NCBI GenBank assembly: GCA_947446645.1
Contig: CANFHA010000014.1
Span: 1 to 64,000, forward strand
DNA: 64,000 nt
Origin: Chitinophagaceae bacterium
Lineage (GTDB): Bacteria > Bacteroidota > Bacteroidia > Chitinophagales > Chitinophagaceae
Direction of reading: 5' to 3'
The position numbers and the translations under genes are program-made. Below are positions 1 through 64,000 of this stretch, one piece after another. Under the pieces are notes generated by a model, which made no database searches, had not been told where the DNA came from, and saw only the letters and a list, made by a program, of their open reading frames with translations. The number at the start of each line of letters is the position of its first letter. Position 1 is the first letter of the stretch.

Positions 1-420
1 CTGAAACTTAAAGTGCCTTCGGAACCAGACTAAATCATGGAATGAGTCTCCATTGACGATTCGGGTCTTAACTGCGAAGAGCTTTTGCTAACTCTAAAGT
101 TACGGCAGGTTTGCACGTTGTTCTTAACGAAACATCGCAGCGCGTTCGGCGGACTAAATCGTCGAGAATGTTTGCAGCAACTGCCAAAATGAAGGGCTAA
201 AACTGCTTCAGACGCAATTAATAAATGCCGCAATTAATGTACCAAAAGAGGGTTGGCGGAGAAATAGATACTCACAATTTTGAGCGTGCTATTCAGATTT
301 AACGCATTTGTGGTCCGACCCCTCCGACTGGCAGATATTATTGAACGACAAAAAAGTACAAATATTTGGCTCCTGCCACCGCAACCTGGCTCCTGCGATC
401 TGATAACTGCAAACTGCTAA
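1..420. other. Non-coding start of window with a degenerate dispersed repeat
   Basis: No convincing gene lies here; the open frames lack any recognisable protein pattern. Bases 154-175 are an exact 22-bp copy of 12595-12616, in the same orientation. Downstream of both copies the sequence continues with weaker similarity: a TGCCAAAA block and then an AAAACTGCTT block, ending near 213 here and near 12670 in the other copy. This suggests two decayed copies of one dispersed intergenic repeat. Near 382-405 the string CTGGCTCCTGC recurs in short order. No promoter or RNA gene was recognised. Confidence 0.5.
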
Positions 421-1152
421 CTAGTCGAACTGATTAAACGTCGCAGTACAACTGTCGAAAGTACTAATGGTGGAGCGGCTGTAGGAAAGAGTAAACCCTA
501 TAGAGTCGGTACCATCAATAGGATAGAAACTGCCAGTACCCCGAAACGTAAAGCCTTCAACCGTATAAGGGTCCATTGTTATTTTCCTGGTCATTGGGTC
601 CAGCGTCGCAGGAACATCATAATCCGCTATCATGGTAGAATAAAGCCTCCCAATGACAATACGGTTGGGCGATGGGGTATATACAAGGGTCAGGTCATTC
701 ACATGGCCTGTCATGGTGCACGAACGGGTATAATAGAACGTTACCAGGTCAAAAGCGGCAGCAGGGTTTATGGGAGTATACGGAAATGTTACATCCACTT
801 TTTTCGTCAGGCCGGCTCTGCTTATGGCCTTAATAGTGGACGTATAGTTTGTCCAGTTGCGCGCATGTAGTTCGCTAAAGGTAGTGAGCTTGAAGGCGAT
901 AGAGGCATTGAAGGGCGGCTTTTCACTTGGCTGGGATATATCGGCGATCAAATAGTCGGGCAGGCCCTCCACCGACAATGAGACAAAATCATCGTCGCCA
1001 CCGGTCTTCATCGCTGAAACAACGACCCTGTTATCTCTGGCATCGGCAGAGTCGTGTCTTGCGCTGATCGTGTAGTTTAGTTTTTTTGTCTTTATACAGG
1101 AAGTAATAAGGAATAAAGGAACAAAAAGGAAAATACATAATTGCTTCATCAT
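421..1152 (-). CDS. Putative lipoprotein of unknown function
   Basis: The 243-residue product starts with a lysine, a hydrophobic stretch and a lipobox ending in ITSC near residue 19, so it is probably a lipoprotein exported by Sec and processed by signal peptidase II. The mature part is rich in Thr, Ser and aromatic residues with alternating hydrophobic segments, which fits a beta-sandwich, but I recognise no family. Two adjacent ATG codons (1152 and 1149) are possible starts. It points the same way as the next two minus-strand genes but is separated from the upstream one by about 270 bp, so it is probably transcribed on its own. Function is unknown. Confidence 0.7.
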   Translation of the reverse strand: MMKQLCIFLFVPLFLITSCIKTKKLNYTISARHDSADARDNRVVVSAMKTGGDDDFVSLSVEGLPDYLIADISQPSEKPPFNASIAFKLTTFSELHARNWTNYTSTIKAISRAGLTKKVDVTFPYTPINPAAAFDLVTFYYTRSCTMTGHVNDLTLVYTPSPNRIVIGRLYSTMIADYDVPATLDPMTRKITMDPYTVEGFTFRGTGSFYPIDGTDSIGFTLSYSRSTISTFDSCTATFNQFD

Positions 1153-1419
1153 GAGTAATTTTGAGGGCCTTAAGTAGTGGTTATATTTTTAGTTTTTTTC
1201 TTTTAAAAAGATCTTTGGAATAAATCTGCCTTTCAGCCTCCCGTAGAAGTTATTTCCGCCGTTGTTGGTATTCTTCAGGCTGACCGAGAATGTTTTTCAC
1301 CAACAACGCTCCCGCAGGACACAAAACACCCTTCCCGCTACATGTTCCGAAGGCCATCCGGTGGCGCAAACTAAAAAACCCTCACCGATAGCGCCTACAA
1401 TCTCTGCCGCGCACGCTGA
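1153..1419. other. Intergenic stretch with a 10-bp inverted repeat
   Basis: No gene seen. Two perfect 10-bp arms, CGTTGTTGGT at 1260-1269 and ACCAACAACG at 1299-1308, could form a hairpin with a 29-nt loop. There is no T-run next to it, so it is not a clear terminator. Its role is unknown. Confidence 0.35.
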
Positions 1420-2517
1420 TTATAGTTTCCTTCCCTGAGGCATCCAGCTTGGCTTTATGGCGGTGTCTTCGGGTAGCTCCCTGCTATCTATCAGGCCTGA
1501 ATAAGTGTCTGTCGCCTTGTTGTAGCGCAGGTAATAACGCATCACAGAGCCACCACGACCACGATAGTCATATTCATAGTTCTTTGTGCCATCTTTTTCA
1601 AACGGGCAGATCATAGCTTCATTTATCCATTGCTCTATACTGCTGTAGGCGCTATCCTTACCATTTAGGCCGGTCTCTTTCCAGTCAACATGCCACTGGT
1701 ACCATTTTAAAATATCCTCTTTTTCGTTGTACCCTATCAATGTAGAGCTCTTGCCCACGCAACTCCCCTGTATAAACAATCCGAACTCGTACTTTTTACC
1801 ATCGGCGTTAAGATCTTGAAGATCCATTATATCGGCTTCGCCATCTCTGGTGTCCGTACCTCCCCTGGCATGGTATATAAGGCCTGCAATTTCGTCCCGG
1901 TAGCGGGGGTTCGCTATAGAAAATGGGTAATTCACACACTCTTCCGAATAATGTACGGTATCATCCCGTTGCCATGTTCCGGCACTGTATATCCTTATCG
2001 TGTTGATTATCTTGTTTTGCACATTGCTGACTAACGAGAAATGCAGACTACCGGAAAAATATCCTTTTCCCATAGTTACATAGGTGCAGCAATAAGGGTC
2101 ATCACCGGGGTCCAGATGCACCTCCAGCCCCGTCATCCAGGCTACTATGGTACGCATACCCCTCGGCGTGCCAAAGGCCTTCACGTCTATGATTCGGGCA
2201 TTAGCAGGCAGGTGCAGCATTGCATATTGCGTAGCCCATTGTTTCATAAGGCGTTTACGTTTTACCCATATCTTATACTGTGCCGTACTGTATATCTCTT
2301 TCTGTGTCTCCCGCGGCAGATCACTGAAATCAGGAAAGGGCTGGGCCGTATCCGTTTCCCTGGCGCAGTAGCTGCTGTCGTAAACTAATGTATGCACTCT
2401 GGGGGCGTTGGCAGAAGTATCAGGCACCACCTTTTTTGCGGGTTGGTGAGCAGGCCCTCCACAAGCTATTAGTGCCAGGCATGCAAATACTACGAAAACA
2501 TTTTTAGCCATTTTCAT
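1420..2517 (-). CDS. Putative lipoprotein of unknown function
   Basis: The 365-residue product begins with a typical lipoprotein signal: basic N-terminus, hydrophobic core and LIACGG lipobox near residue 19. An alternative start is the second Met at residue 3. The rest is soluble and rich in Tyr, Trp, Asp and Lys with several Cys residues, including a CC pair in the middle. I recognise no domain. The middle part, with Asp-rich DLNADGKKYEFGLF and similar turns, resembles periplasmic proteins that describe metal-binding or integrin-like loops, but this is weak. The neighbours on both sides are also exported minus-strand proteins with sizeable gaps between them, so a shared operon is not clear. 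Confidence 0.7.
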   Translation of the reverse strand: MKMAKNVFVVFACLALIACGGPAHQPAKKVVPDTSANAPRVHTLVYDSSYCARETDTAQPFPDFSDLPRETQKEIYSTAQYKIWVKRKRLMKQWATQYAMLHLPANARIIDVKAFGTPRGMRTIVAWMTGLEVHLDPGDDPYCCTYVTMGKGYFSGSLHFSLVSNVQNKIINTIRIYSAGTWQRDDTVHYSEECVNYPFSIANPRYRDEIAGLIYHARGGTDTRDGEADIMDLQDLNADGKKYEFGLFIQGSCVGKSSTLIGYNEKEDILKWYQWHVDWKETGLNGKDSAYSSIEQWINEAMICPFEKDGTKNYEYDYRGRGGSVMRYYLRYNKATDTYSGLIDSRELPEDTAIKPSWMPQGRKL

Positions 2518-2741
2518 TTAACTAGTTATTGTCCCTATGCCATTTCGCCCACACAGTTCGGGTAAGTTTCCACTACGTCCCCCACTGGTCGATTATACAA
2601 TTACGAAACTGCTAGCCAGGGACTTCCAATTCATACATCCAAAATTCGGTATCTCAGGCATACATTTTTCAAGCCATCTTGAAAAGAGCGTACTTTGGGA
2701 ATTGTACCAAACACACCGCTCCGGTTGTGTAAAAATTGTAT

Positions 2742-3926
2742 TTAGTTTAGCGGTACACCCATCCACGTATATTTCGTGAACATAGTTGCGCGTCCTAATT
2801 TTCCCTTGCTGAAGTATTTTGATAACCATTCTTTCTGCTCCTGCATATGGGGCATTACATCGTCTATAGAGCGGTGAAAAGAACTTATCATGGCAGAGAT
2901 AGTAGGACCGGGATCAGCGATCTGATTTAATTTATTTTTTGCGCTGGTTATCTTATTGTAGGCTGCGTCAAACATCGCCTGTATATCGGCGTCCGGCTTT
3001 ATTGGTTTAAATTGTTTATTCTGGTAATTAATAAAGTCGTTAAAATTATTCACGCCATCGTTGAAGTCTGCCACCGCACTGTTATAAAAATCCACTTTGG
3101 AAGACTCTATTTCCCTTTTTAAAAACTCCAGTTCATTGTACAAAAGTGAATTCTTGATACCATTAGCTTCTACCCTTCTTGCGGTGGCCCTGTATTTATC
3201 TACTTCGTCCAGTTTTTCATAAGCCGCAATGGAGTCGGTATAGCTGAAGTACGGCTTTGACTTGTTCTCCAGTACACGGTCTTCATAAAATTCCTGGTTA
3301 CTAACCGGGTAGTTCAAAAACTGCCACATGGGGTCAAACGGCATGTGCGATCTTATCAGGCGCTCAGGTACCACCTTGTAATACGCATTATTGATCTTTT
3401 TCACAAACTTCCCATTATATGCATACCCTGAGCCCCATGTAGGGTCAAACAGAAACCAGGCTCCGTTTACCTGGCCAGCACACCATGCATGCGGTATGTA
3501 ATCTGCAACGCCATTTTGTTTGGTGTAGCCGGTCACTACATAGGCGTTAAGGCCGCTCTTCAGGCATACATCACTAAAAATGGCAGCATAGTTTTCGCAT
3601 ATACCTTTCCTTGTCTTAAGTGCTTTGGCTATCTTCTCTTCCTTTTTTTCATAAAAATTGATGGCAAACATATTGTCAATATCATACTGCAGGTTGCTGA
3701 CCACCCATATGAATATTGCCCTCACTTTTTCACTGTCTGTAGGGAAATTAGCCATTATATAGGTCGCTATTTGCGATGTAGAACCGCTCATAGAGTCTGG
3801 CAGCTGCAACGCAAGGGCGTCAGTAGCCGCATAGGGGTTTACTTCTTTCGGCGGCGAGGCCGTTTTCTGTCCGCGCGATGCAGATACTAAAGAAAGCAGG
3901 AAAATGGTGAATAGGATTTGCTTCAT
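2742..3926 (-). CDS. Secreted transglutaminase-like (papain-fold) protein
   Basis: This 394-residue protein has a Sec signal peptide (hydrophobic core to about residue 20, ending SRGQ) followed by a transglutaminase-like core. The catalytic triad is visible: Cys110 in KGICENYA, His146 in PHAWC, and Asp161 in LFDPTWG. Bacterial members of this superfamily act as cysteine peptidases or acyl-transferases in the envelope rather than as true cross-linking enzymes. The region after about residue 200 is largely helical and charged, with no recognised domain, and may be a partner-binding module. The substrate cannot be told from the sequence. It is followed by an exported lipoprotein gene on the same strand, 225 bp away. 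Confidence 0.85.
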   Translation of the reverse strand: MKQILFTIFLLSLVSASRGQKTASPPKEVNPYAATDALALQLPDSMSGSTSQIATYIMANFPTDSEKVRAIFIWVVSNLQYDIDNMFAINFYEKKEEKIAKALKTRKGICENYAAIFSDVCLKSGLNAYVVTGYTKQNGVADYIPHAWCAGQVNGAWFLFDPTWGSGYAYNGKFVKKINNAYYKVVPERLIRSHMPFDPMWQFLNYPVSNQEFYEDRVLENKSKPYFSYTDSIAAYEKLDEVDKYRATARRVEANGIKNSLLYNELEFLKREIESSKVDFYNSAVADFNDGVNNFNDFINYQNKQFKPIKPDADIQAMFDAAYNKITSAKNKLNQIADPGPTISAMISSFHRSIDDVMPHMQEQKEWLSKYFSKGKLGRATMFTKYTWMGVPLN

Positions 3927-4029
3927 AATAATGCCAATAGTCGGTGCAGCACAAATCTACTATTTTCAACAAAACATTAGTACTAGATGCCTGACCATAC
4001 CTTTTCCGGCGGAGCATTTAGAAAAAAAC

Positions 4030-4066
4030 CTTTTTTTGCTTCTTTCTTTTGGCCAAGCAAAAAAAG
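4030..4066. repeat. Hairpin with 12-bp perfect arms
   Basis: CTTTTTTTGCTT at 4030-4041 pairs perfectly with AAGCAAAAAAAG at 4055-4066 around a 13-nt loop. It lies upstream of the transglutaminase gene and downstream of nothing, so it is unlikely to be that gene's terminator. Similar pyrimidine-rich hairpins with a GGCC-containing loop are common intergenic repeats in this phylum, from memory. Confidence 0.5.
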
Positions 4067-4170
4067 AATAGACGACACCAGCCAACTCGCGAAGGCAGAG
4101 TCCACTACCCCACTTTCAGCAAGGGTGCAGCAGGCTGCATGTGCGACGCTTAGTTTAAGATGTCCTGCTG

Positions 4171-4240
4171 TTTCGGATTTGCCGAATTTGGGCGTAGTCT
4201 CCGGCTACGTCCTAGCGGATTTCAATCTTTGAAAGGCGAT
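4171..4240 (+). repeat. REP-like palindromic intergenic element, copy 1
   Basis: A short palindrome CGTAGTC-TCC-GGCTACG at 4193-4209 (7 pairs with one G-T, 3-nt loop) is preceded by GGG and followed by a CGG-then-CAATCT block. A matching element occurs at 12821-12872 in the opposite orientation, where the hairpin is kept by different bases. This is the pattern expected of REP-type mobile palindromes spread by RAYT/IS200-like enzymes. No such enzyme gene is in the window. Confidence 0.6.
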
Positions 4241-4434
4241 GACAAATAACAATGTGGATATCTCCGGCACACATTTTGCTACATAATCCAGCCAGTTCTG
4301 CATCCGCAGTTCTGGCAGTTACCTGGTGGTGGACCACAGAATTTTCCACCTCTCAGTTACAGTGGGTGTCGCACACTTCTAAGGTGTGCCACACCTGTGC
4401 AGCAGTAATTGCGCCATCACCGAGAGCACCGCAG

Positions 4435-4800
4435 TGGGTAAAAACGGGGCATAAAACGGGTAAAAAACAGCATTCAAGGAATTCTTCAATTCTCTAAATT
4501 CCGGGTCAGACAAGCGGGTAAAATGAGGCATTGGGGGGTAAAAAACACCAGCCAAATGCCCCACTCAATGGAACCCAAATCACCACTAAACAAATAAAAA
4601 ACGGGACAACTAAACAACCACTCAACTAATCAACAAACACCCACCTGTGGCAAAATGGGGCATTTTCAGAAATCAAAAATTATATAATAATATCGTCAAA
4701 GTCGCCACAGTAAAGCACTTCACCAAAAATGCAGCAAAACAAAATGCCCCATATCATCACCGAAAAAATATAAACACAAACGGGGCATTACCTGAAAAAG
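4435..4800 (+). repeat. Non-coding repeat region with GGGGCAT and GGGTAAAA motifs, left copy
   Basis: This AT-rich stretch carries repeated GGGTAAAA and GGGGCAT/ATGCCCC words (for example at 4435-4452, 4520-4540, 4553-4562, 4655-4664, 4741-4750 and 4790-4797). An 18-bp word at 4435-4452 recurs as its reverse complement at 12300-12317, and further blocks match in the same inverted order, such as AAAATGCCCCATAT and CATTACCTG. The region therefore looks like a degenerate inverted copy of 12170-12425. No coding potential was seen between 3927 and 4854. Confidence 0.6.
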
Positions 4801-4854
4801 GCAAATCACGAATTGGTAAAATGTAAATTGCAACCGTAAACTTTAAACTAAAAA

Positions 4855-5115
4855 ATGCTCGCCATACTCTTTCTCACGCTGTCGCTATTCACGGTCATAT
4901 ACAATGTAGCAACCGTAGTTACCATTCTCAGAAACCGCGTAGAACCATACTTTAAAATAAAATTCAGCCTGGTGCTCAACACCATTATGTGCTCGGCCGT
5001 AGGCTATCTATGGTATTGCAATGGCCACCTGGAAACCTATGATTTCACCTGGATGCTGCTATATCTATTGCTTATGATCTGGTACGCAATAATCCTCGCC
5101 CGCAGAAAAAAGTAG
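4855..5115 (+). CDS. Small integral membrane protein of unknown function
   Basis: An 86-residue, strongly hydrophobic protein with about three predicted membrane helices (roughly residues 1-23, 36-55 and 62-82) and a basic tail ARRKK, which suggests a cytoplasmic C-terminus. No family is recognised. It starts at the first ATG after an AT-rich repeat region and is separated by 127 bp from the ABC transporter operon, which has its own promoter, so the two are probably independent. Being short and unsupported by a named family, it could be a lineage-specific gene. Confidence 0.55.
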   Translation: MLAILFLTLSLFTVIYNVATVVTILRNRVEPYFKIKFSLVLNTIMCSAVGYLWYCNGHLETYDFTWMLLYLLLMIWYAIILARRKK

Positions 5116-5202
5116 CAAAACGCACTATAAAATCCATTGCAAGAAAAGCAACCTGGAAAATTTCCTTGTTGTAACATTTCATTTTTTTCTTAAAAAATTT
5201 AC

Positions 5203-5235
5203 TACTTTTGTAGTGTACTAATAAACTAATACACT
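5203..5235 (+). promoter_or_regulatory. Promoter -7 element and GntR/YtrA-type operator of the ABC operon
   Basis: A TActTTTG element at 5203-5210 fits the Bacteroidota -7 consensus TAnnTTTG. Directly after it lies an interrupted palindrome with arms AGTGTA (5212-5217) and TACACT (5230-5235), with TA/AT positions also symmetric inside. YtrA-subfamily GntR regulators bind palindromes of this GTGTA...TACAC kind, and such a regulator is encoded third in the operon. The position over the transcription start suggests autorepression. The -33 element is not clear. Confidence 0.65.
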
Positions 5236-5242
5236 TAATACC

Positions 5243-6097
5243 ATGATCGCTATCCAAAACCTTGGCTTCAGTTATTCGCCCAAACAAAAGCTTTTTAATG
5301 GGCTCAGCCTGCAATTGCAGCGTGGACACATTTATGGCCTGCTGGGTAAAAATGGCGCAGGCAAGTCTACACTGCTTAAGAATATGGTTGGTCTGGCTTT
5401 CCCGAAGTCCGGGATCTGCACTATAAATAATATAGGTGTTTCCGGCCGCCCGGCTTCTGTGCTTGCAGATCTGTTTTTCCTTCCTGAGGATGTCTATGTT
5501 CCATCCCTTACTCCATTGGCATTTGGTAAACGAACCGGTGGCTTTTACCCTGGGTTTGATTTGGTTCAGTATACAGATCATCTCAAGGGGCTGGATATAG
5601 ACCAGAATGTACGGATGGATAAAATGTCATTCGGGCAGCAAAAAAAAGCAATGATCGCTTTTGGGTTGGCCACAAATACAAGCCTGCTGGTGCTTGATGA
5701 GCCTACGAACGGGTTGGATATTCCATCTAAAGTACAGTTCAGAAAGCTGATTGCTGCGGCGCTCACAGAAGATAAATGCATTATTATATCTACCCACCAG
5801 GTGCGTGACCTTGACAGCCTCATAGATACCGTGCTGCTGCTTAATGATGGCGATATAGCTGTGAACATGGCTATAGACGATATTGCCCGCCAGCTCACCT
5901 TTGCCACTGCAACTGATACAGCTGCCACCGACGTACTATATGAGGAAGAAAGTGTGCGTGGAAAAAAAACCATACTTCGAAACACAACTGGTCAGTATAA
6001 CAGGATAGACCTTGAACTGCTTTTCAATGCCGTTGTTACTAATGGCGAGCAAATTTCCAAACTATTAAAACAAGCCAAACATGAACCAGCAATTTAG
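5243..6097 (+). CDS. ABC transporter ATP-binding protein
   Basis: This 284-residue ATPase shows a Walker A motif GLLGKNGAGKST near residue 34, a signature-like MSFGQQKK, and Walker B LLVLDEPTNGLD followed by the switch His in STHQ. The signature is SFGQQ rather than the usual LSGGQ, as in several YtrB-type exporters. It should energise the membrane protein encoded next, whose ATG lies 17 bp inside this gene, a clear sign of translational coupling. The transported substrate is unknown. With a YtrA-type GntR gene in the operon, the system resembles the ytr arrangement of Firmicutes and many Bacteroidota, where expression often responds to cell-envelope stress. The C-terminal 70 residues after the ATPase core have no recognised domain. 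Confidence 0.92.
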   Translation: MIAIQNLGFSYSPKQKLFNGLSLQLQRGHIYGLLGKNGAGKSTLLKNMVGLAFPKSGICTINNIGVSGRPASVLADLFFLPEDVYVPSLTPLAFGKRTGGFYPGFDLVQYTDHLKGLDIDQNVRMDKMSFGQQKKAMIAFGLATNTSLLVLDEPTNGLDIPSKVQFRKLIAAALTEDKCIIISTHQVRDLDSLIDTVLLLNDGDIAVNMAIDDIARQLTFATATDTAATDVLYEEESVRGKKTILRNTTGQYNRIDLELLFNAVVTNGEQISKLLKQAKHEPAI

Positions 6098-6854
6098 TAT
6101 CACCCGTTTCGGACGGCTGTTTGCAAAACATACTGCAGAACATTACCGGGCATACCTGATGTCGTTCCTGGTAGTGCTGGGCTCACTGTTTATCTTCTTT
6201 GCATTTCGTAATGTAATGACACAAAGACCCATGGAAATACGAGACCAGGTCATGACATTCGGTTTTACATTCATCCTGACAGGCTCACTCTTTACCAGCT
6301 CGGTATTTTCCGATCTCGGCCAGCCCAGAACGGCTATAGCTTCACTTACGTTACCGGCATCCGCGCTGGAGAAATTCATGGTTAAATGGATATATACTTA
6401 TGCCATATTCCAGTTAATATTCGTCGGTTCATTCTACCTTGCCCTGCAGCCAACGCAGAAGATGACAGCAGCAGCTGCACACCCAGGTGAAATAATGAAT
6501 TTATTTCGCGAACCCGAATTGGTCAATATTTTCCTTGCCTATACCGTTCTGCACTCATTCACCATGCTTTGTGCACTACTCTTCAAAAAGCTTCATTTCG
6601 TAAAGACCGGGTTTGTGATACTCATCTTCTTCGTAGTATTTACAATGGTAAACAAGCTTATAATGCAAGGCATGACAGGCAGGCAGGTATTCAGTGCAGT
6701 ACCGTTTTTGAATCTCGGTTTCGAGGAGCACAATGAATACCACCTATTGTCCATCCCGGAGGAATCAGCATATATATTCTATATGTTCGCGGTAGTGGCC
6801 GCTGTCATCATCTGGTCTGCGGCTTACTTCAGGTTAAAGGAAAAGCAGGTTTAA
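6081..6854 (+). CDS. ABC transporter permease (membrane) subunit
   Basis: A 257-residue hydrophobic protein with about six membrane helices and no periplasmic domain, matching the size and layout of ABC-2-type permeases that work with a separate ATPase. It overlaps the ATPase gene by 17 bp, which supports a stoichiometric complex in the inner membrane. Sequence similarity within this permease group is low, so the role is assigned mainly from context and topology. It could export a lipid, peptide or drug; nothing in the sequence decides this. The GntR regulator follows 17 bp later. Confidence 0.8.
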   Translation: MNQQFSITRFGRLFAKHTAEHYRAYLMSFLVVLGSLFIFFAFRNVMTQRPMEIRDQVMTFGFTFILTGSLFTSSVFSDLGQPRTAIASLTLPASALEKFMVKWIYTYAIFQLIFVGSFYLALQPTQKMTAAAAHPGEIMNLFREPELVNIFLAYTVLHSFTMLCALLFKKLHFVKTGFVILIFFVVFTMVNKLIMQGMTGRQVFSAVPFLNLGFEEHNEYHLLSIPEESAYIFYMFAVVAAVIIWSAAYFRLKEKQV

Positions 6855-6871
6855 GATATAAAGAACGAAAA

Positions 6872-7231
6872 ATGGAATTCAGGGAGAATGAAGCGATATA
6901 CCTGCAGATAGCAGCATACGTGAGCGATCACATATTGTCGGGTAAGTGGACTGCGGAGCAAAAGATTCCCTCAGTGCGCGACCTGGCAGTGGAAATGGAA
7001 GTGAACCCAAACACGGTAATGCGCTCTTATGAACTGCTGCAGCATCAGGAGGTTATTTACAATAAAAGAGGACTTGGTTTTTTTGTATCACCAGGTGCTG
7101 ATAAAAAAGTAAAGGCAGATAAGAAAGAGCGGTTCCTGGCATATGAGTTGCCGGAGTTTTTTAAAACCATATCGCAGCTAGGCATCAGCCTTGCCGATAT
7201 AGAAGAACGTTATAAGAAATTCAATTTCTAA
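6872..7231 (+). CDS. GntR-family transcriptional regulator, YtrA subfamily
   Basis: A 119-residue protein with an N-terminal GntR winged helix: AIYLQIAAYV, then IPSVRDLAVEMEVNPNTVMRSYELLQ as the helix-turn-helix, then the wing around NKRGLGFFV. The C-terminal part is short, about 45 residues, which is the hallmark of the YtrA subfamily with no large effector-binding domain. Such regulators sit in operons with ABC transporters and repress them. The palindrome at 5212-5235 is the obvious candidate operator. The gene lies 17 bp after the permease and 11 bp before the next gene, so the four genes form one operon. Confidence 0.92.
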   Translation: MEFRENEAIYLQIAAYVSDHILSGKWTAEQKIPSVRDLAVEMEVNPNTVMRSYELLQHQEVIYNKRGLGFFVSPGADKKVKADKKERFLAYELPEFFKTISQLGISLADIEERYKKFNF

Positions 7232-7242
7232 AAAACAGAACA

Positions 7243-7983
7243 ATGAGAACAAGCAACATACTGATAATTGCAGCATTTATTGTCGGTTTAACCGCACTGC
7301 TGCTGCACGACAGCAAGCTTAAAGCCGTGTACCTGAGCAAAAGCTACCTTGATCCACTGAATGGATTTGAAGCCGTGAACTTTAAAGATTTTAATGCCAT
7401 AGATGTGAACGCAGGAGCTACAGCCAACGTAAAAATTGTGCAGGGACCCTATAAAGTGATGATAAAAAAGAACCAGGCGAATTTCATCCGGCTATCTCAG
7501 AAGAACGGCCACCTGGCTGTAGACGCTGAAGTCTATAGAAAAATGCCGCTTGCCGATCCCTACTACGAAGGATATCGGGTATACATCTCCTGTCCATCGC
7601 TCACTAGTCTTACACTAAACAACACCAGCAAAGTAGATGGAAAAGTAGAGACAGACTCGGCTACCTACGATTATTTTTATAGCCGCAAGAACATAATTCA
7701 TGGTTTTAAACAAGATAGCCTTACGATTGTGCAGGACAATGGGTCCTATCTTATAGCAGACAGCAACACTATTGGCACGCTAACTGTGAAGATGGGCGAA
7801 AGTCTAAACAGCTCACCTAACTTGCTATTGCGCACTGGCAACAATATTAGAAATGCCCATATAGATATTCATAACAAAAGCTATCTGCAACTGTATGCCC
7901 CTATCCCAAACCTGGAGTACACCATGGATGACAGCTCGAAAATTTATTTCACTGGTGCCGCTAACAAAATGGCAAAAAGATAA
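7243..7983 (+). CDS. Exported DUF2807-like (GIN domain) protein
   Basis: This 246-residue product starts with a hydrophobic signal or anchor segment (residues 5-22). The rest is a repetitive beta pattern: VNAGATANVKIVQG, then YRVYISCPSLTSLTLNNTSKVDG, that I associate with the DUF2807/GIN 'adhesin head' family common in Bacteroidota, which folds as a right-handed beta-helix. Function in this family is unclear; several members sit beside ABC transporters and GntR genes of this kind, as here. It ends 53 bp before the convergent hutI gene. The family call is from pattern recognition and a profile search would settle it. Confidence 0.65.
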   Translation: MRTSNILIIAAFIVGLTALLLHDSKLKAVYLSKSYLDPLNGFEAVNFKDFNAIDVNAGATANVKIVQGPYKVMIKKNQANFIRLSQKNGHLAVDAEVYRKMPLADPYYEGYRVYISCPSLTSLTLNNTSKVDGKVETDSATYDYFYSRKNIIHGFKQDSLTIVQDNGSYLIADSNTIGTLTVKMGESLNSSPNLLLRTGNNIRNAHIDIHNKSYLQLYAPIPNLEYTMDDSSKIYFTGAANKMAKR

Positions 7984-8036
7984 GGGAAGCAACCCTTACA
8001 ACTTTTCGCTCCAGCCTTTCGACTTTTGACTTATCA

Positions 8037-9275
8037 TCAGTAAATCAATCGCTCTATATTGTTGTTTCCATAATCATAAGGCAGGTAAGCAAGAGAAGGG
8101 ATTTTTTTAGTTAGAATGAGGTTGGCTTTTTTACCCACCTTTATGGTGCCCATTTCATATTCAAGTTCCATGGCTGCTGCACCATTTATTGTCACTGCAT
8201 TTACGGCTTCCTCGGGTGTCATGCTCAGCTGGGTACAGGCAATTGAAAGCAGCAAAGGTATATTGCCTGATGGACAAGAACCTGGATTATAATCAGTTGC
8301 AAGGCATACCGGCAGTCCGGCATCAATTATTTTTCGCGCAGGCTGGTAGTGCATACCCAGGAAAAAAGCGGCACCCGGCAGCAATACAGGCATGGTATTA
8401 CTACCCATCAGAGATTCTATTTCTGCTTCAGCTACACACTCTAAGTGATCTACACTCAATGCTTTATGTTTTACACCGACCTGTACCCCACCCGAGTGAT
8501 GAAGCTGGTTGGCATGTATCTTGGGTTTAAGGCCGTATTTCCAGCCAGCTTCAAGCAGCCGCTCTGTTTCCGGCACGCCAAAAAAGCCTTGCTCACAGAA
8601 CACATCTATATAATCTGCCAGGCCCTCCCCTGCCACCACAGGCAGCATTTTATCAATAATCAAGTCCACATAACCAGCCTTATCTTCTTTATATTCAACA
8701 GGATATGCATGAGCAGCCAGAAAAGAAGCTTTTATGGGTATACGCACATTTTCCTTAAGTCTCCTTATCACCCGCAACATCTTCAGCTCCCCCTCCAGGC
8801 ATAACCCATAGCCGCTCTTTATCTCTATAGCCCCCGTACCCTGCGCCATCACATTGTGCAGTCTCACCAGGCTCTGATCATATAGCTCTTCTTCATCCAT
8901 CGCATTAAGCCTACGTGCCGAATTGAGTATACCGCCACCCCTCCTCGCCACCTCTTCATAAGACAAACCTTTAATGCGATCCACAAACTCCGCATCACGC
9001 GGCGCAGCAAACACCAGGTGCGTATGGCTGTCGCACCAGGCGGGCAGTACCATTTTACCGGTAGCATCTATCACGTCATCTGCCTGGTTATCAGCAAGCG
9101 AACCCATTTCACCAAAGCTATGAATCAGCCCATCCTCTATCATTAGCCATGCATTATCGATATATGGTAGCAAAGCCATATCCTTTCCACTGACTCTCGT
9201 TATGTGGCCGGGTATTGCAACGGAAGGGCTTTCTACCTGGTGGAGTTGCTTAATGTTGGTTATGAGCGTACGCAT
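8037..9275 (-). CDS. hutI: Imidazolonepropionase
   Basis: The 412-residue product is a metal-dependent amidohydrolase that opens 4-imidazolone-5-propanoate to N-formimidoyl-L-glutamate, the third step of histidine breakdown. The metal ligands are in view: His84 and His86 in DSHTHLVFA, the KIHANQLHHSGG region, and the Asp of CLATDYNPGS. Length fits the family. No other histidine-utilisation gene is nearby, so the pathway must be scattered. A TAcTTTTG element at 9280-9287 stands only 4 nt before the ATG. The gene converges with the ABC operon and diverges from the small exported protein at 9376. Confidence 0.95.
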   Translation of the reverse strand: MRTLITNIKQLHQVESPSVAIPGHITRVSGKDMALLPYIDNAWLMIEDGLIHSFGEMGSLADNQADDVIDATGKMVLPAWCDSHTHLVFAAPRDAEFVDRIKGLSYEEVARRGGGILNSARRLNAMDEEELYDQSLVRLHNVMAQGTGAIEIKSGYGLCLEGELKMLRVIRRLKENVRIPIKASFLAAHAYPVEYKEDKAGYVDLIIDKMLPVVAGEGLADYIDVFCEQGFFGVPETERLLEAGWKYGLKPKIHANQLHHSGGVQVGVKHKALSVDHLECVAEAEIESLMGSNTMPVLLPGAAFFLGMHYQPARKIIDAGLPVCLATDYNPGSCPSGNIPLLLSIACTQLSMTPEEAVNAVTINGAAAMELEYEMGTIKVGKKANLILTKKIPSLAYLPYDYGNNNIERLIY

Positions 9276-9279
9276 GTGT

Positions 9280-9287
9280 CAAAAGTA
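9280..9287 (-). promoter_or_regulatory. Putative -7 promoter element of hutI
   Basis: Read on the minus strand this is TACTTTTG, a full match to TAnnTTTG, with only 4 nt to the hutI ATG. A T-rich stretch about 19-20 nt upstream could serve as the -33 element. If used, transcription would start at or next to the start codon. Confidence 0.55.
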
Positions 9288-9375
9288 ATTTGAAAACCGA
9301 TGCCATAAAAATTATTGGGTACTAAAACCGTTGGCGCAATAAATAGTACTTTTATAAATCGAACTGGGATAAGAA

Positions 9376-9729
9376 ATGAAACCGCATAATCTACTGTTTA
9401 TCATATTGCTGCTATACAGCGCCACTTCTTTTGCCCAGCCTGCATGGTCGCCCGCCCGGCGCTCGGAGATGGAGATGGGGTGGCTACGAGACAGCCTGCA
9501 CCTCACGTCTGCACAGGAAGCTAAAGCCGGCCAGATATCTCTCACCTATCAGCAGCAGATGGATAATGCACATGGCTCACCTAAGAAGGAGCGCACAGCT
9601 ATGAAGAAGAAAGATGCGGCGATGAAGTCCATCCTTACTGCAAGTCAATATAAAACCTACTATCGCCGCGAGAGAAAGATAAGGTCACTACCCAAACCCG
9701 ACCGTACCGGCCAACACAGAGCGTACTAG
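9376..9729 (+). CDS. Small exported protein, Spy/LTXXQ-like
   Basis: A 117-residue protein with a signal peptide ending SFAQ near residue 21. The mature part is helical and basic, with LHLTSAQEAKAGQISLTYQQQ and later ILTASQYKTYYRRERK. This two-fold 'LT..Q' arrangement resembles the Spy/CpxP-like periplasmic proteins that are common in Bacteroidota, although the match is loose. It would then be a small envelope chaperone or sensor. It converges closely (8 bp) with the DUF922-like gene. Function should be treated as unproven. Confidence 0.6.
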   Translation: MKPHNLLFIILLLYSATSFAQPAWSPARRSEMEMGWLRDSLHLTSAQEAKAGQISLTYQQQMDNAHGSPKKERTAMKKKDAAMKSILTASQYKTYYRRERKIRSLPKPDRTGQHRAY

Positions 9730-9737
9730 AGATGGAG

Positions 9738-10784
9738 CTAGTAGCACCCTACTTCCTTCACGCGCTTGCTTATCTTGTCTTGCCAGGACTGTTGCTGCTC
9801 AGGTATAGTGCCATGCTTTGTTTCCGTATCATAGGCATCTTGTTCGGCATTTCCTTCTTCAAGATATTGCTTGCGTAGCTGCTCAAAAAGGGCGGCATAA
9901 TTGTCTTTGGTAAATGTGGCTTTACTTATGGCTGTTACCAGTTCGCAGGTCTTAAAAGCTGTGATATCAAAGTGCGCCTGCTCATGGGCAAGAAGGTAGG
10001 GATTGCTGTTATCGGTATTAAACCATGACTCCGATCTATCGAAATAAGGTGTAACAGCTACATTAAAAACCGTCTGCCCTTTCTGCACCTCTGATGATGA
10101 AGCAAAGAAGTTGCCGCTCGCAGTCATGGCCTTTTCCTGTACATCCTTTTGCACCTTTCCCTGGAAATCCTCCTGCTTCAACGGCCGCCTGAGGCTGTAT
10201 ACAATTATGTTCTTCTTGTCAGTTGTCTTGCTCAGTGTCACATTCACCTTCACTAACGCCGACGTTGCAAACTTATCTTTATTCTGCAGCCACCACTTCT
10301 CAAATTGTTCCAGCTCCTTACCGATAGTCCTGCGAATATGCTCGTCAACATAGGCCACGGGATCCGCGGTTGTCTCTCCGCTTTCACTGCCCATCAATTC
10401 CAAGTTGGCTGCATCCAGCGAGAATACAAACGATACCGACATCTTTATGCTCCACTTAGCTCCCTTCTTCTTTACCTCTGTTTCCAGCTTCTTTATCTTC
10501 AGGGCTATGGGTTGGGCCGTGGTGTCCTGTGGTATGTTTCTGTCGATATAATCTTTAATGGCAGTTGCCGTACCATTCTGTAAAGCAATATAGCTCAACT
10601 TGCCTGCGTCGTTAATGGTGCCTACACCTGTGGAGTCATGGGTACTATCTGCAACGGCGGCAATGTAAAATGACTTAGGAACATAGGCACCGGGCTCATT
10701 CTTAAGCTGAATGATCCTTACATCCTGGGCCTTTACTTCACAGAACAGCGCAAAGAATACAATGAGCGAAAAGAAGTATCTCAT
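9738..10784 (-). CDS. Exported DUF922-like putative zinc protein
   Basis: I place the start at the ATG at 10784 (MRYFFS), because it opens directly into a signal peptide ending EVKAQ; an upstream in-frame ATG at 10838 would add 18 residues of non-signal sequence. The 348-residue product has a LAHEQAHFD motif (HExxH) in its C-terminal half, preceded by RPLKQEDFQGKV. Both features match the DUF922 family, thought to be zinc-dependent peptidases by motif only. The N-terminal half has no recognised domain. The location after export is periplasm or outer face. It diverges from the thiolase gene across about 150 bp. Confidence 0.75.
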   Translation of the reverse strand: MRYFFSLIVFFALFCEVKAQDVRIIQLKNEPGAYVPKSFYIAAVADSTHDSTGVGTINDAGKLSYIALQNGTATAIKDYIDRNIPQDTTAQPIALKIKKLETEVKKKGAKWSIKMSVSFVFSLDAANLELMGSESGETTADPVAYVDEHIRRTIGKELEQFEKWWLQNKDKFATSALVKVNVTLSKTTDKKNIIVYSLRRPLKQEDFQGKVQKDVQEKAMTASGNFFASSSEVQKGQTVFNVAVTPYFDRSESWFNTDNSNPYLLAHEQAHFDITAFKTCELVTAISKATFTKDNYAALFEQLRKQYLEEGNAEQDAYDTETKHGTIPEQQQSWQDKISKRVKEVGCY

Positions 10785-10935
10785 ACTATCAAAAATAGGT
10801 AATAACATGCTAAAGAAATGGCAAATCGTTTGCTGCAAAGGGGTAAATACATAGAACTATACTAAACTTTAAAGTGACATGGGCAATGATGAAGAGTAGC
10901 TGAAAGTGGCGTATTTTTTTTATAACTTTACAAGC

Positions 10936-12117
10936 ATGAGCACACCATCGGCATATATAGTAGCAGGATATAGAACAGCAGTAGGCAGATCTAAACGCGG
11001 GGCTTTCCGCTTTACACGCCCTGAGGACCTGGCTGTAGATGTGATCAGGGGCCTGCTCGCGAGTGTGCCACAGCTGGATCCTAAACTTGTGGATGACGTG
11101 ATTGTGGGTAATGCGGTGCCAGAGGCGGAGCAGGGCCTGCAGGTAGCCCGTATCATTGCCAACAAAGCGATAGGCGAATGGGCTGCGGGGGTGACGATAA
11201 ACCGCTACTGCGGATCCGGCCTGGAAGCTATAGCTATGGCTGCTGCCAGGATACAGATGGGCTTTGCAGACTGCGTAATAGCCGGTGGCACGGAGAGCAT
11301 GAGCCTAGTGCCAACTGCAGGATGGCGCACCATGCCGAACTTTGAATATGCCAAAGAAAACGGCGACTACTACCTGAGCATGGGCCTAACTGCAGAGCAG
11401 GTGGCAAATGACTATAAAGTGAGCCGTGAGGACCAAGATGCGTTTGCACTGCGCTCTCACGAGAAAGCGCTCAATGCTATACAACAAGGTTACTTTAAAG
11501 AAGGTATACTGCCCATAAAAGTGCAGGAGGTATACCTAAACGAAAAGAACAAGCGTGCTGTGCGCGAACTGATAGTAGACACAGACGAAGGCCCACGTGC
11601 AGATACCAGCCTGCAGGCATTGGGTAAGCTGCCTGCGGTGTTCGCGCAGGGTGGCTCTGTGACTGCCGGCAATTCTTCCCAAACGTCTGACGGCGCGGCC
11701 TTTACTATTGTGATGAGCGAAAAACTCATGAACCAGCTAGGCTTGACACCAATCGGCCGGCTAGTGAACTGCGCCAGTGCGGGTGTGGACCCCAGGGTTA
11801 TGGGAATTGGGCCGATAAAAGCAGTACCTAAAGTACTGAAACAGGCTGGTATGTCGCTAGGCGATATAGACCTGGTGGAGCTTAATGAGGCATTTGCATC
11901 ACAGTCTCTTGCTGTGATCCGCGAGCTGGGGCTGAACCAGGATATTGTAAACATTAATGGTGGCGCCATTTCCCTTGGCCATCCACTGGGCTGCACCGGG
12001 GCTAAACTGACCATACAGATACTCAGCGACCTGAAACGACTGAATAAAAAGTACGGTATTGTAACCGCGTGTATTGGTGGCGGGCAGGGAATAGCAGGGA
12101 TAATAGAGCGGTACTAA
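10936..12117 (+). CDS. Acetyl-CoA acyltransferase (thiolase)
   Basis: The 393-residue thiolase (start at ATG 10936; an upstream ATG at 10906 adds 10 residues that do not fit the family) cleaves 3-oxoacyl-CoA or condenses acyl-CoAs. Catalytic residues are clear: nucleophile Cys92 in NRYCGSGLEAI, the NEAFASQ motif, His in NGGAISLGHPLGCTGAKL, and the second Cys in TACIGGGQG. The usual role is the last step of fatty acid beta-oxidation (FadA/FadI type). An acyl-CoA dehydrogenase is also in this window, near 60 kb, but far away. A TAACTTTA element lies 5 nt before the ATG. Confidence 0.93.
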   Translation: MSTPSAYIVAGYRTAVGRSKRGAFRFTRPEDLAVDVIRGLLASVPQLDPKLVDDVIVGNAVPEAEQGLQVARIIANKAIGEWAAGVTINRYCGSGLEAIAMAAARIQMGFADCVIAGGTESMSLVPTAGWRTMPNFEYAKENGDYYLSMGLTAEQVANDYKVSREDQDAFALRSHEKALNAIQQGYFKEGILPIKVQEVYLNEKNKRAVRELIVDTDEGPRADTSLQALGKLPAVFAQGGSVTAGNSSQTSDGAAFTIVMSEKLMNQLGLTPIGRLVNCASAGVDPRVMGIGPIKAVPKVLKQAGMSLGDIDLVELNEAFASQSLAVIRELGLNQDIVNINGGAISLGHPLGCTGAKLTIQILSDLKRLNKKYGIVTACIGGGQGIAGIIERY

Positions 12118-12169
12118 TCCTTTTTTTATCAATCTCCGGTTAGCACCCCCTCTTATTTACCCGCTTTTA

Positions 12170-12425
12170 AGCAGGTAATGCGGAAATGCCTCACTTTTTT
12201 CAGATAATAATGTTGCTTATATGGGGCATTTTATTGTGTGGGTAATCGCTGTATGCCACGGCTGTATTGATTTATTGTGCTTTTATTTAATTTCCCAAAA
12301 TGCCCCGTTTTTACCCATGTGGGGTATTTGTCTGAACTTTGATTCAGTTGATTTTTATGATTAACCTGATTCAATTTTTTGGGTAATTTTCCGCCTCATT
12401 TTTACCCGTTGCGCCCCATCGCGGC
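12170..12425 (-). repeat. Non-coding repeat region with GGGGCAT and GGGTAAAA motifs, right copy
   Basis: Between the thiolase gene and the IS remnant lies an AT-rich stretch with the same words as 4435-4800 but in the opposite orientation: ATGCCCCGTTTTTACCCA at 12300-12317 is the exact reverse complement of 4435-4452, and ATGGGGCATTTTATT near 12221 and CCTCATTTTTACCCG near 12394 have partners too. No gene was recognised in 12118-13004. A small inverted repeat CCGTTA/TAACGG sits at 12477-12492. Confidence 0.6.
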
Positions 12426-12594
12426 CTCGTACTGAAATAGGGATAGTCCGGCTTTTAGTTTACAGTTTGCGGTTTTCCGTTACTACTAACGGTGTTGCCT
12501 GCGGCCTTGTAGCATTTAGCGATCAGCTCCGAATTCTATGGTCGTTTTCTGAGTGCCGTGTAGCGCCTTGAGGAAAGCTCGAAAAATAAAAAAT

Positions 12595-12670
12595 CTAAAT
12601 CGTCGAGAATGTTTGCTGCCCTGCAAGATCTGTATTGTTACTGTGCCAAAAAATGCGCTTCAAAACTGCT
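12595..12670 (+). repeat. Degenerate dispersed repeat, second copy
   Basis: Bases 12595-12616 repeat 154-175 exactly (22 bp). Further on, TGCCAAAAAATGCGCTTC and AAAACTGCTT match the first copy loosely, with an insertion of about 15 bases. An open frame starting at 12609 covers this stretch, but it has no protein-like pattern and is not called. Confidence 0.5.
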
Positions 12671-12820
12671 TAAAACAGACCTAAAGAGTACCGCAATGTT
12701 TATGCCGAAGATGGTTGTGGCAGTAAATATGTGGATATCTTTTTTAAATGGGATTGTATATGCGGAATCATGGTACTCAGATTGCAAATAAGGATGAGCC
12801 AGGCGCGATGGGTTGCTTAA

Positions 12821-12872
12821 GGCAATCTGGAGATTGCACTCCGCCGGGACGTAGTCGAAGACATACGCCCAA
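12821..12872 (-). repeat. REP-like palindromic intergenic element, copy 2
   Basis: Two adjacent hairpins are visible. GCAATCT-GG-AGATTGC at 12822-12837 is perfect. ACGTAGTC-GAA-GACATACG around 12850-12867 pairs with one bulged base. On the minus strand the element reads GGGCGTA...TACGTCC then CGG and CAATCT, the same order as copy 1 at 4171-4240. The stem bases differ between copies yet still pair, as expected for a structure under selection. Confidence 0.6.
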
Positions 12873-13009
12873 CTGCTGCTGTGTTTCTATTTTTGGAATA
12901 CTACGGCTAACTGGGGGTCTGCTGAAGAGCCGATAGCTTTGAGCGCCAGTGCTGATGAAGACTGTCAGAGACAGGTTTTTATCGATGGTTCCGGATGCGC
13001 TGCGCTAAC

Positions 13010-13024
13010 ATCCGGAAGAACCGG
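13010..13024. repeat. 15-bp direct repeat, left copy, at the IS110 remnant
   Basis: ATCCGGAAGAACCGG here is identical to 13465-13479. It lies exactly where similarity to IS110 transposase stops. It also forms the right arm of a hairpin: TTCCGGATG at 12989-12997 pairs with CATCCGGAA at 13009-13017. Confidence 0.6.
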
Positions 13025-13223
13025 GAGCAACGTCTGTAATACCTTCGGATTGTAGCCACGCACATAGCTTATGCAATTCTGAAGTATAACAGCTAAACTC
13101 CCTCACCTGGTCTGGTGATTGGCCAATAGCTACAAAATGTTTACGGCCCCCTACATCGATGCCTGCTGCATGAGGTCGAACAATTTCCATTCGCTCATGG
13201 CTCTTTTGATTTTTCTTTTCCAT
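13025..13223 (-). pseudogene. IS110-family transposase, N-terminal remnant
   Basis: From the ATG at 13223 the frame encodes about 66 residues with the typical start of IS110 transposases: PHAAGIDVGGRKHFVAIG, including the first Asp of the DEDD catalytic set, then LCAWLQSEGITDVA. In intact proteins this continues with a MESTGVYW-like block; here it changes abruptly to PGSSGC and a stop at 13005. Full-length members have about 320-400 residues, so over 80 percent is missing, including the other catalytic residues. The break coincides with a 15-bp direct repeat. The element cannot encode an active transposase. Confidence 0.75.
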
Positions 13224-13464
13224 AATGCTACATTTAAATACAATCACCAACAGGTTGCATTTTCAACATAAAGCATTTTATCCGGGATAGCCTCGTGAGC
13301 TTCACCAATTATTGTTTCAATCGTTTCTTTTAAAAAACTAAACAACCCAAACCAGAATCCGGACCGAACTTAAAAGTGTCAGTGTTCGCGGCGGCTTTGC
13401 GATGGTGATTGATGTGTAAATTTACTGTTATCTTATATTTGTTACGGGTGCGGCCGTCTGTTGA
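13224..13464 (-). other. Non-coding leader of the IS110 remnant
   Basis: About 240 bp lie between the transposase start and the right copy of the direct repeat. In the IS110 group the region upstream of the transposase gene encodes the bridge RNA that guides target choice. This stretch is in the right place, but I see no strong long hairpins, so I only propose that it is the former left end. Nothing else was recognised here. Confidence 0.3.
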
Positions 13465-13479
13465 ATCCGGAAGAACCGG
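13465..13479. repeat. 15-bp direct repeat, right copy
   Basis: Identical to 13010-13024. The two copies bracket the IS110 remnant, and this one is only 27 bp from the end of the RiPP cluster. Confidence 0.6.
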
Positions 13480-13506
13480 CGCTTGGAATCTATATCCTTA
13501 CGCGTT

Positions 13507-14601
13507 TTAATTCTTAACCAATTTTTGTAAACCATAATATTCCACTGCTGCCTGCTTTAAGGGGTTTATACTCCATTCATCCCAAACCATTGTATAAGGA
13601 TTGTAGCCGCACTTTAGTGGTTTACTGTAAATATCGTGAGGATCTTCCACGTATGCACGGCAATCCATGCATACATGCCTAAATTCACAATCACGACACA
13701 CTTTTACTTCGTCCTTACTTATATTCCATTTTGATGTAAGTTCTTCGTTTTTTATTATCGTAAGAAGTTTGTCATCACGAATATTGCCAAATGTTTTCTG
13801 CATGCTCGGACAGTTCTTTATATTACCATCCTTATCAATCGCAATTTTCCTATTTAAACAGGTATTGTGATGTTGAGATTCAATAAAAAAATACATATTC
13901 GTAGTAAATGAATTAGGAATAAAATTACCACAACAAATTGGCTGATGAGAATTTAAGGTAGTAAAAAAAATATGCGAATTTCCATAAGAAAAATCAGAAA
14001 TTTCGCATTGCTTCAATGAACCGGTAACTGTTATTGTCGTCAATTTTAAATTTTTTACGAAAAGATTTTTTAAATCATCCAAATTGAAATAATTATCAGT
14101 TACAACGACATGCACTTCTGATATTCTTATATCATTCCCGTTAAACAACGAAATACAGTTTTCTAGGTCAGCAAATTCAATTTTCTTCGTGAATCTGACT
14201 TCTATTGCGGAACAAAAAACTGTGTCTAATTCCTTTGCGACGTGCATGATATTGTCACCATCCACACTATCAAATTCTATAATTGCATTGCTTATAAGGG
14301 ATGGTAAATCAAATTGGTCTATATCAAGCGATGGAAAATTTTCTATTTCGTCCTCTTGACAATAAAACGCATAACCGCTTTCTATTAAAAAGTTAAAATA
14401 GTCTTGTACAATAATCCGATTTTCCAAGCCATAATACACAAGAAGGCGATCTACACTATTTGAATCAAATAAAATTGTCAAATCATATAATTCATTTGGA
14501 ATGATAGATATATTATTTTTCTGTAAATCACAAATTAAACTTCGATTAACCCCCTTTACTGGGATACAATTTGCAAAAAGTATTATGTAGTGGCAGTCCA
14601 T
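13507..14601 (-). CDS. SPASM-domain peptide maturase, grasp-with-spasm type
   Basis: The 364-residue protein has the SPASM cysteine pattern in its C-terminal third: Cys248 (HNTCLNRK), Cys264 (IKNCPSM), then C302-x2-C305-x5-C311-x2-C314 (CRDCEFRHVCMDC) and Cys331. These should bind auxiliary 4Fe-4S clusters. The N-terminus (FANCIPVKG, then SLICDLQ) lacks the CxxxCxxC motif of radical SAM enzymes. That combination, beside an ATP-grasp gene, matches the 'grasp-with-spasm' systems of Bacteroidota, where this protein is thought to help mature a ribosomal peptide. It is last in a four-gene operon, 40 bp after the SGNH gene. The coding sequence is clearly more AT-rich than the surrounding housekeeping genes. 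Confidence 0.82.
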   Translation of the reverse strand: MDCHYIILFANCIPVKGVNRSLICDLQKNNISIIPNELYDLTILFDSNSVDRLLVYYGLENRIIVQDYFNFLIESGYAFYCQEDEIENFPSLDIDQFDLPSLISNAIIEFDSVDGDNIMHVAKELDTVFCSAIEVRFTKKIEFADLENCISLFNGNDIRISEVHVVVTDNYFNLDDLKNLFVKNLKLTTITVTGSLKQCEISDFSYGNSHIFFTTLNSHQPICCGNFIPNSFTTNMYFFIESQHHNTCLNRKIAIDKDGNIKNCPSMQKTFGNIRDDKLLTIIKNEELTSKWNISKDEVKVCRDCEFRHVCMDCRAYVEDPHDIYSKPLKCGYNPYTMVWDEWSINPLKQAAVEYYGLQKLVKN

Positions 14602-14641
14602 AACGATATTGTTAAATAAATATTTTATTAATAAAAAATTC

Positions 14642-15769
14642 CTATCGCATATTATCGACTAAAAGACGAATTTGTTTCGCTTCTGTCTTATTTAAGTTCG
14701 CCGAATATTTTATATTTGATATTTTCTCATGTGTTAGAGCCTTATAAAACATGCAAGCGATTAAATATACACCTTGTTCGGACGGATGATCATCATGTTT
14801 ATTTAAATAAAGATTAATCTTTGGGTAGATACTTTTACATTCTTCAAAAGCAAGACCGATTTTTACAACATTTGCATCAATACCTTTTGCTAGTTTATCA
14901 CATTGTAACTCAATTTCTTTAAATTCTTGTTTAGAACTGATAAAACTATCCGAACAAAAAATTGTATCTCTTTGCCTTATATATATATTCTCATTGGGAT
15001 AAAAAGCAAATTCCTTTAAAATATAACCGAATGAATCAATTGTTAAACAAGTTTTATGCGATCGTTTTATCTTTGGATCATATTGTCCAGCATAAGGCTG
15101 GAAAAGTAGGGTTTTACCATTTTTCGATTTAATAATACTATCTAACCAAACTAAAGCATATTTAGTTGAATACATTCTAATACCAGGAACAACAAGACTA
15201 GCTGAATTTTCCTGTAAAACCACTATATCCCAATTTCTACTCAATATTTTTTTAACAGTAGAGGGCGTTTCGAATTCATCGGCACGACGAAAAACTTCAT
15301 TGCTACCATCAGTGCCAATATATGTCGCATGTATTGTTAAAGTCGAGCCACCAAATGCAACTTTGTCAATGTTAATGTTTTTTTTTGTTTCATTTAGCAT
15401 GTTTTGGAGGATCATTGGCATCCTATTATTATGTGGATATTCAGGGTTATTCTTTGAATCAAAATAGGTTAAACTATTCCCGATAAATAAAACATTTTTT
15501 TTACTTTGCCCATATAAAAATGTATTGAAAAACGATAAAAATATTGAAATAACAAATATAAATTGTTTATTTCTTGAAATTTGTTTGTATAAATATTCAA
15601 TGTGAAATTCGCCACTGCCCAAAAATGGCATCTTGATTTTTTTCACAAATGCTTGGCGCGGTGCTTGTTTCATTTTAATCAAAGTAATATTTTCAGCTTT
15701 CAATAATAAACTTTTAGATTCCCTTGAAATAGAATCAATGTCATTGATATTATTATTTTTGTCGTCCAT
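14642..15769 (-). CDS. Membrane-anchored or exported SGNH (DUF4886-like) hydrolase in RiPP operon
   Basis: The catalytic part begins near residue 92 with VLFIGNSLTYF (nucleophile Ser), continues through AFGGSTL and IVVLQENSA, and ends with DDHPSEQG, carrying the Asp-His pair of the SGNH fold. It is similar in layout to the T9SS-exported protein at 50267. Before it lies an unusual 70-residue polar stretch and one hydrophobic helix (about residues 70-89, ending LYGQ). If translation starts instead at ATG 15631 (residue 47), the helix would be a more normal signal peptide. It sits 3 bp after the ATP-grasp gene and 40 bp before the SPASM gene, so it belongs to the RiPP operon. It may act on the peptide product or be a passenger. 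Confidence 0.75.
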   Translation of the reverse strand: MDDKNNNINDIDSISRESKSLLLKAENITLIKMKQAPRQAFVKKIKMPFLGSGEFHIEYLYKQISRNKQFIFVISIFLSFFNTFLYGQSKKNVLFIGNSLTYFDSKNNPEYPHNNRMPMILQNMLNETKKNINIDKVAFGGSTLTIHATYIGTDGSNEVFRRADEFETPSTVKKILSRNWDIVVLQENSASLVVPGIRMYSTKYALVWLDSIIKSKNGKTLLFQPYAGQYDPKIKRSHKTCLTIDSFGYILKEFAFYPNENIYIRQRDTIFCSDSFISSKQEFKEIELQCDKLAKGIDANVVKIGLAFEECKSIYPKINLYLNKHDDHPSEQGVYLIACMFYKALTHEKISNIKYSANLNKTEAKQIRLLVDNMR

Positions 15770-15772
15770 AAA

Positions 15773-16711
15773 TCAGTCATTTTTTTTTGCCAAATAATTA
15801 GCAATTTTTTTTTCGAGTTGGTAATTGCAAAAATATGAAACGTTTTCAAATATGCCATCGGGATTTACTTCTAAAAAAACGAAATGTCCATCTGTTGATT
15901 TTATTATATCAATTGAACAAGTATTTAATTGAAGTTTTTGCATTAAATCGAATAGCTTTTGTTCAATTATTTTGGGCAATTTATAAGGAACATACCTGTT
16001 ACACAAAAAACTTTTTCTATTATCAATTGATTTCTCATCATTTTTAGAGAATATCGCCATAGAATAGAATTCATTTATCAAAAAAAAACTTCTTATTTCA
16101 TACTGTTTTTCTATGTAATTTTGAAAAATATTTGGAAAAAATGATTCAGGAAGGGAATTTACCTTCACCAATGATGAATAAGAATTAATAATAAGATTAT
16201 TAATTGTATAAGAGAAAAACTTTGATCCAGATTTTATCAATAGGCTCTCGTCTCCAAAGCATAACAAGGAATCAGAATTTGTTGCAACTAAAGTATTGGG
16301 AGTTGATAATCCGCATAACTCAGCACACCGCAAAACATATAATTTATTTATTTCCGATTTAAATATCGAGCCAATTGATTTCTTTTTTTCTAATAAATAA
16401 TATATGTAAGAAATGTAGCTGCCGATCTCATTTTTACCAAAATCTCTTATATAATTTATTAACGGGCTTTGTTGATAACAATCAATAATGTTGTTCTCAA
16501 TATTTAGCTGTCCTCTCCGAAACCAATATGAGGAGATTTTGTCACTACTAATATTTTGCTCTCTAAAAATTGTAAATTCATTAATGCTTAGTTGAATAAT
16601 AGTAGAAATATCAGAATTCTGAATGACTATTGGGTGTGCGTTTTTTAAATACAAATACCTCACTACGGTATTTACACTTTTGTCAACCCCATCAGATAAT
16701 ATCAACACCAT
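15773..16711 (-). CDS. ATP-grasp peptide maturase, grasp-with-spasm type (graspetide synthetase-like)
   Basis: A 312-residue ATP-grasp protein. It opens with a pre-ATP-grasp-like segment (MVLILSDG, then NAHPIVIQ), has YWFRRGQ near residue 65 as in other members of this group, and its C-terminal third contains CSIDIIKSTDGHFVFLEVNPDG, the metal-binding end of the ATP-grasp fold. These enzymes activate Asp/Glu side chains with ATP and join them to Ser/Thr hydroxyls or Lys amines, giving omega-ester or omega-amide macrocycles. The precursor gene ends 10 bp upstream, and the SGNH gene begins 3 bp downstream. AT-rich throughout. The grasp-with-spasm assignment rests on sequence pattern and context and needs a profile check. 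Confidence 0.82.
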   Translation of the reverse strand: MVLILSDGVDKSVNTVVRYLYLKNAHPIVIQNSDISTIIQLSINEFTIFREQNISSDKISSYWFRRGQLNIENNIIDCYQQSPLINYIRDFGKNEIGSYISYIYYLLEKKKSIGSIFKSEINKLYVLRCAELCGLSTPNTLVATNSDSLLCFGDESLLIKSGSKFFSYTINNLIINSYSSLVKVNSLPESFFPNIFQNYIEKQYEIRSFFLINEFYSMAIFSKNDEKSIDNRKSFLCNRYVPYKLPKIIEQKLFDLMQKLQLNTCSIDIIKSTDGHFVFLEVNPDGIFENVSYFCNYQLEKKIANYLAKKND

Positions 16712-16721
16712 AGATTATATT

Positions 16722-17135
16722 TTAATAAAACCACAATGTTCTCACAGAAGGCTCGCCTGCCCATACATCACCCCAATATGTTCCACCACCATGCTGCGTC
16801 CCTGTTTTTTCATCATAACTGCACCACCATGTGGTATATCCTGTGCCGCCACATGGATTGTCATAACCTCCGGTCCACGTCTTGCCTTGAACTGGGCCTA
16901 TTGGAGTAATAGTTGGAATCGAAGAAATATTACGGTTTGGGTTTCCTGCAATGTTCGGGTCCACGCAACTATTAATAATACTACTTTCCGATCCTTTAAA
17001 AATGTCTATCATATTGTTTGAAAAATCATCTATTGCTTTTTTAATCAATATATGTTCTTTGCAGACATTCAAATCGGCAATTTGGTTATTCTGGACATTT
17101 CCATCTTTAGGGGAATTTAATAATTGCTTTTTCAT
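16722..17135 (-). CDS. Candidate RiPP precursor peptide for the grasp-with-spasm system
   Basis: A 137-residue protein with no signal peptide. It begins MKKQLLNSPKDGN, has a polar helical N-terminal part up to about residue 60 (a plausible leader), then a Pro/Asn/Ile linker, and a C-terminal 50 residues rich in Gly, Trp, Thr, Tyr, Asp and Glu, with CGGTGYTTWWCSYDEKTG and HGGGTYWGDVW, ending LWFY. Thr/Ser beside Asp/Glu is what an ester-forming ATP-grasp enzyme needs. It is first in the operon, just before the maturase, the usual precursor place. It is much longer than typical precursors of this class. It could instead be an unrelated small protein. Confidence 0.65.
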   Translation of the reverse strand: MKKQLLNSPKDGNVQNNQIADLNVCKEHILIKKAIDDFSNNMIDIFKGSESSIINSCVDPNIAGNPNRNISSIPTITPIGPVQGKTWTGGYDNPCGGTGYTTWWCSYDEKTGTQHGGGTYWGDVWAGEPSVRTLWFY

Positions 17136-17234
17136 AATTTTTGTTTTTAGTGGTTATAAAATTGTTAGTTAAAAATTTTAAGATTTCTCTGGTCAGCAGC
17201 TTCACCCTTCGGTGCGGCCAAGAAGAGTGAATAT

Positions 17235-18056
17235 TTAAATTGGATAACTTAAGTTTACTCCTTCTACAGTAATTGCAAAGCTTTCCGCATTTTCTGTAGA
17301 GGCGCCCAGAATAAGGCCGTGCTGCAGGTAAAAATTCATGTCAATGACTTGTTTGAAAGACGGATCGAAACTGGATTGCGCGGTTTGCGGGATCCACACC
17401 TCGCGCATGAGCACCAACTTATTACCACTGCCTATAAATATCCTTACCACGCCCTCATGCGTACTTGCCAGGGCCTTAATGGTAATGGATCTTACAAACG
17501 CACCGCAAAGGCCAGCACCGGCATTGAAAATACTAACAATGGCGCCTGAGCCATTCCTATCAGGATTGGCAACTGATATTTGCGCGACACCTGTGTTTGC
17601 AGTACCCTGCGCAAAGCTGCAACAATCGGGAGGCAGCGTTTCTTTGTAGTTCCAGGAGACTGCTTCCACTATTATATTGAATGCACCAGCATTTTGGGTA
17701 GATGCATATATCTTATCGCCGGTGTTTAATAACAGTTCCCCCTCAAGCACAGTCTCAAACATCAGGTATTTGGGTGTGGGCAGCGGTACAACAGCAGCTT
17801 CGGGATGCGCAGGAACCGGTACCTCGCGGTAAAGAGCCAGCGGGCCAGCGCCCCGACTAATAAAGAGGCGAACCATGCCAGCCTGCACGGGTGCTATAGC
17901 CTTGACAGTGATGGAGCGCACCCGAACGGACTGTGCAGCGGTGAATACCAATACGCTACCTGTACCATCGAGGTAAGGACTGCCATCTTTTGTAGCCCTG
18001 ATGCCTGTGGCAGCAAAGCGGTGAGCGTAGTCGTTTTTACAGGTGCTAATAGTCAT
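17235..18056 (-). CDS. Two-fold repeat beta protein of unknown function, paralog B
   Basis: The 273-residue product has no signal peptide and is built of two similar halves of about 130 residues. Each has SITVKAIAPVQAGMVRLFI or SITIKALASTHEGVVRIFI, then LYREV or LMREV, and an end block ASTQNAGAFNIIVEA or ASTENAESFAITVEG. A CC pair (PDCCSF) marks the joint. It is a paralog of the protein encoded immediately upstream at 18179-19018, in the same orientation with a 122-bp gap. The alternating hydrophobic pattern suggests beta-sandwich modules, as in some structural or carbohydrate-binding proteins, but I know no function. I believe similar proteins exist in related bacteria. Confidence 0.75.
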   Translation of the reverse strand: MTISTCKNDYAHRFAATGIRATKDGSPYLDGTGSVLVFTAAQSVRVRSITVKAIAPVQAGMVRLFISRGAGPLALYREVPVPAHPEAAVVPLPTPKYLMFETVLEGELLLNTGDKIYASTQNAGAFNIIVEAVSWNYKETLPPDCCSFAQGTANTGVAQISVANPDRNGSGAIVSIFNAGAGLCGAFVRSITIKALASTHEGVVRIFIGSGNKLVLMREVWIPQTAQSSFDPSFKQVIDMNFYLQHGLILGASTENAESFAITVEGVNLSYPI

Positions 18057-18153
18057 AAGTCGTGAGTCGTATGTCGTAGGTACGAGGATTCGTTGTTAGT
18101 TTTTTGGTTGTGAGTCGAAAGCCTAGATCGTGAATCTTTGTCGTGTCTTAGGC

Positions 18154-18176
18154 TTGCTTCGTGCCTCGCAATGACG
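18154..18176. repeat. Dispersed intergenic repeat fragment
   Basis: A 23-base stretch containing TGCTTCGTGCCTCGCAATGA lies between the two paralogous genes. This word is a familiar dispersed intergenic repeat in many bacterial genomes, from memory. It is preceded by short GTCGTGAGTCGTATGTCGTA-type runs near 18058. Only one copy is in this window. Confidence 0.4.
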
Positions 18177-18178
18177 CG

Positions 18179-19018
18179 CTATATAGGGTATGTCCAGTTT
18201 ATGCCTTCTACGGTGATGGCGAAGCTTTGGCTAATGTCGGTAGATGCGCCGATGAGGTAGCCTGGCTGCAGGTTATAATTCATATTGAGCACCTGCTTGA
18301 AGGATGGCTCAAAAGCGGACTGAGTGGACTGAGGAATGGAAATTTCCTGCATCAGATACCACTTAGGAGTGCCACTGTCGTCGCTTATAAACAAACGCAC
18401 TGTGCCCGGATTAGTGCTTTGCAGGGCCTTAATGGTAATAGAACTTATGGTAGCGCCATTGGCAGCGGCATCTGCCGTGAACAGGGGAACGATGGTGCCT
18501 GAGCCATTTAAAGCAGCATTGGCAACAGAAACCACACCTACACCAGTGTCGGCTGCTTCCTGCTCAAAATTGCAGCAGGAATAAGGCAATGTCTCGGGAT
18601 AGGTCCAGTCGAGCGCCTCTGTGATAATATTGAATGATTCTGCGTTTTGAGTAGAGGCCCTTAGTTTAAAGCCGCTCGGGAGCTTCAAGGTGCTATTGAG
18701 CATTAACTCAAACATGGTATACTTAGGAACCGGCAGCGGCACTGCAGCAGCCTGAGGCTGAATATCGACCGGAACCTCCTTGTAAAGGACTACGCTGGTG
18801 CCATTGTCTATAAAAAGCCGAACCATACCCTGGGTAACCGGCTCTATAGCTTTAATGATAACGGACTTAACAATAGTACCGTTGGTGCCGCCGGCTGTGA
18901 GCACTACCGTGGTGCCAGTACCGGCCAGACTGGAATTGGCGGTGTCTATAGTGACCATACCTGTATTAGCTGTGAGCAGGCTGTAGTCGTTAGCATCGTC
19001 CATATTGTTTTGACACAT
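18179..19018 (-). CDS. Two-fold repeat beta protein of unknown function, paralog A
   Basis: The 279-residue product begins MCQNNMDDANDYSLLTANTG and, like its neighbour, consists of two related halves. Half one has SVIIKAIEPVTQGMVRLFI, LYKEVPV, and ASTQNAESFNIITEALDWTYPE. Half two has SITIKALQSTNPGTVRLFI, LMQEISI, and a last block ending ITVEGINWTYPI. A CC pair (YSCCNF) joins them. No signal peptide or membrane helix, so it is presumably cytoplasmic or exported by an unknown route. It faces the response regulator gene at 19285 across an intergenic region with several inverted repeats, which suggests shared control. Function is unknown. Confidence 0.78.
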   Translation of the reverse strand: MCQNNMDDANDYSLLTANTGMVTIDTANSSLAGTGTTVVLTAGGTNGTIVKSVIIKAIEPVTQGMVRLFIDNGTSVVLYKEVPVDIQPQAAAVPLPVPKYTMFELMLNSTLKLPSGFKLRASTQNAESFNIITEALDWTYPETLPYSCCNFEQEAADTGVGVVSVANAALNGSGTIVPLFTADAAANGATISSITIKALQSTNPGTVRLFISDDSGTPKWYLMQEISIPQSTQSAFEPSFKQVLNMNYNLQPGYLIGASTDISQSFAITVEGINWTYPI

Positions 19019-19133
19019 AAATATGCTTTTGAAAAGTGAATAATTGAAATTGCACAGTAAAAGTAGACCCTGAATTTTAAGATAGTAAACGTTCTTATAC
19101 GTAAAACTGCAGGGTTTTTATACATCGTTGAAA

Positions 19134-19197
19134 TATGTAGTAATACATACCAGCAAGCAGCTTTTTAACGGTATACGATACCGTATAAATACGGTAT
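19134..19197. promoter_or_regulatory. Cluster of inverted repeats, candidate operators
   Basis: Between the divergent paralog A and response regulator genes there are three linked symmetric elements: TATGTA-GTAA-TACATA at 19134-19149; ACGGTAT (19168-19174) facing ATACCGT (19178-19184); and ATACCGTAT (19178-19186) facing ATACGGTAT (19189-19197), a perfect 9-bp inverted repeat with a 2-bp centre. NarL/LuxR-type regulators bind short inverted repeats as dimers, so the adjacent regulator is a natural candidate. None of these has a T-run, so they are not terminators. Confidence 0.55.
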
Positions 19198-19284
19198 AAG
19201 AAAAACCTGAATTAGCCGTTTACCTATTGACAAAGACAAAAAATGTTTATAATATTGTTTTTCAAACCTTTATATACCTTTTCT

Positions 19285-19947
19285 ATGAAAAAACCCACTG
19301 CGATTAAGGTCGCTATAGCCCACGGGCACGCCATGGAACGTGCCGGATTAAAGTCGATAATTGAGCAGCACAGCAATTACAATGTAGCTGTAGAAGCCGC
19401 AACCGGCAGCGAGCTAATAAGACAGCTAAAATCGGAAAAAGCAGTGCCTGGAATATGCATAGTAGACCTTGGAATTACTATGCAGAATGGATATGCTACA
19501 CTGCTGACACTGATGGAGACGTGGCCGGAGTTGAAGGTGATCATATTATCCATGTATAATCATGAAGAACTTGTAACAAGAATACTCAGGGCCGGGGCTG
19601 CGAGCTTTTTGTATAAAAACAATGAAGAGATGCTACTAATGGAAGCAATAGAGCAGGTGATCAAAAAAGGCCATTATTTTACCAATGCTGTTTCAAAACT
19701 GGTATTGCAAAAAACAAAAAAGCAGCCAGAAATAACAGATAAGGAACTACAGTTTTTATACTTGTGTGCAAAGGACCTTCCTTATAAAGTTATTGCCAGT
19801 GAGATGGGCATAAAACCACGATCGGTAGAGAACTACAGGGTGAGCCTGTTTAGTAAGCTGGGTGTACATACTAAAACCGGGCTTGTGAATTTTGTGATTG
19901 AGAGCGGGCTTGTAAATTTGTGTATAGAGTCCTCCACCCCTCGCTAA
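19285..19947 (+). CDS. LuxR/NarL-family response regulator with degenerate receiver domain
   Basis: I start at ATG 19285 (220 residues), since the family begins at this point; ATG 19243 would add 14 hydrophobic residues. The receiver domain keeps the phosphoacceptor Asp61 (CIVDLG), Ser89 (IILSMY) and Lys111 (FLYKNN), but the usual acidic pair after strand 1 (normally ADDH) is replaced by AHGH (His13, Gly14). These acids bind the magnesium needed for phosphorylation. The C-terminus is a GerE/LuxR helix-turn-helix: ITDKELQFLYLCAKDLPYKVIASEMG then SVENYRVSLFSKLGV. No partner kinase is encoded nearby. It probably acts at the inverted repeats just upstream. Confidence 0.88.
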   Translation: MKKPTAIKVAIAHGHAMERAGLKSIIEQHSNYNVAVEAATGSELIRQLKSEKAVPGICIVDLGITMQNGYATLLTLMETWPELKVIILSMYNHEELVTRILRAGAASFLYKNNEEMLLMEAIEQVIKKGHYFTNAVSKLVLQKTKKQPEITDKELQFLYLCAKDLPYKVIASEMGIKPRSVENYRVSLFSKLGVHTKTGLVNFVIESGLVNLCIESSTPR

Positions 19948-20104
19948 GTGCAATTGTGGCTAGAGAATGAAAAAGCTAAACAGAAATACGAAGCTGAATG
20001 GTGCCAACGCCACTGCAGACCAATAGCTGCAGGGATGCCCGGACAAAAAGATACCATTCCACTAAACGGGCTGGCTAATTAACCTTTCCTTAATATCAAC
20101 TGCA

Positions 20105-20112
20105 TACCTTTG
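20105..20112 (+). promoter_or_regulatory. Putative -7 promoter element of the CHAD gene
   Basis: TACCTTTG, a full match to TAnnTTTG, stands 6 nt before the ATG at 20119. A CTTTC stretch about 17 nt upstream could act as -33 element. Confidence 0.55.
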
Positions 20113-20118
20113 CCTGCA

Positions 20119-20928
20119 ATGAAGCCGGGCAGGATAAGAAGGTTGATACAGGATAATGTTGACGACATAAGTACGCACTGTGAAAAAATATCCGGCGGCT
20201 TTGATAAGGATACTATTCACAAATTCAGGGTGGCAGTAAAGACGCTCCGCTCGTTTCTGAGGTTGCTAAGCACCGGGAAAGACGAGCCTGTGGCTAAGCT
20301 GCCACGGAAATTTAAACGCCTATACGAGGTGGCCGGCGCCATACGCGATGCCCAGCTGGAAATAGAAAGACTGACTACCGACAATATATCGCTCCCTGTT
20401 TATCTTAAAAAACTGGAGAACGATATAGAACGCCAGAAAACAGAATGGGACAACTACTACTCGAAAAAGGTGATCCGAAAGCTGAGGAAAAGGCTTGATA
20501 ATCTCGACTATACCGAACTAAGTACGGAGGTAGCTGCCAGCTTTTTCAATGAACGAATAGCATCTGTAGCCAAAGCCTCGGCTGGGAAGGCGCCAACCAA
20601 TGTGCAGCTGCATAGTATGCGCAAAAAGCTGAAGGACCTTGTATATGGAGCAAAGCTGCTGAAAAAAGAGTGGAAAGGCGCCTATAAAGAAATAGCACTG
20701 GTGCCCATAAAAAAGATAGAGGTGTTGGCGACTGACATAGGTGAATTCAACGATGCGCGACTGATCTTTGAACATTTAAGCTCCTTTTCATCGCCGAGGC
20801 TGGAGGCGGAAGAAATAAATACGATAAGCGCAATCTGTTCCCGCGAACAGGCTCATTTGAAAAAAAGAAAAAAAGCAGTGCTTAGTGAGCTAAGGCTGGC
20901 AACACAGCCGATGCCGGCCAGTGCTTAA
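20119..20928 (+). CDS. CHAD-domain protein
   Basis: The 269-residue product has the CHAD pattern of conserved His and basic residues: IHKFRVAVKTLRSFLRLL near residue 40 and LHSMRKKLKDLVYGAKLL near residue 160, on an all-helical fold. CHAD domains bind polyphosphate; some are partners of CYTH triphosphatases or associate with polyphosphate granules. No CYTH domain is fused or adjacent here. The ATG at 20119 is preferred over a TTG three codons upstream. The stop codon overlaps that of the convergent yceI-like gene by four bases, so the two transcripts must run into each other or share a short terminator. Confidence 0.85.
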   Translation: MKPGRIRRLIQDNVDDISTHCEKISGGFDKDTIHKFRVAVKTLRSFLRLLSTGKDEPVAKLPRKFKRLYEVAGAIRDAQLEIERLTTDNISLPVYLKKLENDIERQKTEWDNYYSKKVIRKLRKRLDNLDYTELSTEVAASFFNERIASVAKASAGKAPTNVQLHSMRKKLKDLVYGAKLLKKEWKGAYKEIALVPIKKIEVLATDIGEFNDARLIFEHLSSFSSPRLEAEEINTISAICSREQAHLKKRKKAVLSELRLATQPMPASA

Positions 20929-21455
20929 CTTTTGGCTTTGATACTGATATCTACCTTCAGGTCATCGCTCATCATCATACTTTTACTACCCACACCAAAG
21001 TCGCGGCGGTTAATACCGAAGCTGCCTCTAAAAGCTGCTTCGCTGCCATTCCTGGTAAAAGTAAACGGAACCTCCACTTGCCTGGTAACGCCCTTAATAG
21101 TAACGCTGAACATGCCTGCGTACTGATCGCCTTTCTTGTATAATTTCGTTGACTTCATTTCAATCAGCTTGTACTTTGCTGTGTTGAAGTACTGTTCTTC
21201 CTGTAAGTCGCGATCGCGCTTATCTATGCCGGTTTTAATGGTCGCTACCTCTACGCTTGCATAAAGCGAGCTTTTCGCCAGTTCCTCGGGACTGAATACC
21301 AGGTCTGCTTTAAGCCCGGTAAAGTGACTGGTGACGGTAAGGCCGGCATTTTTTATTTTAGCAGAAACGTCATACTCAGCAGATTTCCATTTCGTTTGGC
21401 CATACGTAACTGCCGGAAGTAAAAAGAGCAGGGAAACCAATATCATCTTCTTCAT
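20925..21455 (-). CDS. YceI-family exported protein
   Basis: The 176-residue protein has a signal peptide (to about residue 20, AVTYGQ) and the YceI lipocalin-like pattern: YDVSAKIKNAGLTVTSHFTGLKADLVFS, then AGMFSVTIKGVTRQVEVPFTF, and FGINRRDFGVG near the end. Family members fold as an antiparallel beta-barrel that binds isoprenoid or other lipid molecules in the periplasm. Start is ATG 21455; a GTG two codons upstream is less likely. It is the last gene of a minus-strand run beginning with ribD, 44 bp after queG. Confidence 0.9.
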   Translation of the reverse strand: MKKMILVSLLFLLPAVTYGQTKWKSAEYDVSAKIKNAGLTVTSHFTGLKADLVFSPEELAKSSLYASVEVATIKTGIDKRDRDLQEEQYFNTAKYKLIEMKSTKLYKKGDQYAGMFSVTIKGVTRQVEVPFTFTRNGSEAAFRGSFGINRRDFGVGSKSMMMSDDLKVDISIKAKS

Positions 21456-21499
21456 AAACACTTAATTATAAATAAAATAGTTCAAAAATAATGCCGAGA

Positions 21500-22462
21500 T
21501 CACTCAATTACTTTAATAGCCTTGAGGTTACGCTGTATGCCCTTCCATTTCGACCTTTTAAGGGGCGAGTTTTTAAACGTCTTATTGAAAACTTCTTCGC
21601 TCATTTCCTCCCAGGCTCTTACAGACAGATTCAGTATTTCCGGTATTGGCGTAAAAGCCAGCTCTGTATTTGGCTTTGAAAAGCGATTCCACGGGCATAC
21701 ATCCTGGCATATATCGCAGCCAAACATCCAGCCTTCCATCTTGTTATGAAATTCGGATGGTATGAGCGCATCTTTCAATTCTATGGTGAGATAGGAGATA
21801 CATTTGCCGGCATCTATTTCCGTGGGTGATACAATGGCCTGCGTGGGGCAGGCATCTATACACCGGGTACATGTGCCGCAATGATCTGTAGTGAACGGTG
21901 CATCTGCAATAAGGTCGAGATCGGTGATGAGCGTGGCAATAAAGAAAAATGAGCCGGCGTTCTTAGTTAGCACATTACCATTTTTGCCCACCCAGCCCAG
22001 GCCGCTGCGTACCGCCCAGCTGCGCTCCAGCACCGGCGCGCTATCTACAAAGCCACGCCCATCTACTGCGCCTATATTGGATGTAATGAACTCAAGTAAT
22101 TGATTTAGCTTATCCCTGATTACAAAATGGTAGTCGATACCGTATGCATACTTTGCTACTCTTGGCGCCAGGGACTGTTGCTGCTCTGAAGGAAAATAAT
22201 TGAGTAATAATGTGATTACCGATTTTGCCCCCGGCACAAGCTTTCGAGGATCTATACGGAGATCGAAATTGCGCTCCATATACTGCATCCCGGCCTGATG
22301 GCCTTTATTCAGCCAGCGCTCCAGCCGCAGGGCATCTTCATCGAGCTGCACGGCCCTGGCTATACCACAGCTATTGAAGCCAAGGCGCAATGCTTCTTCC
22401 TTTATAATTTGGGTGTTCTTCTCGGTAGATAACAAGCGATGCTGATTATACAATGCCGGCAA
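21500..22462 (-). CDS. queG: Epoxyqueuosine reductase
   Basis: QueG reduces epoxyqueuosine to queuosine in tRNA, using a cobalamin cofactor and two 4Fe-4S clusters. Cluster ligands are visible in [16 protein letters not shown] and [11 protein letters not shown], the latter with the DVCPWN signature of this enzyme. The N-terminal domain includes [11 protein letters not shown] and [24 protein letters not shown]. No ATG lies near the expected start. TTG codons at 22462, 22453 and 22435 are candidates; the first would give a 17-bp overlap with the upstream IMPACT-family gene and 320 residues. The true start is uncertain by up to nine residues. Confidence 0.93.
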
Positions 22463-23063
22463 GCCTTTTCACCGTCACTCCACGAATTTCCGAAAGTCTT
22501 TGCACATATGTATCACTTTGGTAGCGGGGAATACCTGCATTGATAACACAAAACAATTGCAGGTCTTGCTTATAGATAGTTGCTTCACCCTGTTTAAGCA
22601 AGTAGAGTACCTCCCCCATTGCCGGATAATCAAAATTGATCTCCACCATATCTTCTATCCATTTCTCGGTGACCGGTACATTTTCCAGCGCCTGCGCAGT
22701 AACGGTTTTGTACGCATTTATAAGCCCCGGCACGCCCAGGAGTGTGCCACCGAAATACCTGACCACTACTACCAGCACACTACTGAGGCCCATGCTATCT
22801 ATCTGGCCAAGGATGGGCTTGCCCGCACTGCCTTGAGGTTCGCCATCGTCATTGGCCCGGTACTGGGTGCCATCGGTGCCTATACGATAGGCATAGCAAT
22901 GATGCACAGCTTTGGTATGTTCCTTTTTCAAAGCCTGTAGCCGCTCCTTCACATCGGCAGCTGAGGTAACCGAGTATGAGTAGGCCAGGAACTTGCTTCC
23001 ACGGTCCCTGAAGTCGCCCGTACCTGTGCCCGCTAAAGTCTTGTATTTGTGGATATCCGTCAT
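22446..23063 (-). CDS. IMPACT/YigZ-family protein
   Basis: The 205-residue product carries the UPF0029/IMPACT domain: FLAYSYSV near residue 27, [22 protein letters not shown] and the signature [14 protein letters not shown], which define the YigZ family. The C-terminal part matches the short ferredoxin-like domain found in bacterial members. Biochemical role in bacteria is not established; the eukaryotic homologue IMPACT modulates translation control. It overlaps the start of queG downstream and its ATG overlaps the stop of the EamA gene upstream, so the genes are translationally coupled in one operon. Confidence 0.9.
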
Positions 23064-23932
23064 TATTTGTTCCCGAAGGCTATGAGTAAAATAGCAATGA
23101 TTGAAGTAGCCATACCCATAATGCGCAGCAGATTCACATGCTCTTTGAATAACAGGATGGCCGTTAGCGCTGATGCCGCCAATATACCAATGTTGAGCAC
23201 AGGTATGGACGCTGAGCTCTCCAGTACATTGCTATTCAGCGCACGAATGAAGTAGTAGATAGAAAAATAATTGGGGATGCCCACGCATATACCGGCAACG
23301 ATATTACGCAGCTGCAGGGTTATCTTTTTCAGCGCCAACAACACTATTACCAGCGCACCACCAGTAACTGCTGCTGTGGCAAAACAAAAAATGGTGTACG
23401 CCGACTGGTCAGCAGGAGCACTTAAGAAGTGCAGCTGCACATAATTCATGGTTGTGTCCAGCAGACCACCGCCGATAAAAATGAGCACCGGCCACAACAG
23501 GCTCTGGGGTTTGTGATCATCACCTTCTACTCTTGTAGTCAGGTATACTGCAGGAAAAGCCAAAAGTACACCTGCAATTTTAAACATAGTGGCATGTTCA
23601 TGATACACTAAAAGCGAAAATATAACCGGTATTACCAGTGACAGTTTACTGGCTATTATGGTTGTGGTTATGCCATCTACCTTGGTACTGTAGGCCAGCA
23701 TATTAAAAATGCAGATGAACGCAACGCCCATACCCAGTGCCCATGGCAACCAGTCTGCATGAAAATTGGCTGCAGTAAAAGGTATATGACCTATAGACAA
23801 ACAGCCGGTAATGACGCAAACAAAATAGTTGGTCACTATAGCCTGCAGCGTGTCTATCTTATACTTCGGGAATAGTTTAAAAATCACCGAAATAACAACA
23901 TTCAATAAAATAGTAGCAATGAGAAAAAACAT
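23063..23932 (-). CDS. EamA/DMT-superfamily transporter
   Basis: A 289-residue membrane protein with about ten helices in two repeats of five, the layout of drug/metabolite transporters. The first repeat opens MFFLIATILLNVVISVIFKL; the second begins near residue 150 (LLWPVLIFIGGGLLDTTMNYV) and contains a short loop with SSASIPVLNIGILAA. The substrate cannot be read from the sequence; family members export amino acids, metabolites or nucleotide sugars. It lies in the ribD-yceI run, sharing one base with the YigZ-family start codon, and is 43 bp downstream of ribD. Confidence 0.88.
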   Translation of the reverse strand: MFFLIATILLNVVISVIFKLFPKYKIDTLQAIVTNYFVCVITGCLSIGHIPFTAANFHADWLPWALGMGVAFICIFNMLAYSTKVDGITTTIIASKLSLVIPVIFSLLVYHEHATMFKIAGVLLAFPAVYLTTRVEGDDHKPQSLLWPVLIFIGGGLLDTTMNYVQLHFLSAPADQSAYTIFCFATAAVTGGALVIVLLALKKITLQLRNIVAGICVGIPNYFSIYYFIRALNSNVLESSASIPVLNIGILAASALTAILLFKEHVNLLRIMGMATSIIAILLIAFGNK

Positions 23933-23975
23933 AGAGTTAAATCAAAATTCAAAAGCCAAAATTCAAAAATCACCA

Positions 23976-25061
23976 CTATAACTCCATTCTTTGCACATAC
24001 GGGTAGCTACTCTGGCCATTCACAAATACCTGCAACTCATCTTTACCAATATGCTTAGTAAAGGCAGGCGAGGCATTTTGTATGGCAGGGGCAACTATAC
24101 CCTTGCCTATGGACTCAGCCCCGGTAAATATCCGAGCCTCATCCCAAAGTCCCATTTCAATAAAGCTGGTGAGCAGTTTGGCACCTCCCTCCACCATTAG
24201 TGACAATATCTTTTGGTCGTGAAGGCGGTGTAAAAGCGCAGGGAGCAGGTTCTTATCAAATGGCATACGCACAGAGTGCACATTACCCGTCAGCAGCTCC
24301 TTTTGTTCGTTTATGATCCATGTAGCTGCTTTAGTATCATACACATGGTGGGTGTGCGGCACTTGCAGATCTTTGTCGAGTATTATCCGCAGTGGTTGTT
24401 TGCCTTCGTGCAGCCTAGCTGTTAGCTCGGGATTATCGTTAATTGCCGTTGTTGTGCCCACCATTATCGCCGTTTCCTCAGTTCGCCACTTATGGAGTAG
24501 TTGCTGGCTTTCGGCACTTGTTATTTGCAGGCGCGATCTGTCGTGTGGTGCTATAAATCCATCAGCTGTTTGTGCCCACTTGAGTATAATATATGGTCGT
24601 TGCTGGCTATGAAAGCAAAAGAATCTCCTGTTCATCCACGCCCCTTCAGCTTCCATAAGTCCAGCTACTGTTTCAACGCCACCATCTTTAAGAATAGTTA
24701 TTCCCCTTCCGTTCACCTGCTCAAAAGGGTCCATATTGGCCACGATTACCTTTTTCACTTTTTCATGCACCAGCCTGTGTGCGCAGGGAGGCGTTGCACC
24801 ATGGTGTGCGCAGGGTTCCAGATTCACATACATTGTACTCTCTGCAATAAGATGCTTGTCTGCCGCCGCCACACTTTTCAGGCAATTAACTTCGGCATGG
24901 TCTGCACCGTAAAAGTGATGCCATCCCTCGCCTATTATCCGCTCACCGTGCACCAGCACCGCACCTACCATAGGGTTTGGCGTTGTATGCCCTTTAGCCC
25001 GCTGCGCCAGGTTAAAGCAATGGGACATAAATTTTACGTCTTCAGGAGTCTGTACGGCCAT
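23976..25061 (-). CDS. ribD: Bifunctional riboflavin biosynthesis protein RibD
   Basis: RibD deaminates the product of GTP cyclohydrolase II and then reduces its ribosyl side chain to ribityl, two steps of riboflavin synthesis. The N-terminal deaminase has the zinc site HAEVNC and PCAHHGATPPC (roughly residues 50-90). The C-terminal reductase, with YIILKWAQTADGFIA and MVEGGAKLLTSF, starts near residue 150. I use ATG 25061 (361 residues); a GTG at 25070 adds three residues. No FMN riboswitch-like structure was recognised upstream. It is first in a minus-strand run and divergent from prmC. Confidence 0.95.
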   Translation of the reverse strand: MAVQTPEDVKFMSHCFNLAQRAKGHTTPNPMVGAVLVHGERIIGEGWHHFYGADHAEVNCLKSVAAADKHLIAESTMYVNLEPCAHHGATPPCAHRLVHEKVKKVIVANMDPFEQVNGRGITILKDGGVETVAGLMEAEGAWMNRRFFCFHSQQRPYIILKWAQTADGFIAPHDRSRLQITSAESQQLLHKWRTEETAIMVGTTTAINDNPELTARLHEGKQPLRIILDKDLQVPHTHHVYDTKAATWIINEQKELLTGNVHSVRMPFDKNLLPALLHRLHDQKILSLMVEGGAKLLTSFIEMGLWDEARIFTGAESIGKGIVAPAIQNASPAFTKHIGKDELQVFVNGQSSYPYVQRMEL

Positions 25062-25197
25062 ATCATTCACAACATTAAAATACCAACTGTATCTACAAAG
25101 ACTAAAAGTAGTAAAAACTGTAACAAAATATGGAGAAAGCCCCTTTAGGCTGTGGCTGCGGTTATGCAGGGTTCGGCCTTTAAGTTATCTTTACCGC

Positions 25198-26139
25198 ATG
25201 CACACCTATAATGATGCCTTCTATGAGTTAAAGAAAAAATTACAGCCGCTGTACGATGAAGGGGAAGCGGCGGCTGTTGCACATCTGTTCCTCGAGTTCG
25301 TGACCGGGCTGAGTAAAGCCGACCGACTCTTGCGGAAGGACAGCATGATGTCAGAACGGCAGCAGGAACTTTATGATGCTAAATCAATAGAACTAACGAA
25401 GGGCAAGCCTATACAGTACATTACCAACAATGCGTACTTTATGGGCAGGGACTACCTGGCAAACGAAAACGTTCTTATCCCCCGCCCGGAAACAGAAGAA
25501 CTGGTGCAATGGGTAATTGATGATGTTGTGGGCCTAAAGTCTGCGGTTGCATATCCAGACGCTACAAATATTGAAGGCCCGCAACGGCTTAGGGTGCTGG
25601 ATATAGGTTCGGGTAGCGGCTGCATTGGCCTGTCGCTGGCGCGACTGGTCCCCGGCGCCATTGTAACCTGTGCCGATGTAAGCAAAGAGGCCATAGAGGT
25701 ATTAAAAACAAATATAGAATGGGTGTTCACTGCCGCTGAGAAAAAGAAGGGCATTGATAACATAACAATAAAAACACTTGATTTTCTCGACGAAGCACAA
25801 CGAAACAAGCAACTTGGACGTTATGAGGTGATTGTATCTAATCCACCTTATATACCGGTAAGTGAGAAGAAGAATATGCATAAGAATGTGAAGGATTTTG
25901 AACCTTCAGTTGCGCTGTTCGTGCCAAATGATGATGCTTTGGTGTTTTACAAAGCAATCGCGGCATTTGGCAAAGGACATCTCAGCGACAACGGTTATAT
26001 CTTTTGTGAATTAGACGCAGCCCATGCAGAAGAGTGCAAAGCGCTGTTTGAAGAGCAGGGATATAAGGATGTGGAGATAAAGAAGGATATGCATGGGAAC
26101 TGGCGCATGCTGAAGTGCGGACAAATGAAAAATTCATAA
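25198..26139 (+). CDS. prmC: Release factor glutamine methyltransferase
   Basis: The 313-residue enzyme methylates the glutamine of the GGQ motif in peptide-chain release factors. Class I SAM methyltransferase motif I reads VLDIGSGSGCIGLSLA, and the catalytic NPPY stands in VIVSNPPYIPVSE. The helical N-terminal domain that binds the release factor is present, and LIPRPETEELV is typical of PrmC. A TATCTTTA element lies 4 nt before the ATG, so a leaderless transcript is possible. The two downstream GT-C-like genes follow after 12 bp and may be co-transcribed. Confidence 0.95.
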   Translation: MHTYNDAFYELKKKLQPLYDEGEAAAVAHLFLEFVTGLSKADRLLRKDSMMSERQQELYDAKSIELTKGKPIQYITNNAYFMGRDYLANENVLIPRPETEELVQWVIDDVVGLKSAVAYPDATNIEGPQRLRVLDIGSGSGCIGLSLARLVPGAIVTCADVSKEAIEVLKTNIEWVFTAAEKKKGIDNITIKTLDFLDEAQRNKQLGRYEVIVSNPPYIPVSEKKNMHKNVKDFEPSVALFVPNDDALVFYKAIAAFGKGHLSDNGYIFCELDAAHAEECKALFEEQGYKDVEIKKDMHGNWRMLKCGQMKNS

Positions 26140-26151
26140 GTAATAGTCTTA

Positions 26152-27489
26152 ATGGATTTAAAGTTCAACAAGAAGGATAAAATATTCATCAGCATTATAG
26201 TGCTGGTGCATCTTTTGTTTTTCCTGCTGGATTGTACCTATAAGCGCATATACATGGGCGACTCGTACGAGTACATCTATGAGGCGCTGAATATTAAAAA
26301 CTACGGTTTCTTTTATAGCGGGAACCCGGCCATGCCCATCTCGCCGGAATATATGACACAGCGGCAACCGGTCTATCCACTCTTCCTATTGGCTATCTAT
26401 ATGTTTGCCATCAATAATTGGGTGGTGCTGCTGGTACAAAATACCATTTCCGTATTCAACATTTACTATAGCCGCAAAATACTGCTGCGAACAGGATATG
26501 ACGCAAAGTATGACTGGGTGCTGCTGTTGCTTACGGTAGCCTACCCGGCACAGTTCATAAATGCCAACACTATTGCACCTGATATTCTGCTGCAAAGCTT
26601 TACGCTGTTTTACTTTGGTAGCTTCATTCTTTTCCTGCAAAACAGAAAGCTCAGGTATGCGATTTGGATGAGCCTGGCGCTCATTGCAGGTATGTTTGTG
26701 AAACCGGTGCTGTATCCTTTTGCCTTAGTGCATGTATTTATTATCATTGGACTGGGCGTTTACCATAAGCTACTACTGCAACGTATAGTGTTAACAGCCC
26801 TTATACCGGTGTGTGCTGTGCTGTGCTACAACTATAGCAACTATATACGCACGGGCAAGTTCCACTTTACCAGCAACCAATCTTTTAATGCAGTCTTTTA
26901 CTACTATTCTTACTTCAGCCAGAAAGAAGGAGCCGACAGCGCGGGGAAGTTTCTGCTAAAGGAGCGGCGGGATATTGCCTCTATACCAGACTATAAAGAC
27001 AGGTATGACTATGCCAATGAGCGAGGAATGGAACTACTGAAACAAAATTTCTTCCCATACATGGCATATCATCTAAAGAACAGCGCCCGCATATTTATAG
27101 AGCCAGGCAAGGCCGAAATGGACCTCTTTACCGGCAAGCTCACTTATGGCAGGCTCTACAGCAAGGAGCAAACGGGGTTCTCCGCCACAATTAAGAATAA
27201 AGGGATTGGCGGCATGGGTGAATATATGCGCAACAACCCCTCACTTCCTATAGTGCTGCTTGTGCTTTTGTTCAATTTTATAAGGTTAGTTGGGATGGTC
27301 TTATTTTTCTTTGATAGAAAAACGAACTGGCTGCTGCGCCTGTTTACTTTTATATTTTTAGTATACTTTGCGATAGCTGCCGGACCTATTGCAAACACCC
27401 GCTACTTTTTGCCGGTGTCGCTGATAGCAATAGGCGTTGCCGCAGTTGGGTATTTAGGTATCATGAAAAAACGCACCACAACACCATAG
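26152..27489 (+). CDS. Polytopic membrane protein, GT-C glycosyltransferase-like
   Basis: A 445-residue protein with roughly ten membrane helices. After the first helix comes YMGDSYEYIYEAL, with acidic residues (Asp37, Glu40) in the place where GT-C enzymes have their first-loop catalytic Asp, followed by RQPVYPLFLLAIYM, a pattern common in the PMT/ArnT group. It would transfer a sugar from a lipid carrier to an acceptor outside the membrane. No specific family can be named. The next gene starts at the base after its stop codon, and its product has a similar plan, so the two probably work together or arose by old duplication. Confidence 0.7.
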   Translation: MDLKFNKKDKIFISIIVLVHLLFFLLDCTYKRIYMGDSYEYIYEALNIKNYGFFYSGNPAMPISPEYMTQRQPVYPLFLLAIYMFAINNWVVLLVQNTISVFNIYYSRKILLRTGYDAKYDWVLLLLTVAYPAQFINANTIAPDILLQSFTLFYFGSFILFLQNRKLRYAIWMSLALIAGMFVKPVLYPFALVHVFIIIGLGVYHKLLLQRIVLTALIPVCAVLCYNYSNYIRTGKFHFTSNQSFNAVFYYYSYFSQKEGADSAGKFLLKERRDIASIPDYKDRYDYANERGMELLKQNFFPYMAYHLKNSARIFIEPGKAEMDLFTGKLTYGRLYSKEQTGFSATIKNKGIGGMGEYMRNNPSLPIVLLVLLFNFIRLVGMVLFFFDRKTNWLLRLFTFIFLVYFAIAAGPIANTRYFLPVSLIAIGVAAVGYLGIMKKRTTTP

Positions 27490-29076
27490 ATGCAGATCGT
27501 ACAAAAATACATACCGTTCTTTTTGTCTGCATTGCTGATGTGTGTGGTACTGTATATCATTTACCCTCATTACCAATACTACATTGATCCGGATGGCACA
27601 GCATACCTTACGATCTCAAAGCGTTACGCAACAGGTGACTACCAAAGAGCAATAAATGGCTACTGGAGCCCCTGGAGCTGCTGGCTTACTGCACTATTAA
27701 TAAAAACCGGTCTCTCCCCTATCCCAGCATCTATAATTATTAACGCCATCGGTGCTACGGGGTTTCTATATATATCGCAATCTTTCTTTCTTAAATTCAA
27801 TCTTACGCGCAGGCTACAATGGCTTATGTGCATCACCCTTGCATTCTTTCTGTGCTACGCTGTGTTCGCCCAGTCGTTTGATGACCTGTGGGAGTGTTTC
27901 TTCCTGTTAAGCACGCTGAGAATAATACTTTCCGACCGGTTTAAGGAACAGCCAGTACTATGGATAGCCATGGGTTTTATCGGTACACTCGCCTACTTTG
28001 CAAAGGCCTATTCATTTCCTTTCTTTATTCTTAATACTATCTGCTGCACTTATTTTATTTGTAAAGATGATAAAGCACAATGGATTAAAATATCTGCAAC
28101 AGCCATTGGTGTAATGGTAGTATGCGGACTGCCATGGATATGGCTGCTGCACAATAAGTATGGTATATGGACGACATCTACAGCCGGCACACTCAATATG
28201 TCGTGGTATCTGGAAGGGCATCCTCATTGGAAGGAAGGGATAAATTTATTAATCCCACCAGGTTATAATGACAGTCCATACTACTGGGAAGACCCTTGGT
28301 TGGCTAATGGAGCTACGCCACATTTTTGGAACTCTGCTTCACTGCTTTGGCAACAAATATGGAGGGGTGGATACCATGTCGTCTTATTTATTATTGCCGC
28401 GTTGCAGCTATCTGTTTTTTTCCCTTTAATAGTTATTATTTGCCTTAGTGCCCAATTTTTCAAGAAAGCGACCATCAACATCGACCAACGCGTGAAGGTG
28501 ATCATGACTTCCTTTCTATTGTTCCCCCTTGGATATTTCCTGATAAACTTCGAGGCGAGGTATCTTTGGTATATGGTTCCTTTGAGTATGGCCTTAGGGG
28601 CTATTTTACTGATGGAGAAGCCTTTTAAATTGAGACTATCTTACAAGGCGTTGTCCTTTATTTTCCCTTTATCATATCTTATTGTGCCCGCTTCAGGGCT
28701 GTATCAAATGTATGGCGCCGGTAAAATTGAATTTGATTTAGCTCAGAAAATGAAATCTTCTGGCATTCACGGCTCATTCACAGGCAATGTATCGCACCGG
28801 TTCATGGAGCGTTTGGCGTATTTCTCGGATAACCAATATTATTACATTCTGCCATTCAGTGATGGCAGAACGAGAACAGCCGGCATTTACAATGAACTAA
28901 CTAAATATAAAGTCAACTATTATATTCACTACAAAACCGGGCCGACAGCATCTATTTTTGACGATATGGAGCTTTGTAATGACAGCTCTTTTGTCGCAGA
29001 AAATGCTAAACACATAAACGAGGTAAGATCCGGCGACTTCTCCCCATTAAATATTTACATTATTGCACATGAATGA
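27490..29076 (+). CDS. Polytopic membrane protein, GT-C glycosyltransferase-like
   Basis: A 528-residue protein with about ten to twelve membrane helices and a C-terminal soluble part of roughly 130 residues. The first periplasmic loop has YYIDPDGTAYLTISKRYATGDY, with Asp residues where GT-C transferases carry the catalytic acid, and NGYWSPWSCWLTALL, as in mannosyl- or arabinosyl-transferase-like proteins. It abuts the previous GT-C-like gene with no gap. Substrates are unknown; targets could be lipid-linked glycans or exported proteins. The 112-bp gap to fbaB holds a separate promoter. Confidence 0.7.
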   Translation: MQIVQKYIPFFLSALLMCVVLYIIYPHYQYYIDPDGTAYLTISKRYATGDYQRAINGYWSPWSCWLTALLIKTGLSPIPASIIINAIGATGFLYISQSFFLKFNLTRRLQWLMCITLAFFLCYAVFAQSFDDLWECFFLLSTLRIILSDRFKEQPVLWIAMGFIGTLAYFAKAYSFPFFILNTICCTYFICKDDKAQWIKISATAIGVMVVCGLPWIWLLHNKYGIWTTSTAGTLNMSWYLEGHPHWKEGINLLIPPGYNDSPYYWEDPWLANGATPHFWNSASLLWQQIWRGGYHVVLFIIAALQLSVFFPLIVIICLSAQFFKKATINIDQRVKVIMTSFLLFPLGYFLINFEARYLWYMVPLSMALGAILLMEKPFKLRLSYKALSFIFPLSYLIVPASGLYQMYGAGKIEFDLAQKMKSSGIHGSFTGNVSHRFMERLAYFSDNQYYYILPFSDGRTRTAGIYNELTKYKVNYYIHYKTGPTASIFDDMELCNDSSFVAENAKHINEVRSGDFSPLNIYIIAHE

Positions 29077-29149
29077 ATGACATAAACAGACGTGAACTTA
29101 ATGGCGCGTTAGCCTTAACTTTTCACTTTTAACTTTTGACTTTTTAAAA

Positions 29150-29157
29150 TACCTTTG
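29150..29157 (+). promoter_or_regulatory. Putative -7 promoter element of fbaB
   Basis: TACCTTTG matches TAnnTTTG; a CTTTT stretch about 19 nt upstream may be the -33 element. It leaves a leader of roughly 25-30 nt before the ATG at 29189. The preceding bases are short alternating ACTTTTAACTTTTGAC repeats, a pattern also seen before the MBL gene at 34185. Confidence 0.5.
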
Positions 29158-29188
29158 CAGCCAAACCATAAAAAACATAATCATCTAT

Positions 29189-30265
29189 ATGTCAAACAAG
29201 ATTCACGAATTATTAGGCGATAAGGCCGGTTATTATTTAGAGCATACCAGCAAAACTATAGACAAGTCGACTTTACATCTGCCTTCTCCTACCCATCTTG
29301 ATGACGTGTGGTCACAAAGCAACCGCAATGTGCAGACATTGCGCAGCATTGGTACGCTTATGAACCATGGCCGCCTGGCAGGTTCTGGTTATGTGTCTAT
29401 CCTTCCGGTAGACCAAGGTATAGAGCATAGCGGCGGTGCATCATTTGCTCCAAACCCAATTTATTTCGACCCTGAGAATATAGTGAAACTGGCTATAGAA
29501 GGCGGATGCAACGCAGTAGCTTCTACTTATGGCGTACTTGGCGCTGTAGCGCGTAAATATGCACACAAAATACCATTCATTGTAAAGGTGAACCATAACG
29601 AATTCCTCACGTACCCTAACAAGTTTGACCAGATCATGTTTGGCAATATAAAGGATGCGTGGAATATGGGTGCTGTAGCAGTGGGCGCTACCATCTATTA
29701 TGGCTCTGACGAAAGCGCGCGCCAGATAGTGGAAGTGGCCAAAGCATTTGAGTATGCACATGAACTGGGTATGGCTACCGTGTTGTGGTGCTACCTGCGC
29801 AATAGCGGCTTTAAGAAAGACGGCGTAGACTACCATACCGCAGCAGACCTTACCGGGCAGGCCAACCACCTGGGCGTGACCATACAGGCAGATATCATAA
29901 AACAGAAATTACCAACCAACAATGGCGGTTACAATGCAATGAATGCGGGTGAAAATGCTAAAGCGTATGGCAAAACACATAAACTGGTTTACGAAAAACT
30001 AACTACCGACCACCCAATAGACCTTTGCCGCTACCAGGTAGCTAATTGCTATATGGGCCGCGTAGGGCTTATCAACTCTGGCGGAGAGTCTAAGGGCGCT
30101 ACCGACCTGGCAGAAGCAGTAACAACTGCAGTAGTAAACAAACGCGCCGGCGGCATGGGCCTCATCAGCGGCCGTAAAGCATTCCAGAAACCAATGGGCG
30201 AAGGTGTGACCCTGCTGAATACTATTCAGGATGTATATCTTGATAGTTCAGTAACAATCGCTTAA
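29189..30265 (+). CDS. fbaB: Class I fructose-bisphosphate aldolase (FbaB/DhnA type)
   Basis: The 358-residue enzyme belongs to the archaeal-type class I aldolases, which split fructose 1,6-bisphosphate through a Schiff base. The start of the barrel is [12 protein letters not shown]; Lys in [10 protein letters not shown] and in ADIIKQKLP are the strand-end lysines, the latter the expected Schiff-base residue. [10 protein letters not shown]-like sequence near 30075 ([10 protein letters not shown]) and [13 protein letters not shown] bind the phosphates. Role: glycolysis or gluconeogenesis. It is monocistronic, with its own promoter and a strong terminator. Confidence 0.94.
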
Positions 30266-30300
30266 TAGTAGATAGTAGATAGTACTTTAGTACTTAGTAG

Positions 30301-30331
30301 ATGCCGGGCGCAGTAGCGTCCGGCATTTTTG
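30301..30331 (+). terminator. Rho-independent terminator of fbaB
   Basis: ATGCCGGGCGC (30301-30311) pairs with GCGTCCGGCAT (30316-30326), one G-T pair, loop AGTA, followed by T5. Just before it lies a short run of TAGTAGATAGTAGATAGTAC repeats. Confidence 0.85.
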
Positions 30332-30341
30332 TGTCCGGGGC

Positions 30342-30947
30342 TCAGGGCGTCATCATTTTCACTATCTCTTCTCGCGATGCTTTAATATAGGCTAGAATAT
30401 ATTTTTTCTCAGCCGCATCAGGTTCGTTTGCCGCCAGCGTTTCCAGTATTTTGTTGCCATCAACCACGCCACCCAACATTCTTATCGTAAGTCCTTTATT
30501 GATAAGGTAGGTTTTCTGTTCACTACTGCCTGCGGGTGGTTCGGGCATAGTATCATATCGCTCCAGCAAATTCCTGAATGTGGACGTGGCGGCAACCTCA
30601 TGGTCCATTCTAAACTGAAGTATCCCTTTGAAAAACAAAAGACTTGTTTCATGGGGAAAGATCCGCGTTATATCTGCAGTAGTAGCAATGGCGAGTTCAA
30701 ACCAGTGAAGCTGGCATTGATACCCCAGTTTAGCCGCCCACGCCTCATAATATTGGCTGTCAATAGCGATGGCTTTATCCAGCAATTTTATCACCTCGCT
30801 CATCCTGTCGCTGGTAGAAGCAGTGGGCGCGTAGTCGTCATGCGCAATCTTATACAGTGTCTTTGCTTCATTCGGCACCTCGTGTTGATGCTGGCCATGG
30901 CAAAGAATGGAACTGAAGACAAATAAGGTTATGAAGAATACTCTCAT
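30342..30947 (-). CDS. Exported TPR-like protein of unknown function
   Basis: The 201-residue product has a signal peptide (to about residue 17, LCHGQ). The mature part is helical, with segments such as EVIKLLDKAIAIDSQYYEAWAAKLGYQ that match the tetratricopeptide consensus at the large and small residue positions. Two to three TPR-like units are likely. Such proteins often scaffold envelope complexes. It is isolated between fbaB and a small plus-strand gene. The gene converges with fbaB, whose terminator separates them. Confidence 0.65.
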   Translation of the reverse strand: MRVFFITLFVFSSILCHGQHQHEVPNEAKTLYKIAHDDYAPTASTSDRMSEVIKLLDKAIAIDSQYYEAWAAKLGYQCQLHWFELAIATTADITRIFPHETSLLFFKGILQFRMDHEVAATSTFRNLLERYDTMPEPPAGSSEQKTYLINKGLTIRMLGGVVDGNKILETLAANEPDAAEKKYILAYIKASREEIVKMMTP

Positions 30948-31072
30948 GTGGCTGAAAAGTTTTCTAAAACTAACAATTCATAGGCGAAATAATTATTGAA
31001 AAAAGCCGATTCTACCATTCGTGGCCTGGTTTTTTATAGCATAGTCGTGTAACAATCTAAAACCACAAGATC

Positions 31073-31270
31073 ATGAAACCTAATTGGAAATTAATCGGAT
31101 TTGGAGTAGCTACAGCTGCAGTGCTCGTTTACCCTGCACTTAAACTGTATCAATTTATTATGGCGAAAAGGGCTGAATCTGATAAGCCGGAGGAAGACCA
31201 CGAATTGAAAACCCAACGCATTCTGCATCATAGCAAGCACACACCCCATCACAGGGTTGCGCACAACTAA
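31073..31270 (+). CDS. Small membrane-anchored protein of unknown function
   Basis: A 65-residue protein with one N-terminal membrane helix (about residues 7-28, GFGVATAAVLVYPALKLYQF) and a charged, His-rich tail (HHSKHTPHHRVAHN). The high density of His suggests possible metal binding but there is no defined motif. It is short and no family is recognised; the clean start ATG and single helix support it being a real gene. It ends 10 bp before the convergent metF. Confidence 0.5.
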   Translation: MKPNWKLIGFGVATAAVLVYPALKLYQFIMAKRAESDKPEEDHELKTQRILHHSKHTPHHRVAHN

Positions 31271-31280
31271 TTCAATCGTT

Positions 31281-32234
31281 TTAGAATAGTTCCCTCAGCA
31301 CATTATATATCACACCAGGCTTGCCCAATGTGTAAAAGTGCAGGACTTTTTCGCCATTTTCAAGTAGGTCGCGGCATTGCTGTAACAGCCATTCCGTGCC
31401 TACTTTTTCTCCGTCTGCTTCAGTCTTCGTTTTCATCATCTCCTTAGAAAGCTCTATGGGGATTTCCACATGAAACGAGCGTGGTACTGCGGTAAGTTGT
31501 TTTTTGTTGGTAAGTGGCTTTAATCCCGGTATTATGGGCACCTGTATGCCTTGGGCCCTGCACTGCTTCACAAAATTGAAATAATGTGCGTTATTATAGA
31601 AAAGCTGTGTAGTAATATAATCAGCTCCGAGGTCTATTTTACGCTTTAAATAGGAAATATCGGTTTCCATATTAGGCGCCTCAAAATGCTTTTCGGGATA
31701 CCCGGCTACGCCAATACAGAAGTCGGTCTTTGCTCCGTCTTTAATTTCTTCTTCCATGTAGTGGCCGCTGTTTAGGTCTACTATCTGGCGCACAAGGTCT
31801 TCAGCAAAAGCATGGCCGTGAGGATCGGCCTTAAAAAATCCTTCACCTTTCGCCGCATCGCCTCTCAGGGCCAGCACATTCTTTATGCCCAGGAAGTCAA
31901 GATCTATAAGCGCATTCTCCGTCTCCGTTTTGCTAAAGCCGCCGCAAATCAGGTGTGGTATAGCTTCTACCTTATACTTATTCATGAGGGCGGCACAAAT
32001 ACCTACAGTGCCCGGGCGCTTGCGTATCTCTACCCACTCAAACGACCCATCATTGCGCTTCTTAGAGATCATCTCAGCGCGGTGATAGGTAACATTGATA
32101 AAAGCAGGATTAAACTCCATCAGCGGATTAAGATGGCTGTATATGGATTCTATGCTTTTACCCTTGGTAGGCGGCAATATCTCAAAAGAAACTATAGTGT
32201 CTTTAGCCTCGGCTATGTGTTGTGTTACTTTCAT
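31281..32234 (-). CDS. metF: Methylenetetrahydrofolate reductase
   Basis: The 317-residue flavoenzyme reduces 5,10-methylene-THF to 5-methyl-THF for methionine synthesis. It begins with the family pattern VSFEILPPTKGKS, then FINVTYHRA, HLICGGFSKTE, LALRGD, FCIGVAGYPEKH and the FAD-contacting GADYITTQLFYNN. It follows the thioesterase gene on the same strand by 30 bp. A TACTTTTG element on the minus strand lies about 12 nt before its ATG, so it may also be transcribed from its own promoter. Confidence 0.95.
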   Translation of the reverse strand: MKVTQHIAEAKDTIVSFEILPPTKGKSIESIYSHLNPLMEFNPAFINVTYHRAEMISKKRNDGSFEWVEIRKRPGTVGICAALMNKYKVEAIPHLICGGFSKTETENALIDLDFLGIKNVLALRGDAAKGEGFFKADPHGHAFAEDLVRQIVDLNSGHYMEEEIKDGAKTDFCIGVAGYPEKHFEAPNMETDISYLKRKIDLGADYITTQLFYNNAHYFNFVKQCRAQGIQVPIIPGLKPLTNKKQLTAVPRSFHVEIPIELSKEMMKTKTEADGEKVGTEWLLQQCRDLLENGEKVLHFYTLGKPGVIYNVLRELF

Positions 32235-32264
32235 AATCTACAGGCGCAAAAGTATAATAAATCC

Positions 32265-32723
32265 TTAACTAAACTCCATGTGTGTTGCTATCAGGTTGCT
32301 ATTGGCCCGTGCCAGCACATTGCCGTTCATATCATATACATGACATTCCACATTTATTATCTTTTTGCCAATTCTCAGCACTTTAGATTCTGCACGTAGC
32401 CTTTCTCCTTTTTTGATAGCGTACAGGAAGTCTACGTTTAGTGTAAGGGAAGTATAGTGCTGTTCAGCATCCAGGCTTACTACGGCCCAACCTATACTTT
32501 CATCTATCACCAGGCTCATCATACCGCCATGTATGTTACCGTATGGATTGGTCATTTCCTTGCGCACTTCAAGCGAAATTACAGATCGCCCTTTCTCAAT
32601 TTCTTCCAGCGTCATCCCCAGCCAGTTTCCCGCTTCAGATCTCGAATCCTTTACTTCTTTCCCCTCATATGTTTCTTTTATCCAGTTCAGCACACCGCCG
32701 GCTGGCACATCTTTATAGCTCAT
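32265..32723 (-). CDS. PaaI-type hotdog thioesterase
   Basis: The 152-residue protein starts at ATG 32723 (MSYKDVP); an ATG 14 codons upstream would take in non-family residues and the promoter. The hotdog fold signature of PaaI-like thioesterases is clear: NPYGNIHGGMMSLVIDESIGWAVV, with the catalytic Asp-containing stretch after the HGG turn, and LNVDFLYAIKKGERLRAESKVLRIG. Substrates are acyl-CoAs, in this group often aromatic or phenylacetyl intermediates, but specificity is not readable. It precedes metF. Confidence 0.88.
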   Translation of the reverse strand: MSYKDVPAGGVLNWIKETYEGKEVKDSRSEAGNWLGMTLEEIEKGRSVISLEVRKEMTNPYGNIHGGMMSLVIDESIGWAVVSLDAEQHYTSLTLNVDFLYAIKKGERLRAESKVLRIGKKIINVECHVYDMNGNVLARANSNLIATHMEFS

Positions 32724-32727
32724 GGTG

Positions 32728-32735
32728 CAAATATA
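32728..32735 (-). promoter_or_regulatory. Putative -7 promoter element of the thioesterase gene
   Basis: On the minus strand this reads TATATTTG, 4 nt before the ATG at 32723. No clear -33 element. Confidence 0.5.
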
Positions 32736-32830
32736 AACCCATATCAAGCTTCGTAATTGCAGCAATTTCCTCTTTTACAGAAACCAAAAATATATTCACG
32801 TGCAAAAGTTCCTTTAGCAGTTTGTGGTTT

Positions 32831-32838
32831 TATATTTG
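32831..32838 (+). promoter_or_regulatory. Putative -7 promoter element of the UMF1-type MFS gene
   Basis: TATATTTG stands 4 nt before the ATG at 32843, mirroring the divergent thioesterase promoter 100 bp away. Confidence 0.5.
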
Positions 32839-32842
32839 TCTA

Positions 32843-34165
32843 ATGGACAATTCTCCTTCGATCACCTCATCAAAATCCATACATCGGGCGTGGTCCATGT
32901 ATGACTGGGCTAACTCGGCTTACAACCTGGTGATCACGTCTACGATATTCCCGGCCTATTATCTAGCTATAACCGCTAAAGAAGGCACCGCAAATGCCGA
33001 CCAGGTATCTTTTTTCGGTGCACCGTTTAAGAATAGTGCCTTGCTCGACTATTCGATAGGGGCTGCATACCTTATCATAGCCCTTATCTCCCCTATTCTT
33101 TCTTCTATTGCCGACTATAAAGGCAATAAAAAGAAATTCATGCAGCTGTTCTGCTATATTGGATCTGCCTCGTGCTGTTGCCTATTTTTCTTCAAAAGCA
33201 CTACGGTGGAACTTGGCATCATCTGCTCGGCGCTCGCTGCGCTCGGCTACTGTGGCAGCCTTGTTTTTTACAATGCGTACCTGCCGGAGATCTCCCTCGA
33301 AAAAGATCGGGACCACATAAGTGCTATGGGATTTGCCTACGGCTATATCGGTAGTGTATTGCTGCAGCTTATCTGTTTTTTGTTTGTCCTTAAGCCTGAA
33401 TGGTTTGGCATTACCGATAGCACATTTGCCCCACGGTTATCGTTCCTGCTCGTAGGCCTGTGGTGGGCCGGCTTTGCACAGATCACTTTTTTCAAACTAC
33501 CAAAAGGGCTACCTCTTGCAGATAAGCCCGGCCACTCTATTATTGCCAATGGCTTTTTTGAACTCAAGAAAGTATTCTCACAAATCAAAAAGCTAGGTGT
33601 GCTTAAAACCTACCTCATTGCTTTTTTCTTTTATAGCATGGGCGTGCAAACGGTGATGCTGGTGGCCACCCAATTTGGCAAAAAGGAGCTGAATCTTGAA
33701 ACCAGCCAACTCATAGCCGTAATACTGGTTATACAGCTAGTGGCTATTGCCGGGGCATACATCATGTCAAAACTGTCAGATAAATATGGCAACCTGAGGG
33801 TATTACTCTTTGTTGTCATTATCTGGATAGCGGCATGTGTAGCCGCATACTTTACTTATACAGCTAATGAGTTTTACATGGTTGCGGCAGTGGTAGGCCT
33901 CATAATGGGCGGCATTCAGTCGCTGAGCCGCTCCACTTATTCCAAGCTGATGCCACCAACGCATGATACGGCTTCATTTTTCAGCTTTTATGATGTTACC
34001 GAAAAAGTGGCCATTGTAGTCGGTATGATCTCTTTCGGATTTATAGATAGTATTATGAATATGCGGAGTGGAGTTGTGGCATTGGTTACATTCTTTGCTG
34101 CCGGGGCAATCGTTTTGTATATTGCGATACGGAAACAGAGCGCCCTACAGATAGCGGGAAAATAA
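32843..34165 (+). CDS. MFS transporter, UMF1 (Atg22-like) type
   Basis: The 440-residue membrane protein starts at ATG 32843. Upstream sequence stays open in this frame for 100 codons but overlaps the thioesterase gene in antisense and the promoter, so it is not used. The first segment AWSMYDWANSAYNLVITSTIFPAYYLA is characteristic of the UMF1/Atg22-like group, and twelve helices follow, with GIQSLSRSTYSKLMPP near residue 355. Substrates are unknown in bacteria; the yeast relative exports amino acids from the vacuole. Confidence 0.9.
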   Translation: MDNSPSITSSKSIHRAWSMYDWANSAYNLVITSTIFPAYYLAITAKEGTANADQVSFFGAPFKNSALLDYSIGAAYLIIALISPILSSIADYKGNKKKFMQLFCYIGSASCCCLFFFKSTTVELGIICSALAALGYCGSLVFYNAYLPEISLEKDRDHISAMGFAYGYIGSVLLQLICFLFVLKPEWFGITDSTFAPRLSFLLVGLWWAGFAQITFFKLPKGLPLADKPGHSIIANGFFELKKVFSQIKKLGVLKTYLIAFFFYSMGVQTVMLVATQFGKKELNLETSQLIAVILVIQLVAIAGAYIMSKLSDKYGNLRVLLFVVIIWIAACVAAYFTYTANEFYMVAAVVGLIMGGIQSLSRSTYSKLMPPTHDTASFFSFYDVTEKVAIVVGMISFGFIDSIMNMRSGVVALVTFFAAGAIVLYIAIRKQSALQIAGK

Positions 34166-34201
34166 GCACTTTGGGGTTTTGACATTTAACTTTTGACTTT
34201 T

Positions 34202-35068
34202 ATGAAATTACATACAATAAACGCAGGGTATTTTAAACTGGATGGCGGTGCCATGTTTGGTGTAGTGCCAAAATCTATGTGGAACAAGGCAAACCCTGCC
34301 GACGATAGCAATATGTGCTCCTGGGCGATGCGTTGCCTGCTCATTGAGCACGGCAACAACCTTATACTGATAGACAATGGTATGGGCACAAAACAGGACG
34401 AAAAATTTTTCAGCCACTATTACCCTCATGGCGAAGACAGCATTGAGTCAGGTCTTGCAAAGTGTGGCTTCACTACAGATGATATCACTGATGTATTCCT
34501 GACGCACCTTCATTTCGACCACTGCGGTGGCTCTATAAAGCGCGACGGAGACAAGCTGGTACCAACTTTTAAAAATGCCCTGTACTGGAGCAACCACCTT
34601 CACTGGGCCTCGGCCCTGAACCCAAATGAGCGTGAAAAAGCTTCTTTTTTAAAGGAAAACATCCTGCCCATAGAGCAAAGCGGAAAACTGCGCCTGATAG
34701 AAGTAGCCGATGGCGAAGAATGGCTGCCAGACATTCGTATACGCTACGTAAATGGCCATACGGATGCTATGATGCTGCCGCAGATAAAATACAACAATAC
34801 AAATGTGCTTTTCTGTGCCGATCTTATACCAAGTGCCGCCCACGTATCATTGCCATGGGTAATGGCATACGATATGCGCCCGCTGGATACCCTGAACGAA
34901 AAACACAAACTGCTCAACGAAGCAGTGGCTAACAATTGGACCCTTTTCTTTGAGCACGACCCAAAAAACGAATGTTGCAGCCTGCAGCAGACAGAACGCG
35001 GTGTGCGCATAAAAGATATCTTTCCGCTCAGCGAAATAGATAGTAAAGTCGTAAGTAGTGCCTCATAA
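34202..35068 (+). CDS. MBL-fold metallo-hydrolase
   Basis: The 288-residue product (ATG 34202; a TTG three codons upstream is less likely) is a metallo-beta-lactamase-fold hydrolase. The metal site HxHxDH reads THLHFDHCGG, with further ligands expected in NGHTDAMMLPQ and FCADLIPSAAH and FEHDPK near the end. Members range from lactonases (AHL, quinolone) to phosphodiesterases; nothing fixes the substrate here. It is 36 bp after the UMF1 gene on the same strand and preceded by a TTTAACTTTTGACTTTT stretch. Confidence 0.9.
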   Translation: MKLHTINAGYFKLDGGAMFGVVPKSMWNKANPADDSNMCSWAMRCLLIEHGNNLILIDNGMGTKQDEKFFSHYYPHGEDSIESGLAKCGFTTDDITDVFLTHLHFDHCGGSIKRDGDKLVPTFKNALYWSNHLHWASALNPNEREKASFLKENILPIEQSGKLRLIEVADGEEWLPDIRIRYVNGHTDAMMLPQIKYNNTNVLFCADLIPSAAHVSLPWVMAYDMRPLDTLNEKHKLLNEAVANNWTLFFEHDPKNECCSLQQTERGVRIKDIFPLSEIDSKVVSSAS

Positions 35069-35070
35069 AT

Positions 35071-35201
35071 CGTAAGTCCGCGATTGGGTAATTGCTACGT
35101 GATTTGGTCGAGACGCAATGAATTGTGTCTTGATACGACATCTGTATGCGACCTACATGAACTACTGCGCGGACTCATAACAAACGACTCCCGGACTTAC
35201 G
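35071..35201. repeat. 10-bp inverted repeat flanking a short intergenic segment
   Basis: CGTAAGTCCG at 35071-35080 and CGGACTTACG at 35192-35201 are exact inverted copies. They almost fill the gap between two convergent genes. There is no T-run. They may be decayed ends of a dispersed repeat. Confidence 0.4.
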
Positions 35202-35202
35202 A

Positions 35203-35580
35203 CTAAAGGTTGATCGTGAATGCCTTTTTGCTCTTGCCTCTATAGGTTATGGTGAAAAAGTACAGACCGTTGTGCAGCCTGTTCAGGTCTATAGTATTCT
35301 GTTCGGGTGTCAGGCGCATCTGCTTCATAAATTCGCCCTCTCCATTTGTTACTATTACCCAGGCTGGCCGGTTGGTAGCAGGTATGCCCGAAAAAATCGC
35401 TTTGCCATTGCTGAAAGACATATCTATGCCGTCAAACTCATTTACCGGCGCCATTAGCGCCTTGTTATATTTTTTCACCTCGCCGCCCCCATTCCACGAA
35501 TTACTGCCCATTGCCATGGTTTGCGATTTTCCAATGCTGGCAATTGACACCATCGAACAAATTAAAATGATTTGTTTCAT
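35203..35580 (-). CDS. Small exported protein with T9SS-sorting-like C-terminus
   Basis: A 125-residue protein with a signal peptide (IASIGKSQ, to about residue 20). The second half, NGEGEFMKQMRLTPEQNTIDLNRLHNGLYFFTITY then KAFTINL, follows the pattern of type A T9SS sorting domains (beta-rich, LxxGxYxxxI, basic, ending in a hydrophobic strand). The region between signal and tail is only about 45 residues, so this is either a very small cargo or a stand-alone sorting-like domain. Two short genes flank it at a distance. Confidence 0.6.
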   Translation of the reverse strand: MKQIILICSMVSIASIGKSQTMAMGSNSWNGGGEVKKYNKALMAPVNEFDGIDMSFSNGKAIFSGIPATNRPAWVIVTNGEGEFMKQMRLTPEQNTIDLNRLHNGLYFFTITYRGKSKKAFTINL

Positions 35581-35806
35581 AAGCCTGATTTAAATTTAAA
35601 ATCCTTACTTGTTTAGATGCCTCAAATGTATTTTGGGTTACACGGAAAGACTTACCACCAAAGGCGTGATTTGCATTTTTATAACTGCAAAATCGGGGTG
35701 AAAAAAGGGGGAGATCATTCTTAACCAGCAAAACAAATCTACCCAGATCGACCAGCGCATCTGGATAATGTAATTTTTTTGTACTTTTAAGAAAAACATA
35801 CACTTC

Positions 35807-37267
35807 ATGAAAAAAATTTCTACATTTTTATCTGCGCTCTTTTTGTTCGGAGCATATACAGGCAACGCCCAGGTGTTCTGGACTGAAAATTTTGATGGAG
35901 GTAGTACCGGACTACAGGTTAGCAGCTATACGAGCACAATCGGTCCCTGGACGCTCACGGCAAATGCAAGTTCTTCTTATTCAACGGAAGCCACCTACCC
36001 AAACCCATGGTACGTATCATGCGAAGAAGCAGGGCACGTGGCGGGCGAGTGCGGCACTACCTGCGCAACCGGCGCGGGACTTGGCTCAAGCCTCCATATA
36101 GGCAGTGATGCTGCGGTTCTTGGAGATATGGGTGCTTCCTATTTTAGTGGCGGCGCTTGCGCCGGCTCATCCTCATCATCTTCCTCTTCATTACCACTTT
36201 TGTGTATCACCACAAACAGACGAGCTGAATCGCCAACAATAAATTGCACAGGCAAATCCAATATCCTACTCAAATTTTATTACATAGAAGGCGGAGATGG
36301 AAGCATAGATGACGGCAGTGTTTGGTATTATGACGGGACCACCTGGAGCCTGTTGGTAAATACACCGAAGACCACGACTTGCGGCGTAGGCGGACAGGGG
36401 CTGTGGGCAGTAGATACTATCACCTTACCAGCCAGCGCAAATAATAATCCTAATGTCAAGATTGGCTTTTTTTGGGCGAATAATGACGATGCTTTTGGCA
36501 CTGACCCTTCTTTCGCAATAGATAGCATTTCTTTAAGCACCGAAAGTGCTCCGGTTGCTTCGTTCTCCGGTACTGCCAGCACTGCATGCCAGGACAGCTG
36601 TATCACATTCACAAGCACCAGCACTGGCGCGCCCACTGCATTTAGCTGGTCAACTTCTCCGTCAGGCCCAACTATTGCAACTCCAGCAGGGAGCAGCACT
36701 GCTATTTGTTTCCCTGTGGCAGGCACCTATTCGGTTACGTTGACAGCGTCTAACGGCACAGGCTCAAGCTCTTCCACCACCCTAATAAATGTTTCCCCTA
36801 CCCCACACCCGGTAATTACACAGTCAGGAAGCACGCTATCGGTTCCCACAGGCTACACTACCTACCAGTGGTATAGCGGGATCTCAGCCATCACAGGCGC
36901 TACTACTAATACATATATTACTCCCGCTCCAGGCTTATACGGAATTCTTGTAGATTCTGCAGGCTGTGCGGGTTTTGATACGTTAACAGTAAGCACACTT
37001 CACGCGAACACTGTAAAAAACACATCTTCTCTTTTCCAGGTAACTCAGCTTAGTGGCAACACTATTTCGATAAATAGTACAAAATCAGTGAGCGAAACTA
37101 TAACCGTTTCTCTTTTTGACATCACAGGCCGTAAGATAATTGAAGAACAATGGAGCACAGGCACAAATGTGAAAGAGATCAACATCTCCGAACTTGCATC
37201 AGCCCAATACCTGATACAGCTTCGCAACCAGACCACATCGGTTACACTCAAGTGGGTGAAGCAATAG
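35807..37267 (+). CDS. Secreted T9SS cargo with PKD domain
   Basis: The 486-residue protein has a signal peptide (to GNAQ, about residue 21), a jelly-roll-like N-terminal region with several Cys (VSCEEAGHVAGECGTTC), interrupted by a run of eight serines near residue 122, then a PKD domain (about 250-330: CITFTSTSTGAPTAFSWS, GTYSVTLTASNGTGS). The last 75 residues form a type A T9SS sorting domain (VSLFDITGRKIIEEQW, LASAQYLIQL). Such proteins are moved through the outer membrane and attached to the surface or released. Partner unknown. A strong terminator follows. Confidence 0.82.
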   Translation: MKKISTFLSALFLFGAYTGNAQVFWTENFDGGSTGLQVSSYTSTIGPWTLTANASSSYSTEATYPNPWYVSCEEAGHVAGECGTTCATGAGLGSSLHIGSDAAVLGDMGASYFSGGACAGSSSSSSSSLPLLCITTNRRAESPTINCTGKSNILLKFYYIEGGDGSIDDGSVWYYDGTTWSLLVNTPKTTTCGVGGQGLWAVDTITLPASANNNPNVKIGFFWANNDDAFGTDPSFAIDSISLSTESAPVASFSGTASTACQDSCITFTSTSTGAPTAFSWSTSPSGPTIATPAGSSTAICFPVAGTYSVTLTASNGTGSSSSTTLINVSPTPHPVITQSGSTLSVPTGYTTYQWYSGISAITGATTNTYITPAPGLYGILVDSAGCAGFDTLTVSTLHANTVKNTSSLFQVTQLSGNTISINSTKSVSETITVSLFDITGRKIIEEQWSTGTNVKEINISELASAQYLIQLRNQTTSVTLKWVKQ

Positions 37268-37283
37268 CCCGCGCAACAAAAAA

Positions 37284-37325
37284 AATAATGAAAAAAACTC
37301 CCGTACAGGAGTTTTTTTCATTATT
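37284..37325 (+). terminator. Rho-independent terminator after the PKD protein gene
   Basis: An 18-bp perfect stem: 37284-37301 pairs with 37308-37325 around a 6-nt loop. The lower part is A/T rich (AAAAAAACTCC and GGAGTTTTTTT), so it can work on either strand. Confidence 0.85.
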
Positions 37326-37382
37326 GCCGGTTATCTGCCTTTTTATCCACACCGTGCATTTACAATCTTTGAATTCACTTTC

Positions 37383-38999
37383 ATGCTTAATAGTCTAAGG
37401 TTATTTATTCTCATTCTGTTTGTTCCCAAATTACTATCCGCGCAATTTCTACCCACCGAAGGCGAGCAAGTAAATTACAGGATCATCGGTTTTTCTTATC
37501 CGCAGGAAAAAAACACGGCAAAGAAATACAAACTTGAATTTGCCGCCGGCAACTACAGTAGCGACAGCCTATTCAATCTAGGTATTTTCAAAACTGAAGT
37601 ATGCTACAAAAGCACATCGATTCTTGAGTTGCCATATTTTGATAAAGAATATACCTGGCGGGTGGTGTATTACAATAAGAACGGTAGTCAGTCAAAGAGT
37701 AAGCTGCAGCATTTCAGCACGGGCTATTTTCGCGGCATCGACACTTGCAATATTCGCTTAAAGATATTGAAGCCTGCCGTTAAATATAAGGACGACTATG
37801 TTTTTATTGATGGCAGCAACGTATTGTATGATATGAAGGGCAACCCTGTATGGTATCTACCAATGCAGAAAAGAGAAGACAAAAGCAATGCCCAGATACG
37901 CGACCTGAAAACCTCCCCGCAAGGCACAATTACCTTCATGCTTAACCAGCATGCTTACGAGATGAACTATAATGGAGATACGCTCTGGAGAGGCCCGGAT
38001 GACGGGGCTGTAAATGGAGAAGATTCGGAGCGCTATCATCATGAAATGACGAGGATGTCAAATGGACATTATATGATATTAGGTACGGAACATGTGTTTT
38101 GGGATCACGTTGTAAAGCCGGTAGATTCCAGTTTCTCGGTTGATGGAGATGAGCCTAAACCCCTTGGAACTACTCCTGCCCAGAGAAAAAAGACACCGTT
38201 TGGAACGATAATTGAATACGACGAAAAGGGCAAAGTAGTATGGTCCTGGAAGTCATCCGGTTATTTCATGAACTCCGATGTCGTCAATTTTATGCCCGAA
38301 GGGATGTCCAAAGTCATTGATGTTCATGAAAACGCGTTTTTTTTCGATGAAAAGGATAGCGTAATATATTTGAGCTTCCGAAATATTTCCCGCATTTTAA
38401 AGATCAAATACCCCGAAGGAAACATAGTAAATACCTACGGCGAAATTTTCAAACCAGGGATTCCGCCTTCAGGGAATGGATTGTTCTGCGATCAGCATGG
38501 CATAAGGCGCTCGAAAGAGGGCCATTTGTACCTATACAATAACAACGCATGTAATGATGCAACCGCTTTACCCACTATCCTAATTATGGATGAAGACAAG
38601 GGGGGTAAAGATAGCCTGACTAAAATCTGGGAGTATCAATGCAACATTGAAGGAATAAATGTGAGTCCCTTATTAAAAAAAGCCTGGGCGAAAAAACAAT
38701 TGCTAAGACAAACGCAAAAAGAACTTAAGTCGCTAAAGGGCTCATTGCTCCATGTTACAACCGGGGGCAACGTAATAGAAATGCCTGACAAATCTATTTT
38801 TGCATGCATGAATGCGCAATATGGAAAGATATTTATCGTTACCCGTGATAAAAAAATACTTTGGGAGGCGATACCCGAAAAATACAATCAGGGAGATGAT
38901 CAATGGTATATTACTTCAAATCAATACCGCGCTAGTATCATTACCCCAAAAGAACTTCATCGCCTTATTTATAATAGTATGAACGTGCGAAATCAGTAA
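37383..38999 (+). CDS. Exported arylsulfotransferase-like (ASST) protein
   Basis: The 538-residue protein has a signal peptide (to LLSAQ). The middle resembles the bacterial arylsulfotransferase beta-propeller: repeated blades with GTIIEYDEKGKVVWSWKSSGY, then VIDVHENAFFFDEKDSVIYLSFRNISRILKI, where His in HEN matches the conserved position of ASST proteins. Classic ASST is a periplasmic enzyme moving sulfate between phenols; whether this one has that activity is uncertain, since the family also holds proteins of other roles. No T9SS tail is seen. It stands alone before atpD. Confidence 0.75.
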   Translation: MLNSLRLFILILFVPKLLSAQFLPTEGEQVNYRIIGFSYPQEKNTAKKYKLEFAAGNYSSDSLFNLGIFKTEVCYKSTSILELPYFDKEYTWRVVYYNKNGSQSKSKLQHFSTGYFRGIDTCNIRLKILKPAVKYKDDYVFIDGSNVLYDMKGNPVWYLPMQKREDKSNAQIRDLKTSPQGTITFMLNQHAYEMNYNGDTLWRGPDDGAVNGEDSERYHHEMTRMSNGHYMILGTEHVFWDHVVKPVDSSFSVDGDEPKPLGTTPAQRKKTPFGTIIEYDEKGKVVWSWKSSGYFMNSDVVNFMPEGMSKVIDVHENAFFFDEKDSVIYLSFRNISRILKIKYPEGNIVNTYGEIFKPGIPPSGNGLFCDQHGIRRSKEGHLYLYNNNACNDATALPTILIMDEDKGGKDSLTKIWEYQCNIEGINVSPLLKKAWAKKQLLRQTQKELKSLKGSLLHVTTGGNVIEMPDKSIFACMNAQYGKIFIVTRDKKILWEAIPEKYNQGDDQWYITSNQYRASIITPKELHRLIYNSMNVRNQ

Positions 39000-39090
39000 G
39001 GTTTGATACAAATCAACGAAAAAACATAAATAAATAAAAATATACAAATGCGGTATCCACACCTGTGGATACTAATTTTGAATTTTTACT

Positions 39091-39121
39091 TTTGAAATGC
39101 AATTGCCAGCCCTTACCTTTG
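39091..39121 (+). promoter_or_regulatory. Promoter of atpD-atpC
   Basis: TTTG at 39091-39094 and TACCTTTG at 39114-39121 are spaced by 19 bp, a complete match to the Bacteroidota -33/-7 consensus. The leader is about 50 nt and holds a small CCCGA/TCGGG hairpin at 39136-39152. Confidence 0.8.
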
Positions 39122-39166
39122 CGCAAAATTTCACCCCCGATCAAAGTTCGGGATTACTTTATATAA

Positions 39167-40681
<1,515 letters not shown>

Positions 40682-40683
40682 TC

Positions 40684-40761
40684 TGAAAATTTGAAAATGT
40701 GCTCCCGATAGTTATCGGGATAAAATGCACATCATTAACTAATTCAATTTTCAAATTTTCA
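40684..40761. repeat. Nested inverted repeats between atpD and atpC
   Basis: A 15-bp arm at 40684-40698 (TGAAAATTTGAAAAT) has its exact reverse complement at 40747-40761. Between them sits a palindrome CCCGATAGTTATCGGG at 40704-40719. A further partial copy, AAATTTTCAAATTGC, lies just before the atpC start. The 105-bp gap could fold into a branched structure, which might tune the atpC to atpD ratio, or may be a repeat insertion. Confidence 0.5.
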
Positions 40762-40786
40762 GGTCACTAAATTTTCAAATTGCAAC

Positions 40787-41041
40787 ATGACATTAGAAAT
40801 ATTAACACCAGAGCATAAAGTATTTAGCGGCGACGTTTATGGTATCCTACTTCCAGGCACTGAAGGTGCTTTTGAGATACTTGACAGGCACGCACCTATG
40901 ATAGCTTCGCTTGGTAAAGGCAAAATGAAAGTGCTGAAGGATAAGACGCATACGCAGACTTACGAGATCTCTGGTGGCTTCATCGAAATGCTGAATAATA
41001 AAGCTTCGGTCCTTATCGAAGATGCTACAGCACTGGATTAA
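40787..41041 (+). CDS. atpC: ATP synthase F1 subunit epsilon, short form
   Basis: The 84-residue protein has the N-terminal beta-sandwich of epsilon: MTLEILTPEHKVFSGDVYGILLPGTEGAFEILDRHAPMIASLGKG and then ISGGFIEMLNNKASVLIEDA. It lacks the C-terminal pair of helices that inhibits ATP hydrolysis in many bacteria (full length about 130-140 residues); the short form is common in this phylum. It joins gamma and the c-ring in the rotor stalk. A strong terminator follows 19 bp after the stop. Confidence 0.95.
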   Translation: MTLEILTPEHKVFSGDVYGILLPGTEGAFEILDRHAPMIASLGKGKMKVLKDKTHTQTYEISGGFIEMLNNKASVLIEDATALD

Positions 41042-41060
41042 TTTCTGCTTTTCAAACATT

Positions 41061-41090
41061 AAAAAATGCCGGGCTTGCCCGGCATTTTTT
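41061..41090 (+). terminator. Rho-independent terminator of atpD-atpC
   Basis: A perfect palindrome: AAAAAATGCCGGGC (41061-41074) pairs with GCCCGGCATTTTTT (41077-41090) around TT. The T6 end makes it a clear terminator. Confidence 0.92.
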
Positions 41091-41215
41091 ATGCCTGAAA
41101 ATATCCTTATATCTTTACCCCGAGATAACAAATCAGTCACAAATCAGTCACGTATATCGTGCTATTTATCAATATATTTGTGTGTACCTACACTATTACT
41201 CGCATAATTTAATTT

Positions 41216-44200
41216 ATGAAGAAAATACATTTTTTATTACCTCTTATCGCAGTTCTGCTTTACGTTATATTATCCAGTTCATCCGGAGGTGTAGGTTCTT
41301 CCTCCGGGGCCGAGCGTACAGGTGCAACTGGCATAGCAGGATGCGGAGCCGGCTGCCATAGCGCGTCTGTCACAGCAACAACAACCATTGGGTTGACGGT
41401 GATTGAAACGGCTACGGGCCTGCCAGTAACCACCTATGTTGCGGGGCGCAACTACACAGTGCGGATGAACGGCTCGCAAACCAGTTCAACACTTACATTA
41501 CCACGATTCGGTTTTCAGATATCGGCAGTAAAAACAGTCACCCATACCGCGGGGTCAGGAACGCTTACAGCTACAGCGGGCACGCATACCGTAACCGCCG
41601 CAGGTTTAAAAATAGTAGAGCAATCTACAGCCCTTACAGGTGCTTTTGTATCAGGTACCGGGGGGGCCGGAACTACCTACAGCGTATCTGCTACCTGGAC
41701 AGCCCCTGTGGCAGGGTCTGGCGGCGTCACTTTCTTTTCTGTCATAAACGCAGTAAATGCTAACGGAGGACAGGATGCAAGCGACAAATGGAACACGACC
41801 AATCTTGCAATAACAGAACTAACCGATATTTCGGGCATATCAAGTGTATGCGTTGGTTCGCCCATAACACTGACTGATGTTACGCCCGGAGGTACGTGGT
41901 CTGGAGGGAGCGGTTTTGCGACAGTCGCGGGGTCCGGCACCTCGGCCACAGTAACCGGGTCCATCGCAGGCGTAGCAACTGTGTCCTATACGCTAGGGGG
42001 CAGCACTGTGACTAAGACAGTTTCTGTCAATGCGTTGCCGGCGGTACCGGGCTCACCTACCGGAACACAAATAGTGTGTGCAGGTGCGAGTACTTCATTT
42101 TCCGATGCAACACCGGGTGGTACATGGAGTAGTTCAAACCCATTGCTGGGTTCTGTAAATTCTTCAGGTATTGTTACAGGGATAACAGCCGGTACAACCG
42201 TGATAAGCTATAGTGTGACGAATAGTTGCGGCAATTCATACTCCGTAGTAGTCGTTACCATTAATCCCTTGCCACTTACCCCCGGCCCCGTCAATGGCAC
42301 ACCAACGGTTTGCGTTGGCAACATTACCAACCTTACCGACGCGGTTCCGGGCGGAACCTGGACCAGCGTTGGTCCCAACGGCACTATCGGCCCGTCGGGC
42401 AATTTCTATGGTATCAGCCCCGGTACTGCCACAGTAAGCTATACAGAGACGAATAGCTGCGGCAGCATTGCTGCAACCAGGGTGGTCACTATTAACCCTC
42501 TGCCCGTAACACCTGCTGCAATATCCGGTACACTTTTTTTATGTGCAGGGGCAACGACACCGCTGTCAAATGTAACAGCTGGAGGCTTATGGACAAGTAC
42601 TAACCCTGGAGTAGGCTCAGTAAATTCATCAGGGTTGGTGACCGGTATCACGGCAGGAAGTACTACGATCAGCTATACTGAAACCACGGTTTGTGGCAGT
42701 GTAGCATCTACAGCAGACGTTACCGTTAACCCACTTCCGTCAGTTCCTTCTGCAATATCAGGAACACTTTTAGTATGCGCTGGTGGATCAACCACCTCAC
42801 TAACAGACGTAACAAGTGGTGGAATATGGTCAAGCACAAACCCGGCAATTGGCTCCATTAGCACCTCAGGTGTAGTCACAGGGATCAGCTCGGGAACTAC
42901 GACTATCAGCTATACCGCGTCTAATAGCTGCGGTAATGCAGCCGCTACAAGAATCATCACAGTTAACCCTTTACCAGCCATACCCTCCCCTATTTCCGGC
43001 TCGCTTTCGGTTTGCGTAGGAGCAGCAACGCCTCTTACAGACGTGGTAACCGGTGGCACCTGGAGTTCTGCAAACCCGGGTGTCGGCACCGTAAGTGCCT
43101 CAGGCATTGTAACAGCTACCGGGATTGGAACCACAACAATTAGTTATATTATTTCAAACGGTTGCGGCAGTAATTCTGTGGCCGCTGAGATCACTGTAAA
43201 CACATTGCCAGCTGCCCCAACATCCATATCCGGCACAGCTTCACTGTGTGCAGGTGGAACTACCCCACTCAGCAATGCTACTGCCGGTGGGGTATGGACG
43301 AGCACTAATCCATCAGTGGGTACAGTGGGTACGTCTGGTATTATCACTGGTATTGGCACCGGCACCACCACTATTAGCTATACGCTAACAAACGGTTGCG
43401 GCAGCACCGCAGCAATGCTCGTTGTCACAGTGAATCCATTGCCCACCACTCCCGCGGCGATATCGGGCACACGCAGCGTATGCGAAGGCGGAGCCACTAC
43501 TTCGCTCAGCGATGTTACCGCAGGCGGAATATGGAGCAGCGTGAACACGGCTATCGCAACAATTGGCACCTCAGGGCTCGTTACCAGCGTTAGTGCAGGA
43601 ACGACAACAATAAGCTATACTATCACAAACAGTTGCGGCAGCACAGCGGCAGTTGCAATAGTCACGGTCAACTCTTTCCCTGTTACACCTGCAGCCATTA
43701 CAGGATCAACTATAGTTTGTGCAGGCGCCGCAAACACGCTCACAGATGCCACCGCAGGCGGCACATGGAGCAGCACCAATACCGGCATCGCTGCGGTTGG
43801 AAGTACAGGTATCGTTACCGGACTGGCGGGTGGTACTTCCACCATCAGCTACGCGCTTACCAATAGTTGCGGCAGCACGGCAGTGGCAACTGATGTTACT
43901 GTCAATCCACTACCAGTTTCCCCTGCCCCTATTTCCGGTGCTGCCGCCATATGCCTACCTGGTACCACATCTTTAAGCGATGCTACTACGGGGGGCTCAT
44001 GGAGCAGCAGCAACACTAGCGTAGCTTCCATAGGCACTGACGGCCTGGTAACCGGCATAGCTGCTGGCACCACCATTATCAGTTACGCAGCGTCAAATAG
44101 TTGTGGCACTCTCGCTGCGACCGTTGCAGTTATCGTAAGCTCCGGCCCTGTTACCCCAGCCAGCATCTCGGGCGTGCTCACTTTGTGTAGCGGAGGCGCT

Positions 44201-47200
44201 ACTACAGCGCTTAGTAACCCTACCCCTGGTGGCACATGGAGCAGCAGCAATTCAGGGGTAGCAACCATTGGCACATCCGGCCTTGTTACCAGTGTCAGCG
44301 TGGGTACAACGACAATAAGCTATACAGAAACAAACGGCTGTGGCAGCATAGCTACAAGCGCTATAGTCACTGTAAATGCGTTACCCACTACTCCCGCAGC
44401 AATAACGGGCACAGCCACTCTATGTGCCGGAGGCGGAACCACTTCGCTTACCGATGCTACTGGTGGCGGCAGCTGGAGCAGCACTAATACAAGCATAGCT
44501 ACTGTTGGCAGCACTGGCATCATAACAGGGATAAGCCCAGGCACATCTGCTATCAGTTATACTGAAAGCAATAGCTGCGGAGCGATTGCCGCAACAAGAG
44601 TCGTTACAGTAAATCCACTCCCCGCTGTTCCTGCCGCAATTTCCGGTATAACAGCCCTATGCGATGGCGGTGCGACTACTACGTTCAGCGATGCCGTTAC
44701 TGGAGGCACGTGGACCAGCACCAATACGGGCGTGGCTGTTGTGGGAACTTCCGGCATTGTCACTAGTATTAGTGCAGGCACATCAACCATAAGTTATACA
44801 TTAACAAACAGTTGTGGTACCCTGGCTGCTACGGTCAATGTTACTGTCAATCCGCTGCCTGTAACTCCATCACCCATATCTGGTACAACCACACTCTGCG
44901 CAGGCGGCACAACAACCCTCACAGATATTGTTACAGGTGGCTCATGGACGAGCACTAACACCAGTGTTGCAACCATAAGCACTTCCGGCATTGTATCTGG
45001 CATAAGCGGTGGCACCTCAGTCATTAGCTATACAAGTTCAAATGGCTGCGGCAGCGCCGCTGTGACCACACTGGTGACCGTCAATCCATTGCCATCCGCC
45101 GGAACTATTACTGGTCCGGCTGCAGTATGCACTGGCGGCAACATCACGCTTACGGATGCTGTAACCGGTGGCACCTGGATGATTACAAATTCAAATGCTG
45201 ATGTCTCCCCGCTGGGCCTGGTTACGGGCAATGTCAATGGCATTGATACTGTTTTATATATTATAGTTAATAATTCGTGTGGCGCCGATACAGCTCGGAA
45301 AGCGATCACAGTTTCAAACACCGCCTTTGCAGACCCGATCTCCGGTTCCACACTGGTTTGCATTTCTGCCCCATCTACCCTGTCTGATGACATCAGCGGC
45401 GGCACATGGAGCAGCAGTAATACCTCTATTGCCACAATTGGCTCATCGACAGGTTTGATCTCAGGCATAACTGCAGGCACAGCGAATATCACCTACACCG
45501 TTACTACAGGCTGTGGGACAGCTTCAACTTCGATAATAGTTACCGTTACCACACTTCCTGTGCCCCCGGCTGCCATCACTGGTACTGCAACACTGTGTGC
45601 CGGCGGCGCAACAACAGCACTCACCGATATCACTTCAGGCGGTGTCTGGAGCAGTGCTAACTCTTCCATAGCCACGGTAGGAAGCTCAGGTCTTGTAACA
45701 GGTTTAAGCGGTGGCACTACCACGATCAGCTACACTACTACTACCGCTTGCGGCAGCGCAGCAGCTACCCGTGTAGTAGTTGTAAATCCATTACCTCCTG
45801 TACCCGCAGCTATTTCCGGTTCAGCATCTGTATGCCAGGGGTTCTCGACAACGCTCAGCAATACTACTCCCGGCGGCATTTGGAGCAGCACCAACCCTGC
45901 AACTGGTACTGTAGGCAGCACGTCAGGTATAGTAGCAGGATTACTGCCAGGCACCACTACAATCAGCTATACAGAATCTAACGGCTGCGGCACGTTAGTG
46001 GCTACAGTAGTTGTTACGGTCAATACTATACCCGCCCCTATACTTGGTACAGCCAGCGTATGCACAGGCGCTACAACCCCGCTCAGCGACGCCAGCAGCG
46101 GGGGCCGTTGGAGTAGCAGCAATGCCGCTGTGGGCTCTATAGGCTCATTGTCGGGCATTGTCTCAGGTATCACTGCAGGCACCACCTTTATCACATACAC
46201 ATCGGCCGCCGGTTGCCGTACTACTATAGTTGCATCCGTGAATCAGCAACCGGGAATAATTACGGGGGCGGTTGTCACTTGTCCGGGGAATTCTGCAGTA
46301 TTATCAGACCCCACTCCAAGCGGCCGCTGGAGCAGTAGCAACGCAGCTATAGCTACTGTGGGGTCAATCACTGGTATCATATCGGGCGTGTCCGCCGGTT
46401 CAGTCGTTATTACCTACCAGCTTCTTGCAGGCGGTTGTTTTTCCACATTTATCGAAACGGTAAACCCACTGCCAGGTACTATAACTGGCTCTACAAATAT
46501 TTGCTCCGGCCTTACTTCTGCATTAACAGAAAGCAGCACAGGCGGCTTATGGAGTAGTAGCAACACTGCGGTAGGAACCGTTGGATCGACATCTGGTATA
46601 GTATCTTCACTTTCTGCCGGCACAACAATTATTACATATGCACTACCTACCGGTTGCATAGCTACTACAGTTGTTACTGTTACACCTCAGCCCACTGCTA
46701 TATTAGGCTCACCTATAGCCTGCGCCGGTGCCACAACAGTTCTGTCAGATGTAGTACATAGTGGCATCTGGACTAGTTCAAACACCTCGGTTGCCTCCGC
46801 AGGCTCTGTGACAGGTATTATTACAGGTGTTTCTGCAGGAACGGCCATCATAACCTACCAGTTGGGAGCAGGGTGCTTCGTTACCACTATCCAGACTGTT
46901 AATCAATCGCCATCCGCCATTACAGGCATGTCTGCCGTATGTGCCGGTTCTTCCTCTGCACTAAGTAATGCGGTAACTGGTGGCACATGGAGCAGTAGCA
47001 ATACCACGGTAGCAACCATTACTTCCACTTCAGGCGCTTTAACGGGTCTGGTGGCCGGCACATCTTTCATAACCTACGCTCTGCCGACCGGTTGCAGAAC
47101 TGTTACAGTAGCCACGGTTAACCTGCAGCCGGGTGCGTTACTGGGGAGCTTACAAGTTTGCTCCGGGTCCAATACTATTTTATCAGATGCTCCCGGGTCA

Positions 47201-49819
47201 GGTACCTGGAGCTCGGGCAATACCGCTATAGCCGCAGTCGGTTCAATAACTGGCATCGTATCAGGCATATCGGCAGGTACTGCTGTGATCACTTATCAGC
47301 TCGCTGCAGGTTGTTTCAGCACAGCTATCGAAACAGTAAACACCACGCCTGCTGCCATTTCCGGCACCACGAATATCTGCGCAGGTGCCGCCACAACGCT
47401 AAGTAATACCATTACCGGCGGTTCCTGGGCCAGCAGCAATATTACAGTTGGCACCATTGGTACATCTGGCATTTTATCCGGCCTGGTAGCCGGCACTACC
47501 AATATCACCTACACCTTACCCACTGGCTGCCGGACCACTACCGTGGCTACGGTGAACCTGCAGCCCGGCGCTATCCTCGGCGCTGCATCAGTTTGCGAAG
47601 GCACGACTGCGATTCTTTCTGATGCGCCGGGTTCCGGTACCTGGAGTAGCAGCACTACATCTGTTGCAACCATAGGATCTGTAACCGGTATAATATCTGC
47701 AGTATCAGCGGGTACCTCGACAATTACTTACCAGCTTCCCGGCGGTTGCTTCAGCACCATTACCGAAACTATTAACGCTGTGCCTGCTGCCATCTCCGGC
47801 ATTGCCACTGTTTGTGCAGGTAATACCACGACACTCAGCAATACTGCTGCAGGAGGCACATGGTCCAGCAGCAATAACGCTGTAGCTACTATAGGTGCAT
47901 TGTCAGGCAGCCTTTCCGGGCTCGTCAATGGCACTACTTCTATTTCCTACACGCTCCCCTCCGGTTGCAAAACCAGCATCATCGCTACCGTAAATCTGCA
48001 ACCAGGCTCTATCCTTGGCGCGTCATCCGTTTGCGAAGGAGTGAATACCACGCTTAGCGACATACCCGGCACAGGAACATGGATAAGCAGTAATCTGGCA
48101 GTTGCCACTATTGGATCTGCATCCGGCATTATCTCCCCAATTGCCGCCGGCACTACATCAGTTACATACACGCTATCATCTGGTTGCTCAAGTGTACGTA
48201 TTGAAACAGTAAATCCACTACCTGCAGCGATTACAGGTACGCTCCATGTTTGCGCAACCGCCACTACAATATTGACCGATGACGCAACGGGAGGAGTATG
48301 GAGCAGCAGCAATATCGCAGTTGGTTCCATCGACCCTGCATCAGGCATTCTTTTTGGTTTAGTGGCTGGCACTACTAATTTGACCTATACCCTACCTACT
48401 GGTTGCAAAACGGCATCTGTAGCTACCGTTAATCCTCAGCCTGGCATCATATCAGGCGCCTCCCATTTCTGCTCCGGTACCACAACCACCTTGTCTGATC
48501 TACCTTCATCAGGCGGCACATGGAGCAGCAGCAATGTGGCTGTAGCTTCTATAGGTTCCGTAACTGGGTTGGTTAGCGCATTGTCTGCCGGTACTACAGT
48601 AATTACTTTCCAGCTACCCGCAGGTTGCTTCACCACTGCAACAAAAACTGTGGATCCACTACCCGCAGCAATTGGAGGAATTACCTATGTATGTGAAGGA
48701 GCGATTACTACACTTACAAACGATACAACGGGCGGCTCATGGAGCTGCAGTAACATTGCTGTTGGTACGATCGATGCGACATCGGGAGTGCTCACCGGAG
48801 TATCCCAAGGCACGACTGTGGTTACGTATGCGCTTTCAGCAGGTTGCGCAGTGTCGTCGGTTATCACTGTAAATCTGCAACCTGCCACAGTGCTTGGCGC
48901 TGGCAGTCTCTGTACCGGTTCTACCTACGTACTTTCAGACATCACCCATAGCGGCTTGTGGACAAGTAGTAGTACTTCTGTTGCAACCATCGGTTCGGTT
49001 ACCGGCATTATTTCCGGCCTTTCTGCAGGCACTGCCACAGTTACCTACCAGCTAGCCGGCGGCTGTTTCAGCCTCGCAGTAGAAACGATTGATCCACTCC
49101 CGGCTGGTATCAGCGGCAATACGCGGGTTTGCAGTGGCGCGTCCATCACCCTCTCAGATATTACGCCCGGAGGCTCATGGTCGGTAAGCAATAATACTAT
49201 CGGCTCTATTGATGCTGTTTCGGGTGTCTTTAACGGCTTGATTCCCGGTACTACTACAGTTACCTACACCTCATTGGCAGGGTGTTCTACAGCTCTGATC
49301 ACAACGGTTTATGTGCAACCCGCTCAGATTGGGGGCAATGCTAATGTTTGCCCTGGTTCCGTTGAGGTACTAGCAGACAGCGTGCATGGAGGCTTATGGA
49401 CCAGCAGCAATAGTGATATTGCAACCGTTGGATCTGTCACCGGTATCGTTAATGTTCTGGCAATGGGCAGCGTCACAATTACCTATACCATGCCAGGTGG
49501 CTGTTTCAGCACCATCCTGTTGTCAGATACTTGTTCTACCGGCGTAGTTTCTGTTGCCGTTGCAGAAAACATGAGCATCTTCCCTAACCCGAACACCGGC
49601 ACATTTACGATCAGAGGTTCATTTGAGACCACCGGAGATGTGTATGCCGAAGTAACCGGTGTGGATGGAAAGTTGATTTACATGGATAAAGTAGACGTTA
49701 ACAATGGCCAGATCAATAAGGAGATCATACTCGATAACGCTCTTGCAAGCGGGATGTATCTGCTGCGATTGCAATCTGTGAACTTTATTGATGTAATCCA
49801 TTTTATTATAAGTAAATAG
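41216..49819 (+). CDS. Giant T9SS-secreted protein with 34 Ig-like repeats
   Basis: The 2867-residue product has a signal peptide, then a region to about residue 200 resembling the choice-of-anchor V type (SSGAERTGATGIAGCGAGCHSA, then RFGFQISAV), with an unusual C-x3-CH at Cys43, Cys47, His48. From about residue 198 to 2775 there are 34 Ig-like repeats of 73-79 residues, each with VCxG near the start, GGxWSSSN, xGIVTGIxAGTTxISY and a second Cys, which probably pairs with the first. The last 85 residues are a type A T9SS sorting domain (MSIFPNPNTGTFTIRG, ASGMYLLRLQS). It is likely a long surface adhesin. It is monocistronic; no terminator is obvious. Confidence 0.9.
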   Translation: MKKIHFLLPLIAVLLYVILSSSSGGVGSSSGAERTGATGIAGCGAGCHSASVTATTTIGLTVIETATGLPVTTYVAGRNYTVRMNGSQTSSTLTLPRFGFQISAVKTVTHTAGSGTLTATAGTHTVTAAGLKIVEQSTALTGAFVSGTGGAGTTYSVSATWTAPVAGSGGVTFFSVINAVNANGGQDASDKWNTTNLAITELTDISGISSVCVGSPITLTDVTPGGTWSGGSGFATVAGSGTSATVTGSIAGVATVSYTLGGSTVTKTVSVNALPAVPGSPTGTQIVCAGASTSFSDATPGGTWSSSNPLLGSVNSSGIVTGITAGTTVISYSVTNSCGNSYSVVVVTINPLPLTPGPVNGTPTVCVGNITNLTDAVPGGTWTSVGPNGTIGPSGNFYGISPGTATVSYTETNSCGSIAATRVVTINPLPVTPAAISGTLFLCAGATTPLSNVTAGGLWTSTNPGVGSVNSSGLVTGITAGSTTISYTETTVCGSVASTADVTVNPLPSVPSAISGTLLVCAGGSTTSLTDVTSGGIWSSTNPAIGSISTSGVVTGISSGTTTISYTASNSCGNAAATRIITVNPLPAIPSPISGSLSVCVGAATPLTDVVTGGTWSSANPGVGTVSASGIVTATGIGTTTISYIISNGCGSNSVAAEITVNTLPAAPTSISGTASLCAGGTTPLSNATAGGVWTSTNPSVGTVGTSGIITGIGTGTTTISYTLTNGCGSTAAMLVVTVNPLPTTPAAISGTRSVCEGGATTSLSDVTAGGIWSSVNTAIATIGTSGLVTSVSAGTTTISYTITNSCGSTAAVAIVTVNSFPVTPAAITGSTIVCAGAANTLTDATAGGTWSSTNTGIAAVGSTGIVTGLAGGTSTISYALTNSCGSTAVATDVTVNPLPVSPAPISGAAAICLPGTTSLSDATTGGSWSSSNTSVASIGTDGLVTGIAAGTTIISYAASNSCGTLAATVAVIVSSGPVTPASISGVLTLCSGGATTALSNPTPGGTWSSSNSGVATIGTSGLVTSVSVGTTTISYTETNGCGSIATSAIVTVNALPTTPAAITGTATLCAGGGTTSLTDATGGGSWSSTNTSIATVGSTGIITGISPGTSAISYTESNSCGAIAATRVVTVNPLPAVPAAISGITALCDGGATTTFSDAVTGGTWTSTNTGVAVVGTSGIVTSISAGTSTISYTLTNSCGTLAATVNVTVNPLPVTPSPISGTTTLCAGGTTTLTDIVTGGSWTSTNTSVATISTSGIVSGISGGTSVISYTSSNGCGSAAVTTLVTVNPLPSAGTITGPAAVCTGGNITLTDAVTGGTWMITNSNADVSPLGLVTGNVNGIDTVLYIIVNNSCGADTARKAITVSNTAFADPISGSTLVCISAPSTLSDDISGGTWSSSNTSIATIGSSTGLISGITAGTANITYTVTTGCGTASTSIIVTVTTLPVPPAAITGTATLCAGGATTALTDITSGGVWSSANSSIATVGSSGLVTGLSGGTTTISYTTTTACGSAAATRVVVVNPLPPVPAAISGSASVCQGFSTTLSNTTPGGIWSSTNPATGTVGSTSGIVAGLLPGTTTISYTESNGCGTLVATVVVTVNTIPAPILGTASVCTGATTPLSDASSGGRWSSSNAAVGSIGSLSGIVSGITAGTTFITYTSAAGCRTTIVASVNQQPGIITGAVVTCPGNSAVLSDPTPSGRWSSSNAAIATVGSITGIISGVSAGSVVITYQLLAGGCFSTFIETVNPLPGTITGSTNICSGLTSALTESSTGGLWSSSNTAVGTVGSTSGIVSSLSAGTTIITYALPTGCIATTVVTVTPQPTAILGSPIACAGATTVLSDVVHSGIWTSSNTSVASAGSVTGIITGVSAGTAIITYQLGAGCFVTTIQTVNQSPSAITGMSAVCAGSSSALSNAVTGGTWSSSNTTVATITSTSGALTGLVAGTSFITYALPTGCRTVTVATVNLQPGALLGSLQVCSGSNTILSDAPGSGTWSSGNTAIAAVGSITGIVSGISAGTAVITYQLAAGCFSTAIETVNTTPAAISGTTNICAGAATTLSNTITGGSWASSNITVGTIGTSGILSGLVAGTTNITYTLPTGCRTTTVATVNLQPGAILGAASVCEGTTAILSDAPGSGTWSSSTTSVATIGSVTGIISAVSAGTSTITYQLPGGCFSTITETINAVPAAISGIATVCAGNTTTLSNTAAGGTWSSSNNAVATIGALSGSLSGLVNGTTSISYTLPSGCKTSIIATVNLQPGSILGASSVCEGVNTTLSDIPGTGTWISSNLAVATIGSASGIISPIAAGTTSVTYTLSSGCSSVRIETVNPLPAAITGTLHVCATATTILTDDATGGVWSSSNIAVGSIDPASGILFGLVAGTTNLTYTLPTGCKTASVATVNPQPGIISGASHFCSGTTTTLSDLPSSGGTWSSSNVAVASIGSVTGLVSALSAGTTVITFQLPAGCFTTATKTVDPLPAAIGGITYVCEGAITTLTNDTTGGSWSCSNIAVGTIDATSGVLTGVSQGTTVVTYALSAGCAVSSVITVNLQPATVLGAGSLCTGSTYVLSDITHSGLWTSSSTSVATIGSVTGIISGLSAGTATVTYQLAGGCFSLAVETIDPLPAGISGNTRVCSGASITLSDITPGGSWSVSNNTIGSIDAVSGVFNGLIPGTTTVTYTSLAGCSTALITTVYVQPAQIGGNANVCPGSVEVLADSVHGGLWTSSNSDIATVGSVTGIVNVLAMGSVTITYTMPGGCFSTILLSDTCSTGVVSVAVAENMSIFPNPNTGTFTIRGSFETTGDVYAEVTGVDGKLIYMDKVDVNNGQINKEIILDNALASGMYLLRLQSVNFIDVIHFIISK
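41810..46035 (+). repeat. Ig-like repeats 1-18, long uniform type
   Basis: Eighteen tandem coding repeats of about 75-79 residues. The consensus ends with TNSCGSxAATxVVTVNPLPxxP. They are alike enough that there is no alternating sub-pattern, except for repeat 15 (about 45100-45330), which has diverged strongly. Confidence 0.85.
46036..49540 (+). repeat. Ig-like repeats 19-34, short alternating A/B type
   Basis: Sixteen tandem repeats of about 73 residues. Odd ones end with a block like LPTGCRTTTVATVNLQP followed by GAILG; even ones end like LAGGCFSTAIETVNPLP followed by AAISG. The unit of recent duplication therefore looks like a two-repeat, about 440-bp module, used eight times. Confidence 0.85.
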
Positions 49820-49879
49820 TTTTGTCATATTTGTTCGCTTTTATATTTTACCCCTAAATTCTATCGATTTACGAAAATG

Positions 49880-49911
49880 TTAATAACATGTTATTAAAAT
49901 CATTACCTTTG
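49880..49911 (+). promoter_or_regulatory. 18-bp palindrome and -7 element upstream of a small gene
   Basis: TTAATAACATGTTATTAA at 49880-49897 is a perfect palindrome. TACCTTTG, a full -7 element, follows at 49904-49911, so the palindrome sits over the spacer and -33 position. The same arrangement is used by dimeric repressors. A 12-bp direct repeat, TACCCCTAAATT, flanks the segment at 49849-49860 and 49950-49961. Confidence 0.6.
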
Positions 49912-49974
49912 ATACAGATAGCTGTTAGTAGCTGCCACCACTGATATTATACCCCTAAATTGAAATTTGTTGTT

Positions 49975-50211
49975 ATGGTACATACCATGGAATGGAAAGT
50001 CTATTTAAAGGTTGAAGAGCTACATATAGGCACGCATGATTGCCCGGCGGTGCATATTGATCATATTGCGGAAGAGCTCTCTGCACCTAAGGAGACGATT
50101 GCCGAATGTTTTACCGCGTTACATATACTTGACCTGATCGCGTTTTATGATACCGATAAAGAGTGGGTAGTACCTGCAAGTTCACTGAGCCAGTCACCGG
50201 CAGCAGTCTAA
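49975..50211 (+). CDS. Small protein with winged-helix-like pattern
   Basis: A 78-residue protein starting at ATG 49975 (another Met four codons later). The stretch VHIDHIAEELSAPKETIAECFTALHILDLIAFY, then KEWVVP, follows the order of a winged helix-turn-helix: helix, turn, recognition helix, then a beta-wing. This is a pattern judgement only; a structural prediction would be needed. If right, the palindrome 78 bp upstream would be the obvious binding site, giving autoregulation. It is 55 bp upstream of the SGNH/T9SS gene, on the same strand. Confidence 0.5.
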   Translation: MVHTMEWKVYLKVEELHIGTHDCPAVHIDHIAEELSAPKETIAECFTALHILDLIAFYDTDKEWVVPASSLSQSPAAV

Positions 50212-50235
50212 AGCGGTTTCTCCGTTGATATGCTT

Positions 50236-50243
50236 TATCTTTG
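50236..50243 (+). promoter_or_regulatory. Putative -7 promoter element of the SGNH/T9SS gene
   Basis: TATCTTTG matches TAnnTTTG and lies 23 nt before the ATG at 50267. The -33 element is weak. Confidence 0.5.
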
Positions 50244-50266
50244 CAGCCATAAAGCTACCATCAGCA

Positions 50267-51634
50267 ATGTATTATATAAACACTTCGTCAACACGGTTTA
50301 TCGTCATTAAACCTAAATGCAGCCTTCATTACAATAGATTTTCAGCTATATGCTTTTTCCATATTATCGTTAGCGCAGTATTAGGTCTATCGTCATTTAC
50401 TTCCCACGCACAGACTGTAAACGATCATAAATACAAAGTTCTATTTCTAGGCAACAGCTATACTTATGTAAATAACCTTCCGTTGATAACGGCAAATGTA
50501 GCTACCTCGACAGGAGATACGCTTGTTTATGATGTCAACGCCATCGGCGGTTATACGCTGCAACAGCATTCGGTTGATGCCACATCATTAGCAAAAATAG
50601 CCACAGGCGACTGGAATTACGTGGTACTGCAGGAACAGAGCCAGTTGCCATCTTTCCCTCCCGCGCAGGTAGCTACCGACGTATTCCCCTATGCAAAACT
50701 GCTAGACAGTGTAATACATCACGATAACTCCTGCGGACGTACGATGTTCTACATGACATGGGGAAGGGAATTTGGCGACACGTCAAATTGTGCTTCCTGG
50801 CCACCGGTGTGCACCTACAGCGGCATGGACAGCATGCTGTATCTACGCTATATGATGATGGCTGATAGTAACAACGCATTAGTTTCTCCGGTTGGTGCAG
50901 TAAGGAGGTACATCATAGAACACTACCCTTCTATACAGCTCTACCAGGCAGATGAAAGTCACCCATCAGAAGCCGGCACTTATGCGGCGGCGTGCACCTT
51001 CTACACAGCTATTTTTAAAAAGGATCCAACACACATCACTTACAATTTCAGCTTGTCCGATTCAGATGCAGCACACATCAGGCTGGCAGCAAAGCTTATC
51101 ACTTATGATAGCCTCGCAAAATGGCATATAGGACAATACGATGCCGCTGCCCAGGCTACCTACACCGTAACGGGCAATTCTGTAGCGTTCTCCAATACAT
51201 CAGCAAATGCCACCTCATATGTCTGGAACTTTGGCGATGGTAATACATCCACACTTACCAGTCCCACAAACACTTACAGCTCACTGGGCGTTTACACCGT
51301 CACCCTCGCAGCTATAAATTGCGGAAAGAGCGATACACAACGGATCGTTGTCAACCTTTTTCCCCTCGGCATTAGCAATCAGTACGCTCTGCCTGGCACC
51401 TTCACAATAGCGCCAAATCCTGCGCATAATTCACTGTGTGTTCAATCGCAGGAATTCCGCCAAGCTAATTACGCTATCCACGTGATCAACACAGTTGGCC
51501 AAACACTGATCACTTTACTTACAGACAAAAATGAATCTCAGAAAATAAATATTGCGGGAATTCCTGCAGGCTTCTATGTGCTTACTTTTTCCTCCGGGGA
51601 GCAATCATATCGAACTACATTTATTAAGAACTAA
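50267..51634 (+). CDS. SGNH (DUF4886-like) hydrolase with PKD and T9SS domains
   Basis: The 455-residue protein starts at ATG 50267. After a hydrophobic segment (signal peptide, SAVLGLSSFTSHAQ) comes the SGNH domain: VLFLGNSYTYVNNL with the nucleophile Ser, IGGYTLQQH, YVVLQEQSQ, and DESHPSEAGTY with Asp and His. A PKD domain follows (about residues 300-375, FGDGNTSTLTSPTNTYSSLGVYTVTL), then a T9SS sorting tail (FTIAPNPAHNSLCVQS, GIPAGFYVLTF). The hydrolase part resembles that of the gene at 14642, so the two may be old paralogs. Likely a surface esterase on polysaccharide. Confidence 0.85.
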   Translation: MYYINTSSTRFIVIKPKCSLHYNRFSAICFFHIIVSAVLGLSSFTSHAQTVNDHKYKVLFLGNSYTYVNNLPLITANVATSTGDTLVYDVNAIGGYTLQQHSVDATSLAKIATGDWNYVVLQEQSQLPSFPPAQVATDVFPYAKLLDSVIHHDNSCGRTMFYMTWGREFGDTSNCASWPPVCTYSGMDSMLYLRYMMMADSNNALVSPVGAVRRYIIEHYPSIQLYQADESHPSEAGTYAAACTFYTAIFKKDPTHITYNFSLSDSDAAHIRLAAKLITYDSLAKWHIGQYDAAAQATYTVTGNSVAFSNTSANATSYVWNFGDGNTSTLTSPTNTYSSLGVYTVTLAAINCGKSDTQRIVVNLFPLGISNQYALPGTFTIAPNPAHNSLCVQSQEFRQANYAIHVINTVGQTLITLLTDKNESQKINIAGIPAGFYVLTFSSGEQSYRTTFIKN

Positions 51635-51692
51635 CATGCAGGTAATGTCATACAATCTGCGAATAAGTTTTAAAAATCGCATTTGACATTTG

Positions 51693-51738
51693 TTTTAAAT
51701 TATACAGCCCGGGGAGACCCGGGCTGTATAATTTAAAA
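51693..51738. terminator. Bidirectional terminator with 21-bp perfect stem
   Basis: 51693-51713 pairs without a mismatch with 51718-51738; the loop is GAGA, a GNRA-type tetraloop. The outer stem is A/T rich (TTTTAAATTATA), so it can end both the plus-strand SGNH gene and the convergent TspO gene. Confidence 0.9.
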
Positions 51739-51775
51739 AGGTAAAACACGCAACACGTGCAATATGAGCGGACAG

Positions 51776-52321
51776 TTAATTAGTCTGATGCATATACTCC
51801 AACAGAGGCTTTGTTCCTAAAGCAGGGTCCGGATTTTTCAGCGCCTGGTAACCAGATAGTGTACTGGCAAATGACGTCCACAACGTTAAAGGCAGGTAGT
51901 TTAGGGACAACCTTTTATCAGCCTTCGCCGAAACGAGCAGGCTCGCTATGGCAAGTACTGTGTCGGTCATCGTCCACACATCAGCCAGCACGGGACTCTT
52001 CTTTTTAAAATAAACGTAGTTAAATGAGAAAAACACTACCCATATACCAGCCTGCAGCCACAATAGCTTCTTCTTTTCAGGCAGGTCGGATTCTATAATC
52101 CTCCGTAACGCCTGCAAAAGAAAATAATTATTAATGGTCCATGCCGGGCCAAACACCCATGCCGGTGGCGACCATGGAGCTTGCTCGAGATCGTTTGTAT
52201 AAACTTTTCGTTGCTTTTTTGACGACATCAGCGCTGAAAGACTGCCCAGTGCAGACACAGCGACAGCTATCAGCGCCACCTGCCACCACTTTAATTTTAT
52301 GCTCATTGTTTCAGTTTTCAT
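51776..52321 (-). CDS. TspO/MBR-family membrane protein
   Basis: The 181-residue protein starts at ATG 52321, where the signal-like first helix begins; a farther upstream start is open but adds residues unlike the family. It has five helices and the motif APWSPPAWVFGPAWTINNYFL, matching the TspO signature (WxPPxWxFGPxW). In bacteria TspO binds tetrapyrroles and responds to stress and oxygen. Several family positions are changed (for instance extra lysines in the loops), so ligand binding is not certain. Confidence 0.85.
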   Translation of the reverse strand: MKTETMSIKLKWWQVALIAVAVSALGSLSALMSSKKQRKVYTNDLEQAPWSPPAWVFGPAWTINNYFLLQALRRIIESDLPEKKKLLWLQAGIWVVFFSFNYVYFKKKSPVLADVWTMTDTVLAIASLLVSAKADKRLSLNYLPLTLWTSFASTLSGYQALKNPDPALGTKPLLEYMHQTN

Positions 52322-52437
52322 AGTGTAGTATTTTTTCAAACTACATCTTAAAAAACGGTGCCAATACGGTATGCCATAGCCTAGCACATTGCGAAGGGCT
52401 TATATTGTAGAAAAAATAAAAATGCAATAACGTCCAT

Positions 52438-52445
52438 TACCTTTG
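52438..52445 (+). promoter_or_regulatory. Putative -7 promoter element of the pentapeptide gene
   Basis: TACCTTTG, a full match to TAnnTTTG. It lies about 80 nt before the chosen ATG at 52528. Confidence 0.45.
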
Positions 52446-52527
52446 AGCTTTGCGTATTTGCGATGAATATTTAAATATTAACAGGTCAGGGAGATCAATC
52501 AAACAAAACTTGCATGGTATTCTAACG

Positions 52528-53100
52528 ATGGAACAACTAATGAAGAATACGACCTACGACAAAACTGACTTTTTAAAGCAGGGGTTTATTGCTGGTGAAT
52601 ATGAAAAATGCACCTTTATCAACTGCACTTTCGCAAACGCAGACCTGTCTGAAATTATTTTTTGGGAATGTAGATTCGAAGCGTGTGATTTGAGTCTTGC
52701 AAAACTTTCCAAAACTTCATTTCGTGACGCTATTTTCGCTGATTGTAAAATGCTTGGACTCCGTTTTGAGGATTGCAACAAATTTGGGCTAAGTATCAGT
52801 TTCGACAACTGCATACTTAGTCATTCCTCCTTTTACCAGCTAAAATTAAAGAATACCATTTTCAAAAACTGTCGGCTCAATGAAGCAGATTTTTCTCAGT
52901 GCGACCTTACCAACGCGATCTTTGAAAACTGCGATCTTGCCGGTGCCACTTTTGATAATACCAATCTTGAAAAAGCAGACTTGCGCACAGCCCAGAACTA
53001 CTCAATAAACCCGGAACTAAATAAGATAAGAAAAGCCAGATTTTCGCTTGCTGGCGTAGAGGGGCTTTTACACAGGTACGACATTGAAATTGAGTCCTGA
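52528..53100 (+). CDS. Pentapeptide repeat protein
   Basis: The 190-residue protein is a run of five-residue repeats with Phe or Leu at the centre: CTFINCTFANADLSEIIF, then CDLSLAKLSKTSF, and DLAGATFDNTNLEKADL. These fold as a right-handed square beta-helix. It is of Qnr/MfpA length, and its C-terminal ending LNKIRKARFSLAGVEGLL resembles such proteins, but gyrase protection cannot be inferred: most members are uncharacterised. Translation starts at ATG 52528. It converges with ftsE (22 bp). Confidence 0.85.
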   Translation: MEQLMKNTTYDKTDFLKQGFIAGEYEKCTFINCTFANADLSEIIFWECRFEACDLSLAKLSKTSFRDAIFADCKMLGLRFEDCNKFGLSISFDNCILSHSSFYQLKLKNTIFKNCRLNEADFSQCDLTNAIFENCDLAGATFDNTNLEKADLRTAQNYSINPELNKIRKARFSLAGVEGLLHRYDIEIES

Positions 53101-53122
53101 TTTGCTAAGCAACCAGTTTGCA

Positions 53123-53809
53123 CTACACCCCGGCCGCGCTTATTTCCTTCACCTGCCCCTGCTCTACTCTCACTACCCGTGCGGGGTACTTTTGTATAAT
53201 AGTATAGTCATGTGTAGCCATAATAAACGCCGTCTGAAAATCGCGGCATATATTGAACAGTAGCTGCATTATTTCATCAGTCGTGTCAGGATCCAGGTTC
53301 CCGGTAGGCTCATCCGCAAGTATCAGCTTTGGGTTATTGAGCAAGGCCCGCGCTATGTCCACACGCTGCTGCTCCCCGCCTGACATTTCGTGAGGCATCT
53401 TACTACCCTTATTCTTTAACCCCACTTTTGTCAGCACATTCTCAATCTTCTCCTTCATCAGCGCCTTATCTTTCCAGCCAGTCGCCTTCAATACAAACTC
53501 AAGATTGTCATATACATCCCTGTCCGTCAACAACCTGAAGTCCTGGAACACAATGCCCAGGTTTCTCCGGAGCAACGGTATTTTTTGCCAGGTGAGATCT
53601 TTAAGATCAAATCCAGCTACATTGCCCTGCCCTTCCTTAAGATAAATATCACCATACAGTGTCTTCAACAGGCTTGACTTACCGCTGCCCGTTCTTCCTA
53701 TCAGGTAAATAAATTCACCTTTATCTACTTCCAGGTTCACATTACTAAGTATCAGGCTATTGCCCTGGTATATATTAGCCTGCGATAGTGATACTATATT
53801 CTGGTCCAT
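53123..53809 (-). CDS. ftsE: Cell division ATP-binding protein FtsE
   Basis: The 228-residue ABC ATPase has Walker [13 protein letters not shown], signature MSGGEQQRV, and Walker [16 protein letters not shown], with the FtsE-type [14 protein letters not shown] between. With FtsX it controls peptidoglycan hydrolases at the division site. No ftsX is in the window, as is usual in this phylum. A TATCTTTG element lies about 17 nt before the ATG. It is separated from the M43 protease gene upstream by a terminator. Confidence 0.9.
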
Positions 53810-53849
53810 GCAAATGCCATTTCAAACAAAGATAAGTGATGCTGCTAAA

Positions 53850-53886
53850 AAAAACGTGGCTGCTCAAAGAGAGCAGCCACGTTTTT
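53850..53886 (-). terminator. Rho-independent terminator of the M43 protease gene
   Basis: 53850-53865 (ending ACGTGGCTGCTC) pairs with 53871-53886 around AAAGA, with an A/T tail on both sides. On the minus strand it ends with a U-run, 18 bp after the protease stop codon. Confidence 0.9.
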
Positions 53887-53903
53887 AACGATAATTCCAA
53901 ATA

Positions 53904-56261
53904 TTAATACACTACAAGTTTCTTAGTCTGCGACTGGCTGCCGGTAGTTACTGTTACCAGGTACATACCTGCAACAGATATTGTAGCATGTGGTACCAGG
54001 ATACGCACTTCACTGCCAGTCATTTGCTCGCTTGTGGAATAAACAACTTTGCCCGTAAGATCAGTAACGATCACTTTAGCAGTTTCGTTGTCAGCATCTT
54101 TCACAACCACGTAAGCGTCACCGCCTGTTGGGTTAGGCACAATAACAACTTCAGCGTTAGCAAGTTTTACCATGTCCACGTCAGCAGGTATGCGGCTGAA
54201 ATGAATACGGTCCATGTAGAAATCGTTTCCGCTGCTGTATGGCTGTCCGAAATATGGATCAACAAGATTTGCAACACCAGGCAAATACCTGAAGCGGAAT
54301 ACTGTAAGAGCCTTGCGTGCAGCAGCAGGGATACCTACTGTCTTTGCAGCCCAGTCAAGTGAGCTGGTAGGGAAAAACTCTTCAGCCATTGCGCCCCTGT
54401 TCACCAGGTTTGATTTAGCAAGAACAGTAAGCTTAGTCCATGTAACACCACTATTAACCGTGTAGTCAATTTCCAGAGAATCGTTTACATCAAGTGAACT
54501 GGCAGAGCGTGATGCAGCCGCAGTGTAGAAGTCAATATTACAAGTATCGGTGTAAGAAGACAAGTCAACAGGAACACTGAAAAGATCATCAAAATCACCA
54601 TAAGGGCTGCCCGTGTGAGGAATGTTGAAGGTAGAAAGATTTAAGCGGGTGTCAAAGCCGGTATACTTCATGCAGTAATGGTCATCATAGCCAACAGTTG
54701 AATCCCATTTCCAACGGAACTCATTATTGTAGTAGTTAAAAGAAGGCCATTTTGCTATGTCATCGCCTGGCTGCCAGTTCTGCACATAGGTTGATGCATT
54801 TACACCCACGGAATCAGCTACGAATATTGCGTTTTTCCACTCCACTGTGGTGTCACCAGTATGGTTGCCGGTAGCCTTCATTGTAATGTCGACCCAACCT
54901 GGCTGTGTAAAATAAGTAATTACAGAACCAAGAGATGTTGATGTTGGCGCTGATGCTCCGTTGCTGAATGTCCATGCAAGGGCAGTAACGGTATCTCTCC
55001 AGCTCTGGTTTTTGAACGTAACATTGATACCAGGGAAGGTGAAATAATTTACCTTATCCTTATACGCGGATGCTGTTCTAGTTGCAGAGAAATCAGGTAT
55101 TGGTTTCAGATCTGGCTTTGGAATGTAGAGAAGTGTTGATGCATCTAATACGCCTGTAGCTATAAGGTTAGCTGTATCCCAAAGGTTGTTACGGCCACCT
55201 ACACTTGAATTAAGTGCGGCATGCATACGCTGAACCTGACCATACGTAAACATTCTTGAACAATAAGTATAGTCCATGATGTTCTGAGCATTCGTAGTAT
55301 CAGGATAATTTACCAGTGAGTCATGACCCGTTGCATCTGTGTAAATCTTGAAATAGTTTGTAGCGCAGGCGGTATCATATGTACTGTTCTGGTTGCTGCT
55401 AGGCAGGCTGTATTGGCAGCCAGGCGTATTGTGTCCCATTGTAGGCGGAGTATCGTCTACGTTATCATCGCCACAAGCAACAGCGGGGTTGTTCGTTGAT
55501 CCCCAGGGGTGATACAGGTTGAACATATGGCCCATCTCATGGTTGATAGTTTTATCAGTGCCCAAGTAGCTGGATAAAGTAATAATTCCATCCCAAAAAG
55601 GAATAAAGGAAACATCCGGAGGAAGATGTGCGTAGGCTGCAGCCTGTCCGTTAGCTGCACTCATCTGATTGATTACCCAAATGTTGACATAAGAGTTATT
55701 TGCCCAGTCGTCATATTTTGCCATTTCGCCGGCTGAGTAAGTAAGGTAAGATCTGTGACGTGTAATTCCCGTTGATGGATTTCCATTGGGATCCATAGTA
55801 GCAAGATGGATGCGAATGCGTGGATTGCCGATATACCGAGTGTGGGAATTAGGAATGTTTCCCTTGAATGGTAAAATAACCTCCGAAGTATCGCTGTTTT
55901 GCTTGGCATACACCGTATTCCAGTCTCTTACAGCATTGAAAATGGTATTGTCTGAAACATATTCTCCACCAAAATCATGAATAACATGCACAACTACCGG
56001 AATATCATACCAAAATGACTCATTGCCCGACTGATCTGTGAAAGTAGTTCTGGCGGCTTTATTCAGATCTATGTGTTTCAGCGCTTCCGTGATCTGCTTT
56101 TCATAATCGGCTTCGATTTGAACTAACTCGGGATGCAGCGCAATTTGCTTCTTATGCAGCTCGTCAGTAAAACATGGCTGATGGGTGGTCTCCTGCGCCA
56201 TTGTTTTCCCTGCAAAACATAAAGTTGCGAACAACAGGAAGAATAAATTATTTTTTCTCAT
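53904..56261 (-). CDS. Secreted M43-family metalloprotease with PKD and T9SS domains
   Basis: The 785-residue protein has a signal peptide (to about residue 22, TMAQE). The zinc site HEMGHMFNLYH (His241, Glu242, His245, His251) follows the metzincin HExxHxxxxxH pattern of the pappalysin (M43) family, and a Met-turn is expected downstream near NIMDYTYC. A PKD-like region is near residues 400-470 (LAWTFSNGASAP). The last 80 residues are a type A T9SS sorting domain (VIVPNPTGG, VAGMYLVTVTTG). It is a surface or extracellular protease. Its gene ends in a good terminator. Confidence 0.9.
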   Translation of the reverse strand: MRKNNLFFLLFATLCFAGKTMAQETTHQPCFTDELHKKQIALHPELVQIEADYEKQITEALKHIDLNKAARTTFTDQSGNESFWYDIPVVVHVIHDFGGEYVSDNTIFNAVRDWNTVYAKQNSDTSEVILPFKGNIPNSHTRYIGNPRIRIHLATMDPNGNPSTGITRHRSYLTYSAGEMAKYDDWANNSYVNIWVINQMSAANGQAAAYAHLPPDVSFIPFWDGIITLSSYLGTDKTINHEMGHMFNLYHPWGSTNNPAVACGDDNVDDTPPTMGHNTPGCQYSLPSSNQNSTYDTACATNYFKIYTDATGHDSLVNYPDTTNAQNIMDYTYCSRMFTYGQVQRMHAALNSSVGGRNNLWDTANLIATGVLDASTLLYIPKPDLKPIPDFSATRTASAYKDKVNYFTFPGINVTFKNQSWRDTVTALAWTFSNGASAPTSTSLGSVITYFTQPGWVDITMKATGNHTGDTTVEWKNAIFVADSVGVNASTYVQNWQPGDDIAKWPSFNYYNNEFRWKWDSTVGYDDHYCMKYTGFDTRLNLSTFNIPHTGSPYGDFDDLFSVPVDLSSYTDTCNIDFYTAAASRSASSLDVNDSLEIDYTVNSGVTWTKLTVLAKSNLVNRGAMAEEFFPTSSLDWAAKTVGIPAAARKALTVFRFRYLPGVANLVDPYFGQPYSSGNDFYMDRIHFSRIPADVDMVKLANAEVVIVPNPTGGDAYVVVKDADNETAKVIVTDLTGKVVYSTSEQMTGSEVRILVPHATISVAGMYLVTVTTGSQSQTKKLVVY

Positions 56262-56480
56262 TTTCTATTTTTTAGTAAAGTTCCAAAGTTAAAAAAATAA
56301 TCAAGAAATATGCTAGGCTCTGTTAAAAAAATCTGCGTCATGTTAGCACAAACAATATAGTGTTTCAATGAGTTGTACTATGAATACGCACACCGCCATT
56401 ATTATAGACGTGTTATTATTGTTAAATCTTGGGTGAAGCGAAATAAAAATATTTATTTCATATCTTCCAGGTTGCTATGT

Positions 56481-58937
56481 TCATTTTACGCTTATAGGGA
56501 TAGCTATCTTTAAACCTATGTTTCTTCCCATACTATAGATACCACGTTGCCCTCTTGGATCTGAAGTATAAGGTTCAAAATATTTCAGCCGGCTCAGGTG
56601 GTCCTGGTAGGCCTTATCCAGCAGGTTATTCCCGAAAAGTGACAGATTGAAAATCACTTTGCCGGTTCGCCTTACTATATCCCCACCCATTCCTCCATTT
56701 AACAATAGGTACCCTGGTGTTACAGACTCTGTATTATCTGCCCGGTATACTTTGTCTTGCCGGGCATACGCTATAACCTGTAATTTTATAAAAGTATTGT
56801 GCACATAGGTGTTTGGGTGCTTAAAGTTTGCCCGCAACTCCGAAATACCATGTATCGGAGGTATTTGTGGCAAATTTCTGTTGTCATCATTTACCGCTAC
56901 ACCGGTTCCTCCTTTATTAATTCCATAAACGATGGAAATACTGTTTTCGAAGTGTAACCAGTCGAGGGGGTGCGGATGAATGTCTACGCTGGCTTCGCCA
57001 CCATACAATTGAGCATGGGTTGACCCAAAGCGATACACGGTAGCGTTGTCTTTGATAGAATCGCCGCCACTTGCGTTCAATACCTTCTGATTATATATAT
57101 AATTAGCTATATCGCTGTTGAACACAGATAGGTTTATCGACAGGTGCCGGGACGAGTATTCCAGGCCAATATCCTCCTGCAGACTGAACTCAGGCTTAAG
57201 CCCACCCGCTCCCACCTGGTAAATATTGGTGCCCGGATGTACCCCATCAGCTGACAACTCAGCAATATTCGGAGCGCGATAGCCCCTGGCAATATTGCCT
57301 TTAACTGCTATTTTTTTTGAGAAAACATAAGCAAAACCTAAACTGTAAGTAACCCCCGAATAACTATGATCTGCGCCAGCAAACTGCAATGTTGACCCAA
57401 TAGTGCTTTGCGTGCCGGAGTAGTGGTCAAATCCAGTCTGCGGATCTGGTGACGTATATAACGTAGTACTGTGGAAAGTCCTGCTATCAAATCTCATTCC
57501 TCCGGCAAGCTCCAGTTTGCCAACCGCCTTTTTGAATACTGCGAAGGGCCCCACGTCGAACTGATGGTATGAAGGTATAATGAATTCCGTACCCGCAGTG
57601 GCATCATTTACCTGGTACATACCATTTATACCCATAGTAATCTCCCACCCATTTAACGGATGAAAATAATATTTCAGGTCGTAGGTATAGGTATTTAACT
57701 GAAGGTCAAGACCGGGTACTGAAGTATATACCGGATGACTATATTCCTGGCGGATGTTGCGTTCGAACCCAAGATTTACAACAAGCAGACCTTTTAAAAC
57801 ATGGAAATTATTAGACGACTGCACGCGATACTGCTGCACATGTTGGTGCAAGGCAGGTAACGAATAACTGCGTAACTCTCTATCAGTAACTACTGGCCTG
57901 AATGAGTCCAGCTCAGTTACCTGGCGGGTGAATTGCCGGGAAGCAGAATCCCTGGATCCATCGGGCACTGCCTGCAGATCATTGAAAACACTGAGCTGAA
58001 GATGCGAATAACCCCACTTCTTATTTAAGCCGAATGATGCGTTGGCGTCAGTCTCATTGAAATTCGTGGCGTATACCCTGCCGTCTATGGGATCGCGGTA
58101 ATCCATAGCCTGCTTGTGAGACAGACGGCCAAGCCAGTAAAATCCATTCGCGTTTCCAGACATCATTCCACTTGCTCCTGCCATATTATTATTGCCCTGG
58201 TATTCTGCGGTCACCTCGCCTTCTACTTTTCCTTCCGGCGCGGGCGGTGTAGGTATCAGGTTTACTACCCCGGCCAGTGCATCTGACCCGTACGTAAGAC
58301 TTGCAGGTCCTTTTACCAGTTCCACCCTATCCACATTGTATTCATCCACTTCTACCCCATGCTCATCCCCCCATTGCTGGCCCTCCTGCCTCATGCCATC
58401 GTATAGTGTAAGTATTCGGTTGTATCCCAATCCCCTTATAAATGGCTTTGAAATATTCGGGCCTGTACTCACTGCCGCTACACCCGGCACCTTTACAAGG
58501 GCATCAATAATATTACTGCTTATGTTTTCTTTAAGAAATTGCTCATTTACAGCTACCACCGGCACCGGGCTCCGGTTTATTTCTGTGGCTTTTGACTGAC
58601 CAGTTATAACAACTTCTTTGCTCTCAATGGCGCTCTCGGATAGCACAAATGCGAACTCGACTTTACCAATGATGTTAACAGTAGCGTGCGATTTGGAAAA
58701 GCCAATCTCGCCCGCAACAACAATGAATTTGCCTGTGGGTAGATTTTCAAGCAGGTAATATCCATTGCTATCGGTTACCGTGCCTGCTTTCAGGTCTGGT
58801 ATTTCTACTACAGCGCCTTGCAGTGCCGCACCATTTACATCCCTGACTATGCCAGAGAGTGTGTTGCCCGCAGGAAGCTTCGCATTAGCAGCGAAGCCTA
58901 ATAAAATAAAAAGTATAAAAAGATTTTGTCGAAACAT
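56481..58937 (-). CDS. TonB-dependent receptor, probable metal uptake
   Basis: The 818-residue protein has a signal peptide, a carboxypeptidase-regulatory-like domain (about 25-100, GNTLSGIVRDVNGAALQGAVVEI), a TonB-box/plug domain (from about 110: EVVITGQ, VSTGPNISKPFIRGLGYNRILTLYDG, then VKGPASLTYGSDALAGVVNLI) and a C-terminal beta-barrel. The plug region with QQWGDEHGVEVDEYN resembles zinc- and iron-type receptors. A His-rich small protein gene lies directly upstream on the same strand, which supports a metal substrate. Energised by TonB-ExbB-ExbD, none of which is here. Confidence 0.88.
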   Translation of the reverse strand: MFRQNLFILFILLGFAANAKLPAGNTLSGIVRDVNGAALQGAVVEIPDLKAGTVTDSNGYYLLENLPTGKFIVVAGEIGFSKSHATVNIIGKVEFAFVLSESAIESKEVVITGQSKATEINRSPVPVVAVNEQFLKENISSNIIDALVKVPGVAAVSTGPNISKPFIRGLGYNRILTLYDGMRQEGQQWGDEHGVEVDEYNVDRVELVKGPASLTYGSDALAGVVNLIPTPPAPEGKVEGEVTAEYQGNNNMAGASGMMSGNANGFYWLGRLSHKQAMDYRDPIDGRVYATNFNETDANASFGLNKKWGYSHLQLSVFNDLQAVPDGSRDSASRQFTRQVTELDSFRPVVTDRELRSYSLPALHQHVQQYRVQSSNNFHVLKGLLVVNLGFERNIRQEYSHPVYTSVPGLDLQLNTYTYDLKYYFHPLNGWEITMGINGMYQVNDATAGTEFIIPSYHQFDVGPFAVFKKAVGKLELAGGMRFDSRTFHSTTLYTSPDPQTGFDHYSGTQSTIGSTLQFAGADHSYSGVTYSLGFAYVFSKKIAVKGNIARGYRAPNIAELSADGVHPGTNIYQVGAGGLKPEFSLQEDIGLEYSSRHLSINLSVFNSDIANYIYNQKVLNASGGDSIKDNATVYRFGSTHAQLYGGEASVDIHPHPLDWLHFENSISIVYGINKGGTGVAVNDDNRNLPQIPPIHGISELRANFKHPNTYVHNTFIKLQVIAYARQDKVYRADNTESVTPGYLLLNGGMGGDIVRRTGKVIFNLSLFGNNLLDKAYQDHLSRLKYFEPYTSDPRGQRGIYSMGRNIGLKIAIPISVK

Positions 58938-59136
58938 GGCTTAAGTCGTTAGTGGATAAATGAATTGAAAAAATGTATTGAAATACCTCCGCGAAAACCT
59001 ATGCTAAGCTCGCCAGGCATACGCATTGTATCGTATGCTGAATTATTCAGCATAGCAAATGCTACAATAAATTGGAGGCAAACACCCAGATCAACAATCG
59101 TAAAATTCGATGTTGAACGTTGAGCAGATACTACAT

Positions 59137-59475
59137 TTAACAAAAACAGGTGGGAGGGCCACGTAACGAGACAGCTGCATGTGCTACAACATACTTATAA
59201 AAGTAAACGGGAAGAAGGTAGGCCTCATTGTGGACTACAACTTCTTCAAATGAAAGAAAGTGCTTTTCTGTAGCTACAAACGGAGCAAATACAAAACCAA
59301 GAAATGAACAGTGCTTATGCTGGTTTGAGATAACCAGTTCACCCTTTTTATATACTGGATGCACAGTATCTTCATGATGAAACAATGCATCATGAAGATA
59401 CTCCTTTGGCGCTACCCCCAAAAGGAATATCACCAGCATCAGCCAGCTAACAATTTTTAGTGTCGGTCGTCTCAC
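59137..59475 (-). CDS. Small membrane-anchored His-rich protein next to TonB receptor
   Basis: A 112-residue protein with one N-terminal helix (IVSWLMLVIFLLGVAPKEYLHDALFHHEDTVHP) followed by several His and Cys residues (HKHCSFLGF) and a C-terminal LRGPPTCFC. Small proteins of this plan, with a His-rich stretch and an LRGPP-like end, are often found beside TonB receptors in Bacteroidota and are suspected of metal (copper or zinc) handling, to my memory. It starts about 200 bp upstream of the receptor gene, on the same strand. The metal is not proven. Confidence 0.65.
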   Translation of the reverse strand: MRRPTLKIVSWLMLVIFLLGVAPKEYLHDALFHHEDTVHPVYKKGELVISNQHKHCSFLGFVFAPFVATEKHFLSFEEVVVHNEAYLLPVYFYKYVVAHAAVSLRGPPTCFC

Positions 59476-59523
59476 TCTAGTATTTTGGTAGATTCAATGC
59501 CTCACCTAAAGACACCCACTGAA

Positions 59524-60666
59524 TTATCCTTTCAGCACTGTTCTGCTGATAACGATACGCTGAACCTCACTGGTTCCTTCATATATCTGGGTGATCTTCG
59601 CATCGCGCAGCAAGCGCTCTACGTGAAACTCTTTTACGAATCCATAACCACCGTGTACCTGAACTGCTTCATTGGTAACACGTTGAGCTATGTCTGATGC
59701 AAAAAGCTTTGCCATAGATGCAGAGAGTGTGTAATCAAGCCCCTGGTCCTTGGTCCATGCTGCTTTCAGGCATAGCAGGCGTGCAGCCTCTATTTCTGTC
59801 GCCATATCTGCCAGCTTAAACGCTATTGCCTGGTGGTTAGATATTTCAGTTCCAAATGCTTTACGCTCTTTAGAATATTTTAAAGCCAGTTCATAAGCTC
59901 CGCTTGCTATGCCCAGCGCCTGCGAGGCAATACCAATACGGCCGCCTGCCAATACCTTCATGGCAAATGTGAAACCAAAGCCATCGTCACCAATACGGTT
60001 AGCCTTTGGGACCTTCACATCCTGGAACATGATACTGTGTGTATCACTGCCTCGTATACCAAGCTTGTTTTCCTTAGCACCTACAGTGACACCCGGTGAG
60101 TCTTTTTCTACTATTAATGCGTTAATGCCTTTATGGCCCTTTTCAGCATAAGTCTGTGCGATGACAAGGTAGTAAGATGCAGAATTACCGTTAGTGATCC
60201 AGTTTTTTGTACCATTGAGCAGGTAGTAGTCTCCTTTATCTTCAGCTGTTGTACGCTGCGATGTAGCGTCTGAGCCGGCTTCAGGCTCACTTAGCAGGAA
60301 CGCGCCTATCTTCTCCCCACGTGCAAGCTGTGTAAGGTATTTCTGCTTCTGCTCTTCGTTGCCGTATTTCTCCAACCCCCAGCAAACCAGCGAGTTATTC
60401 ACACTCATACAGACAGAAACGGAAGCATCAATTTTTGATATCTCTTCCATGGCAAGTACATACGATATGGTATCCATACCCGATCCACCATACTTAGGAT
60501 CAACCATCATTCCCATAAAGCCGAGTTCGCCCAGCTTCTTAATCTGCTCAGCCGGGAATTTTTGTTTCTCGTCGCGCTCAATGACACCGTGCAGTAGTTC
60601 TGTCCTTGCAAAATCGCGCGCAGCCATCTGTACCGCTATCTGTTCTTCTGTGAGTTGGAAATTCAT
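59524..60666 (-). CDS. Acyl-CoA dehydrogenase
   Basis: The 380-residue flavoenzyme (start ATG 60666; upstream in-frame extension is not family-like) introduces the alpha-beta double bond into acyl-CoA. Signatures are GAFLLSEPEAGSDA and GGYGFVKEFHVERLLRDAKITQIYEGTSEVQR, where the Glu of YEGTSE is the catalytic base of the short-chain group. FAD-binding LGIRGSDTHSIMF and substrate positions fit short- or branched-chain substrates. Electrons go to ETF. The gene stands alone between the metal uptake pair and a lipoprotein. Confidence 0.94.
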   Translation of the reverse strand: MNFQLTEEQIAVQMAARDFARTELLHGVIERDEKQKFPAEQIKKLGELGFMGMMVDPKYGGSGMDTISYVLAMEEISKIDASVSVCMSVNNSLVCWGLEKYGNEEQKQKYLTQLARGEKIGAFLLSEPEAGSDATSQRTTAEDKGDYYLLNGTKNWITNGNSASYYLVIAQTYAEKGHKGINALIVEKDSPGVTVGAKENKLGIRGSDTHSIMFQDVKVPKANRIGDDGFGFTFAMKVLAGGRIGIASQALGIASGAYELALKYSKERKAFGTEISNHQAIAFKLADMATEIEAARLLCLKAAWTKDQGLDYTLSASMAKLFASDIAQRVTNEAVQVHGGYGFVKEFHVERLLRDAKITQIYEGTSEVQRIVISRTVLKG

Positions 60667-60977
60667 ATCGTTAATTATAGGGGCGCAAAATACACTGAAA
60701 ATCCCAAATCTAAAATTCCTGACAACAAATCGCATTTTCAAATATCTTACCTGCCTACATCGTCCTTACTTTCGCGTCTATATATTACACTCAGTCCTCT
60801 TCCGATGTTTTATATTTAAAATAACGACTATACCTGAAGGACTACAGTAGTCAATCTAAAAATAAAAATGTTTCATATGCAATAAAACTACAGAAAGCAT
60901 GGAGCAACGAAAAAGTAATAAACACTGAAGGAGTATACTAACCCGCATGTTGTGTACTTTTGCGGGAATTTTAATCT
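60667..60977. other. Divergent intergenic region
   Basis: No gene recognised. It holds the start regions of the acyl-CoA dehydrogenase (minus) and lipoprotein (plus) genes. A full -7 element TACTTTTG lies at 60955-60962, 15 nt before the lipoprotein ATG. No other structure stood out. Confidence 0.5.
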
Positions 60978-61574
60978 ATGCGCTCCATTATAATAATCTT
61001 CGCCTGCACGTTATTAGGTGTTATCAGTTGTAACAGCAATGTTGGCACCACAACCGGCACCAACGACACAACTAAAACCCAAACAAACGTGGTGTCCGCA
61101 CCAGTACAAAGTAAGCTCGGTGACACTGGCACACAAGTACTGATGTCCGTTGTAGGGAGATACTATGATCTTAAAAATGCGCTGGTAGCATCGAAGGCGG
61201 ACCAGGCAAAGAGTGCAGCAACCGGGCTGGACTCCATTACACGCAGTTTTAAAACAATGCTCGAAAAAGACCCAACGAATTTCACAACTTTAAAACCCTT
61301 CCTGGACACCATCCTGCTGCAGTGCCAGTATTCATCCTCGGTTAAAGACGAAACCTGTGAGAAACAACGTTTGGCTTTTGGCCCATTGTCCAGTGCTCTG
61401 TTTGGCCTGCTAAAAAATGTGGATTTGAAAAATGTGCGTATATACCGGGAATACTGCCCTATGGCGTTTAATGATAAGGGCGCGCATTGGTTGAGTGACG
61501 ACAGTGACATCAAAAATCCTTACTTCGGCAAGAAAATGCTGGAATGTGGTGAAGTGACTGATGTTATAAAATAA
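60978..61574 (+). CDS. Putative lipoprotein of unknown function
   Basis: The 198-residue protein has a lipoprotein signal peptide with a lipobox near VISCNS (residue 18). The mature part starts with a Thr-rich linker (NVGTTTGTNDTTKTQTNVV) and continues as a mostly helical domain with DLKNALVASKADQAKSAATGLDSITRSF and a late CPMAFNDKGAHWLSDD. The last block resembles the C-terminal part of proteins annotated DUF3347, in which CPMA..K..WLS is conserved and metal binding is suspected; I am moderately sure. It lies 44 bp upstream of the TonB receptor gene and may be in its operon. Confidence 0.7.
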   Translation: MRSIIIIFACTLLGVISCNSNVGTTTGTNDTTKTQTNVVSAPVQSKLGDTGTQVLMSVVGRYYDLKNALVASKADQAKSAATGLDSITRSFKTMLEKDPTNFTTLKPFLDTILLQCQYSSSVKDETCEKQRLAFGPLSSALFGLLKNVDLKNVRIYREYCPMAFNDKGAHWLSDDSDIKNPYFGKKMLECGEVTDVIK

Positions 61575-61618
61575 CCCTTCGATTTTTATCCGAACTACCC
61601 AACAAGATCACGTATACC

Positions 61619-63973
61619 ATGAAAAACATAGCAATGAAAGCATTGTTCCTTATCGCAATCGTCACTTTTTCATCCCTGGCGTTGTTTGCGCAAAAAGTTT
61701 CGGTAAGCGGCTATATGAGAGATGCGGAGACCGGTGAAAATATCATTGGCGGCACCATCTATCTCAAAGAAGCTGATCAGGCAGTTCAAACAAATACCTA
61801 TGGCTTTTATTCCGTTTCCGTAAAGCCGGGAACATACACTGTTATATTTTCCTACGTAGGCTACACTACCATTACGCAAACTTTCAACCTTATTGAAAAT
61901 AAATCATTCAATGCAGAGATGCACAGCTCTACCACGCTTAAAGAAGTAGAAGTTACTGCAGGCAGAAGGGATGATAATGTGAAGAATGCAGAAATGGGCA
62001 CAGTGACGCTATCAATGGCCCAGATCAAGACTTTGCCCGTACTCTTTGGTGAGGTAGACCTGCTGAAAACGCTGCAGCTATTGCCGGGGGTACAATCTGC
62101 CGGTGAGGGTAGTTCCGGCTTTTACGTGCGAGGCGGCGGCCCCGACCAAAACCTGGTATTGCTTGACGATGCACCAGTTTACAATACCGGGCATCTCTTC
62201 GGTTTTTTCTCGGTCTTCAATTCTGACGCCATCAAGGACGTGACCCTTATAAAAGGCGGTGCGCCGGCAAATTATGGCGGCAGGCTTTCATCGGTGGTGG
62301 ATGTGTCTATGAAAGAAGGGAATATGAAAGAGTACCATGCAGAGGGCGGCATCGGCCTTATAGCATCCCGCCTCACATTGCAGGGACCAATAAAGAAAAA
62401 CAAAGGTTCGTTTATGCTGGCCGGCCGCCGCACCTATATTGATGCGCTTGCCCGGCCATTCTCCAAGAAGCTAAAGGATATAGGTTACTATTTTTACGAT
62501 CTGAACCTTAAAGCAAACTACAAGCTGGGAGAAAAAGACCGAATATACCTTAGCGGCTACATGGGGCTGGACAAGTTCAAGTTCCAAAACCCAACCGGCA
62601 CATTTAAAGCTAACATTCCGTGGGGCAACAAGACAGCTACATTCCGCTGGAACCACCAGTTCAACGATAAGTTATTCGTAAATACTACCCTGGTTTATAA
62701 CGACTACAATTTCGCTTCCAACTTCAGCGAAAGCACTTTTGGCATAAAGCTGGCATCAGGCATCACCGACTATAATGCAAAAAGCGATTTCGATTATTAC
62801 ACCACATTCAATCATCATTTCAAAGCAGGCATAGGATACATTCACCACAAATTTGTTCCTAACCAGATATCAGGTGTAGCAGACAGCATACAGCTGGATC
62901 CCAGCAATGCCTTCATCAAGTATGCACACGAAGCAGGCGTATACATCCTGGACGATTTTGAGCCGACAAAATGGTGGAAAATAAATGTGGGCCTGCGCTA
63001 CTCATGGTTTGGGCAGGTAGGACCATATACTGCCTACAATTACGATGCAAACGGAAAAGCTACTGATAGCACCAGCTATGGAAACGGTAAGCTTGTAAAA
63101 GCTTATGGAGGCTGGGAACCTCGTTTTAATATGCGCTTTCAGCTAAACGAAAACTCTTCACTTAAGACCAGCGTTGCAAAGACTTACCAATATCTGGACC
63201 TTGTAACAAACAATGGCAGCACACTGCCGACAGATGTATGGGTACCCAGTACGTATACGGTAAAGCCACAGATGGCCTGGCAGTACTCAGCAGGCTACTT
63301 TCACAATTTTAAGGACAATATGATCGAAACATCGGTAGAGGTGTATTATAAGGACATGAAGAACCAGGTGCAGTACAAAGAGAATTATACGCCTAATATC
63401 CTCGAGGACCCGGAACGCTCTTATGTATTTGGTACAGGCACAGCTTATGGCGGCGAGTTTTTTGTAAACAAAACCAAGGGGAAATTCACCGGATGGATAG
63501 GATACACACTTTCATGGACCTATCAGAAATTCCCGGACCTCAACAGCGGCAATTCATTCCCTGCAAAATATGATCGCAGGCACGACATATCGCTTGTTGG
63601 TACTTATGCACTCAGCAAAAAATGGACATTCTCATCAGTATTTGTTTATGGGTCCGGCAATGCCATTACATTGCCTACTGCGTACTACTTCATAGATGGC
63701 AACCTGCAGGAACAGTTTAGTAAAGTAAATGCGTTCAGGCTACCTTCATACCATCGCCTTGATGTTGCGGCCACATATACTCCTCAGCACGCCAAGCCAC
63801 GCAAATGGCAAGGTAGCTGGACGTTCTCCATCTACAATGTCTATAACAGGCACAATCCATACTTCCTGTATGTAGATAACCAGGGAACCGTAACCAATGG
63901 AATTAAAGTGACCGTATACGAAGTATATATCTTACCTATACTGCCAAGTATTACTTATAATTTTAAATTTTAA
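61619..63973 (+). CDS. TonB-dependent receptor with carboxypeptidase-regulatory-like domain
   Basis: The 784-residue outer-membrane receptor has a signal peptide, a CarboxypepD_reg-like domain (about 25-110: SGYMRDAETGENIIGGTIYL, YGFYSVSVKPGTYTVIFSYVGYTT), a plug domain (from about 120, LLKTLQLLPGVQSAGEGSSGFYVRGGGPDQNLVLLDDAPVYN) and a beta-barrel ending in NFKF, with the usual final aromatic residue. The substrate is unknown; no SusD-like partner is present, so it is not of the SusCD type. The last residues and stop fit within the window, 27 bp before its end. Confidence 0.92.
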   Translation: MKNIAMKALFLIAIVTFSSLALFAQKVSVSGYMRDAETGENIIGGTIYLKEADQAVQTNTYGFYSVSVKPGTYTVIFSYVGYTTITQTFNLIENKSFNAEMHSSTTLKEVEVTAGRRDDNVKNAEMGTVTLSMAQIKTLPVLFGEVDLLKTLQLLPGVQSAGEGSSGFYVRGGGPDQNLVLLDDAPVYNTGHLFGFFSVFNSDAIKDVTLIKGGAPANYGGRLSSVVDVSMKEGNMKEYHAEGGIGLIASRLTLQGPIKKNKGSFMLAGRRTYIDALARPFSKKLKDIGYYFYDLNLKANYKLGEKDRIYLSGYMGLDKFKFQNPTGTFKANIPWGNKTATFRWNHQFNDKLFVNTTLVYNDYNFASNFSESTFGIKLASGITDYNAKSDFDYYTTFNHHFKAGIGYIHHKFVPNQISGVADSIQLDPSNAFIKYAHEAGVYILDDFEPTKWWKINVGLRYSWFGQVGPYTAYNYDANGKATDSTSYGNGKLVKAYGGWEPRFNMRFQLNENSSLKTSVAKTYQYLDLVTNNGSTLPTDVWVPSTYTVKPQMAWQYSAGYFHNFKDNMIETSVEVYYKDMKNQVQYKENYTPNILEDPERSYVFGTGTAYGGEFFVNKTKGKFTGWIGYTLSWTYQKFPDLNSGNSFPAKYDRRHDISLVGTYALSKKWTFSSVFVYGSGNAITLPTAYYFIDGNLQEQFSKVNAFRLPSYHRLDVAATYTPQHAKPRKWQGSWTFSIYNVYNRHNPYFLYVDNQGTVTNGIKVTVYEVYILPILPSITYNFKF

Positions 63974-64000
63974 CAACAGGCGGAAGTATGGAAGGGTTTT

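Follow-up and report, generated by a model that had tools for sequence, protein, structure and literature searches.

Few products of the grasp-with-spasm (gws) systems are known. These systems combine a protein of the TIGR04192 family (gwsG) with one of the TIGR04193 family (gwsS). They correspond to the 'branch 5' graspetide loci, in which a precursor with a GG motif is typical according to Makarova et al. (2022, PMC8939145). C39-ABC/HlyD genes are frequent, though not universal, in gws systems. In this study, a 64-kb stretch of DNA (the window) was analysed, and its minus-strand region 13507-17135 was confirmed as a gws RiPP locus. With these systems, the window shares gwsG, gwsS, an LPL-type adaptor in its customary position, and a small gene upstream of gwsG. 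It differs by the fusion of the adaptor to an SGNH domain, the lack of a GG leader, the lack of C39/HlyD genes nearby, and an upstream pair of jelly-roll (JR) genes. ORF lists, which are not gene calls, were used throughout. The features are as follows.

18179..19018, minus strand: JR1, 279 aa, two jelly-roll repeats, without a signal-like stretch, 53% identity with JR2
17235..18056, minus strand: JR2, 273 aa, of the JR family like JR1, 99 bp before the precursor
16722..17135, minus strand: presumed precursor, 137 aa, placed between JR and gwsG, without a family match
15773..16711, minus strand: gwsG, putative graspetide-type ATP-grasp ligase, 312 aa (TIGR04192, conserved positions)
14642..15769, minus strand: adaptor-SGNH fusion ORF, 375 aa (ORF list)
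15572..15769, minus strand: putative LPL-type adaptor part, fusion residues 1-66 (motif, position, adaptor profile)
14642..15571, minus strand: predicted signal helix and SGNH/DUF4886 esterase part, fusion residues 67-375 (PF16227, AF2 model against 4i8i)
13507..14601, minus strand: gwsS, putative SPASM-domain peptide maturase, 364 aa (TIGR04193, conserved positions)
13005..13479, minus strand: IS110-like remnant, a neighbour outside the system (NF033542 match, bracketing direct repeat)

The initial annotation described four minus-strand ORFs with gaps of 10, 3, and 40 bp, and the ORF list agreed with this. It also took the ATP-grasp and SPASM proteins for a gws pair, which was borne out by the NCBIfam profile search. 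gwsS matched TIGR04193 with 323.4 bits (cut-off 175) and retained 15/15 conserved positions. gwsG matched TIGR04192 over its full length with 224.9 bits, just below the cut-off of 230; this was its best NCBIfam match, and 26 of 28 conserved positions were retained, with two changed. The two families occurred together in 69 ATP-grasp units from 65 loci, the window included. These data support gwsG as a graspetide-type ATP-grasp ligase and gwsS as its SPASM partner. gwsS was also considered as a radical SAM enzyme, and this was rejected: the CX3CX2C motif is absent from the window protein and from 64/64 full-length gwsS proteins. Stops in gwsS were found in several gws loci elsewhere. The four ORFs of the initial annotation stand, but they do not complete the system, as the two JR genes upstream (17235-19018) are probably part of the same unit.

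The 375-aa ORF, annotated as an SGNH hydrolase, is by its sequence a fusion whose N-terminal part ends in an LPL adaptor motif. Elsewhere, the LPL adaptor is a free small protein encoded between gwsG and gwsS. Of the 68 ATP-grasp units outside the window, 67 have a small ORF at this place and 42 have the LPL motif; some of the 67 small ORFs may be spurious. The adaptor profile was trained on 41 adaptors, at least one of which (L036) is a wrong overlapping ORF. The first 70 residues of the fusion scored 16.6 bits against this profile, compared with 5.5 for the best of 537 decoys and 13.8 for the best of 2000 shuffles. The full-length ORF reached only 9.8 bits, below that one shuffle. The window thus appears to carry the adaptor at its usual place as the N-terminus of the fusion, with a weak full-ORF score. 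No in-frame ATG, GTG, or TTG was found between the adaptor motif and the signal helix; the esterase part has lost or replaced its own start codon, and the join is in frame. The esterase part matched PF16227 with 27.1 bits (cut-off 26.7). Its AF2 model aligned with PDB 4i8i (E 4.4e-11, TMt 0.65, rmsd 8.3), and Ser99 and His328 were invariant across 22 alignment rows. By profile, fold, and catalytic Ser/His, this part is a DUF4886 SGNH esterase with predicted activity. It shares fold and family with the DUF4886 hydrolases and differs from them by the N-terminal gws adaptor. In a midpoint-rooted SGNH tree, it grouped with a family resident in the host genus; related loci were retrieved with alignment query A2, and a single-sequence query gave nothing. 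The adaptor fusion was absent from the free esterase paralogue and from the five closest public relatives. The initial annotation had counted the SGNH gene within the cluster, and as a usual gws member it could not be upheld: phmmer found no match in any of the 72 other fetched stretches, and the remaining two gws genomes of the genus, G684 and G689, had none either. The sequence supports an adaptor linked, by way of a signal/transmembrane helix, to an SGNH esterase of the periplasmic type.

The locus is AT-rich, as previously annotated: GC was approximately 26-33% in 1-kb windows over 13.5-17.0 kb, compared with a window mean of 44.9%. The gain by transfer that had been deduced from this is weakened, because gws genes are generally GC-poor; in 60 of the 69 rows from outside the window, their GC was below that of the surroundings. 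Transfer may nevertheless have occurred, as the difference in the window (-0.143) was the third largest of 70 rows. On the question of transfer, the esterase part groups with a family of its own genus. An IS110 remnant had been placed 27 bp from the cluster. A remnant does lie nearby, but its match is weak: the IS110-like N-terminal fragment at 13005-13250 scored 17.5 bits against NF033542 (E 0.0018), far below the cut-off of 140. Copies of a 15-nt direct repeat bracket this fragment (13010-13024 and 13465-13479). From the end of the outer repeat copy, not of the fragment, to the gwsS stop there are 27 bp, the probable source of the distance given. No second copy of 13000-13560 was found in the same genome.

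Such a neighbourhood might be read as a decaying cluster with an accidental fusion, which makes its product no longer. This would fit the IS110 remnant, the sub-threshold gwsG with its two altered positions, the in-frame stop in the second JR pair of the genome, and the gwsS stops in other loci. However, the ORFs in the window are all intact, the conserved positions of gwsS (all) and gwsG (all except two) are kept, the invariant esterase Ser and His are retained, and the fusion join is in frame. We consider decay very improbable.

JR1 and JR2 are tandem genes with doubled jelly-roll domains that resemble phage tail-region proteins. The AF2 model of JR1 repeat 1 had a pLDDT of 85. Its best match in BFVD had a TM of 0.75/0.85, which was partly expected because viral sequences make up 26 of the 30 rows from which the model was built. 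In the 80 viral loci fetched, the JR profile matched 80 ORFs, and phage contigs commonly contain relatives of JR; this search succeeded with alignment query A3, and a single-sequence query gave nothing. Gene 55 of the Pseudanabaena phage Pam2 and gene 24 of the Rhodobacter phage RcBaka ('hypothetical protein') are relatives of the JR repeat and match its predicted fold. The phage tail-region proteins have one domain of approximately 130 aa, whereas the JR proteins of cells consist of two repeats each and are encoded in tandem beside small precursor-like genes. No match was found in plasmids, and Pfam, PHROGs, and NCBIfam gave no family name for JR or LP. By sequence and predicted fold, JR belongs to the phage tail-region jelly-roll family. 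The second JR pair in the same genome carries an in-frame stop.

JR was found just upstream of the small gene preceding gwsG in four other gws loci (L110, L118, L122, and L126). It was also just upstream of a small presumed precursor in four LanB/LanC loci (L355, L356, L358, and L370). These class I lanthipeptide clusters of Bacteroidota share JR upstream of the precursor with the window; LanB/LanC are absent from the window, and the chemistry differs. In L355, the gene that follows JR matched the class I lanthipeptide leader with 22.1 bits (cut-off 22), and the partner after JR carries or nearly carries a lanthipeptide leader in 3 of the 4 LanB/LanC loci. In the class sample, JR occurred in 10 of 395 genomes; five of these also had a TIGR04193 match, adjacent to JR in 5/5 (P 0.0018; 0.0087 without the query genome). 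This genome tally is the cleaner figure, because the first JR genes came to notice in loci that had been chosen for their gws genes. Some genomes belong to both the order sample (298) and the class sample (395). Against the inclusion of JR in the unit, a JR match was absent from the fetched stretch of 59 of the 65 gws-pair loci; L223, with a JR fragment, is not among the 65. In the host genus, 10 JR places were found in 7 of 35 genomes, and only the window and a fragment in G689 were near gws. In G684, gws and JR sit on separate contigs. No link between JR and RiPPs was found in the literature searched, mostly open papers; one may have been described elsewhere.

The locus could also be an ordinary gws locus with the JR pair as a mere neighbour, from a phage-derived family that settles in RiPP-cluster hotspots. 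The abundance of JR relatives in phage contigs would agree with this, as would the JR GC of 0.49-0.50 (approximately 0.3 for the gws genes of the window), the IS110 remnant close by, and the eight other JR places of the genus, none of which has a recognised RiPP enzyme beside it. But five gws loci and four LanB/LanC loci show the same one-strand layout of JR, small precursor, and modifying enzymes, with short gaps. A chance neighbour is in our opinion rather unlikely.

The presumed precursor has an N-terminal MKKQLLNSPKD motif and a C-terminal half rich in Cys, Trp, and Thr. A GG leader of the usual type is absent from its sequence, and its GG pairs are confined to the C-terminal half. It matched nothing in the family libraries, including the NCBIfam precursor families, and no homologue was found in the fetched loci. 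The motif M-x(2,5)-[LF][NH]S-x-[TK]D occurs in 5 of 11 ORFs after JR in the genus (window included; 7 of 11 in a relaxed form) and in 0 of 341 control ORFs, and it was picked post hoc, after the sequences were viewed. The ORFs that follow JR vary from 98 to 1095 aa. This motif and this range of sizes could point to JR and an N-terminally tagged partner as the main system, tail-like or adhesin-like, in which the gws enzymes modify the partner where it stands, without the release of a free peptide. Against this, the tag was selected after viewing, and the partner has a lanthipeptide leader, or nearly so, in three of the four LanB/LanC loci. We regard such a system as unlikely.

No C39-ABC/HlyD gene was found within 8 kb of the window gwsG, and no C39 domain was found in the host genome (8 of 14 control genomes were positive). 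C39-ABC or HlyD lay within 8 kb in 0/6 gws loci with JR, 1/4 with LP, and 33/57 others, which are lower bounds because the fetched stretches vary in length; for loci with JR against the rest, P was 0.011. Two weak ABC-ATPase matches were found in the window (5243-6097 and 53123-53809).

We favour, with a probability of about 0.45 for the whole, the reading that the six genes JR1-JR2-precursor-gwsG-(adaptor::SGNH)-gwsS form one RiPP unit in which JR is a carrier or scaffold. Our inferences on what JR does and on the chemistry of the product are as follows. The adaptor would hold the ligase at the inner membrane, and gwsG would join side chains through ester or amide bonds within the C-terminal half of the precursor. 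The JR proteins, which have no signal peptide, may bind the N-terminal segment of the precursor (LNSPKD in the genus, other leaders elsewhere). JR would then carry the product or act as its scaffold and replace the C39 exporter that the genome appears to lack. The esterase would work in the periplasm, with an ester in the product or in the envelope as its substrate.

Through the fusion, an adaptor with a predicted role is tied to the membrane and to a domain that hydrolyses esters, which makes the role of the adaptor directly testable. More broadly, a jelly-roll protein of phage tails may have been taken over by Bacteroidota as a general RiPP part for carriage, display, or delivery. A doubled JR would be common to graspetide-type and lanthionine-type clusters, take the place of the usual C39 leader-peptidase exporter, and bind its cargo by a portable tag at the N-terminus. 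This generalisation is doubtful at present. If true, two unrelated RiPP chemistries would share a phage-type protein, which would suggest a step of handling or delivery that has gone unrecognised, and precursors missed by current models would be traceable through JR and the small ORF after it.

Four intact minus-strand ORFs with spacers of 10, 3 and 40 bp fill 13507-17135 of the window, as the initial annotation had described. The 364-aa protein is gwsS, the SPASM-domain maturase of grasp-with-spasm (gws) systems (TIGR04193, 323.4 bits, NCBIfam cut-off 175). The 312-aa protein matched TIGR04192 (gwsG, the ATP-grasp ligase) at 224.9 bits, just under the cut-off of 230; the next families were MvdC and MvdD. 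Of the positions with at least 90% conservation among homologues, gwsS kept 15/15 and gwsG 26/28 (changes W19Y and Q287I). In a genome-wide profile search, these were the sole matches to either family in the 4.7-Mb genome. TIGR04193 matches were found in 38/298 genomes of the order (21 over the cut-off) and 42/395 of the class (28 over the cut-off), in overlapping samples, and 72 stretches were fetched around selected matches. With the window counted, the 73 gwsG/gwsS pair rows reduce to 69 distinct ATP-grasp genes at 65 loci. Both the assignment of the ATP-grasp/SPASM pair and its expected co-occurrence in other genomes were supported, and the window locus is securely a gws locus. A figure legend of PMC8939145 terms the gwsS family a radical SAM enzyme; in contrast, the CX3CX2C motif was present in 0/64 full-length gwsS proteins. 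One contig (L032:3198-13794) carries three tandem gws units, each with gwsG, adaptor and gwsS.

The following minus-strand features are relevant:
14642-15769, minus strand, 375-aa ORF between gwsG and gwsS
16722-17135, minus strand, 137-aa putative precursor
17235-18056, minus strand, JR2, doubled jelly-roll (JR) protein upstream of gws
18179-19018, minus strand, JR1, doubled JR protein upstream of gws, 53% identical to JR2

Of the 68 units outside the window, 67 have a small ORF separating gwsG from gwsS (exception L126), and in 42/68 this ORF carries K-x-[ILVAT]-[ST] close to its end, commonly as FYKPISK. It fits the 'LPL' adaptor, predicted as a PqqD-like chaperone in PMC8939145. The window's 375-aa ORF has ...EYLYKQISR in its N-terminal part, which passes directly into a signal helix, NKQFIFVISIF. 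A profile built from 41 free adaptors scored 16.6 bits against its first 70 residues, compared with 13.8 for the best of 2000 shuffles and 5.5 for the best of 537 decoy N-termini. However, the full ORF gave just 9.8 bits (best domain 11.9), which counts against the adaptor reading. Free esterase relatives begin with MKQ (L146, L148, L149) or MKR (the genome's own paralogue, L145, L147), where the 375-aa ORF has NKQ. No in-frame ATG, GTG or TTG lies between the adaptor motif and the signal helix, and the nearest upstream starts still take in the motif. An adaptor-esterase fusion is well supported. For the esterase part of this 'SGNH hydrolase', DUF4886 was the best family (27.1 bits, cut-off 26.7). 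In L040 and L107, a 280- or 300-aa protein with a signal-like start sits between adaptor and gwsS, plausibly a forerunner state of the fusion. The AF2 model of the fusion (pLDDT 79, adaptor part mostly below 70) matched 4i8i (E 4.4e-11), and Ser99 and His328 were invariant in 22 rows.

A free esterase paralogue (43% identity) lies on another contig of the same genome. Relatives at 38-41% were found in 5 public freshwater Bacteroidetes genomes and 7/34 other genomes of the genus, five of these rows being identical. In the 72 loci around esterase relatives, ATP-grasp had no match and SPASM a single marginal one (L181, E 0.0008), and the window gwsS had no match in the seven genus genomes. The midpoint-rooted tree placed the fusion inside the radiation of the genus (18-row clade, 100/99), and its fork had 94/92, just below the program's strong-support mark. 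Together these results make recruitment of the esterase from within the genus probable and speak against the cluster having been imported whole in its present form. Transfer had been proposed from AT-richness. The window gws region is indeed low in GC, its difference being the third largest among 70 rows, but gws GC was below its surroundings in 60/69 non-window rows, so low GC alone is little evidence of transfer. A 15-nt exact direct repeat (ATCCGGAAGAACCGG) at 13010-13024 and 13465-13479 flanks the IS110-like remnant. Relatives of gwsS occur on three plasmids: two from Elizabethkingia anophelis carry the annotation gwsS, and the third is from Hymenobacter. E. anophelis plasmid NZ_CP016375.1 bears a gwsG/gwsS pair. 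This indicates that gws can be mobile and move between cells.

JR homologues lie directly upstream of the small gene preceding gwsG in L110, L118, L122 and L126, and L223 has a JR fragment near gws. Of the 395 genomes in the class sample, 10 had JR. Five of them (the window's genome, G372, G439, G523, G659) also had a TIGR04193 match, which JR adjoined in 5/5 (P 0.0018; 0.0087 minus the query genome). Among the other five, JR stands beside LanC and LanB, the class I lanthipeptide enzymes, in G537 and G622; in G501, pieces of JR adjoin small ORFs with no enzyme recognised there, and G443 and G613 have single-domain, phage-like places. A second JR array, in G523, also stands beside LanC/LanB. 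The order sample had JR in 2/298 genomes, the window's and G167, where it lies beside LanC/LanB, with a fragment on another contig. All LanB and LanC calls are Pfam matches far above cut-off. The gene following JR matched the class I lanthipeptide leader in L355 (22.1, cut-off 22) and came near in L356 (19.8) and L358 (18.5); that of L370 gave no match. Thus JR stands upstream of presumed precursors of two unrelated RiPP classes. S41-family peptidases, possibly leader proteases, adjoin JR and LanC/LanB in two of the four LanB/LanC stretches (L355:5124-6869, L356:4809-6584).

Within the genus, JR was found in 7/35 genomes at 10 places, of which the window and a fragment in G689 alone are close to gws. 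The remaining eight (one on contig C22 of the window's genome) adjoin proteins with no recognised RiPP enzyme among them, G684 has gws and JR on separate contigs, and JR is absent from most fetched gws loci. The C22 JR pair (L240:8250-13634), one copy with an in-frame stop, is followed by a 98-aa protein with LNSPTD at its start, and also by a 1095-aa protein for which Pfam gave nothing above cut-off. We consider the recurring layout of the JR pair well supported, and the unit probably extends upstream to the JR genes; JR may well be a working part of it.

JR1 and JR2 each have two repeats, with no signal-like stretch by hydropathy and no match over a cut-off in Pfam, PHROGs or NCBIfam. Viral contigs gave 87 relatives, of which 80 were kept (80 ORFs, mostly about 130 aa), and seven annotated phages matched; Pam2 has the JR gene after a tail fibre gene, and RcBaka has it two genes ahead of holin. 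AF2 predicted an eight-stranded sandwich for a single repeat (pLDDT 85; 26/30 alignment rows viral). Foldseek matched it with modest scores to phage capsid and cement proteins and TNF/C1q-type jelly rolls, and the TM against a 132-residue phage protein was 0.75/0.85.

The 137-aa putative precursor had no homologue in the fetched loci and no match in the family libraries searched. Its start, MKKQLLNSPKD, recurs in JR-following proteins of the genus: 5/11 ORFs in strict form, window counted, and 7/11 in relaxed form, against 0/341 control ORFs (rates in shuffled sequences, 0.0002 and 0.002). This is suggestive only, because the motif was picked after viewing. GC is 0.47 in the C-terminal half of the 137-aa protein and 0.31 in the N-terminal half. 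Four gws loci have, upstream of gwsG, a member of a second large-protein family (LP, 260-327 aa, no Pfam/NCBIfam match where tested):
L222:2657-3562, LP directly upstream of gwsG; may itself be the substrate
L044:4661-5443, LP
L114:5762-6589, LP
L124:9479-10462, LP

The usual export genes, C39-ABC or HlyD, were scanned within 8 kb in 67 gws loci with stretches of differing length. They were found in 0/6 loci with JR (L223 fragment counted), 1/4 with LP and 33/57 others (P 0.011 for JR loci versus all others). C39/HlyD was likewise unmatched in the four JR stretches with LanB/LanC. No C39 domain was found in the window's genome (assembly 98.4% complete), and the same search was positive in 8/14 control genomes; the window's two ABC-ATPase matches are weak and far from the locus (5243-6097, 53123-53809). 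We propose that JR would act as a scaffold or carrier replacing the C39 exporter, that the fusion may serve as a membrane tether, and that the product would be an ester- or amide-cross-linked peptide.
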